From Thermoanaerobaculia bacterium (GTDB taxonomy: Bacteria; Acidobacteriota; Thermoanaerobaculia; Gp7-AA8), in the NCBI GenBank assembly GCA_017883235.1, contig JADGNY010000064.1:1-38212 (forward strand): a DNA stretch of 38,212 bases, written 5' to 3'. Positions within the stretch are counted from its first letter, which is position 1; each line of letters begins with the position of its first letter. Positions 1-38,212 of the stretch are shown piece by piece. A program made the translations under genes and the position numbers. The notes beneath the pieces are model-generated. The model saw only the letters and a list, made by a program, of their open reading frames with translations, searched no databases and was not told where the DNA came from.

Positions 1-203
1 AATCGGGTGCTAACTGCCGCAGCAGAACGACTTAGCGTCAAAACCGCCGCCGCCGGACGGCCCATCGACCCGCTACCCATTGTAAATACGGCAGTTACGA
101 CCCGGTCCGGCGCGGCCATTCGCCCTCCCCATGGCCTGATCCGAACGATCCCCCACAGAGGACACCCTAAGTCCTTGCTCCTCAGTGGTATCCTGACGCC
201 GCG
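1..203 (+). promoter_or_regulatory. Probable CRISPR leader (left flank of the array)
   Basis: This stretch lies directly upstream of the first repeat and holds no convincing gene. I place the leader here for two reasons. The repeats at the opposite end of the array are the degenerate ones, as is usual at the trailer end, and the repeat ends in TTTAAAAC on the + strand, resembling the 8-nt 5' tag (often ATTGAAAC) of type III crRNAs. The stretch is not obviously AT-rich, unlike many leaders, and I cannot point to a confident promoter. The window begins inside it, so its left boundary is unknown. Confidence 0.4.
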
Positions 204-3200
204 GTCCTCACCGCAGATGGGCACAGAGCCTTTAAAACTTTCCTTTCTCAACTCTTTCAATACCGTTGATTATGCAAAACAGTCCTCACCGCAGATGGGC
301 ACAGAGCCTTTAAAACAGGTCGTTTGTCTTGCAGATGAACTCTTGTACAGAGCGTCCTCACCGCAGATGGGCACAGAGCCTTTAAAACCTTTTGGCCCGG
401 GCACTGTTGCATCAAGTGCGTCCGGAAAGTCCTAACCGCAGATGGGCACAGAGCCTTTAAAACCTTTTCGAACTGCCTATCGAACCTCTTGTTCTGCGTC
501 CTAACCGCAGATGGGCACAGAGCCTTTAAAACAGCAGTGTTCTACGAAATTGAACGTTGCCTTGTACGCCGAGGGTCCTAACCGCAGATGGGCACAGAGC
601 CTTTAAAACTGCGGATCTTGCGATCCACGAGATTGACCGCGAAAGTCAGTCCTAACCGCAGATGGGCACAGAGCCTTTAAAACTAGTACACCGAGCGCGA
701 CGACGAAGAGGAACCCGACGAGTCCTAACCGCAGATGGGCACAGAGCCTTTAAAACATCTCAATCGTGCCTACCCGGGAATCCGACAAGTAAGTCCTAAC
801 CGCAGATGGGCACAGAGCCTTTAAAACGCCGGGACGAAAATGCTTCCGTCCTTATCGACCCAGAGTCCTAACCGCAGATGGGCACAGAGCCTTTAAAACA
901 GCGTTGTCTACCACGGCGAGCTGCAATGCGGCGCTGTCCTAACCGCAGATGGGCACAGAGCCTTTAAAACCTTGTATCCTTGCTCTTGAAGAAGTCGGTC
1001 TTAAGTCCTAACCGCAGATGGGCACAGAGCCTTTAAAACTGGTTGTTTCGGACTTACTGTTGCCGGACAAATGCGTGGCGGTCCTAACCGCAGATGGGCA
1101 CAGAGCCTTTAAAACCGGGGCAACGAGTGGCGGAGCAGTGATGATCCGCTGGTCCTAACCGCAGATGGGCACAGAGCCTTTAAAACGGCGAATGCGGCGG
1201 CGGTGAGCATGGAAATGACGATGGTCCTAACCGCAGATGGGCACAGAGCCTTTAAAACGTTGTTGTAGCTGCTGACGGCTTTCAGCAGCTCAGAAGACGT
1301 CCTAACCGCAGATGGGCACAGAGCCTTTAAAACATATGCTGGAACAGCGAGCCAGACAGAGAATACGAAGCGTCCTAACCGCAGATGGGCACAGAGCCTT
1401 TAAAACTGAGCGAAACATCGCTGAAGGTAACCCCGGAAACTGCTGACTGTCCTAACCGCAGATGGGCACAGAGCCTTTAAAACACCCTTACCAGGCCGCG
1501 AACTCCTGGATGTGGCCAGTCCTAACCGCAGATGGGCACAGAGCCTTTAAAACACTGTTTGGCCTGGCTCTCGAAGGCCGGCACAAGGTTTGCGTCCTAA
1601 CCGCAGATGGGCACAGAGCCTTTAAAACACGGAGCCAACGCCGCCTTGCGTGACCGCGCTATTCGTCCTAACCGCAGATGGGCACAGAGCCTTTAAAACG
1701 TAGCTTGCTGCTTCGTCAAACTTGCCGCTCGGTACCACGGTCCTAACCGCAGATGGGCACAGAGCCTTTAAAACGACATTGGCCGCCTCCGTGCAGAGCG
1801 GCTCGACACGAACGCGAGTCCTAACCGCAGATGGGCACAGAGCCTTTAAAACAAAAGAAGATAGGCGGCGCCCATGAAAGCACAGATAACGTCCTAACCG
1901 CAGATGGGCACAGAGCCTTTAAAACCGTTGAAACAAAGAACAGTTGGTGATCTGTGAGCTGAAGAAGTCCTAACCGCAGATGGGCACAGAGCCTTTAAAA
2001 CTTTTTACCTCTCTTCTGTTGACAAAAAACGGGTGTTGCGGGAAGTCCTAACCGCAGATGGGCACAGAGCCTTTAAAACAGCTTCGTCGCGATGGTCGTG
2101 AGATCGAGCCCGTCTTGTCCTAACCGCAGATGGGCACAGAGCCTTTAAAACGGACACCATCATGAAAACAACGAGAACGAGGTAAGTCCTAACCGCAGAT
2201 GGGCACAGAGCCTTTAAAACATACCGCGGGCGCGGATCGCTTCCAGCTCGAGGATGGTCCTAACCGCAGATGGGCACAGAGCCTTTAAAACGTAAAGCGA
2301 TTTTGGTTGAGACTGAACGCCCCGGTCCTAACCGCAGATGGGCACAGAGCCTTTAAAACTGTTGTCCGCGTCTTTCGTGGCTGCCACGCGTGCGGTCCTA
2401 ACCGCAGATGGGCACAGAGCCTTTAAAACGGGGGTTGCTCTTGTAGACGCTCAGTTTCAGTGACCGCGAGGCGTCCTAACCGCAGATGGGCACAGAGCCT
2501 TAAAAACGGCGATGGCGACCGTCTTCGGGGAAACAACCGGTACTACGTCCTAACCGCAGATGGGCACAGAGCCTTTAAAACAACCGATATAAGCAGTATC
2601 GCAACGCCTAGCGTGGAAGCCCTAACCGCAGATGGGCACAGAGCCCTTAAAACGGAGCGGGGCTGACTGGGCGAATGCGGCGGCGGTGAACAGGGCGTCC
2701 TAACCGCAGATGGGCACAGAGCCTTTAAAACGATAGCGATGAGCTGGCCTCTCCGCATGTAGGTCCGGAGTCCTAACCGCAGATGGGCACAGAGCCTTTA
2801 AAACGAAAGGGCTCGGGATGTCATTGGGATACGAGGCGATCACGTCCTAACCGCAGATGGGCACAGAGCCTTTAAAACCGGGCTTGCAATCGCCCTTGAA
2901 CTTGAATTCCGTGCCAAGTCCTAACCGCAGATGGGCACAGAGCCTTTAAAACGGACGACAGGAACTGGTTAGAGAGGAACAGGAATGTAGTCCTAACCGC
3001 AGATGGGCACAGAGCCTTTAAAACGGTATCGATGTTGGCGTCAGGTGTGGCGGCAACCCGCGCCGTCCTAACCGCAGATGGGCACAGAGCCTTTAAAACC
3101 GCCCAGGCCGGCGACGTGAGCTTGATGTCGCGGAGGGTCCTAACCGCAGATGGGCACAGAGCCTTTAAACCAGAAGATGTTTACGCACCCCTCGCCACAG

Positions 3201-3244
3201 GAGTTCACCGTCGTAACCGCAGATGGGCACAGAGGCTTTAAAGC
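204..3244 (+). CRISPR. Type III CRISPR array, 42 repeats / 41 spacers
   Basis: A 35-nt repeat beginning GTCCTAACCGCAGATGG and ending GAGCCTTTAAAAC recurs 42 times (first 204-238, last 3210-3244). The 41 unique spacers are 33-43 nt long, a range typical of type III. Transcription is probably left to right, because the 3' end gives a TTTAAAAC tag and the right-most repeats have decayed: repeat 41 at 3137 has one change and repeat 42 at 3210 has three. Interior variants occur at 2473 and 2619. The first three repeats (204, 282, 354) share one change, C for A at repeat position 6. The repeat has only a weak internal stem (GGC/GCC around ACAGA). No cas6 is visible to process the transcript, so maturation must use a trans-acting Cas6 or the RAMP proteins themselves. 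Confidence 0.97.
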
Positions 3245-3344
3245 GTGATCGTTCTGGTTGGTCGGAAACATCCGCCGAAGGGCGTCTTCACGCAGATCGC
3301 CACGGGGCTTGGAAAAAAGGCGAGTCTCCGGTTGGTTGAAAATG

Positions 3345-3363
3345 GCCGGACTGAGAGTCCGGC
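3345..3363 (+). terminator. Perfect hairpin in the CRISPR trailer, possible pre-crRNA terminator
   Basis: GCCGGACT, a three-base GAG loop and AGTCCGGC form a perfect 8-bp stem 100 nt after the last repeat and about 150 nt before cas2. There is no U-tract after it, so intrinsic termination is uncertain; it may equally be a processing or pausing site. The remainder of 3245-3513 shows no recognisable gene. Confidence 0.4.
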
Positions 3364-3513
3364 TTACGTAGAGGCGTGCCTTTGGCGATCGCGTGGTGTT
3401 GGGGCGGCAGAGAGGCCGGCGATGCCGGGGTTCAGGATGCGCGATGAGCCTTTGACGGTTCAACGGACGCCGGCGGCGTTGAGCCTTTTCGCAGAGGAGC
3501 AAAGGAGGGAGAG

Positions 3514-3792
3514 ATGAAGTGGGTGATTGCCTACGACATTGACAACGATGGTATCCGGGATCGGGTGGCCCGCATCCTGCTGCGGCATGGACAGCGCGTT
3601 CAGGAGTCGGTCTTCGAGTGTGCGCTCGACGGTGAGGAGATACGGCTCCTGGCCGCGGCACTCTCCGCCGTCCTCGGCTCCACGCATGGGAGCATCCGCT
3701 TTTACCGGTTGTGCCGGGCCTGTCAGCCGGAGGCGTTCGGCATCGGGGAGGTTCGCGCGGCGGCGGCGGGCGGTGATTGGATCATCGCCTGA
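3514..3792 (+). CDS. cas2: CRISPR-associated endoribonuclease Cas2
   Basis: This 92-residue protein is of normal Cas2 length. It has the family's N-terminal beta strand and acidic motif (WVIAYDIDNDGIRDRVA, with Asp8 and Asp10), followed by the typical GQRVQESVFEC segment and the LCRAC motif near the C-terminus. Cas2 dimers bridge two Cas1 dimers during spacer integration. The ATG is preceded by a strong ribosome binding site, AAAGGAGGG. No cas1 lies in the window, although cas1 and cas2 normally travel together. The gene sits at the apparent trailer end of the array and converges on the effector operon with a 59-bp gap. It may work with a Cas1 encoded elsewhere, or be the residue of a lost adaptation module; the reading frame itself looks intact. 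Confidence 0.94.
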   Translation: MKWVIAYDIDNDGIRDRVARILLRHGQRVQESVFECALDGEEIRLLAAALSAVLGSTHGSIRFYRLCRACQPEAFGIGEVRAAAAGGDWIIA

Positions 3793-3812
3793 CCTGGCGA
3801 GGGCTCAAGCGA

Positions 3813-3835
3813 CCGCCCTTTCGTGCCGAGGGCGG
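3813..3835. terminator. Hairpin between convergent cas2 and effector operon
   Basis: CCGCCCT and AGGGCGG form a 7-bp GC-rich stem with a 9-nt loop in the 59-bp gap between the convergent stops of cas2 and the multi-RAMP gene. Its position suits a bidirectional terminator, but it lacks a T-tract on either side. Confidence 0.4.
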
Positions 3836-3851
3836 CCGAGGCGTCGTTCTA

Positions 3852-6800
3852 TCACACGATCTTGATCATCCCGATGCGCCAGCGCAGGGCAACGTCCGCT
3901 TCGAGCGTCACCTCGGCGTCGCGTCCCGGCGCGCCGCCGAGATCCTTTTTGAGCGACCCTTCGGTCCCTCTCGCTGCCCGCCGCAGCGTCCCCAACCGCG
4001 GGTCCTCCACCACAAAAAAGGTGTTTCCGTTCCTTTGTTCGCAGCGGACGCGGAGCCGGATCGTCCGGGTTTCTCCCGCGTGCACCGCCGGCGCGATCGG
4101 CGGCAGCGGCTCGGCGGCCTTTACGATAGGTTCCGCCGGTTTTTCATCGACGGTCATTGGTTTCGGCGGCGGCGTTCGAGGCCGTTCGCCACGCGGGTAC
4201 GGCTGATCGAAGCCGCCGTAGAGAGGCGGAAGCGATGTCGACTCCGCCGTCAACGGAATCAGGAACTGGCGCTTGGACCGATCGTTCTGGCCGAACCACT
4301 CGTAGGTTTTCTCCTCAACGTCGGGACCGGCGCAAGGGGTGTGTACGCTGTCAGTGACAAAGCGCGGATCGCCAAGCAATTCGAGCGCACGGCGGATGTC
4401 GGCGTCCATCGTGGAACGGAATGACGAAGCACGATGGGCTGCGGACTTGCCGTCGCTGGGCACGGCACTGTCAGCGGCGCAGTTGCGTTCGACGTTGTAG
4501 CGATCCGGCCAGACGGCCGGCGTTTCGATGCCGGCCAGCCATTTGCGGTGGTACTTCGGAGCGGCAGCTCCGTCCGAGGCATAGCGGCTGCGGCACGCCG
4601 TCAGGAAGATGGCCGCGGTTTCGATGGCAGCCGTGCCGAGCCCGAGCGGCTTGCCCATGCCGAGCTTGTGGCGGAAGTCAGGGGAGGGGGCGAGCGCATA
4701 ACAGAGCAGTCCCAGTTCGGCCTCGCTCAGGTTCTCGAAGTCGATGTGAAAGTAGAAGGCCGTGCCTTCACGGATCGGACGCACGATCGCTTTCTGATCT
4801 TTTTCGGCATCCGGCAACGCCGTGACCCAAGGCTCGCCGGATCCTCGGCCGTGCAGATAGAACTTGCGCCCCTGCGGTGTGTGCCCGCGCAAGCCAAGAT
4901 CCTTCTTCGCGATGTATGCCGGCGTGCCGTCGCGCCGGAAGTACATGTTCGGCGACGGCGGCTTGGGCGACGAGAGGATTTTCAGTTTCTTCTCGTCGTG
5001 CAGCACGCACGCCTGTGGGTCCGCCAGCCGTCCGAATGAAACGACGACGCGTCCGGCCAGAGCCAGGCCTGTGCTGTCGTCCTGCTTGTCCGAGGCACCG
5101 GCTGTTTGCTTCGATTTCTTGCTTTCGACGAAGCCAAACATCTGCTCTGCGATCGTCAGCCATTTCCGGGCAGGGTTGAAGGGCAACAGCTCCGATGAGA
5201 TCTTCTCGAAGAACTCGTATGTCGAGCCGTTGACGCGGTCACGCCAGATCGCCGAAACCGCCAGCCTATCTACGGTCTTGCTGTCGGCGGATAGCTGGAA
5301 GAAGACGAGATCGCCATCGCGCAGGCGCAAGTTGTCGCCGTCGTCCTTCAGACTGGCATTGCGGTTCGAGCCTTTGACGGAGAAGGGAATAGCCATGCGC
5401 TGTCTCTTAGGCCCGGTCACCTTCGCCAATTGCCGCTTCTGCGACTCGGTCCGCTCTTTTGCCAGCTTGTGAAACTCCTCGATGGCTGTGGCGGCGTCGA
5501 GCGCGGCCGTCTTCTCGATGTCCTTTGGATAGGGGATGAAGATTTCGTGCGCCTTTTTCGTGGGAATCTCCGATTCTCGATCGGCGATGCCGAGGATGCG
5601 CAGGATTCCGCGGGTGTATTCCGTGGACGATCCGGTCTTCTTCCACTCGGCCTCTGAGACCGGAGGTGCCTGCAATTTCCCGCTGCGGCCGAGCCGCGCG
5701 TACCAGAATTCGTTTCGGTTGTCTGCCGACCACGACTTTAGGTCCGCAGTGGCGAGGAAGGAGCCGGGCTTGACCTCGAGGCGCGGCGGTTGGGCCCTCG
5801 GCACCTCCTGATATTCATCGACGTAGCTCTTCTGCGGAGCCGCTCCGTTCCGGGTGAGCGACGTCAACGGGCGAATCCTCGTCGCTCCATCGACGATCTC
5901 GCCGATGGCCTGAAGGCTCTGATTGGTCGCGCAGCGATAGGAGTAGCTTTCATCCTCCAGCACGCGCAACGCCGAGTTGCTGGCGGCCTCGGCGACGGAG
6001 GAGAGCAGACCGCGCAACGTGGTGGCAGGAAGGGCGACCTCTCCGTCTTTTTGCTCAGACCCCGCCGACGGCACACGGAAGGGATGGACCTTCGTGTAGT
6101 CGCCCTTCTGTTCCTCGTGCTCCCCGCCGATGACGACCGGACTCTCGGTCTTCAGACGGCAGAGGATGCGTCCGGAGAGCGTTCCCTCCGCGGAGCGCGC
6201 GTGGCCGATGCGGTCGACGGCCTTCGCTTTGAAATCGTCCATGGACACATCCGTGTCTCTCCGGCCGCGTTTTGACGGGACGAAGTGGTACGGGTTGAAA
6301 AAGGCATCGCCACCGCAGGGTGGGGGCGGCGTCAGCGCCACTGCGGGAGCTGAATCTGCTGCCTCCGATGACAGTTGTTTCTCCGGCGTGGCCAGCGACC
6401 GAAGCGCGGCGATGGCCGCGTCGCGCCGGCCGGCATCCGGCCAGCCGATAGTGGCCGTGCACGCGCCGTAGCCTTTGGCCGCACCGAAGCCGAGGGTCAG
6501 ATGGCCTTCCTGGAGATCGCGAAGGGCAAGGGCGAGCAGCCCGAGCGAAGCGGGATCGTTCTGTGCGTCGACGCGCAAGGTGACGTTGTAGTGCGGCTGC
6601 CAGAACGCCTCGGCGTTGAACTTCGCGCTTCCGGCCACGCCTCCTGTGAAGCGGTCGATGGCTACGAGCTCCTGATGAAACGCCTGCGGCCTGTTCGCCA
6701 ACGTGACCGGCGAAAACCCGATGCGGCTGGCCCAGCCGGGAGCGCCGAAGAGCCGGCAGGGAACGCAGAGCTGCTGCAATGCCTCGGCGGGCTCCTCATC

Positions 6801-7835
6801 GGGCCTGAGTTGGAGCTGGCAAGCCGAGGGGCTGTTCGGATCGCAGCACTCCACGCCGAGGGTGCGGGCAATCCGCTCCGCCCGCGCACGAAGCACGCCG
6901 CGCAGCGCCGAGGGCGGAAGGAGAGGCCGGTCCTCGGCATCAACGCGAGGCGCATGATTCGGCTTCGTTGGTTCGTCGTCTGTCCTCGTCCGGCTCGGAT
7001 CGTTGATGAGAAACGGTCCGGAGAATTCGATCGAGAGCGCGATCGGGATCGTGGAGTCGTTGCGGCCTCCGTACCTTTTCTGCAATGACAGTACGGTCGC
7101 GTCGATCTCGGTGCGGACGACGTCACTAGCGGGGGGAAGGCCTTCGTATCCGGACTTCTTGCTGGCGAGCCACGTTGGCAGGCCGGCCGGATCGAGGACG
7201 CGCAGAGTCTCGGACTCCCATGTGAATCGTCCCCAGCCATCGGCGGTGTCGGAGCCGAGGGTGACCGGATCGCCGGCGGCGAAGGCGCGTAGTGCCAGCA
7301 GGAGAAGCGCGATCTCGTCGTCATCGAGATCCTGACCGGTGATCGTGACGTCGAAGGTCACGCCCGGCGGGACGTACTCGCGATGGAAGAGCCGCTTGTC
7401 GGATGCCGTCCGCGTGTAGCGGTCGATGGCCACCGAGGCGGTCACGCCGGTCCGCCGCTTGGGACACCAGTAGGGTGCGTTCACGCCGGTTGTTGCGGGT
7501 TGCGCCGCATCGTCGATGAAGGCGTCGTGGAACTCCGCCTTGCCGCCGGCTGAGCTCTTCCTGTCTTTGTCTTCGAATCCGAAGAGCTGTGCGATGGCTC
7601 CCGCCAGTCCGTGCTCTTCAAGCCACGCGCGCAGCACTCCTTTCAGGCTGGTGCCGGGGAGGTATGGCCGATCCTGATGATCGACAGCCACGGCGGCGAT
7701 CTCAGGATCGTCGCCTTTGCGCTTCCCTTCCGTGATCTTCAAGCCGGGCCGGCTGGTCGTGAGGCCGCTGCCGAGATGAAGGTTGGACCGCGCGGTCAGT
7801 TTGCCGTCGATGCGGATGCGGTTCGTGAACATCAT
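3852..7835 (-). CDS. Type III multi-RAMP fusion: Cas7 (Csm3-like) x2 plus TIGR03986-type RAMP
   Basis: This 1327-residue protein is read as part of the crRNA-binding backbone of a type III effector. Residues 1-225 are a Csm3-like Cas7 domain: Asp42/Asp43 sit where Csm3 carries its RNA-cleaving Asp, followed by YLPGTSLKGVLR and a late glycine-rich WGRF segment. Residues 258-470 are a second Cas7 domain, with LLPPSALRGVLR, a probable zinc cluster (Cys at about 328, 329, 337, 356 and 359, the last two in CVPCRLFG) and the glycine loop GFGAAKGYG. Residues 510-1190 match the TIGR03986 RAMP family: NPYHFVP, LPATTLRGLLSS, LGMGKPLGLG and YEWF. A proline-rich linker leads to a C-terminal domain of about 75 residues that I do not recognise. 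The start is set by the RBS GGGAGGT and a 4-bp ATGA overlap with the gene upstream. Single-gene fusion of these parts is unusual; they are normally separate subunits. Domain identities are from motif recognition only. Confidence 0.9.
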   Translation of the reverse strand: MMFTNRIRIDGKLTARSNLHLGSGLTTSRPGLKITEGKRKGDDPEIAAVAVDHQDRPYLPGTSLKGVLRAWLEEHGLAGAIAQLFGFEDKDRKSSAGGKAEFHDAFIDDAAQPATTGVNAPYWCPKRRTGVTASVAIDRYTRTASDKRLFHREYVPPGVTFDVTITGQDLDDDEIALLLLALRAFAAGDPVTLGSDTADGWGRFTWESETLRVLDPAGLPTWLASKKSGYEGLPPASDVVRTEIDATVLSLQKRYGGRNDSTIPIALSIEFSGPFLINDPSRTRTDDEPTKPNHAPRVDAEDRPLLPPSALRGVLRARAERIARTLGVECCDPNSPSACQLQLRPDEEPAEALQQLCVPCRLFGAPGWASRIGFSPVTLANRPQAFHQELVAIDRFTGGVAGSAKFNAEAFWQPHYNVTLRVDAQNDPASLGLLALALRDLQEGHLTLGFGAAKGYGACTATIGWPDAGRRDAAIAALRSLATPEKQLSSEAADSAPAVALTPPPPCGGDAFFNPYHFVPSKRGRRDTDVSMDDFKAKAVDRIGHARSAEGTLSGRILCRLKTESPVVIGGEHEEQKGDYTKVHPFRVPSAGSEQKDGEVALPATTLRGLLSSVAEAASNSALRVLEDESYSYRCATNQSLQAIGEIVDGATRIRPLTSLTRNGAAPQKSYVDEYQEVPRAQPPRLEVKPGSFLATADLKSWSADNRNEFWYARLGRSGKLQAPPVSEAEWKKTGSSTEYTRGILRILGIADRESEIPTKKAHEIFIPYPKDIEKTAALDAATAIEEFHKLAKERTESQKRQLAKVTGPKRQRMAIPFSVKGSNRNASLKDDGDNLRLRDGDLVFFQLSADSKTVDRLAVSAIWRDRVNGSTYEFFEKISSELLPFNPARKWLTIAEQMFGFVESKKSKQTAGASDKQDDSTGLALAGRVVVSFGRLADPQACVLHDEKKLKILSSPKPPSPNMYFRRDGTPAYIAKKDLGLRGHTPQGRKFYLHGRGSGEPWVTALPDAEKDQKAIVRPIREGTAFYFHIDFENLSEAELGLLCYALAPSPDFRHKLGMGKPLGLGTAAIETAAIFLTACRSRYASDGAAAPKYHRKWLAGIETPAVWPDRYNVERNCAADSAVPSDGKSAAHRASSFRSTMDADIRRALELLGDPRFVTDSVHTPCAGPDVEEKTYEWFGQNDRSKRQFLIPLTAESTSLPPLYGGFDQPYPRGERPRTPPPKPMTVDEKPAEPIVKAAEPLPPIAPAVHAGETRTIRLRVRCEQRNGNTFFVVEDPRLGTLRRAARGTEGSLKKDLGGAPGRDAEVTLEADVALRWRIGMIKIV

Positions 7836-9688
7836 GCACCTCCCTTTGCAGCGGCCAGCTCGATGAACGTGCCCGGTATCGGACGGTTCGCGGTGTGGCA
7901 GGGAAGGTTGACGGCAATCGTCCCGAAGCCGTCGATCGGCAGGAACGGATTGGTCATCCAGTCGCCGCCGTAGCGGTCCTGCGCCCATTTCGGGAGCGGC
8001 AGACCGTGTTCGAGCCAACGCGCCAGCAGCGCTGTAGCGTCCTCCGTCTGACGCAACACGAAAACGCTGCCGCGGTCCGTCAGCAGAAACGCCGCGTAGG
8101 GCTTGTCTCCCTGGAAGCGCTTGTGGAGGTACTCGCCGCCGGCGAGCGATTGCCGCGCGAAATAGCGAACCAACTCCAGTTTCTCAGCGGAGAGTTGTTT
8201 GAAGACGGCGGCGTAGGCAGCGCGAAGTTGCGTCGCACCGCTCGTCTCGCTGAGCTTCCCTGAGTCGCAGAGAAGGGCCGGCGCCTGCAGGGTGATGATC
8301 CACAGGTCTTTCTCGATCGGCGTCAGAAACGATGGAACGTGCTCCGGAAGGATGCTGCCGCTGACCGTGACACGGCCGCGGGCCTTCGATTTGCCGAAAC
8401 CCTGCACACCGGAAGAATTGTTCTCCGCTCGGCCGATCGAGAGAAGAGCGTTCAATTCGGTGAGAAGCTGCGGACGGTCCTCCGCGCCGACCTTGGCCAG
8501 ATCGACCGTGCCGTGCCATTGAAAACCGGCTGGAATGACCATCTCGTACGCGAATAGCTGCTCGTCCTTGGCGCGCCTGGTGTCGGCATCGATAGCGGTG
8601 CGTACGCGCACCTCGCGGCGCGGTGATGTCGCTTTTCCGTCTTCGCCAATCCAGCCGAATGCGGCCTCGACGTCGGCCTGCTGCTTCCAGTCGATGGCGA
8701 ACGACGGCGCCCGAAATTGCTGTTTCCCATCTGCCTCGGACGAGAAGATGATCGGCGCGGCGCACAGCGCCACGTCATGCCATTTGTCGTCCTGATCCTT
8801 GACCAGCGATAGCGGAGCGGTGACGGGACGCTTTGTCACGCCATGCGCAACCGGAGACGCCGCTGTGAGACGGATGGAGTTGAACCACTTCCCGAGCGTC
8901 GTCCATCGCGGAACGGTGCCGTCGATCGGTGCCGAGCCGCGCCGGCCGCCCAGGCTTTGATTGAAGAGCGTGGCCAGGACGCCGCGAATGACCGAACCGG
9001 AGATGATCTCCTCGGATTCAAAGAGATTTTTGGCGACGCGCCGCCTGGCGATGCAGAACGGCTCGACCATCTCGATTTGCAGGCTGAGGATCTCGGGAAC
9101 GATGCCGGCTGCCGGTGTGGCGTCGTCCAGCGATTGCTTGACGAGATCACCGATCGCGACGCCGGCAACGCGGCCGAAGCCGGTGGTCCTTTCCGCGCCG
9201 AAGTTGTTGGTCCAGCGGAATGCGTCTTCGAGCTTGCGGGCCGCCGCGGCGTCGTCGGAAACGTCGTCGCCGGAGAACCAGGCCACTTCCCCTCGGAAGA
9301 CCACCGGCTCGCCGGGCGCGAACGGGCTCTCGATGAATTGCAGGTCCCCGTCGGCGGCGGTTCCCGTCCGGCGATCAATCCGGATGCGGTGCTTGATGCC
9401 GTCGCGATTCCCTTCCCCGGCCACGAAGTCGGAGAAACGGAAGCGTGCCCGGTTGGGTGAACGGTCGCTCTCGGCCTCACCGCCGAACCATTCCTCGTAG
9501 TCGTCCGCACCGGACAAGTCGCGCCACGACTGCAGCACGCGCCCTTTGACCAGCGAGAAGGGCAGCATGGCCTGGCCCGTTTCGTTGCGGGCGATCGTAC
9601 TGTCGATCCCGGGCTCGCCGGCCGCGCTCGACTGGGTGAGGATAGGGCCGGTGAGAGTGAGCGTCACGGGCATGCGAACGTATTTCAT
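7832..9688 (-). CDS. Type III Cas7-Csx10 (Cas5-like) fusion RAMP
   Basis: This 618-residue protein combines two RAMP modules. Residues 1-200 are Csm3/Cas7-like: GIDSTIAR places Asp29 at the position of the catalytic Asp of Csm3, LPFSLVKGRVLQSW is the usual helix-forming motif, and IRIDRRTGTA with NNFGAERTTGFGRV complete the fold. Residues 205-600 resemble Csx10, the Cas5-like signature of subtype III-D: EIISGSVIRGVLA, a glycine-rich loop near GVQGFGKSKARGRV, and a C-terminal stretch with RQSLAGGE and RGSVFVL. Cas5-type subunits cap the crRNA 5' tag, and no other Cas5 candidate is encoded nearby. The ATG overlaps the cas10 stop as ATGA and is preceded by GGAGGTGA, so translation is probably coupled. 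The Csx10 assignment is my inference; the Cas7 half is firmer. Confidence 0.88.
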   Translation of the reverse strand: MKYVRMPVTLTLTGPILTQSSAAGEPGIDSTIARNETGQAMLPFSLVKGRVLQSWRDLSGADDYEEWFGGEAESDRSPNRARFRFSDFVAGEGNRDGIKHRIRIDRRTGTAADGDLQFIESPFAPGEPVVFRGEVAWFSGDDVSDDAAAARKLEDAFRWTNNFGAERTTGFGRVAGVAIGDLVKQSLDDATPAAGIVPEILSLQIEMVEPFCIARRRVAKNLFESEEIISGSVIRGVLATLFNQSLGGRRGSAPIDGTVPRWTTLGKWFNSIRLTAASPVAHGVTKRPVTAPLSLVKDQDDKWHDVALCAAPIIFSSEADGKQQFRAPSFAIDWKQQADVEAAFGWIGEDGKATSPRREVRVRTAIDADTRRAKDEQLFAYEMVIPAGFQWHGTVDLAKVGAEDRPQLLTELNALLSIGRAENNSSGVQGFGKSKARGRVTVSGSILPEHVPSFLTPIEKDLWIITLQAPALLCDSGKLSETSGATQLRAAYAAVFKQLSAEKLELVRYFARQSLAGGEYLHKRFQGDKPYAAFLLTDRGSVFVLRQTEDATALLARWLEHGLPLPKWAQDRYGGDWMTNPFLPIDGFGTIAVNLPCHTANRPIPGTFIELAAAKGGA

Positions 9689-11217
9689 GCCTTCACCTCC
9701 GCCGGCGCCGAGGTCGCGTTCGCGTGCGGTGCGGGGAGGTAATCCCAGAGCTCGGCAAGGTGGAACCATGCCGTGTCGGAGCCGCCGAACGACTTCATCA
9801 GCGAGTCGAACTGCCGGCGGCTTTCGTCGTCCAGAAAGGCGTCATCGACGGTCGTCTTGATGAGGGCTCCGACTTCCTTCGAGGCCCCTTCTTTGCGCAG
9901 GCCGCGGACGATGTCGTGGAGCTTGTTGTTCGGCAGCCGTGCTTTGACGGCAGCAATGGCTTCGCTGACGGTGGCCATCGAGCTGCCGCTGAGGACGAGG
10001 CCTCGCACGCCGGCATCCTTCGGGATGCGGGTCTCACGGAATTTCGCGAGGTTGCCACTGACGAAATCGAATGACTCGAGCACCTGGTAGGCGAATACGT
10101 TGCGGTCGTTCGCGTCTGCATCCTTCGCCACATCCTTGGCAATGCCGGCGAGACCGCGGGACAGCTTTGTAATCCGGTGAATGTTGGCTTTGTGATGGCA
10201 GAAGACGATTCCGCCGGCGTGCGTTAGCGGAGCGTCGCGGAAGTGCCATTTCGCCGACGCTTCGTAGAAGAGCTGCACGACGCGCCAGCCCTGCCACGCC
10301 GGCACGACCCAGATCATTTCATCGCCGCCCCAGAGGAGCGTTTCGAGACGGTAAGGGCCGGCCTTCGGATGGCGGTCTTTTTTTTCTTTGTTGCGATACA
10401 TCCAGTCGGGATCGTCGTCCATCGACTTCAGCAACTGCTCCAGAACGGCCGTCCGGAAGTTGCGGATCGTTCTATCGTAGTCGCGCTGATCCGACGCACT
10501 TCGGCAGAGGCGATTCAGAATCCTGCCGAATTTGTTGCCGTCGAAGTAGATGACCGCCATCTTCGTTTCGAGGTTTTTCCTGGAGGGGTCTTCGCCGGTC
10601 AGCTCGGTGAGATCGTGGACGAAGCCGGTCTCCGCAACATGTTCCGCGGCGGGATCGACGGATCGTTTGTCGCGCCGAAGCTCTCTGAGGTAGAAGGCAT
10701 TCTTCTGCCCTTTTCCGTATGTTCTCCTGGCTATCACCGACGCGCTGGCCGGCTCTCCGCTCTCCTCCGCTGTCGCAGGGCGGATCAGGTCAAACTCGCA
10801 GCAGCCTCCCTTCTGCGATGGCGACGGCACAGCCAGAGAAGGAGACGTCATCTGTTGCCAGCGATTGAGCGCGATCAATGACTCGCGGTCGCGGATGAAG
10901 TCGTCTGAGGCCGGGATGATGTCGACAGCGATCGTGGCATGTCGCAGCGCGTCATCCTTGTGAAAGTCGTCGACAAGATCGGAGCAGAGCTGCTTCGCTT
11001 CGTCGTCGCTGCAATTCACATCAAACAGGCCTGACGAAGCGCCGGTGGAGACGGGGTCAATGGCGATTCCTCGCTTTTCAGCAACGCTTTGTACGCGAGC
11101 GGGAACGCCGAGCATCAACAGCCCGCCGCCGCGGACCGTGCTGAGGTCCTGTACGTCCTCTACGAAGTTCCCGAGATTGACGCCCTCGACGCGGAGGCGA
11201 TAGTTCGTACGCGGCAT
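9685..11217 (-). CDS. cas10: HD-less Cas10, type III CRISPR large subunit with GGDE palm
   Basis: This 510-residue protein is much shorter than the roughly 700-1000 residues of most Cas10 proteins, because the N-terminal HD nuclease domain is absent. The N-terminus (to about 110) looks like a reduced first palm domain. The second palm carries the metal-site motif YFDGNKFGRIL near residue 227 and WGGDEM near residue 296, a GGDE form of the GGDD cyclase motif. HAGGIVFCHHKANIH and the following AK-rich helix are also Cas10-like. The C-terminal 100 residues are helical, as in the Cas10 D4 domain. Cyclic oligoadenylate synthesis is plausible; DNA cleavage by an HD domain is not. The start at 11217 follows AAGGAG; an upstream in-frame ATG at 11298 lacks support. 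It is the first gene of the operon, and its stop overlaps the next start. Confidence 0.9.
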   Translation of the reverse strand: MPRTNYRLRVEGVNLGNFVEDVQDLSTVRGGGLLMLGVPARVQSVAEKRGIAIDPVSTGASSGLFDVNCSDDEAKQLCSDLVDDFHKDDALRHATIAVDIIPASDDFIRDRESLIALNRWQQMTSPSLAVPSPSQKGGCCEFDLIRPATAEESGEPASASVIARRTYGKGQKNAFYLRELRRDKRSVDPAAEHVAETGFVHDLTELTGEDPSRKNLETKMAVIYFDGNKFGRILNRLCRSASDQRDYDRTIRNFRTAVLEQLLKSMDDDPDWMYRNKEKKDRHPKAGPYRLETLLWGGDEMIWVVPAWQGWRVVQLFYEASAKWHFRDAPLTHAGGIVFCHHKANIHRITKLSRGLAGIAKDVAKDADANDRNVFAYQVLESFDFVSGNLAKFRETRIPKDAGVRGLVLSGSSMATVSEAIAAVKARLPNNKLHDIVRGLRKEGASKEVGALIKTTVDDAFLDDESRRQFDSLMKSFGGSDTAWFHLAELWDYLPAPHANATSAPAEVKA

Positions 11218-11366
11218 GACATGGCTCCTTCCGGCAAACGTGCCGGTACTCCCCGGCTGTTCGCAGCGGCACTCTTCGTCAATGCGATCATTAATCATAT
11301 GGCGGTGCGGTCACAATCATGGCTGCCAACCGCGCAACCCCGTAACCGCGCTATCCTCAAACCACG
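11218..11366. promoter_or_regulatory. Divergent promoter region of the cas operon and the kinase operon, with a hairpin next to the cas10 RBS
   Basis: The 149-bp gap separates the divergent cas10 and kinase starts and must hold both promoters. A relatively AT-rich patch lies near 11285-11302, but I cannot assign -35 and -10 boxes with confidence. CCGGCA-AACG-TGCCGG at 11231-11246 forms a 6-bp stem with a 4-nt loop directly upstream of the cas10 ribosome binding site. It could affect translation initiation of the effector operon. Confidence 0.4.
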
Positions 11367-12740
11367 ATGCCCAATCCTCTCGGACTCGGGCCCGGTACGG
11401 TGCTCGATGGTAAGTACGAGATCCTCAATCGCCTCGGCGGGGGAGGGATGGGAGACGTCTTCAAGGCCAAGCACCTGCATCTCGATGTCTTTCGCTGCAT
11501 CAAGGTGATGAAGGAAGGGATGATGTCGGACGCCGGCTATCGCGCCCGTTTCCTGCGCGAGGCGCGGATGGCCACGCAGATTCACCATCCCAACATCGCC
11601 GTCGTCCACGACTTCTTCATCGGCGACGGCGGCAGCTACATGGTCACAGAGTTCATCGACGGTACGACCGTCCGGCAGTGGAGCGCCGCGCATGGACGCT
11701 TCCCCCTGGCCCTGGCCGCAGACGTCGCCGTGCAGGTGCTGGCCGGACTCGATCACATCCACCGCCGGGGCTTGCTGCATCGCGACATCTCCGCCGACAA
11801 CGTGATGCTTTCGTATGACGCCGACGATCACCTCGTCGTCAAGATCATCGACCTCGGCATCGCCAAGGACGTCAACACGCCCGCGAGCGAGATGGCCACG
11901 CAGGCAGGAATCCTGATCGGCAATCCGAAGTACATGTCGCCCGAGCAGCTTGGCAGCATCGAGGACGGTGAGCAGCTCGATGGCCGCGCCGATCTCTACG
12001 GCCTCGGCGTCGTGCTCTACGAGATGCTCCTAGGCGTGCCGCCGTTCATCAGCGAAACGCCGCAGGGCTACATCATGAAACACCTCACCCAGCCGCCGCG
12101 CCGCTTTCGCGAAGCGTCGGCTGGCGACGACTGGCCGGCCGGCCTCGAAGCCGTGATCTTCCGCGTGTTGGAGAAAGACCGCCGGAACCGTTACGCCGAT
12201 GCGCGCGAGATGGCTGCGGCGCTGCAGCCGTTCCTCAGCGCTCCGGCCGGGACGCTCACGCGTGATGCGGTAAACAATATCCGCCGCGGACCGGACCAGA
12301 CGCTCGCCGGCGCGACTCCTGTCGATACCACCGATGCCAGAGCGCGGATGTTCGAGTTGTCGCTCATCGAAACTGTTCGCGCGAAAGAAGCCGAAGGCGA
12401 TCGCCAGGCCCTGCAACGGCTCGCGGAGGCGCATCCCCGAGGAACGCCGGTCGGCGACGCCGCGCGCGAGGCACTTGCGCGCGTCGGCCGCGGAGAAGAC
12501 GAGGAGGCCGTCTTTCAACAGACGTGGGAGTCAGGCACCTCGGCGGCCTGGCAGCAGTTCATCGCCGCACATCCCAACTCCGTGCACGCCGAGGAAGCGA
12601 GGCGCTGCCGTCAGGAAGCCGTCGACTTCGAGCTGGCTCTTGCCACCGACACCGCCACGATGTGGCGCGCGTTCGTCAAAGCGTGGCCCGAGGGCCGGCA
12701 CCGGCTGGATGCGGATATACGCCTGCGGGCGAAGAAGTAG
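11367..12740 (+). CDS. Hanks-type serine/threonine protein kinase, cytoplasmic
   Basis: This 457-residue protein has a complete bacterial Ser/Thr kinase domain at residues 16-285: glycine loop LGGGGMGDVF, the ATP-binding lysine in CIKVMK, catalytic loop LHRDISADN, metal motif DLG in place of DFG, and GNPKYMSPEQ in the P+1 loop. HRDIS replaces the common HRDLK and is seen in other bacterial kinases, so activity is expected. Unlike PknB it has no transmembrane helix. The C-terminal 170 residues hold two loosely repeated helical units with W..F and P spacing, possibly TPR-like. No clear ribosome binding site precedes the ATG. The next gene, 21 bp downstream, encodes an FHA (phosphothreonine-binding) protein, which makes a natural substrate or partner. 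Confidence 0.93.
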   Translation: MPNPLGLGPGTVLDGKYEILNRLGGGGMGDVFKAKHLHLDVFRCIKVMKEGMMSDAGYRARFLREARMATQIHHPNIAVVHDFFIGDGGSYMVTEFIDGTTVRQWSAAHGRFPLALAADVAVQVLAGLDHIHRRGLLHRDISADNVMLSYDADDHLVVKIIDLGIAKDVNTPASEMATQAGILIGNPKYMSPEQLGSIEDGEQLDGRADLYGLGVVLYEMLLGVPPFISETPQGYIMKHLTQPPRRFREASAGDDWPAGLEAVIFRVLEKDRRNRYADAREMAAALQPFLSAPAGTLTRDAVNNIRRGPDQTLAGATPVDTTDARARMFELSLIETVRAKEAEGDRQALQRLAEAHPRGTPVGDAAREALARVGRGEDEEAVFQQTWESGTSAAWQQFIAAHPNSVHAEEARRCRQEAVDFELALATDTATMWRAFVKAWPEGRHRLDADIRLRAKK

Positions 12741-12761
12741 TCGCGCTGATAAACTCCGAGC

Positions 12762-13775
12762 ATGCGTGTCGTTCTGCAGGGAAGCCTTCAACACTTCGCG
12801 GCGAAGGAGCTGCTCTCGTTTCTCGGCAGCTCGCACAACGGCACGTTCGATGCGGAATCGGGAGGCCAGCGGCTGCGCCTGGCGATTCGCGACGGCCGGA
12901 TCGTCGCGGCCGAGGGGGACGGCGATGCAATCGGTGTCGTCGCGAAACTCATCGGATGGAGCGAAGGCACCTTCACCTTCCTCGATGACGTCGCGCTCCC
13001 CGAGGGCGCTTCACCGCTGGCGGTGGAGATCGCGGCAGTCGTTGCCGAGGCCGAGGAGCGCAACGCCGAGGCGCGGCGTATCAGTGAGCTGTTTCCCGAC
13101 GACAGCGTCAAATTCCGCGTCGTCAACCGTCCGCCTGGCGAGATCAACATCACCGCCGAGGAGTTCCAGATCCTCTTCAAGATCGGCAGCGGAAAATCGC
13201 TCGCGCAACTGCGGGCTGACAGCGGACGAACCGCCGTCGATCTCTATCCGATCATCAAACGCCTGCAGATGACGGGGCTGATCGAGCCGATGATCGATGC
13301 GGATGCCACCACGCGCGAGCCGAAACCGGCGCTCGCTCCGCCACCGCCTGCGCCACCGCCCCCACCCGTGCCCCCACCACCGCCTCCCGAGCCGGAGCCG
13401 GCACCTCCACCTCCACCTCCGCCCCCGCCGCCCACCGCGGAGCCCGAGCTGGTAGCCACGCTGACGGCCGACGATGGGACGATGCATCCATTGCTCGAAG
13501 AAACGTCGACGGTCGGCCGTACGCCGGCGAACACGATCGCCTTGCGCGACGTGAGCGTTTCCGCAAAGCACGCGCAAGTCGTCCGAACCGCCGAGGGCTT
13601 CGTGATCGAGGATGTCGGCAGCCGCAACGGGACCTTCGTCAACAGCGAGAAGCTGACGGAAAAACGCCTCCTCGCCGACGGCGATCTTGTCCGTCTCGGC
13701 AAGATCATCCTGACCTTCAACCTCGCCGCCGACGTGCAACGCAAGGAGTCGACGGAGAGGGAGATGATGAAGTAA
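12762..13775 (+). CDS. DUF4388 / FHA domain protein
   Basis: This 337-residue protein starts with a DUF4388-like domain (residues 1-95: LQGSLQHFAAKELLSFLGSS, then RDGRIVAAEGD). A helical, winged-helix-like segment follows at about 125-175. Residues 185-225 are a linker built almost wholly of proline, with Ala and Glu. The C-terminal FHA domain (about 230-325) has the family's motifs VGRTPANTIAL, VSAKHAQV and GSRNGTFVN. FHA domains bind phosphothreonine peptides, so with the kinase encoded 21 bp upstream this looks like a kinase-reader pair. DUF4388 proteins often occur near GTPases and signalling genes in delta-proteobacteria and Acidobacteria. Substrates cannot be told from the sequence. Confidence 0.9.
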   Translation: MRVVLQGSLQHFAAKELLSFLGSSHNGTFDAESGGQRLRLAIRDGRIVAAEGDGDAIGVVAKLIGWSEGTFTFLDDVALPEGASPLAVEIAAVVAEAEERNAEARRISELFPDDSVKFRVVNRPPGEINITAEEFQILFKIGSGKSLAQLRADSGRTAVDLYPIIKRLQMTGLIEPMIDADATTREPKPALAPPPPAPPPPPVPPPPPPEPEPAPPPPPPPPPPTAEPELVATLTADDGTMHPLLEETSTVGRTPANTIALRDVSVSAKHAQVVRTAEGFVIEDVGSRNGTFVNSEKLTEKRLLADGDLVRLGKIILTFNLAADVQRKESTEREMMK

Positions 13776-13932
13776 CCGCGGCTTCGCCGCGTTGTCTGCG
13801 CCTGGCGGCGCGTTGTCTGCCGGCTTCGCCTTGCGTTGTCTGCGACTGCGCGTGGCCGTCAACCCAAAGGCAGAGTTTATTGACCACGCGCGGCGCGCAG
13901 ACAACCGACAACGCGCAGCAGGCGCAGACAAC
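13776..13932. repeat. Inverted word-repeat element between convergent genes
   Basis: Directly after the FHA gene is a hairpin, CGCGGC-TTC-GCCGCG (13777-13791), a possible terminator. GTTGTCTGC then occurs three times on the + strand (13791, 13812, 13835). The reverse complement GCAGACAAC follows at 13897 and 13924, with a partial copy at about 13907. Between them GCGCGTGG and CCACGCGC, and TCAA and TTGA, are also inverted. The whole stretch can fold back on itself and fills the gap between the convergent FHA and beta-propeller genes. Confidence 0.65.
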
Positions 13933-13952
13933 GCGCGAAGCGCACGCCGGCG

Positions 13953-14978
13953 CTACCTCTTCGGCGTGGCTACGACGAGATCGCTGAGCTTACCGAGCCC
14001 CGAGTGGGCCAGATAGACCGTCCCGTCGCTCGTGACCGCGGGGTTCCGTGCGCCGGTGTGCGTCGTCACCTTGGCCACCACGGCCAGCTTGCCGTTGGCG
14101 TCGACGCGGGCAACGGTGAGTACGCCGGCTTTGGCCGCGCCGACGTACAGCAGGTGCGTGGCATCGCTGTAGTCGATGTCGTCAACGCCGTCGCCGGTAT
14201 CGACCGATGAGAGCACCGCGCCGTCGTGCGCCACATCCATCACCTCGGCGCGTGCACTGCAGGCGATGAAGAGCTGGCCCGCTTTCTCATCGACGCGCAA
14301 TCCGTGCGGGCCGTCTGCCCCGCAGGTCGCCTTCCAGGTCGCGACGGTCTTGTGCGTCGTGAGGTCGATGGCCAGCGTCAGGTCCTTGTCTTCCATGTTG
14401 GTGTAGAAGCGGCCGCGCTTCCCATCGACTGCGAAGCCCTCGGGATTGCCGTCGAAAGTGAGCTTGGCCTTTTCGTTCAGCGTGACCGCATCAAGGATGC
14501 GGATCGACTTATCGCGCGGCGTCGTCACCCACACTTCCTTCGTCGAACCAACGTACGCAAGCCCGTCAGGCATCGAGTCGACCTTGTGACAGGTGCCGCG
14601 GACGAGCGTCTTCGGATTCACGGCGCAGACGGTGGAGTCGCCGCGGTTGCCGATGTAGATCGTCCCGCTGCCGATCGTTACCGAGCTGGGACCGACCACG
14701 CGCTTCCGTTCGCCGCTCCCCATCTCCGCCGTCGGAAAGCCGGTGATCTGCCGCACTTTTCCGGTGGCGGGATCGACGACATCGACCGCGCCCGTGTTCC
14801 CCGCCGGAACCCACACGGCATGCGTGCCGGGATCGAAGATGATGTAGTCCATCCCGATGCCGTCAGCACTGGCGCCCGGCAGGGCTTGCATGGCCACGGT
14901 GTAGGCGAGGTCCGCGGCGCTTGCGGACAGACCGATTGAGCAGACGAGGATGAGGAGCGCGCGATTGACGTTGTGCAT
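13953..14978 (-). CDS. Secreted YncE-like beta-propeller protein
   Basis: This is a 341-residue protein with a signal peptide over residues 1-20 (LLILVCSIGLSASA). The rest is made of short propeller-blade repeats in the style of YncE/NHL proteins: IFDPGTHAVWVPAGNTG, VVDPATGKV, IYIGNRGDSTV, PDGLAYV, FAVDGKRGRFY and GLRVDEKAGQLFIAC. Such periplasmic propellers bind ligands or partner proteins; some bind DNA. The start at 14978 is chosen because AAGGAA lies just upstream and the signal peptide begins there; the frame stays open further upstream. The VOC gene upstream on the same strand may be co-transcribed, though a 16-bp palindrome lies between them. Four cysteines are present in the mature part. 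No catalytic residues can be named. Confidence 0.86.
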   Translation of the reverse strand: MHNVNRALLILVCSIGLSASAADLAYTVAMQALPGASADGIGMDYIIFDPGTHAVWVPAGNTGAVDVVDPATGKVRQITGFPTAEMGSGERKRVVGPSSVTIGSGTIYIGNRGDSTVCAVNPKTLVRGTCHKVDSMPDGLAYVGSTKEVWVTTPRDKSIRILDAVTLNEKAKLTFDGNPEGFAVDGKRGRFYTNMEDKDLTLAIDLTTHKTVATWKATCGADGPHGLRVDEKAGQLFIACSARAEVMDVAHDGAVLSSVDTGDGVDDIDYSDATHLLYVGAAKAGVLTVARVDANGKLAVVAKVTTHTGARNPAVTSDGTVYLAHSGLGKLSDLVVATPKR

Positions 14979-15005
14979 GAGGGTTCCTTGTATCACGTTG
15001 CGATG

Positions 15006-15021
15006 AACGGCAATTGCCGTT
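15006..15021. promoter_or_regulatory. Perfect 16-bp palindrome at the VOC stop codon
   Basis: AACGGCAATTGCCGTT is a perfect palindrome, flanked by CGAT on the left and ATCG on the right. It overlaps the VOC stop codon and lies 27 bp upstream of the beta-propeller start. It could be an operator for the latter gene or a structure ending the VOC transcript. Confidence 0.45.
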
Positions 15022-15496
15022 ATCGCTTCTTGATCTCTTTCGCGATGGTGATCTTGTATCCGTCCGGATCGTCGACCGCCAACTCGCGTGTTCCCCACTG
15101 CGTGTCCTTCGGCTCCAGCGTCAGCGTTCCGCCGTTCGCCTTGATCCGCGCCGCGAGCTTATCGATGTCCTGATCGGTGGTGCAGTACAGCCGCACGCCG
15201 ACGCCCTTGACCCGATCCCGCCCTTTCTTCCAGTCGTCCTGCCCGATCATGAACGACACGTCGCCGGCGGTCATCTCCGCGCCCAACAGCTTGCCGCCGT
15301 CCTCCCACCGCTCACCGACGGTGAAGCCGAGGACGTCGCGATACCAGGCCATGCTCTTCTCGATGTCGTTGACGGTGAAGCTGGGGCTGGCGGCGGTGAG
15401 ACGGAGGTTGTTGTCCGCCTTCGCCTTCTTCGCGGCCGGCCGTTTCGTCGCACCCTTCGCGGGTGCTTTTGCCTTGGTTGTTTTCTTTGTGGCCAT
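15020..15496 (-). CDS. VOC-family (glyoxalase/dioxygenase fold) protein
   Basis: This 158-residue protein has a Lys/Ala/Pro-rich basic N-terminal tail (residues 1-30) resembling histone H1-like tails. A single glyoxalase/bleomycin-resistance fold follows: FTVNDIEKSMAWYRDVLGF, then DVSFMIGQDDW, VRLYCTTDQDIDKLAARI and the closing VDDPDGYKITI. Family members bind a metal and act on small molecules or confer drug resistance, but the substrate cannot be read here. Some positions often used as metal ligands are not the usual His/Glu, so this may be a binding rather than catalytic member. The start at 15496 follows GAAGGAGA; the open frame upstream has no better site. The basic tail may be for nucleic-acid binding and is unusual for the family. 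Confidence 0.88.
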   Translation of the reverse strand: MATKKTTKAKAPAKGATKRPAAKKAKADNNLRLTAASPSFTVNDIEKSMAWYRDVLGFTVGERWEDGGKLLGAEMTAGDVSFMIGQDDWKKGRDRVKGVGVRLYCTTDQDIDKLAARIKANGGTLTLEPKDTQWGTRELAVDDPDGYKITIAKEIKKR

Positions 15497-15569
15497 GTCG
15501 GTTCTCCTTCGTTTGGATGGGTGAACTATCCCTCTGAGCAATGGGTTCGGTCAACGTGAGGCGGAGAGA

Positions 15570-15774
15570 AGCCGCGGAGCGGCGATATCTACGTAGCCCA
15601 AGGCGTCAGCCTTGGGGAAACAGTTGTGCGAAGAAGTGAGCCGCGGAGCGGCGACATCTCGAAGGCGTTTCACTTCCGAAATGTCGCCGCTCCGCGGCTC
15701 GATTATCGGGATGCCGGGTTTCCCAGCGCTGACGCGCTGGGCTAAGTAGATTCCGCCGCTCCGCGGCGCCCTGG
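15570..15774. repeat. REP-like inverted repeat cluster
   Basis: AGCCGCGGAGCGGCGA occurs twice on the + strand (15570 and 15639). Its reverse complement occurs at 15684-15699, with a variant at 15753-15768. Two shorter hairpins sit among them: GCCCAAGGCGTCAGCCTTGGG (15596-15616, split as GCCCAAGG and CCTTGGG) and CCCAGCGCTGACGCGCTGGG (15722-15741). Repeats of this look are widespread in high-GC genomes. The intergenic region 15497-16057 has no gene; beyond this cluster and the hairpin at 15816-15846 I see nothing in it. Confidence 0.75.
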
Positions 15775-15815
15775 AGATTGGACGTTACGACGCCGCAATA
15801 GCGGCTCAAGAAGGT

Positions 15816-15846
15816 AGGGGTGCGAGCGTTTTTTGTGAGCACCCCT
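15816..15846. terminator. Hairpin in the intergenic region upstream of VOC
   Basis: AGGGGTGC and GCACCCCT form an 8-bp stem around a loop containing a run of six T. The nearest gene ending towards it is the minus-strand regulator that stops at 16058, about 210 bp away. It may be a terminator for that transcript or another palindromic element. Confidence 0.35.
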
Positions 15847-16057
15847 GGTCTGCGTTGAAAAACGCGAGTTCTTCGAGCTTGCGAGAAACTGGCTCAATTA
15901 TCGAGCACCAGTGAGCAAAAGCGCCTGAAAGAAGAACTGGCGCGAATGACTTTCGGTGAGTAGTGCCGAGGATTCAGTGGACGAACCTGCCGCGAGCCCT
16001 TCGGGATCATCTCTTTGATCGGCTCCGCGACCGCCAGATCACGGTTACTGAACGACA

Positions 16058-18271
16058 CTACGGCAGCAGAAGGTCGAGAGCGTAGACCTCTTCCACGCTG
16101 CGATTGCGAACGATCAGAGGGCTATTGTCCGGAGTAACCCCGCTCCACCCTTGCAACATCCGATAATCGTTCAGGTTGACCAGGCGTTCCAATGCTCCTC
16201 CGGGAATGCTCACCCGGAACAACGCTGGATCGCCTACTTCCATGGTGTTGAAGTAGACGTATCGTCCATCGGAAGACCATGTCGGATTGTCGACCGGCAG
16301 GCCATTCAACGGGCGCCATTTTGCCGTTGTCAGGTCGAAGAGCATCAGTTTCTGCTCCTTGATCGTCAGGGCGCAGATGAATCGTCCATCGGGTGACCAG
16401 CGCGCCGTCCACAAGCCTTCAGAACCCGGTAACGATGAGAGCCGTCGATTGGCCAGATCATAGACATGAATGACTTCCTTCCCGGTCCCGTGAGCGAAGG
16501 CGAGCGGTACTTCGCCGAACGCAACCTGCGTTCCGTCGGGTGACCACGTCGGGATCCCTTCCTCCATGTCCGCCGGCGTCAACCCAGGCGCAATGAGCGG
16601 CTCGGGAGTCCGACCATCGGCGGAAACGAGGTAGATTCTCCAGACTCCGCCCGGCTGCCATCCGCGGAACGCGATCCACTTCCCATCCGGCGACCATGCG
16701 TGACCGCCGGCCTTCATGGGAGCGAAGGTGAGCTGTCGCGTTTCGCTGCCGTCAGCTCGAGCGCGCCAGATCGTCTGGTCAGGCAGGTTTATGTAGGCAA
16801 CCCACTGTCGATCGCGCGAGAAGACCAGCCACGTGGCCGAGCGTCCTCCGAGATAGGGAATGAACGTTCCCAGACGCGAATCGTAGCGAACCAGCTCGAG
16901 CCGATCCTGATTGCCAATTGCGTAGAACCTCTTCCCATTCGGGCTGGAGGTCATCGGGTACCAAGTCTGCAGATCGGCATTCATGAGCAAGGGTTGTTTG
17001 GGAGCTTCCCGGAAAAGGCTCCTCCTCTCGTCCAGCGCCCAGATGTCGCTCTTCCTGTCACCGCTGGTCAGGAACATGAAGTATTTGCTATCCGCGGTCC
17101 AGCCCACGCAGGCGCAGCCTTGGTGCTTTCCGCTCCAATCGGTAAGCAGGCGATGAAGGTTGATTCCGTCCGAGGCAACTTCCCAGAGTGACTCGAGAGC
17201 CGCGTTGTGGCCGGGGTCAGGGACATATAGACAAAAACGGAGCGTTTTCCCATCGGGCGACCAGCGAATGGTCTGCGCTTGTCCGTGAACCGTCGCCAGC
17301 CTGTGCGGTTCGCTCCCGTCCGAGTGGGCGAGATAGAGACCCCCCTTCCTCGCATAGGCGATCCACTCCGCATCAGGCGAAAAGACCGCCTCCGAGGTCG
17401 TGATGGCGCCGACGCGGCGTGGTGGGCCGCCTCCCAGCGGGAGAGCGAACAGCTCCTTCTCGCCTGTGTCGAATGCGTTGCCACTGACTCGCCCGCCAAG
17501 CAGCTCTCGCCGGACCGTGGAAATGTCGGTCATGAAGAAACGGAATGGAGTCGAGACCGGTGTCGCCTCTCGCCCCTGGACCGGCATTGACACCAGAGCG
17601 CGGCCCTCGGTGGCTCCTTCGTGGAAATAGAGATTGGAGCCGTCGGTGAACAGCGCGCCGGCCTTTGGCCGATGATCGTCGGTGAGTTGCGTGACTCTCA
17701 GAACTCGCGGCGCCGGAGGGGCCGATGGAGCGCGGAGTGCAAGAACGCCGGCGGCGACCACGCCCAGGCCCGCCGCGAGACCGGCGTAACGCGCAAACGT
17801 GCGGGATCGGGGAAGGGCGGAGGGGGGGCTCGCCGGAGCTTCGGCAATGGGAGCCGCCGGCGGCGTGCCAACGGAGGACCGAACGCCAGCGCCCTCGGCC
17901 GTCTGCGCCACCAGGCCGGCCTCGGGGTCTGAATCGGCGGCCGACACACGGCGCACAGGAGCCGCAAAGCAGTACCCACGCCAGGGAATTGTCTCCACGT
18001 AGAGCTTCCCATCCGCCGGATCGCCGAGCTTCGCTCGCAGCCCATGCATGGCAACGGTGAGGGACCCTTCCGCGACATGCGTATCGGGCCAGACTTCGTC
18101 GAGGATGGCCTCTTTTTCGAGAAGACGGCCGGCGTGTTTGAGCAGGCAACCGAGTAAGTCCGCCTGCTTTGGCTGCAGGGTGACGCGTTTCCCGCCGCGC
18201 GTCAGGACACGGTCTCGCGAGTCGAAACGAAAGGGGCCGAACTCGTAGAAGCAGCCTTCCTCGTCAACCAT
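16058..18271 (-). CDS. Membrane-anchored winged-helix regulator with TolB/WD40-like propeller (CadC-like)
   Basis: This 737-residue protein starts with an OmpR/PhoB-type winged-helix DNA-binding domain (residues 10-108; FGPFRFDSRDRVLTRGG, LQPKQADLLGCLLKHAG, VAEGSLTVAMHGLRAKLGD, YVETIPWRGYCF). A low-complexity Ala/Pro linker leads to one transmembrane helix (about 163-182, AGLAAGLGVVAAGVLALRA). The C-terminal 550 residues form a TolB/PD40 beta-propeller with repeated WSPDGKWIAF-type blades. The layout is that of CadC/ToxR: cytoplasmic DNA binding and an extracytoplasmic sensor. It is divergent from the large secreted Kelch-repeat gene and may control it. This architecture is abundant in Acidobacteria. 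The ligand is unknown. Confidence 0.92.
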   Translation of the reverse strand: MVDEEGCFYEFGPFRFDSRDRVLTRGGKRVTLQPKQADLLGCLLKHAGRLLEKEAILDEVWPDTHVAEGSLTVAMHGLRAKLGDPADGKLYVETIPWRGYCFAAPVRRVSAADSDPEAGLVAQTAEGAGVRSSVGTPPAAPIAEAPASPPSALPRSRTFARYAGLAAGLGVVAAGVLALRAPSAPPAPRVLRVTQLTDDHRPKAGALFTDGSNLYFHEGATEGRALVSMPVQGREATPVSTPFRFFMTDISTVRRELLGGRVSGNAFDTGEKELFALPLGGGPPRRVGAITTSEAVFSPDAEWIAYARKGGLYLAHSDGSEPHRLATVHGQAQTIRWSPDGKTLRFCLYVPDPGHNAALESLWEVASDGINLHRLLTDWSGKHQGCACVGWTADSKYFMFLTSGDRKSDIWALDERRSLFREAPKQPLLMNADLQTWYPMTSSPNGKRFYAIGNQDRLELVRYDSRLGTFIPYLGGRSATWLVFSRDRQWVAYINLPDQTIWRARADGSETRQLTFAPMKAGGHAWSPDGKWIAFRGWQPGGVWRIYLVSADGRTPEPLIAPGLTPADMEEGIPTWSPDGTQVAFGEVPLAFAHGTGKEVIHVYDLANRRLSSLPGSEGLWTARWSPDGRFICALTIKEQKLMLFDLTTAKWRPLNGLPVDNPTWSSDGRYVYFNTMEVGDPALFRVSIPGGALERLVNLNDYRMLQGWSGVTPDNSPLIVRNRSVEEVYALDLLLP

Positions 18272-18430
18272 CGCCCGTCCTAGGGACTTCCTAACAAACT
18301 GCTAATCATTCGTTAAAGCCTTCTATCACGAAGAGAACCGATGTTCCAGGCGACCGCAGAGGCTGAATCTCTCCGCCGTGCTTGCGGCGACCCATTCGAA
18401 CGACATCTGAACGCAAAATGGAGAACACCG

Positions 18431-21400
18431 ATGAAACGAATGTCCCCTTCTTCCGGTTCGCTTCACATTCGGAGGGCCTTCCGCCGCTTCCTCATCACTT
18501 TTTCGATCGTTCGGAACAGAACGAGAGTCTCCTCGGGCACTCGGATCGTCACGGCTGCTCTCTTGGCGTGGGCTTTCCTTTGCGTGCCATCTTTGGCCCG
18601 TGCACAAGGTACCCAGACCTTACTCTCCGACAATCTCAATAGCTATAGCCCGGGTAGTGGGCTTGCCGGACAAGGCGGTTGGTATCAGGATCCGTCGTCT
18701 ACGGCTCCGCTGATTCTCTCGACAACGACTCCTCTGGGAAGCGTGGCGGTCGACGGTCTCATACGAACAGGCACCGGAGCCTACGATGGCACGAGTTTCG
18801 GAACCGTCAGGCGTGCACTCTCCGGGCCTCTGGACCCCCATGGCATCTCCATCCTTTCCGTCGATGCATATGCATTCAACGCGCACCAGTCGCATGCGGC
18901 TGGCATCGGTCTGACAAGCGTTGACAATGCTGTGTACATAGAATCGTATGCTGCCTGGTACCACGCAAATGCACCAGGATGGCAATTCAGCAGTTCGCTA
19001 ACCTGCTGTAGCGATTTCTTTCATGGTGCGTTCGATGAGCCGGTACGTCTCGAGATCGTTATTGACGGTGGTGCCGGCAAGTATTTTCACCGCTTGACCC
19101 ATTCTGGCGGTGTATTTGAGACACCACATCGTGACATCACATCTTCCGAAATCGCAAAGCTGACCGAAGTAGTCCTGTTTGAGGACTACAGGGATGTGTA
19201 TCTTGGAGTTGCTCTCGACAACATTACTGTCACGACCACACCGGTGTCCACAAACGTTCCTCTCGTCTGGACCGAGGTCACACCGATCGGTCCGGCGCCG
19301 CCTCCTCAGAACGGCGATCCCAGGGTCAGTTACGACGCCACGAACAACCGGCTGATTGCATTCATCGCGGGCAATCCGGCGATGAACCCGGCGTTGTCAT
19401 GCCAGGTGTGGATTCTGACGAACGCGAACGGGACAGGTGGAACGCCTCAGTGGACCGAGCTGCAGGCGACAGGTACGCCTCCCAATGTGAACATCGAGTC
19501 AACCGCGGTGTACGACCGCGCCGCGAATCGCCTGGTCGTCTACGGCGGCGGGTACGGGTACACCTCGCCCGCGCTCGCGAATATTTGGGTGCTCACCAAC
19601 GCGAATGGCCTCGGCGGGACGCCGGCTTGGTCGGAGATCCAACCGAGCACCAGCATTGCGCGCGATGGCCACTCGGCGGTCTTCGAGGCCGGCCTCGATC
19701 GGCTGATTGCGTTTGGAGGGGACCTGGCGTTCTACGGGACAGCGGGCAACGACACCTATACCTTATCGAATGCAAATGGGCTCGGCGGGTCGTCGCAATG
19801 GACGCCATTGTCGCCGGCGGGCTCGCTGCCTGCGGTTCGCAGCGAGCACAGCGCCGTCTACGATGAGGTGACGCATGCGATGACCGTCTTTGGCGGCTGG
19901 AACACGCTCAACCCCGGGCTTCGCTATGACGACACGTGGATCCTGGCTCACGCGGACGGCACGAGCGGCACGCCGGCCTGGCAATTGCTGACCCTTTCGC
20001 CGCGTCCGAATGCGCGTAGCAAGCACTCGGCGGTTTACGACGCGGTCGGAAATCGGATGCTCGTCTATGGCGGCTCGGATGGGAGCCGCAACCTGGACGA
20101 CCTCTGGATACTGCATGACGCGAATGGCATTGGAACACCGTTGTGGGAATCGGTCGTGGCGAGCGGTGACCTGCCCGGACCCAACTCCAGACATGGGGCG
20201 GTCTGGGATGGTGACCGCCGCATGATCATGATGGGAGGGTCCAACGATTCGGGCGCACACTCCCGGGTCTGGGTCCTGACACTGGGCGGAACGCCGGCTC
20301 CAAGTATCCCGACGATCACCTGGTCGAACCCGGCGAACATCCCCTCCGGCACGCCGCTTGGCGGCGCCCAGCTCAACGCCACGGCGTCGGTGCCGGGAAC
20401 CTTCGTCTACACGCCTGCCGCTGGAACGCTGCTGAGCGTCGGCAGCGGCCAGACGCTCTCCGTGACGTTTACGCCGACAGACCCGACAAACTACACGACA
20501 GCGACGGCCAGCGTCTTGATCAACGTCATCGATGCGATTCCGCCGGCAGTAACGGTGGGGATGCCCAATGGCGCGGAGCGGGTGTTTACCGGCACTCCTT
20601 ATGTGATCAGGTGGGCGGCATCAGACGACGTCGGGATCGTTGCCATCGACGTCGCGTTCTCCGCGGACGGCGGCAGCAGCTTCACACCGATCACCGAATG
20701 CACAGGCTTGCCTTCCACCGCTTCACAATGCACATGGATGGCCCCCGGTCCTGCAACGACGCAAGGCCGGATTCGCGTCACAGCGCGGGATGCCGCCGGG
20801 AACGTGGGATCAGATGATTCCAATGCGAATTTCACAGTGGTCAGCGGCACGGCTTCGGTGACTGTCACAGCACCGAACACGGCCACAACGTGGCGAATCG
20901 GCGACAGCCGCAACATCACGTTCACCCACACGCTGGGGATCGGCCAGGCCGTTGCGATCGAGATCAGCAGGGATGGCGGCGGGAATTGGGAAACCATCAA
21001 TCCGGCATTCACGACAACGAACGCAACGAGCGGCACATTCAACTGGTCTGTCACGGGACCGGTCACGAGCGCCGCACTGGTTCGCGTCACGTGGCCTGGC
21101 AATCCAGCAGTCAATGACGTGAGCAATGTTACGTTCAGCATCATCGAGCGTATTACCGTGACCTCGCCGGATACAGCGGTGACCTGGGCCGTGGGAACCA
21201 CGCATCCGATTACATTCACGCACAACCTCGGCGTGGGCGATTCCGTGAACATCGAGGTGAGCCGCGACGGCGGTTCGACCTGGAACATGGCCGGGACACT
21301 CACGACGACATCGGCGACGTCGGGAAGTTATCCGTGGCTCGTGACCGGGCCAACGACAGCGGACGCGCGCATTCGCATTTCCCGGACCGCCGACAGTAGC

Positions 21401-22909
21401 GCCGCCGACACCAGCAACGTCAACTTCGTCATCGCTAGTCCCTATGTAATGGTCACCTCGCCGAACACGGGTGTGAGTTGGCGGGTAGGCGATACCCACG
21501 ACATCACCTTCACGCATAACCTTGGTGTGGGAGAGCCCGTTAACATCGAAGCGAGCCGTGACGGCGGCGCCACCTGGAGTGCGGTTGCCACATTCACCAC
21601 GACGGCCGCCGCCTCGGGAAGTTATCCCTGGGTCGTTTCCGGCCCCACAACGACGCAAGGCCGTATTCGAATCTCATGGCCCACAGACACCAGCGTCAAC
21701 GACACGAGCGATGCCAACTTCACCGTCGCCAATTCCTCTGTAACAGTCACCTCTCCAAACACCGCGGTCAACTGGCGAATCGGTGATACCCGGAACATCA
21801 CGTTCACGCACAACCTTGGCGTGGGGGAATCCGTCAACATCGAGTTGAGTCGTGATAACGGAACGACGTGGAGCCCGATCACTACGTTCACCACGACGGC
21901 GGCCACATCGGGAAGTTACCCGTGGGTCGTTTCTGGACCAGTGACGACACAGGGTCTCGTCCGCGTATCCTGGGCCGCCGACACCAGTGTGACCGACGCC
22001 AGCAATGTCAACTTCACCATTTCAAATTCCTTCGTTACCGTCACTGCGCCGAACACTGCAGTCAGCTGGCGGATTGGAGATCCTCACAACATTACCTTCA
22101 CCCATAACCTTGGGGTGGGACAGTCCATGAACATCGAATTGAGCCGCGATGGCGGTGCTACCTGGAGCCCGATCACGACATTTACGACAACGTCGGCGAC
22201 ATCGGGAAGCTATGCGTGGACCGTTTCCGCACCGGCGACAGCTCAGGGCCGCGTGCGCGTTACGTGGGCTTCCGACGGTGCTGTGACGGATATCGGCGAT
22301 ATTAATTTCACAATCACGCAACCGATCGCGATTACGGTTCCGAATACTGCCGTTACCTGGGGCCTCGGCTCGACTCGCCAGATTACATGGACGCACAATC
22401 TGGGGATGGCCGAGACCGTGAACATCGATGTCAGCCGTGATGGGGGTACGACGTGGACCGCAATCGCGGCTGGTGTACCGAACGCAACCACGACGACGGG
22501 GACGTATACATGGATCGCCTCCGGTCCAACGTCGACGCAGTCGCGCATTCGAATCAGTCAAGCAAGCGATCCGACGCTCAACGATGTGAGCACTGTGAAC
22601 TTTACGATCGCGAATCCGTCGCTGAGCATCACGGCGCCCAAAACGGCCGTAACGTGGGTCATCGGAACCACCCAATCGATCAACTGGAACCACAACCTTG
22701 GGACTGCCGCGCTTGTCAACATCGACATCAGTCGTGACGGAGGGCTGACATGGACGTCAATCGCAACCGCGGTTCCAAACTCCGGCGCGACCACCGGTAC
22801 TTTTAGCTGGGTTGTAGCGGGGCCGGCAAGCAGCACATCGAGAATACGAGTAGGCTGGACAAACGGCCCGGCAAACGATATCAGTAATACGAACTTTACG
22901 ATTCAGTAG
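18431..22909 (+). CDS. Large secreted protein with Kelch repeats and tandem Kre9/KNH-like Ig repeats
   Basis: I use the ATG at 18431, which follows GGAG; the frame opens earlier at 18341 without a good RBS. The protein is 1492 residues. A long basic N-region and hydrophobic core (VTAALLAWAFLCVPSLARAQ) make a signal peptide of about 62 residues. A lectin-like beta region (65-270) follows, then about six Kelch blades (WILTNANG.GGTP.W, HSAVYD...RMLVYGG) to about 620. Next is an MBG/Ig-like domain (WSNPANI...FTPTDPTNYTTAT), one diverged and then seven close copies of a 97-residue unit resembling the Kre9/KNH Ig-like domain (NTAVTWRIGDTRNITFTHNLG, SRDGG.TW, SG.Y.W.V.GP, NFTI). There is no anchor or sorting signal at the C-terminus. 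It is probably a surface or matrix protein; its ligand is unknown. Confidence 0.85.
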   Translation: MKRMSPSSGSLHIRRAFRRFLITFSIVRNRTRVSSGTRIVTAALLAWAFLCVPSLARAQGTQTLLSDNLNSYSPGSGLAGQGGWYQDPSSTAPLILSTTTPLGSVAVDGLIRTGTGAYDGTSFGTVRRALSGPLDPHGISILSVDAYAFNAHQSHAAGIGLTSVDNAVYIESYAAWYHANAPGWQFSSSLTCCSDFFHGAFDEPVRLEIVIDGGAGKYFHRLTHSGGVFETPHRDITSSEIAKLTEVVLFEDYRDVYLGVALDNITVTTTPVSTNVPLVWTEVTPIGPAPPPQNGDPRVSYDATNNRLIAFIAGNPAMNPALSCQVWILTNANGTGGTPQWTELQATGTPPNVNIESTAVYDRAANRLVVYGGGYGYTSPALANIWVLTNANGLGGTPAWSEIQPSTSIARDGHSAVFEAGLDRLIAFGGDLAFYGTAGNDTYTLSNANGLGGSSQWTPLSPAGSLPAVRSEHSAVYDEVTHAMTVFGGWNTLNPGLRYDDTWILAHADGTSGTPAWQLLTLSPRPNARSKHSAVYDAVGNRMLVYGGSDGSRNLDDLWILHDANGIGTPLWESVVASGDLPGPNSRHGAVWDGDRRMIMMGGSNDSGAHSRVWVLTLGGTPAPSIPTITWSNPANIPSGTPLGGAQLNATASVPGTFVYTPAAGTLLSVGSGQTLSVTFTPTDPTNYTTATASVLINVIDAIPPAVTVGMPNGAERVFTGTPYVIRWAASDDVGIVAIDVAFSADGGSSFTPITECTGLPSTASQCTWMAPGPATTQGRIRVTARDAAGNVGSDDSNANFTVVSGTASVTVTAPNTATTWRIGDSRNITFTHTLGIGQAVAIEISRDGGGNWETINPAFTTTNATSGTFNWSVTGPVTSAALVRVTWPGNPAVNDVSNVTFSIIERITVTSPDTAVTWAVGTTHPITFTHNLGVGDSVNIEVSRDGGSTWNMAGTLTTTSATSGSYPWLVTGPTTADARIRISRTADSSAADTSNVNFVIASPYVMVTSPNTGVSWRVGDTHDITFTHNLGVGEPVNIEASRDGGATWSAVATFTTTAAASGSYPWVVSGPTTTQGRIRISWPTDTSVNDTSDANFTVANSSVTVTSPNTAVNWRIGDTRNITFTHNLGVGESVNIELSRDNGTTWSPITTFTTTAATSGSYPWVVSGPVTTQGLVRVSWAADTSVTDASNVNFTISNSFVTVTAPNTAVSWRIGDPHNITFTHNLGVGQSMNIELSRDGGATWSPITTFTTTSATSGSYAWTVSAPATAQGRVRVTWASDGAVTDIGDINFTITQPIAITVPNTAVTWGLGSTRQITWTHNLGMAETVNIDVSRDGGTTWTAIAAGVPNATTTTGTYTWIASGPTSTQSRIRISQASDPTLNDVSTVNFTIANPSLSITAPKTAVTWVIGTTQSINWNHNLGTAALVNIDISRDGGLTWTSIATAVPNSGATTGTFSWVVAGPASSTSRIRVGWTNGPANDISNTNFTIQ
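20855..22906 (+). repeat. Seven tandem ~293-bp coding repeats
   Basis: Seven in-frame units of roughly 291-300 bp encode the Ig-like repeats at the C-terminus of the secreted Kelch protein. Units 2-5 are the most alike, sharing NITFTHNLGVG-type and TTTSATSGSYPW-type stretches, and units 6 and 7 have drifted. A still more diverged unit precedes them at about 20545-20850. Such arrays change copy number by recombination. Confidence 0.85.
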
Positions 22910-22921
22910 CGCTAGATTGGC

Positions 22922-22965
22922 CAGATGTACGCAGATAAGAAGTCGGTCTTATCGGCGTACATCTG
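22922..22965. terminator. Strong bidirectional terminator-like hairpin
   Basis: CAGATGTACGC pairs perfectly with GCGTACATCTG, and inside it, after one A/G mismatch, GATAAGA pairs with TCTTATC around a 6-nt loop. The resulting 18-bp stem lies between the convergent stops of the secreted repeat protein (22909) and the beta-glucosidase (22990), where a shared terminator is expected. No long T-run follows. Confidence 0.75.
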
Positions 22966-22989
22966 CGCCATCTGCGGATGAAAACGCCC

Positions 22990-24333
22990 TCACCCCACCT
23001 TCCCTCCCGTCCTCACAACCTCCGCGTAGAACTTCGCGCTCTCCTTCAGCGTTCGCTTCAGTGTCGCGAAGTCGACGTGCACGATGCCGAAGCGTTTGGT
23101 GTAGCCGAGGGACCATTCCAGGTTGTCGAGGAGGGACCAGACGAAGTAGCCGCGGACGTCGGCGCCTTGTTCGATGGCGCGGTGGACGGCGAGGATGTGC
23201 TCGCGAAGGTAGTGGATACGGAGCGGGTCGTCGACCGTGTTGTCGATGGCGACCGGGGGGTCGTAGAAGGCGGCGCCGTTTTCGGTGACGTAGATCGGCG
23301 TCGGGCCATAGCGGTCGCGGAACCAGAGCAGGACGTCGGTCAGGGCGGGGGCGTGGACCTCCCATCCCGTCTCCGTATAGATCGAGCCTGGCTGGCGGAC
23401 GCGCGCGGCCCGTTCGATGATCTGCGCGGGATCGTTCTTCGTTACGGCGCGAAGGTAGTAGTTGATGCCGACGAAATCGAGCGGTTGTTTGATCAGATCG
23501 AAATCGGCGGCGGGGAACTCCGGCCACGCTTCGCCATACAGATCGGCCATCTCCTCGGGGTACCGGCCGCGGAAGACCGGATCGAGGTACTGGCGGTTCA
23601 TGTAGGCGTCGGCGCGGCGGGTGGCGGCGAGGTCCTCCTCGCTTTGTGAGTCGGGGTATTTCGGCTCGATGTTCACCACGATGCCGATGGCGTGTTTGGC
23701 CACGGTGCGGTAGGCCTCGACGGCGCGGCCGTGGGCGCGCAGGAGGTTGTGCGAGGCGATCGGCGTCTCGAAGAGATTGCGGTGGCCGGGAGCCAGCACG
23801 CCGTGGAGGTAGCCGCCGTCCGTCACGACCCACGGCTCGTTGATCGTGGCCCACCATTCGACGGTGTCGTCGAGGGCCTTATAGACGACAGATGCGTAGT
23901 CGGCGAACCATTCCGCGACGTCGCGGTTGAGCCAGCCGCCGCGGTCGTCGAGGGCGGCGGGAAGGTCCCAGTGATAGAGCGTCGCCATCGGGAGGATGCC
24001 GGCTTCGCGAAGGGCGTCGACGAGTCTGCGATAGAAGTCGAGTCCCTTCTGATTCACGCGCCCGGTCCCCTCGGGGAGGATGCGGCTCCACGAGATGCTG
24101 AAGCGATACGCCTGCATGCCCAGATCGCGCATGATGCCGACGTCGTCCTTATAGAGATGGTAGTGATCGCAGGCGACGTCTCCGGTGTCGCCGTTGGTCA
24201 TGCGTCCGGGGGTGTGGCTGAAGCGATGCCAGATGCTCGGGCCGGCGCCATCGGCGAGCGGTGCTCCCTCGATCTGGTAGGCCGCGGTTGCGGAGCCCCA
24301 GACAAAGCCATCGGGGAAGCGGACATCGGTCAT
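22990..24333 (-). CDS. bglA: GH1 beta-glucosidase
   Basis: This 447-residue protein has the normal length for bacterial GH1 and no signal peptide, so it is cytoplasmic. N-terminal FPDGFVWGSATAAYQIEG is the GH1 signature. TINEPW carries the acid/base Glu and IYVTENGAAF the nucleophile Glu; DNLEWSLGYTKRFGIVHVD is the aglycone/glycone site segment near the end. It hydrolyses beta-linked glucosides or short gluco-oligosaccharides. The start at 24333 follows AGGAGATG, and the conserved GH1 N-terminus begins there, so the longer open frame is not used. It is divergent from lacI, with a LacI-type operator 52 bp upstream of its start, so it is probably repressed by that protein and induced by the imported sugar. 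Confidence 0.95.
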   Translation of the reverse strand: MTDVRFPDGFVWGSATAAYQIEGAPLADGAGPSIWHRFSHTPGRMTNGDTGDVACDHYHLYKDDVGIMRDLGMQAYRFSISWSRILPEGTGRVNQKGLDFYRRLVDALREAGILPMATLYHWDLPAALDDRGGWLNRDVAEWFADYASVVYKALDDTVEWWATINEPWVVTDGGYLHGVLAPGHRNLFETPIASHNLLRAHGRAVEAYRTVAKHAIGIVVNIEPKYPDSQSEEDLAATRRADAYMNRQYLDPVFRGRYPEEMADLYGEAWPEFPAADFDLIKQPLDFVGINYYLRAVTKNDPAQIIERAARVRQPGSIYTETGWEVHAPALTDVLLWFRDRYGPTPIYVTENGAAFYDPPVAIDNTVDDPLRIHYLREHILAVHRAIEQGADVRGYFVWSLLDNLEWSLGYTKRFGIVHVDFATLKRTLKESAKFYAEVVRTGGKVG

Positions 24334-24384
24334 CGGTTCATCTCCTGATTGACAGCCGTTCGAATTGTGAGTAGCGTACCGCAA

Positions 24385-24402
24385 AATGTAACCGTTTACA
24401 TT
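24385..24402. promoter_or_regulatory. LacI-family operator
   Basis: AATGTAACCGTTTACATT is a near-perfect 18-bp palindrome with the central CG typical of LacI/GalR-family operators (8 of 9 half-site positions match). It lies 19 bp before the lacI start and 51 bp before the beta-glucosidase start, so one site could control both divergent transcripts, including the repressor itself and the receptor gene coupled to it. Confidence 0.82.
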
Positions 24403-24421
24403 CGAGGGCCGCGAAACGCAA

Positions 24422-25540
24422 ATGCCGAGCCGACCGGATGTCCGAAAAGTCCGACGCCGCAAGATCGCGGCGGTGGCGACGATTCATGACGTCGCCGCAC
24501 GGGCGGGGGTCTCGGTGGCGACGGTCTCGCGCGTTCTGAACGGCAAAGAGCTCGTGCGCGAGGAGACATCGCGGCAGGTTCGCGCGGCGGCCAAGTCGCT
24601 GCGCTACGTTCCCAACGTCGCCGCGCGGTCGCTCAGCATCCGGCGCAGCCAGACCATCGGCATCGTGCTGCCGGACGTGCATGGCGAGTTCTTCTCCGAG
24701 GTCATCCGCGGGATCGATCTCGCCGCGCGTGCGGAGGGGTACCACATCCTCGTCTCCGGCTCGCACAGCGATCCGGGCCAGATGCTGGAAGTCGTCGAGA
24801 CCATGCGCGGGCGCGTCGACGGGCTCGTGGTCATGGCGCCGGACGTCACCATCGCCCCGCTCGAAGAGCTGCCGAAGATGCCGGTCGTGCTCCTGAATTC
24901 ATCGGGTGTCAACGGTGACGCCATCACCATCGACAACTACGGTGGAGCGCGGGCGATGATGCGTCACCTGCACGAGCTCGGGCATACGCGCATCGCCTTC
25001 GTCTGCGGGCCGCGGCACAACGCCGACGCGCGCGAACGGCTGCGCGGCTACCGTCACGCCATGCGCGGGACGGCCGCGAAGTCGCTGCGCGCGCTCGAAT
25101 GGAGCGGCGACTTCACCGAGGAGTCGGGGTTCGCCGCAGGCAGCAGGATCGCCGCGCAGGCAGCGCGGCCGACCGCGGTCTTTTCCGCCAACGATTCGAT
25201 GGCGGTGGGTGTGCTGGCGTCGCTGGCCGCGGCCGGGATCAAAGTCCCTGAGGCCATGAGCGTGGTCGGGTTCGACGACATACCGATCGTGCGCTACGTC
25301 GCGCCGCCGATGACGACGATGCGCGTCGACATCGCCGAGCTCGGGAGGCGCGCCTTCGCGTTGCTGCTCGATGCCATCACCGATCCGGCGGCGCACGCCT
25401 GCCGGCATGAGCGCGTCGGAACGACCCTCGTCGTGCGCGGTTCCTGCATGGCCCCAATGAACGCAACCAAAGTGAGCACGCAACCGCATCGGGCGGCGCG
25501 TGGCCGGAGTAGCAGCCTTAACAAAGGAGAGGTTTCATGA
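24422..25540 (+). CDS. LacI-family transcriptional regulator
   Basis: This 372-residue protein has a canonical LacI helix-turn-helix near residues 19-65 (ATIHDVAARAGVSVATVSRVLNG, split here as ATIHDVAARAGVS and VATVSRVLNG) with the hinge LRYVPNVAARSL. A periplasmic-binding-protein-like effector domain follows: IGIVLPDVHGEFFSEVIRGI, GARAMMRHLHELGHTRIAFVCG and SVVGFDDIP. The N-terminus is about 18 residues longer than usual, so a GTG at 24473 is an alternative start. The C-terminus also has an extra tail of about 30 residues. Its stop overlaps the start of the TonB-dependent receptor (ATGA). Its effector is presumably a sugar released by the enzymes encoded here. The operator at 24385-24402 suggests autoregulation. 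Confidence 0.94.
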   Translation: MPSRPDVRKVRRRKIAAVATIHDVAARAGVSVATVSRVLNGKELVREETSRQVRAAAKSLRYVPNVAARSLSIRRSQTIGIVLPDVHGEFFSEVIRGIDLAARAEGYHILVSGSHSDPGQMLEVVETMRGRVDGLVVMAPDVTIAPLEELPKMPVVLLNSSGVNGDAITIDNYGGARAMMRHLHELGHTRIAFVCGPRHNADARERLRGYRHAMRGTAAKSLRALEWSGDFTEESGFAAGSRIAAQAARPTAVFSANDSMAVGVLASLAAAGIKVPEAMSVVGFDDIPIVRYVAPPMTTMRVDIAELGRRAFALLLDAITDPAAHACRHERVGTTLVVRGSCMAPMNATKVSTQPHRAARGRSSSLNKGEVS

Positions 25541-28386
25541 GAAGAACATTCGTTTTTGTAGCAATGACATTGTTGATCGTGTCGATCGCAGTGTCGGCTG
25601 CCGCACAGTTGACGACGGCCACGATCCACGGGAGGGTGGCCAATGCGAACGGCACGGCATTGCCCGCCGCGGAGATCGATGCCGTCAACGCGGCCAGCGG
25701 CTTCGTTAGGACGGCGATGTCGGGGCCGGATGGTTCCTACACGATGGCCGGCATCAGTCCGGGCGTTTACAACCTTGTCGTCGCTGCCCCCGGCTTCCAG
25801 GCGCGCAACGAGACGGTGCAGGTTCTGCTCGGACAGAACGTCGAGCTGAACTTCGTAATGTCCGCTGATGCGTCGATGAACCAGACCATCACGGTCGTCG
25901 GAAACCAGCTCGTGGAGACGCGGACCTCCGAGGCCGCCACGAACGTGACGCCGCAGCAGATGGAGAACCTGCCGCAGGGCGACCGCAACTTCCTCAACTT
26001 CGCCCAGCTCGCCCCCGGAATTCGTCTGTCGACCGATCCGCAGAGAAAGACGATCGCCGGCGATGCGCAGCCGGCCGAGCAGACCAATGTCTTCATCGAC
26101 GGCGTCAGCTTCAAGAACGACGTGCTGCAAGGGGGCCTGGTCGGACAGGACTCCAGCCGCGGCAATCCGTTCCCGCAGAACGCCGTGCAGGAGTTCCGCG
26201 TCATCACCCAGAACTTCAGCGCCCAGTATGACCACGCCTCCAGCGCCATCATCACCGCGGTGACGAAATCAGGCGGAAACCAGTTCGAGGGGAACGCCTT
26301 CTACTATTACCAGCCGAAACAGTGGGTGGCACCGACCACGAAGGGCTTCCAGTTCTCGACGCTGTCGACGAATGCGTCATACCACCGCTCCCAGCCGGGG
26401 ATCAGCTTCGGCGGGCCAATCATCAAGGACAAGCTCAACTTCTTCTTCTCGTACGAGGGTGTTGACGAACACGCCACCACCTTCGTGAACAGTCTCAACA
26501 TTCCTGGGAATCCCCAGCCGGCTGGTACGTTCGCCAGTCCGTTCAAGTCCAACCTCGCCTTCGGAAAGGCGAGCTGGCAGCCGGACAAGAATCAGACGAT
26601 CGACATCTCCGGCAACTACCGCCGCGAGCACGAGACGCGTGACTTCGGCGGCACGACCTCCTTCCAGTCGGGCACCGATCTGAGGAACTGGGTCTACGGT
26701 ACGACGGTGCGCGATCAATGGAACAATGCCAGTGCCCTCAATCAGGCCACGTTGAGCTGGCAGGACTACGGCTGGAATCCGACGCCGCTCAATCCGAACC
26801 TGGTCGGCCTCAATTTCTTTGGACTTGGCCGCGTCGGCGGCAACAGCACGACGCAGAAATTCGATCAGCGCCGCATCGAGCTGCGTGACGACTTCAACTT
26901 CGCGCCGATGCAGTGGCACGGCGAGCACGCCTTCCAGATCGGCGGCAACTTCGACAAGATGCACTACAGCATCAACAAGAGCCTGAACGGCAACCCGGAG
27001 TTCGACTTCAATGTCGATCCGGCAAACGGCCTGACGTTCGCGCAGCCCTTCCAGGCCGTGTTCGGTTTCGGCAACCCCATCCTCAAGACGAACAACAATG
27101 AGTACGGGATCTATGGCCAGGACAGTTGGACCGTGAACAAGAACCTCTCGGTCACGCTCGGGCTTCGTTGGGATTACGAGTCGCACATGCTCGACGAAAA
27201 CTACGTCACGCCGGCGAACATCGTGGCCGGGCTGACCGGGAAGATCGACCCGAGTTATTTCTCCAATGGCAGCCAGCGCAAGCCGTCCAAGGACGAGTTC
27301 CAGCCGCGTCTCGGCTTCTCCTATGACGTGACCGGCGAGAACAAGACCATCGTATTCGGCGGCTTCGGCAAGTACTACGACCGGATCTTCCTCAACGCCA
27401 CGCTCGACGAGCGCTATCGGCTGCAGTTCCCGGTGTACAACATCCAGTTCTCGCCGACCGGCGCGCCGCGCAACGGCGGTGCGACCATCAAATGGGATCC
27501 GGCATTCTTTACTCTGGCCGGTCTCAATGGCCTCATCGCCTCGGGCAAAGCGCAGCCCGAGGTCTATCTTCTCAACAACAACACCAAGCCCCCGTACTCG
27601 AACATGTTCAACCTCGGCGTCCGTCAGACGCTCGGAACCTGGCTCGGCTCGCTCAGCTACGACGGCGTGCGCGGCTACCATGGCTTTACCTGGCTGTCTG
27701 CAGCTCCGGACGGCCTCTGCTGCGCCCAGCTCATACCCGGCCTCGGCAACATCATCAAGTCCGACCCGGTAGGAAAGCGCTACTGGTACAACGCCATTCA
27801 GGCCAAGCTCGACAGGCCGTACACGACCCAGTCGCACTGGGGTGCCACCTTCGCCTGGACTCACGGACGGGCGCAGCAGACGGGCAACGATCTCTTCAGC
27901 CTCGACTTCCCGAGCGCTGCCGCGTACGGCAAGCATGATGTGCCGGGCTCGGAGCGCGACCGCATCACGGCCACCGGCATCTTCGGGCTGCCGTGGGACA
28001 TTCGCCTCAGCACGATCGCGTCGTTCGGATCGGGCCAGTTCACGAACCTCCTCGACTTCACGCAGGGCTTCAGCCTCGCCAACCGCGAAACGACGCATCC
28101 GTTCTCGAAATCGATCACGCCGCCGAAGACCGGTGGATTCGCCGACCGTAACGTCGATCTCAAGGCCGAGAAAGATTTCGCCACGTTCGGCCGCACCTCG
28201 GTCGGAATCATCGGCGGGGTGTACAACGCCTTCAACTGGACGAGCTTCGGCTGCCTCAACGCCTTCATCGGACCGCCGCCCTCGGACGATCCCCAAAATA
28301 CGAGGGCTCTTGCCAGTCTTGGCCAGCCGAACTGCGTCATCCGTCTCGGACGCAGGGAGGAAGTTGGTTTCAAAGTGAACTTCTAA
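25537..28386 (+). CDS. TonB-dependent receptor (Oar-like, with carboxypeptidase-regulatory N-domain)
   Basis: This 949-residue outer-membrane receptor has a signal peptide (residues 1-23, ending SAAAQ). A carboxypeptidase-regulatory-like Ig domain spans about 28-110 (ATIHGRVANANGTALPAAEI, GSYTMAGISPGVYNLVV), followed by a plug domain (LPQGDRNFLNFAQLAPGIRL, then TNVFIDGVSFKND and FPQNAVQEFRVITQNFSAQY) and a 22-strand-type barrel ending in KVNF with a terminal Phe, as is normal for outer-membrane proteins. Such receptors import oligosaccharides in Acidobacteria and Bacteroidetes. The start has an AAAGGAGAG site and overlaps the lacI stop by 4 bp, so regulator and transporter are translated together, which is an unusual pairing. 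A strong hairpin follows the stop. Confidence 0.95.
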   Translation: MRRTFVFVAMTLLIVSIAVSAAAQLTTATIHGRVANANGTALPAAEIDAVNAASGFVRTAMSGPDGSYTMAGISPGVYNLVVAAPGFQARNETVQVLLGQNVELNFVMSADASMNQTITVVGNQLVETRTSEAATNVTPQQMENLPQGDRNFLNFAQLAPGIRLSTDPQRKTIAGDAQPAEQTNVFIDGVSFKNDVLQGGLVGQDSSRGNPFPQNAVQEFRVITQNFSAQYDHASSAIITAVTKSGGNQFEGNAFYYYQPKQWVAPTTKGFQFSTLSTNASYHRSQPGISFGGPIIKDKLNFFFSYEGVDEHATTFVNSLNIPGNPQPAGTFASPFKSNLAFGKASWQPDKNQTIDISGNYRREHETRDFGGTTSFQSGTDLRNWVYGTTVRDQWNNASALNQATLSWQDYGWNPTPLNPNLVGLNFFGLGRVGGNSTTQKFDQRRIELRDDFNFAPMQWHGEHAFQIGGNFDKMHYSINKSLNGNPEFDFNVDPANGLTFAQPFQAVFGFGNPILKTNNNEYGIYGQDSWTVNKNLSVTLGLRWDYESHMLDENYVTPANIVAGLTGKIDPSYFSNGSQRKPSKDEFQPRLGFSYDVTGENKTIVFGGFGKYYDRIFLNATLDERYRLQFPVYNIQFSPTGAPRNGGATIKWDPAFFTLAGLNGLIASGKAQPEVYLLNNNTKPPYSNMFNLGVRQTLGTWLGSLSYDGVRGYHGFTWLSAAPDGLCCAQLIPGLGNIIKSDPVGKRYWYNAIQAKLDRPYTTQSHWGATFAWTHGRAQQTGNDLFSLDFPSAAAYGKHDVPGSERDRITATGIFGLPWDIRLSTIASFGSGQFTNLLDFTQGFSLANRETTHPFSKSITPPKTGGFADRNVDLKAEKDFATFGRTSVGIIGGVYNAFNWTSFGCLNAFIGPPPSDDPQNTRALASLGQPNCVIRLGRREEVGFKVNF

Positions 28387-28395
28387 ATACGAACG

Positions 28396-28423
28396 GAGCG
28401 CCGGCGATGTGTCGCCGGCGCTC
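28396..28423 (+). terminator. Rho-independent-type hairpin after the TonB-dependent receptor
   Basis: GAGCGCCGGCGA and TCGCCGGCGCTC form a perfect 12-bp stem with a 4-nt TGTG loop, 10 bp after the receptor stop codon. The following bases are TGTGATTTA, only a weak T-tract. It probably ends or strongly attenuates the lacI-receptor transcript, so the glucanase operon may be expressed at a different level. Confidence 0.72.
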
Positions 28424-28429
28424 TGTGAT

Positions 28430-28605
28430 TTAGTGGATTAGTAGATTAGTGGACTAGTAGATTCGTGAATCAGTGGATCAGGTATGTGGATTCGCTGGCA
28501 CACTGTTTCGTCGAGAGCCCTTCTCCCCCGCGGTCTCTTGCGGGGGAGAAGGACTCTCGACGAAACGGTATGGCAGGAACTTCAAGACTAATCCACTAAT
28601 CCACT
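28430..28605. repeat. Composite palindromic element with AGTGGATTAGT words
   Basis: The left part repeats words like TTAGTGGATTAGTAGA in tandem (28430-28475). The right end carries the inverse, ACTAATCCACTAATCCACT (28587-28605). In the centre, 28505-28531 and 28540-28566 form a 27-bp stem with one mismatch (GTTTCGTCGAGAG, then CCTTCTCCCCCGC). The same stem sequence recurs at 31580-31620 and 31709-31749. The element ends 9 bp before the glucanase ATG, leaving no recognisable ribosome binding site for that gene. Confidence 0.72.
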
Positions 28606-28614
28606 CTCACGGCG

Positions 28615-30036
28615 ATGCGAAAACTTACGGCACTCCTGGCGCTCGGTCTTTTGCTCGCCTCCTGCGCGAATGCGCCCGTGCGGCATCGCGCCGTCGTCCC
28701 CACGCCGGCCGACACCGCAATGCTCGATGACGTCGAGCGCCGCAGCTTTCACTTCTTCTGGGATCTCGCCGATCCCAACACGATGCTGGTCCCCGACCGA
28801 TGGCCGACACCGTCGTTCTCCAGCATCGCCGCGGTCGGATTCGGGCTTACCGCGTACGGCATCGGCGCGGAACGCGGGTATGTGACGCGCGAGGCGGCGG
28901 CGGAGCGCACGCGGGCCACGCTGCAATCGCTGCTGGCGATGAAACAGGGGCCTGAGCCGCGCGGTATTTCCGGCTATCACGGGTTCTACTACCACTTCTT
29001 AGATATGAAGAGCGGCGAGCGTTTCGAGCCCGGTGATGGAGGCAACATTGAGCTCTCGACGATCGACACCACGCTGCTCGTCGCCGGCGCGCTCTTCGCG
29101 CAGTCGTATTTCGATCGCGATAACTCCGCTGAAGCCGATATCCGGCGCGATGCGGAAACGCTGTATGAGCGCGTCGAATGGACGTGGGAGGAAGTGCGGC
29201 CGCACGCGGTGAGCATGGGATGGACGCCCGAGAACGGCTTTCACACCTACGACTGGCGCGGCTACAACGAGGCCATGATCCTGGTCATCCTCGCCCTCGG
29301 CTCGCCGACCCATCCCGTCGAGCCGTCGGCCTGGACCACCTATCACTCCACGGACACGGTCGGCACGCTGTACGGCCAGCAGTTCGTCCAGTTCGCGCCG
29401 CTGTTCGGACATCAGTACTCCGAGGTCTGGATCGATTTTCGAGGGATCACCGAGCCGGTCATCGGCGCGCAGGGGATCGACTGGTTCGAGAACTCGCGGC
29501 GGGCCGCGCTCGCGCAGCATGCGTACGCGGTGGAGAACCCGGACGGCTGGCGCGACTATGGCGACCGCATCTGGGGCCTCTCCGCGTGCGACGGACCGAT
29601 GGACGCGACGGTGACCATCGACGGCCGTCCGCGCGCGTTCCACTCCTACACCGCGCGTGGCGTGGCGCGGAACGACATCCGCGACGACGGCACCATCGCC
29701 CCGACCGCCGCGGCCTCATCGATCGTCTTCACTCCCGAGCTCTCCATCCCCGCCATTCGCGAGATGTCGACCCGCTACGGGTCGAACCTCTATGCCCAGT
29801 ACGGATTCCTCGACGCCTTCAACCCGACCTTGCGCACCACCGAGCAGCTCAAGCACGGCCGCATCTCTCCCGATAACGGCTGGTTCGACGTCGACTACCT
29901 CGGCATCGACGAAGGGCCGATCGTGGCCATGATCGAGAACTACCGCAGCGAGTTGGTGTGGAAGACGATGCGGAAGAATGCGCATGTGATCCGCGGCCTT
30001 CAGCGCGCCGGGTTTACGGGCGGGTGGCTGAAATGA
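28615..30036 (+). CDS. GH144-like endo-beta-1,2-glucanase / glucoamylase-like lipoprotein
   Basis: This 473-residue protein has a lipoprotein signal (LLLASC, acylated Cys17), so it is membrane-anchored and faces the periplasm or outside. The body matches the glycoamylase-like family (PF10091), which includes GH144 endo-beta-1,2-glucanases and the processing domain of cyclic glucan synthases: FHFFWDLADPNTMLVPDRW, GFGLTAYGIGAERGYVTR, GFYYHFLDM, NIELSTIDTTLLVAGALFAQ, GWTPENGFHTYDWRGYNEAM and LGIDEGPIVAMIENYRS. I do not assign catalytic residues. Substrate specificity (beta-1,2-glucan) is inferred from the family. No ribosome binding site is visible because a palindromic element abuts the ATG. 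The stop overlaps the start of the sugar-binding protein as ATGA. Confidence 0.9.
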   Translation: MRKLTALLALGLLLASCANAPVRHRAVVPTPADTAMLDDVERRSFHFFWDLADPNTMLVPDRWPTPSFSSIAAVGFGLTAYGIGAERGYVTREAAAERTRATLQSLLAMKQGPEPRGISGYHGFYYHFLDMKSGERFEPGDGGNIELSTIDTTLLVAGALFAQSYFDRDNSAEADIRRDAETLYERVEWTWEEVRPHAVSMGWTPENGFHTYDWRGYNEAMILVILALGSPTHPVEPSAWTTYHSTDTVGTLYGQQFVQFAPLFGHQYSEVWIDFRGITEPVIGAQGIDWFENSRRAALAQHAYAVENPDGWRDYGDRIWGLSACDGPMDATVTIDGRPRAFHSYTARGVARNDIRDDGTIAPTAAASSIVFTPELSIPAIREMSTRYGSNLYAQYGFLDAFNPTLRTTEQLKHGRISPDNGWFDVDYLGIDEGPIVAMIENYRSELVWKTMRKNAHVIRGLQRAGFTGGWLK

Positions 30037-31838
30037 AGGCAGAAGGCAGAAGGCAGAAGGCAGAAGGGGGCGAAAACCAGAAAGCAGAAACTGGAAACCA
30101 GAAGTGTCCGAGCGATCTGTCGCGCCGATTTCTGGTTTCTGGTTTCTGGTTTCTGGTTTCGACTCCCCTTCTGCTTTCTGCCTTCTGCTTTCTGATTTTG
30201 CAGTGCTCGGCACATCCGCGCGACCAAAGAGAACACCTCGAATTCTGGGCCCTCGGTTCCGAGGGCGAGCTCGTGGCGAAACTCATCCCCGAGTTCGAGC
30301 GGCGCAATCCGGCCATTCATGTCGTCATCCAGCAGATTCCGTGGAACGCCGCGCATGAGAAGCTCCTCACCGCCTACGTCGGTGAGGCAACGCCGGACGT
30401 TTCGCTGATGGGGAACACCTGGATGCCCGAGTTCGTGGCCATCCGTGCCTTGGACGACCTCGGGGCGCTGGCCGCGTCGCCGACAGTCAAGCAGGACGAC
30501 TACTTCCCCGGCGTCTGGGCCACCAACGTCGTCGGCGGCACGCTGTACGGCATCCCCTGGTACGTCGACACGCGCGTGCTCTTCTACCGCAGCGACATCC
30601 TGGCCGCGGTCGGCTTTCCGCATGGCCCGCGCACGTGGGCGGAGTGGCGCCAGGCGATGACGCGCATCCATGAGCAGGGGAGGTGCAAGTGGGCCATTCT
30701 CATCCCGACCAATGAATACGAGCCGATGACCGTACTGGCGCTGTCGGCGCATTCAACGCTGCTGACGCCCGACGGTACGCGCGGAGCCTTCGCCCAACCG
30801 CAGTTCGCCGACGCTTTCAACTTCTACGTCAGCTTCTTCAGCAATGGTTTTGCTCCGAAGGTGAGCAACAGCCAGATCGCCAACCTCTATCAGCAATTCG
30901 CTCAGGGCGACTTCGCCATGTACATCACCGGACCGTGGAACGTCGGGGAGTTTCGCCGCCGCCTGCCGCCGGAGATGCAGGACAAGTGGGCCACCGCGCC
31001 GCTTCCGGCGCACGATGCCGGCGAGCCGACCGGGATCTCGATGGCCGGCGGCGGCAGCCTGGTGGTCTTCCGCGCGTCGAAGCACAAGGCGGCCGCCCGC
31101 AAGCTGATCGAATTCCTCTCCGAGCCGGCGCAGCAGGTGCGCTTCTACGAGCTGACCGGCGATCTCCCCGCGCGCCGCAGCGCCTGGCTCTCTCCCGTGT
31201 TGGCGAACGACACCCGCTTTCTGGCCTTCCGCGTCCAGTTCGAACGCGTCGCGCCGCTGCCGAAAGTGCCCGAGTGGGAGCAGATCGCCACGGCGATCTA
31301 CGACCGCGGCGAAGCCGCCGCCAGAGGCACGGTGACGCCATCCGTCGCGCTCACCCAGCTCGATGCGCGCGCCGATGAGTTATTAGAGAAGCGACGGTGG
31401 ATGTTGACGAGGTCTCACGGTCTCTCGGTTGCGCGGTCTCGCGGTGGAGACTTCGCACACACACAGATGGGGGTCGCAGACGCTGCTCTAACGCCGAGAG
31501 CGTGGCGGATTTTGACGGGGTCTCGCGGTGGAGACTTTGCGCATACACAGATTGAGGTCGCCGACGCTGCTCTAACGCCGAGAGCCTTCTCCCCCCGCGG
31601 GTTTTTGCGGGGGGAGAAGGTGCCGAAGGCGGATGAGGGGGGCGCATACGCGGTGTGCGCGATCTACCGACGTTCCGAGATCGCCCCCTCATCCGCCTGT
31701 CGGCACCTTCTCCCCCGCAAAAACCCGCGGGGGAGAAGGGCTCTCGACGTAAGGGAGTGGCAAGAGGTCCAACACCGCGAGACCGCGCAACCGCGAGACC
31801 GCGCAACCGCGATACGAGACCGCGAGACCGCGCAATGA
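30033..31838 (+). CDS. ABC transporter sugar-binding lipoprotein with repeat-derived ends
   Basis: This 601-residue protein has as its core (residues 65-455) a CUT1-type extracellular solute-binding protein: EFWALGSEGELVAKLIPEFE, VVIQQIPWNAAHEKLLTAY, TPDVSLMGNTWMPEF, LYGIPWYVDTRVLFYR, GDFAMYITGPWNVGEFRR and AARKLIEFLSEPAQQ. The ATG overlaps the glucanase stop (ATGA). The N-terminus is odd: charged residues 2-24 come from AGAAGGC words, and the hydrophobic segment 33-57 (with FLVSGFW-FLVS) from tandem TTTCTGG, ending at a likely lipid-modified Cys58 with a non-ideal lipobox. The last 143 residues are not family sequence but are encoded by an inserted palindromic repeat element. The frame still reaches the permease start and overlaps it as ATGA. 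Whether the tail is present in the mature protein is unknown. Confidence 0.9.
   Translation: MKAEGRRQKAEGGENQKAETGNQKCPSDLSRRFLVSGFWFLVSTPLLLSAFCFLILQCSAHPRDQREHLEFWALGSEGELVAKLIPEFERRNPAIHVVIQQIPWNAAHEKLLTAYVGEATPDVSLMGNTWMPEFVAIRALDDLGALAASPTVKQDDYFPGVWATNVVGGTLYGIPWYVDTRVLFYRSDILAAVGFPHGPRTWAEWRQAMTRIHEQGRCKWAILIPTNEYEPMTVLALSAHSTLLTPDGTRGAFAQPQFADAFNFYVSFFSNGFAPKVSNSQIANLYQQFAQGDFAMYITGPWNVGEFRRRLPPEMQDKWATAPLPAHDAGEPTGISMAGGGSLVVFRASKHKAAARKLIEFLSEPAQQVRFYELTGDLPARRSAWLSPVLANDTRFLAFRVQFERVAPLPKVPEWEQIATAIYDRGEAAARGTVTPSVALTQLDARADELLEKRRWMLTRSHGLSVARSRGGDFAHTQMGVADAALTPRAWRILTGSRGGDFAHTQIEVADAALTPRAFSPRGFLRGEKVPKADEGGAYAVCAIYRRSEIAPSSACRHLLPRKNPRGRRALDVREWQEVQHRETAQPRDRATAIRDRETAQ
30036..30196. 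repeat. Inverted low-complexity word element inside the binding-protein signal sequence
   Basis: On the left AGAAGGC repeats in tandem, then CCAGAAAGCAGAAA and GGAAACCAGAAG (30036-30104). On the right, four tandem TTTCTGG (30129-30156) are followed by CTGCTTTCTGCCTTCTGC (30171-30188). The two halves are rough reverse complements, so the mRNA can form a long hairpin just inside the coding region. Confidence 0.72.
31411..31834. repeat. Nested palindromic element fused to the 3' end of the binding-protein gene
   Basis: The outer arms carry CGGTTGCGCGGTCTCGCGG (31426-31444) and its exact inverse (31775-31793), within tandem CCGCGAGAC/CGCGCAA words. Inside is a direct duplication of 66 bp (31435-31500 and 31519-31584, 60 of 66 identical). 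Next comes an inverted pair of about 64 bp (31580-31643 and 31682-31749), each arm itself a hairpin with CCTTCTCCCCCGC and GCGGGGGAGAAGG. The element is read through in frame as the C-terminal tail of the binding protein. Confidence 0.75.
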
Positions 31839-32710
31839 AGAACAACGAAGCCCGCGCCGCGCTCCTTTTCCTGGCACCGGCCATCATCATTCTCTCTCTC
31901 TTCTTTTTCCTCCCGGTCATCGCCGGGTTCGCGCTCAGCGTCACCGACTTCGATCTCTACACGCTCGGCGACGTCCACAACCTTCGCTTCGTTGCTCTGC
32001 GCAACTACCGTGAGCTGTTCGCCAATCCGGTCTTCTGGACGGCGTTCGGCAACACCATGTACTTCGCCCTCGCCGGCGGGCCGCTCACCGTGGCGGTCTC
32101 GCTCTTCGCCGCGCTCCTGGTCAACGCAAAGCTGACGCGCTGGAAGGCGCTCTTTCGGACCATCTACTTCGCGCCGGTCGTGACCACGCTCGTCGCCGTC
32201 GCCGTCGTCTTCAAGTACCTCTACCATCCGCGCTTCGGCATCATCAACATCGCCCTCGGCGCGCTGCATCTGCCGCAGCCCGACTGGCTCGGCGATCCCC
32301 ACTTCGCCATGCCGGCCATCATCCTGCTCGCCGTCTGGAAAGGCTTCGGCTACACGATGATCATCTTCATCGCCGGCCTGCAGAACATCCCCGAGGAGCT
32401 GTATGAGGCGGCCAGACTGGATGGGGCGGGGGCGTGGGGACAATTCCGGCACGTCACGCTGCCGATGCTCGGGCCGACCTTCCTATTCGTCGGTGTCGTC
32501 GTCGCCATCGGCCAGCTTCAGATCTTCGCCGAGCCGTACGTCATGACCCAGGGCGGTCCGCTCAACAAAACGCTCACCATCGTCATGATGATGTACCAGC
32601 AGGGCTTCAAATTCTGGCGGATGGGATACGCCGCCGCGGTGGCCTTCATCCTCTTCCTCGTCATCGGCGCGGCCACGCTGCTGCAGATGCGGCTCGGAGA
32701 GAAGCGATGA
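31835..32710 (+). CDS. ABC sugar transporter permease, MalF type
   Basis: This 291-residue inner-membrane protein has six hydrophobic segments. The cytoplasmic EAA loop is EELYEAARLDGAGAWGQFRHVTLPML near residue 190 (shown as EELYEAARLDGAGAW, then FRHVTLPML), which contacts the ATPase. FNP-like FRTIYFAPVVTTLVAVAVVF and VMTQGGPLNKT are typical of CUT1 permeases. The start overlaps the binding-protein stop as ATGA. The frame is open upstream, but those codons are the repeat element. It imports oligosaccharides together with the MalG-type partner. No ATPase gene is nearby, so a shared MsmK-like ATPase is presumed. Confidence 0.95.
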   Translation: MKNNEARAALLFLAPAIIILSLFFFLPVIAGFALSVTDFDLYTLGDVHNLRFVALRNYRELFANPVFWTAFGNTMYFALAGGPLTVAVSLFAALLVNAKLTRWKALFRTIYFAPVVTTLVAVAVVFKYLYHPRFGIINIALGALHLPQPDWLGDPHFAMPAIILLAVWKGFGYTMIIFIAGLQNIPEELYEAARLDGAGAWGQFRHVTLPMLGPTFLFVGVVVAIGQLQIFAEPYVMTQGGPLNKTLTIVMMMYQQGFKFWRMGYAAAVAFILFLVIGAATLLQMRLGEKR

Positions 32711-33528
32711 CGCGGCGCGGCCAGTCGATGGTGCTGCATGCCGTCCTCATCGCCGGCGGCCTGCTCACCCTCTTTCCGCTCCTCTGGATGCTCTCCGCGT
32801 CGTTCATGTCCAACGGCGAATCGACCACCTTTCCGCCGCATCTCGTGCCGCACGCCGCCACGCTGGCGCAGTACCGGGCGCTCTTTCTACGGTTAAATAT
32901 AGGTCGAGCGTTCCTGAGCAGCACCATCGTCGCGGCGACGGTCACCGTCTGCTCCGTCCTCTTCGGCTCGATGGCCGGATACGCCTTCGCCAAACTTCGC
33001 TTCCGCGGGCGGGAGAAGAGCTTCGGATTCCTCCTCACCGCCATCATCGTCCCGCCGCAGGTGGGGATGCTGCCTCTCTTCCTGCTGATGAAGACCCTGC
33101 ACCTGGTCAACACCTACTGGGGGGTGATCATCCCGTCGATGGTCACCGTCTTCGGCATCTTCCTGATCCGCCAGTTCATGCTCTCCGTGCCGCAGGAGTT
33201 GCTGGAAGCGGCCCGCATCGACGGCGCCGGCGAGTTTCGCATCTACTGGTCGGTGGTCATGCCGCTGGCGCGGCCGATCCTGGCCACGCTGGCCACGTTC
33301 ATGTTCATGTCCACCTGGAACGATTTCATGTGGCCGCTGATCATCCTCTCCAACCAGTCGCACCACACCCTTCCGGTGGCCCTGGCCAACCTTCTCGGCG
33401 AGCACGTGCTGGACGTCGAGCTGATGATGTCCGGCTCCGTGGTGACCGTGCTCCCGGTCCTGATCGTCTTCCTCATCCTGCAGCGCTACTACATCGCCGG
33501 ACTGATGGTCGGAAGCGTGAAGGGTTGA
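32707..33528 (+). CDS. ABC sugar transporter permease, MalG type
   Basis: This 273-residue protein has six membrane segments. The EAA motif is QELLEAARIDGAGEFRIYWS, followed by VMPLARPILATLATFMFM. SMAGYAFAKLRFRGRE, WNDFMWPLIIL and QRYYIAGLMVGSVKG at the C-terminus are standard for CUT1 MalG-type permeases. Its ATG overlaps the MalF stop by 4 bp. It is the last gene of the glucanase-binding protein-permease operon. The ATPase that powers the pair is not encoded in the window. Confidence 0.95.
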   Translation: MTRRGQSMVLHAVLIAGGLLTLFPLLWMLSASFMSNGESTTFPPHLVPHAATLAQYRALFLRLNIGRAFLSSTIVAATVTVCSVLFGSMAGYAFAKLRFRGREKSFGFLLTAIIVPPQVGMLPLFLLMKTLHLVNTYWGVIIPSMVTVFGIFLIRQFMLSVPQELLEAARIDGAGEFRIYWSVVMPLARPILATLATFMFMSTWNDFMWPLIILSNQSHHTLPVALANLLGEHVLDVELMMSGSVVTVLPVLIVFLILQRYYIAGLMVGSVKG

Positions 33529-33606
33529 GATAAATCCAGACACCGCGCATGAATCGTACTTCGTTTGTCCGTGTTACTCTCGTGACCTCAAATAAACAAA
33601 AGCGAA

Positions 33607-33624
33607 CGCGGCGATGGCGCCGCG
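33607..33624 (+). promoter_or_regulatory. Hairpin directly upstream of the RBS of the giant secreted gene
   Basis: CGCGGCG and CGCCGCG form a perfect 7-bp stem with an ATGG loop, immediately followed by the AGAGGAG ribosome binding site of the next gene. It may limit ribosome access or mark the end of the permease transcript; no T-tract follows. Confidence 0.35.
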
Positions 33625-33637
33625 AGAGGAGCTTCGA

Positions 33638-36600
33638 ATGTCCGGAATCGATCGCTTCAATCGACGTACGATTCTTGTCGCATCCGCGATGGCGGCCCTC
33701 CTGCTCCTCGTCGTCGCCAGCGATGGCAGCGCCCAGAGTTGTACGGGCTTCGTCGTTACCGGATCGGCCAGCGCAAACTGGACTGATATCTCCACGCTTT
33801 GGAGCCCCTCGGGCAGCTATCCGGGCCGTGACATAAACTGCGACACCGCCAGCGACACCACCAACACCGCGAAGACGATCGTCGTCGACAGTGCGATCCC
33901 GTTTCCCATCAGTGCACTCAATCTCTCCTGCGGCGTACCCGGCTGCATCATCGACATTCAGGCCGGCGGATCGCTGACGCTGGCCGGCACCGGCACGATC
34001 GGCAGCGGATCGAAACTGAGGGTCAGCGGCGGCGCGCTCACCATCGCCGCGGGAACAACGACCTTCCAGAGCGGCTCGCAGTTCGAGTTCACCGCCGGCA
34101 CCGTCGACATCCAGAGCGGCGCAACGGTCGACTTCCCGACCGGCAGCAGCGGCATGACCTCCGGCGGCATCCTCTCCGGCGACGGCACGCTCTCCATCAC
34201 GGGCGGTACGCTCAACATCGGCGCCGTCACCTCGCCGGGCACCTTCCTGCTCAATGCCGGCACGCTCGACGGCCCCGGCTTCCTCTCCATCCGCAACACC
34301 TTCTTCTGGGACGGCGGCACGATCATGGGCAGCGGCGGCGCGGAGCTCGCCGGCACCGGCAGCGGCACGCTCTCCGGCGCCATCGGTCCGATGCTGCTCG
34401 ATACCCGCACGTTCAACAACTACGGCACGCTCGACTACCCCGCCACCACAAACCAACTGCATCTCAACAACAACGCCGCCTTCAACACCTACGGCACGTT
34501 CTCGTTCGACGGCGACGGCGGCATCATCGCCGACGGCCCCTCGTCCGTCGGCATCTTCCCGAACGGGATGATGCAGAAGCACAACGGCACCGGCGTCTCC
34601 GTCATCCAGCCGGCGGCGACGAACAACGCCACGGTCTTCGTCACCAGCGGAACGATCGAGTTCGCGGGGAGCGGCACGCATACAGGCAGCTTCATTGCCG
34701 GCGTTGGCAGCGCGAGCACAGGGACGATCGCCTTCAGCGCGCCGTCGACCGCCATCAACGGCGCCGTGTTCGGCGCCGGCAACATCAGCTTCCCCTCGGG
34801 GTCCACCGACTACAACGGCTTCGGCTACTCGGTCGGCGGGAAGACCTCCATCACCGGTGCCACCCTCACCGTCGATGCCGGCATGTCCACGAACGGTTTC
34901 GAGTTCGACTCCGGCTTGATGAACATGATCGCCAACTTCGACATGTCGGGCACCGGCACCTGGTCTGGCGGAACGATCGCCCAGGACGACGGCACGTTCG
35001 TCGTCGATGCGGCCGCCACGCTGACCATCGACTCCGCGAACGGCGTGACCAAGCTCGATACCGCGGTGATGCAGAACGACGGCACGATCCTCTACACCGC
35101 CGGCTCGCTCGCTCTCAGAAAGCGCCGCGTCCGCGCACTCACGATCTCCTCCGGAAACCTCGAGCTCAGCAACGGCTCCACGATCTTCAACGACGGCACC
35201 TTCAACATCGAGACCGACACGCAGATCGCCAGCACCACCGGCGTGACCATCGGCTCTTCGAAAACGAGCGCAACCGGTTCCGTGACGACATCCGCGCAGG
35301 GACACGGACGCATCTCAACGCACCGCGCCCGGACACTGAGCAAGCATCCCATCGCGCTGTGTGGATGTCCGAACGACATCCAAAACTCCGGCACCCTGGA
35401 GAAAACGGCGGACAGCGTCACGACCGACTTCGGCCCCGCCTTCAGCAACTCCGGCGCCGTGAAGGCGCTGGCCGGAACGATTCACTTCCTCGACGGCTAC
35501 ACCCAGACCGGCGGCTCGACCACCCTCGGGCCGGGCGCCATCAGCGTGGCCTCGCCGGGCAACTTCGACATGCAGGGCGGCATCCTCGACGGCGCCGGTA
35601 CGCTCACCGCCGACGTCGCCAACTCCGGCGAGATCAAGCCGGGAACGACGTCGACGACCGGCGTCATCAACATCACCGGCAACTACACCGGCGGCTCCAC
35701 CGGCATCGTCACCGTCAAGCTGGCCGGATCGGCCGCAGGCCAGTTCGATCAGGTCAACATCACCGGTACAGCCACTCTCGACGGCACCTTCAACGCCACC
35801 TTCCTCGGCGGCTACATCCCGACCACCGGTACCACCGCCTGGCAGGTGATCACGTACGCCAGCCACTCCGGCTCGTTCGCCACCCAGAATCTTCCGACCT
35901 ACTCCACCGGCACGGTCACCTCCGCCACCAACCCGACCTCGTTCGATCTCACCGCCGTCACGCCTCCCTCGGCCGACCTGAAGCTGGTCATGAACGGTCA
36001 GGCCAGCGTCGATGCCGGCGCGTCATTCAGCTATACGATCGACGTCTCCAACCTCGGCCCCGATCCCACCAGCGGCACGATCACCGTCTCCGACACGCTC
36101 CCGGCCGGCGTGACCGGCGCCAGCGGATCGGGCACCGGCTGGAGCTGCGGCGCCCCCGCCGGCGGCATCATCACCTGCACGGCCCCGGGACCGCTGGCCA
36201 GCGGCCTCGCCCTGCCGACGCTGACGATGGCCATGACCGCGCCGATCGTCACCGGCAACATCACCAACAGCGCCACCGTCTCCGACGGAATCGCCGATGC
36301 GAACGCTTTCAACAACACCGCAAGCGTCACCACCAACGTCGGCCCGCAGGCCAACCTCTCCATCACCAAGAGCGGCCCCGTCTCGGTCAACGCCGGCCAG
36401 AACATCGTCTATACGATCACCGTCACCAACGCCGGACCGACCGCCGCGACCGGGACCGTCGTCAGCGATCCCACCCCGGTCGGCATCGCCTTCATCTCGA
36501 ACGGCAACGGATGCACGACCGCCTTCCCCTGCAACCTAGGCACGCTCAACCCCTCGGAGTCGGTCACCATCACCTCGACGTACAACGTCCCGAATTCGTA

Positions 36601-38212
36601 TTCGGGCGGCCCGGTCTCGAACACGGCAACCGTCTCCTCCGCCGTCAACGATCCGAACCCCAACGACAACAACGCCACCGCAACGACCATCGTCGCCGCC
36701 GCGGCGGGCAATGCCGACGTCTCCGTCACCAAGAGCGGGCCGCCGTCGGTGACGCTCGGCTCCAACATCTCCTACACCATCACCGTGACCAACTCCGGCC
36801 CGGCATCGGCCGCGAACACCTTCGCCGACGATGCCACCCCTCCCGGCCTCACCTTCGTCGGCAACACCGGCGCCTGCAGCGGCCCCTTCCCCTGCGCGCT
36901 CAACACGCTCGCCTCCGGGCAGTCTGTGGTGATCATCGCGACCTACAACGTCCCGGTCAGCTATGCCGGCACGACCATCAGCAACACCGCCACGGTCAGC
37001 ACCTCATCGCCTGAGACCGACACCGCGAACAACAGCTCCACCGCGGTGACGCCGATCTCCACGGTCAGCGTCGCCGATCTCAGCGTGACCAAGAGCGGAC
37101 TTGCCGAGGCCAATCCGAACAACATCGTCGACTTCACCGTCATCGTCACCAACAACGGTCCGGGCACCGCCACCAACACCGTGGTCAACGATCCGACCCC
37201 GGCCGGTCTCACCTTCATCTCCAACAGCGGCGCCTGCGCCACCCCGTATCCCTGCCTCCTCGGGTCGCTGCTCCCCGGCCACGCCGTGGCCATCTCCAGC
37301 CGTTATCGCGTCTCGGCGACCGGCGGCTCGATCACGAACACCGCCTCGGCCGGCAGCTCCGCCACCGATCCGGTCCCGGCCAACAGCAGCGCCTCGGCGT
37401 CGATGATCATCACCCCCGGCATCTCCTGCCCCACGGCACCGGCGCAGACGGCGCCAGCCTCCGGTGCCACGGTGGCCTCGCCGCTGACACTCTCCTGGCA
37501 CACAGTCTCCGGCGCCACCGGCTACACCGTCACCATCAACGGCCCCTCCTCCACGCAGACGTTTACGACCAACACGGGATCGATCACGATCTCGCTTCCC
37601 AACGGCGCGTATTCGTGGAGCGTGCAGGCCGTCGGCGTCGGCGGCTGCACCCCCGCGTCGTCCGGCCTCTCGAATTTTAACGTCTGCAACACCCCCGGCG
37701 TGCCGATCATCAGCGTCGTCGCTCTCTCGACGACCGGCCAGACCTACAGCGTGCAGTGGACCCCGAGCGAGGGGGCGACGTTGTACGAGCTGCAGGAATC
37801 GGCCGACGCCAGTTTCTCCGCCCCCACGTCGACAACGCTCGCGGGAACCTCGCAGACCTTCACCAAGAACGTGCAGGGCCCGACGCCGTTCTTCTACCGC
37901 GTCCGCGTCGCCGCCAGTTGCAATCCGGCCATCGGCGCCTTCTCGTCCACCGCATCCATCATCGTCATTCCGCTCCCCGGGCTCGGCTCGCTCAACCCCA
38001 ACATCCCGGTGCCAACCGGCAGCACGCAGCCGGTCACCTTCCCGATCCACGTCAACGGACTGCCGGGACAGACGACGTCGTTCGTGGCCACGGTCGACAA
38101 GCCGTGGCTGGCGGTGACGCCGGGGAGCGGCATCATGCCCCCCGAGGGGCTCACGTTCCTCATTTCGGCAGACCCGAGCTCGTTGACCGACGGCACATGG
38201 ACCGGCACCGTC
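33638..38212 (+). CDS. Giant secreted DUF11-repeat protein (partial, 3' end outside window)
   Basis: An uninterrupted frame of 1525 codons runs from the ATG at 33638 (RBS AGAGGAG) past the window edge. Residues 1-33 form a signal peptide (VASAMAALLLLVVASDGSAQ). Residues 60-760 are Gly/Thr/Asn-rich with many GT-L-GG motifs, in the style of a beta-helix or autotransporter passenger. Four DUF11 (TIGR01451-like) repeats follow at about 779-900, 904-1020, 1026-1140 and 1146-1258, each with a SVTKSGP-type start, VTNNGPG and SNTATVSS. Fn3-like domains cover about 1265-1450, and a BACON-like segment (PWLAVTPGSG) begins near 1475. A basic patch (LRKRRVRAL, HRARTLSKHP) near residues 491-570 is out of keeping with the rest. 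It is probably a surface or adhesion protein. Confidence 0.88.
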   Translation, partial: MSGIDRFNRRTILVASAMAALLLLVVASDGSAQSCTGFVVTGSASANWTDISTLWSPSGSYPGRDINCDTASDTTNTAKTIVVDSAIPFPISALNLSCGVPGCIIDIQAGGSLTLAGTGTIGSGSKLRVSGGALTIAAGTTTFQSGSQFEFTAGTVDIQSGATVDFPTGSSGMTSGGILSGDGTLSITGGTLNIGAVTSPGTFLLNAGTLDGPGFLSIRNTFFWDGGTIMGSGGAELAGTGSGTLSGAIGPMLLDTRTFNNYGTLDYPATTNQLHLNNNAAFNTYGTFSFDGDGGIIADGPSSVGIFPNGMMQKHNGTGVSVIQPAATNNATVFVTSGTIEFAGSGTHTGSFIAGVGSASTGTIAFSAPSTAINGAVFGAGNISFPSGSTDYNGFGYSVGGKTSITGATLTVDAGMSTNGFEFDSGLMNMIANFDMSGTGTWSGGTIAQDDGTFVVDAAATLTIDSANGVTKLDTAVMQNDGTILYTAGSLALRKRRVRALTISSGNLELSNGSTIFNDGTFNIETDTQIASTTGVTIGSSKTSATGSVTTSAQGHGRISTHRARTLSKHPIALCGCPNDIQNSGTLEKTADSVTTDFGPAFSNSGAVKALAGTIHFLDGYTQTGGSTTLGPGAISVASPGNFDMQGGILDGAGTLTADVANSGEIKPGTTSTTGVINITGNYTGGSTGIVTVKLAGSAAGQFDQVNITGTATLDGTFNATFLGGYIPTTGTTAWQVITYASHSGSFATQNLPTYSTGTVTSATNPTSFDLTAVTPPSADLKLVMNGQASVDAGASFSYTIDVSNLGPDPTSGTITVSDTLPAGVTGASGSGTGWSCGAPAGGIITCTAPGPLASGLALPTLTMAMTAPIVTGNITNSATVSDGIADANAFNNTASVTTNVGPQANLSITKSGPVSVNAGQNIVYTITVTNAGPTAATGTVVSDPTPVGIAFISNGNGCTTAFPCNLGTLNPSESVTITSTYNVPNSYSGGPVSNTATVSSAVNDPNPNDNNATATTIVAAAAGNADVSVTKSGPPSVTLGSNISYTITVTNSGPASAANTFADDATPPGLTFVGNTGACSGPFPCALNTLASGQSVVIIATYNVPVSYAGTTISNTATVSTSSPETDTANNSSTAVTPISTVSVADLSVTKSGLAEANPNNIVDFTVIVTNNGPGTATNTVVNDPTPAGLTFISNSGACATPYPCLLGSLLPGHAVAISSRYRVSATGGSITNTASAGSSATDPVPANSSASASMIITPGISCPTAPAQTAPASGATVASPLTLSWHTVSGATGYTVTINGPSSTQTFTTNTGSITISLPNGAYSWSVQAVGVGGCTPASSGLSNFNVCNTPGVPIISVVALSTTGQTYSVQWTPSEGATLYELQESADASFSAPTSTTLAGTSQTFTKNVQGPTPFFYRVRVAASCNPAIGAFSSTASIIVIPLPGLGSLNPNIPVPTGSTQPVTFPIHVNGLPGQTTSFVATVDKPWLAVTPGSGIMPPEGLTFLISADPSSLTDGTWTGTV

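Follow-up and report, generated by a model that had tools for sequence, protein, structure and literature searches.

Two spacers of a CRISPR array in DNA from a Thermoanaerobaculia bacterium overlap on the same 20 bases, and the pair probably records two separate encounters with related, non-identical elements (a probability of roughly 0.6), with crRNAs that would be antisense to mRNA encoding a secreted or membrane protein. The array lies in a stretch of 38,212 nucleotides, which is referred to as the window. The positions of the array, the two spacers, and the neighboring cas genes are listed in Table 1.

Table 1. Features of the CRISPR array and the adjacent cas genes (positions in the window).
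Feature	Position	Strand	Description
Putative leader side	1-203	+	contig starts at position 1; suggested by uniform neighboring repeats
CRISPR array	204-3244	+	42 repeats and 41 spacers
Spacer 14	1187-1223	+	37 nt; antisense frame reads IVISMLTAAAFA; probably younger than spacer 34
20-mer copy in spacer 14	1187-1206	+	spacer bases 1-20
Spacer 34	2654-2696	+	43 nt; antisense frame reads ALFTAAAFAQSAPL; probably older than spacer 14
20-mer copy in spacer 34	2670-2689	+	spacer bases 17-36
Decayed repeats, trailer end	3137-3244	+	1 and 3 mismatches
cas2	3514-3792	+	TIGR01573 48.2 bits (cut-off 24.5); PF09827 65.8 bits (cut-off 23.8)
Fused Cas7 (RAMP) effector subunit, 1388 aa	3852-8018	-	TIGR03986 314.1 bits (cut-off 161.35); PDB 9wxh_D E=5e-157
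Csx10-like Cas5/Cas7 subunit, type III-D	7832-9769	-	PADLOC PDLC01408 (III-D G5 model) E=1e-79
Cas10	9685-11298	-	PF22335 32 bits (cut-off 27); PADLOC Cas10 E=1e-35; PDB 9wxh_B E=6e-70

The array is built from a 35-nt repeat, GTCCTAACCGCAGATGGGCACAGAGCCTTTAAAAC, and spacers of 33–43 nt (n = 41), and the 28-nt core of the repeat is found only in this array within the 6.92-Mb genome when up to 3 mismatches are allowed. Spacers 14 and 34, which are separated by 19 other spacers, share the 20-mer GGCGAATGCGGCGGCGGTGA without a mismatch (20/20) and in the same orientation, with coordinates and strand exactly as claimed in an earlier reading of this DNA made without database searches (the sequence-only reading). 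The composition of the 20-mer is GC-repetitive (GCGGCGGCGG). The slight divergence described beyond it was also confirmed, as the overlap extends for 7 nt more, of which 4 agree and 3 differ (overlap positions 21, 24, and 27), giving 24 identical columns out of 27 overall. The overlap is offset by 16 nt relative to the repeat edge, and the outer parts of the two spacers are unrelated. It is both real and unusual: the longest run shared by any other pair of spacers is 9 nt (820 pairs, both strands). With at most 9 nt shared elsewhere, no second pair in the array shows repeated sampling.

Chance identity of two GC-rich spacers was considered as the source of the overlap, as genomes contain the 20-mer approximately 50 times as often as expected for a uniform random 20-mer (23 exact stretches in 84,980 genomes, or 257 Gb, against ~0.5 expected, estimated by hand). 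The null consisted of 800 sets of 41 fragments of real genomic DNA matched to the spacers in length and G+C, drawn from a pool in which exact copies of the 20-mer were masked and the locus L057 was left out, having the same sequence around the site as L035. The longest shared run was at least 15 nt in 2 of these sets and at least 16 nt in none. An earlier null of 400 sets, which was not GC-matched and whose pool included L035, L057, and unmasked loci chosen for carrying the 20-mer, gave runs of at least 15 nt in 10 sets and at least 20 nt in 1; L035, L057, and the genus-mate G002 possess the same bases around the 20-mer. Among 60 genomes, including that of the host, the exact 20-mer is present twice in this array and once in G002, and 1 exact match in 59 relatives (roughly 0.25 Gb) puts the chance of another spacer in the array carrying the word at ~3e-6 (by hand). 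Chance is rejected as the source of the overlap; it is a very improbable explanation and close to refuted. The host genome outside the array contains no copy of the 20-mer within 1 mismatch and two places at 2 mismatches. Near-copies with at most 1 mismatch are present in 7 of 17 genomes of the host genus and family and in 4 of 42 other relatives, so a host-like composition may favor the shared word. The flanks of these near-copies are unlike either spacer.

Duplication inside the array by recombination between repeats, followed by drift, would also yield two similar spacers, and duplication does occur in this genome, as a 33-nt spacer is present twice at a second locus (C68, 53 spacers), which has no overlapping pair apart from this one exact duplicate. 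Such an event would keep the repeat register, whereas the 20-mer starts at base 1 in spacer 14 and at base 17 in spacer 34. Because the overlap is out of register, the pair does not represent a duplicated spacer-repeat unit, and the offset refutes an explanation that must be regarded as extremely improbable. Furthermore, 3 of the 7 final shared columns differ between the copies, which were therefore not sampled twice from one molecule.

The order in which the spacers were acquired depends on the direction of the array. The leader is likely at the low-coordinate end, with the trailer beside cas2 and the array read from the low-coordinate end, because changed repeats lie at the high end and the first three repeats are uniform. 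These three carry one identical variant, GTCCTCACC, which could have been copied from a first repeat that had changed. Repeats with scattered changes sit towards the high-coordinate end (at 2473, 2619, 3137, and 3210), the last repeat has 3 changes, and a still more decayed repeat-like stretch continues beyond it to ~3315 (by eye). The last 8 bases of the repeat, TTTAAAAC, are similar to the typical 5' handle of type III systems. Several mini-arrays at C68 have a similar leader end in front of them, and these arrays read GTCCGAATG...ATTGCGAC. Two observations count against the proposed direction: no sigma-70-like promoter was found in positions 1–3600, and the repeat of this array read in reverse ends GTTAGGAC, which is also not unlike ATTGCGAC. 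Spacer 14 had been taken as the older of the two and spacer 34 as a much later addition; with the changed repeats at the high-coordinate end, the more likely order, if the direction is right, has spacer 34 as the older, which reverses the one first suggested.

The two spacers had also been described as open in the same reading frame (ANAAAV followed by S or N). This is correct but says little about coding: of the six frames, 5 are open in spacer 14 and 4 in spacer 34, and ANAAAV is among the four registers that are open in the two spacers alike. Read in the ANAAAV sense frame, each of the three differences changes the second position of a codon (S/N, M/R, E/A). The mirror antisense frame (IVISMLTAAAFA and ALFTAAAFAQSAPL) places them at first positions (L/F, M/L, S/A), and these changes look mild, lying in a hydrophobic stretch whose ending, AFA-Q, resembles that of a signal peptide (...TAAAFA-Q...). 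The differences at positions 21, 24, and 27 are all in one phase, for which the chance is 1 in 9. Two further frames were compared and neither is preferred or rejected. In the antisense frame PCSPPPHS, the two complete codons that are touched change synonymously, but third-position G+C is poor (by hand), and the sense frame GECGGGE has a stop in spacer 34.

The coding strand was estimated using a three-periodic (codon-based) Markov classifier trained on genes from loci collected for this analysis, almost all of them bacterial. Strand accuracy in cross-validation was 72, 74, 73, and 69% for orders 1–4, with order 2 the best, and these values are optimistic because the 38-nt test fragments came from the 78 of 119 genes that pass the classifier's own filter; a first, unfiltered classifier reached 62%. 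The probability of sense orientation for orders 1–4 is 0.22, 0.09, 0.12, and 0.08 for spacer 14 and 0.14, 0.08, 0.15, and 0.18 for spacer 34. These values suggest that the coding strand is probably opposite to both spacers as written, so that a crRNA would pair with the mRNA. The ANAAAV frame would then be on the wrong strand, and the orientation suggested with it for RNA targeting is not supported; a crRNA in the sense frame cannot pair with mRNA. An antisense orientation is what a type III effector, including III-D, needs.

The antisense call extends across the array. At order 2, 32 of the 41 spacers are antisense, while dinucleotide shuffles give 22.6 ± 3.0 and 0 of 500 reach 32. The counts at orders 1, 3, and 4 are 28, 31, and 28 of 41, and those with a retrained set at orders 1–3 are 29, 29, and 31. 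The first classifier placed 28/41 spacers of this array and 27/53 of those at C68 on the antisense strand. The lean at C68 is less clear, with later counts of 32, 33, 30, and 27 of 52 at orders 1–4; at order 2, shuffles give 28.0 (P ~0.1), and the confident calls are 25 antisense versus 9. The arrays beside two relatives of the RT-Cas1 gene have no clear bias (5/8 and 10/17 antisense at order 2, 3/8 and 9/17 at order 3). The array-wide excess is evidence for a working RNA-targeting array and not for oriented acquisition, since selection alone can produce an antisense bias, according to one report (PMC7515739), and the antisense lean of Marinomonas RT-Cas1 acquisition without interference is described as merely marginal in another (PMC5576922), weaker than the excess seen here.

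The effector genes beside the array suggest what such targeting would involve. Based on its protein families, the locus is filed as type III-D-like, as it encodes a Cas10 and several fused Cas7 (RAMP) units (Table 1). The 1388-aa subunit aligns with 9wxh_D over residues 67–1248, contains two RAMP stretches in Pfam, and is matched in different parts by several Cas7 models. The assignment of the Csx10-like subunit is tentative, as its TIGR02674 score of 26.7 bits is under the cut-off of 177.3. Assignment to type III-E (gRAMP/Cas7-11) was considered and rejected, as NF041225 gives 162.9 bits against a cut-off of 700 and a Cas10 is present.

A single Cas1 was found in the genome, as part of a Cas6-RT-Cas1 fusion that lies right at the edge of another contig (C212), with its 3' end off the contig. 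Its domains lie in one frame: Cas6 at residues 139–273 (23.8 bits, just under the cut-off of 25), RVT_1 at 343–547, and Cas1 at 618–892, so the reverse transcriptase is fused to Cas1 as in RT-associated CRISPR systems. The array contig (C94) begins 203 nt before the array, and as both contigs end at these points they may be neighbors. Downstream of the fusion, two relatives (L123 and L124) have a cas2-like frame (by eye) and then an array in the same direction, while a third (L125) has a cas2-like frame and a short cluster of repeats. Cas6-RT-Cas1 may thus serve the array in the window.

These observations raise the question of whether the overlap reflects a preferred acquisition site, at which Cas6-RT-Cas1 would sample an abundant transcript near its 5' end and overlaps would be expected. 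The genomic context of the fusion and its relatives is consistent with this explanation, as are the antisense excess and the signal-peptide-like character of the shared stretch, which would place it near the 5' end of a gene. One overlapping pair in 820, however, is no hot spot; there are no overlapping spacers in the arrays of L123 and L124 (8 and 17 spacers), nor at C68 beyond its exact duplicate. The fusion is also located on another contig, and an antisense excess would follow from selection alone. A preferred site is thus quite unlikely. Distinctly doubtful is the more specific proposal that the pair marks preferred RNA-derived acquisition, in which Cas6-RT-Cas1 repeatedly samples the 5' (signal-peptide) end of an abundant transcript from a family of mobile elements and inserts the product antisense, in the functional orientation; if true, the array-wide antisense excess would be partly intrinsic and not only the result of selection. 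By a hand estimate, ~0.3 overlapping pairs are expected if all spacers derive from one related group (820 pairs, elements of ~45 kb) and far fewer if they do not. A single pair is therefore somewhat unexpected but on its own no sufficient reason to invoke a hot spot, because random sampling can give such a pair.

Targets of both spacers were sought in phage, plasmid, viral-contig, and relatives' DNA, and no protospacer was found there for spacer 14 or 34. The database check of phages and plasmids that had been proposed for the pair likewise did not yield one gene with alleles matching each spacer. Searched singly against phages, spacers 34 and 14 gave unconvincing best matches (E = 0.06 and 0.5), and the native array stretch gave five phage records at E = 0.9 among 50,697 and no match among 72,556 plasmids. 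Against 60 relatives (own genome included), the array has three weak matches besides itself: ~30 nt in a class-mate, mostly of spacer 7 (93%, E=2e-4); 24 nt running from the end of spacer 34 into the repeat that follows (96%, E=0.008); and, in G002, the 20-mer with 2 further nt of spacer 14 (E=0.009). Full spacers at up to 3 mismatches recover only the array itself in 148 genomes of the class, own included. For RT-linked spacers, a lack of findable targets is known from PMC5513706.

The 23 genome stretches that carry the 20-mer and the matches in relatives were also considered as protospacers and were rejected, as none extends into either spacer. Agreement in the flanks is at most 9/16 on the 5' side and 5/7 on the 3' side of spacer 34, and 10/17 on the 3' side of spacer 14. 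The best site for the whole of spacer 34 among 33 compared outside the array is in a Corynebacterium (L068, 34/43). Codon-degenerate patterns of the antisense frame matched 0, 0, 1, 15, and 16 viral contigs. The best matches to the spacers in these contigs, in L084 for spacer 14 (10/37 mismatches) and in L083 for spacer 34 (14/43 mismatches), are partly forced by the pattern and were not accepted as protospacers.

Two sets of contigs were retained as leads only and not taken as protospacers. The viral contig L083 encodes MKTAIRSLAAFLILTAAAFAQSAPG..., a convincing signal peptide similar to the ALFTAAAFAQSAPL of spacer 34; the secreted protein has no relative in the viral contigs but itself. The sequence AFAQSAPL is present in 16 viral contigs, of which 13 represent one phage protein family with the motif located just past a hydrophobic stretch; the 8-aa match to the antisense frame of spacer 34 is the search pattern itself. 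Because peptides served as search patterns for both leads, their agreement is largely built in. Several of the 13 contigs are near-identical, and the residues upstream of the motif differ from the antisense peptide of spacer 34. Portal, terminase, and head genes are found nearby in two members (L106 and L112), with the portal gene adjoining in L112, and no homologue of the family was found in phage records. Compared with these contigs, the spacers of both arrays have a mean mismatch of 0.403, marginally better than the 0.414 of letter shuffles, and the best is spacer 7 (0.289, against a shuffle best of 0.314).

The recurrence of this ending, both in the 16 contigs and separately in L083, bears on the possibility of convergence, in which the GC-rich signal peptides of different secreted proteins would be coded by the same 20 nt (TAAAFA) without common ancestry. 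Both spacers resemble the end of a signal peptide in their antisense frames, and near-copies of the 20-mer are more frequent in the host genus and family than in other relatives. However, the codons for the peptide in the viral contigs differ from those of spacer 34 at most third positions, whereas spacers 14 and 34 agree at every base of the 20 nt. Exact copies of the 20-mer are also absent from the viral contigs (0 copies) and from the host genome outside the array, and the single one in the 59 relatives lacks matching flanks. Convergence is consequently unlikely, although it keeps some weight.

The reading that spacers 14 and 34 derive from related elements is partly supported, mostly by exclusion because no target was found. 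The earlier suggestion that they sampled homologous coding positions of related mobile elements thus stands in its main part, as the overlap is not due to chance, is off-register, and involves copies that differ, while the coding frame and orientation attached to it are not retained. In the history proposed here, spacer 34 would have been acquired first from one mobile element, and some 20 acquisitions later spacer 14 would have been cut from a relative of that element, at the homologous position of the same gene and strand with an offset of 16 nt. Transcription from the low-coordinate end and processing would yield crRNAs that carry the spacer sequence as written and begin with UUUAAAAC followed by the spacer. 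Their most likely partner would be the mRNA region that encodes the signal-peptide end of a secreted or membrane protein, and pairing there would activate the III-D-like complex, with spacer 14 renewing cover where the newer element had diverged. The overlap, its improbability, its offset, and the differences are directly observed, while we infer the array direction, the antisense coding, and the signal peptide, and derive the pairing of crRNA with mRNA from the antisense call together with established type III biology.

Overlapping spacers are already known but rare, and the present observations can be explained without a new kind of system. A study of natural Sulfolobus CRISPR loci describes them as rare (PMC3468723). 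As in Sulfolobus, overlapping target regions are covered by spacers of a single organism; unlike the Sulfolobus overlaps, whose ends are PAM-anchored and which come from one element, the copies here differ and are separated by 19 spacers. The effector locus resembles type III-D complexes with fused Cas7, such as PDB 9wxh/9wxi/9wxj and Synechocystis III-Dv (PMC11026444), in its Cas10, Csx10-like, and fused Cas7 (TIGR03986) subunits, although it has its own sequence compared with 9wxh. The sole Cas1, fused to RT and a Cas6-like domain, is similar to those of RT-associated adaptation in Marinomonas mediterranea and Arthrospira, with the difference that the fusion here is on a contig separate from the array it presumably serves. 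No report on this particular array was recognized in the literature searched.

Overlapping spacers from diverged alleles would indicate that one host met successive relatives of the same invader, and the pair offers a small internal check on how an RNA-targeting array fills, by random sampling or from preferred sites. A possibly more useful by-product is that no known target is required to estimate the coding-strand bias of orphan spacers, and such estimates make the origin of spacers in RT-linked arrays, and whether their orientation is imposed or selected, testable across many genomes.

A second pair of possibly related spacers was examined at the protein level. The translations of spacers 30 and 39 contain ARVAATKDAD and ARVAATPDAN, respectively, and this resemblance is within noise, as 130 of 800 null sets reach the score. 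One viral contig with the 30/39 peptide (L073) was dropped because the long open frame there is on the other strand; the peptide region resembles a phage lysozyme-type (SLT) motif.

The orphan spacers of the window array and of the arrays on C68, another contig of the host's own genome (G000), show an antisense excess in the calls of a codon-based classifier of the coding strand, less clearly on C68. The classifier assigned 28–32 of the 41 window spacers (239–3209) to the antisense orientation, and 27–35 of 52 spacers on C68, both counts varying with the settings used. Four of the features discussed in this part are listed in the table.

Coordinates of the features discussed here
Feature	Location	Strand	Remarks
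Second CRISPR locus of G000	contig C68, 5402–14928 (L081 and L080)		10 mini-arrays, 63 repeats, 53 spacers
Cas6-RT-Cas1 triple fusion	L075:1–2778 (G000 contig C212)	minus	at contig edge
L124 arrays	G060:C240, about 106–890 and 4791–5350		beside Cas6-RT-Cas1 relative
178-aa frame	window, 11295–11831	-	directly upstream of cas10

The second CRISPR locus apparently consists of tandem cas2-leader-mini-array units. Its mini-arrays are parted by nine modules of 485–759 nt each, several of which contain cas2-like reading frames, intact or decayed, as judged by eye, and a similar leader end precedes 6 of the 10 mini-arrays. The longest frame in the module at 9995–10753 is not cas2-like, and may encode a DUF5615-type PIN-like protein. 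The locus is adjoined by a Cas10 that shares 48% identity with the Cas10 of the window, as well as by a 1957-aa frame.

The sole Cas1 found in G000 is that of the triple fusion on C212. In the arrays beside a relative of this fusion (L124), 14 of 17 spacers start with C?T{1,3}CT, a pattern that was picked after the spacers had been seen, and pyrimidines make up 89% of the first five bases compared to 52% of the remainder. The same start is found in 3/8 spacers at L123, the locus of another relative, 2/53 on C68, and 0/41 in the window. The pyrimidine-rich starts at L124 are possibly a trace of RT tailing or of a site preference.

Within the window, none of the NCBIfam, Pfam, or PADLOC models matches the frame upstream of cas10. 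Spacer 7 (684–721) matches G026:C99:3576–3605, in the genome of a class-mate, over approximately 30 nt (93%, E = 2e-4 for one genome). It is also the best match when all spacers are compared with viral contigs retrieved using AFAQSAPL, a peptide from the antisense frame of spacer 34, with 11 mismatches in 38 positions. Both matches may be without meaning.

Of these viral contigs, L102–L108 and L111–L116 encode a phage protein family with the motif AFAQSAPLKYDS and an apparent signal peptide (MLRLLLAALATAW...). A search of phage records for a homologue of this family found none. In the two members examined (L106 and L112), portal and other head genes adjoin the family gene.
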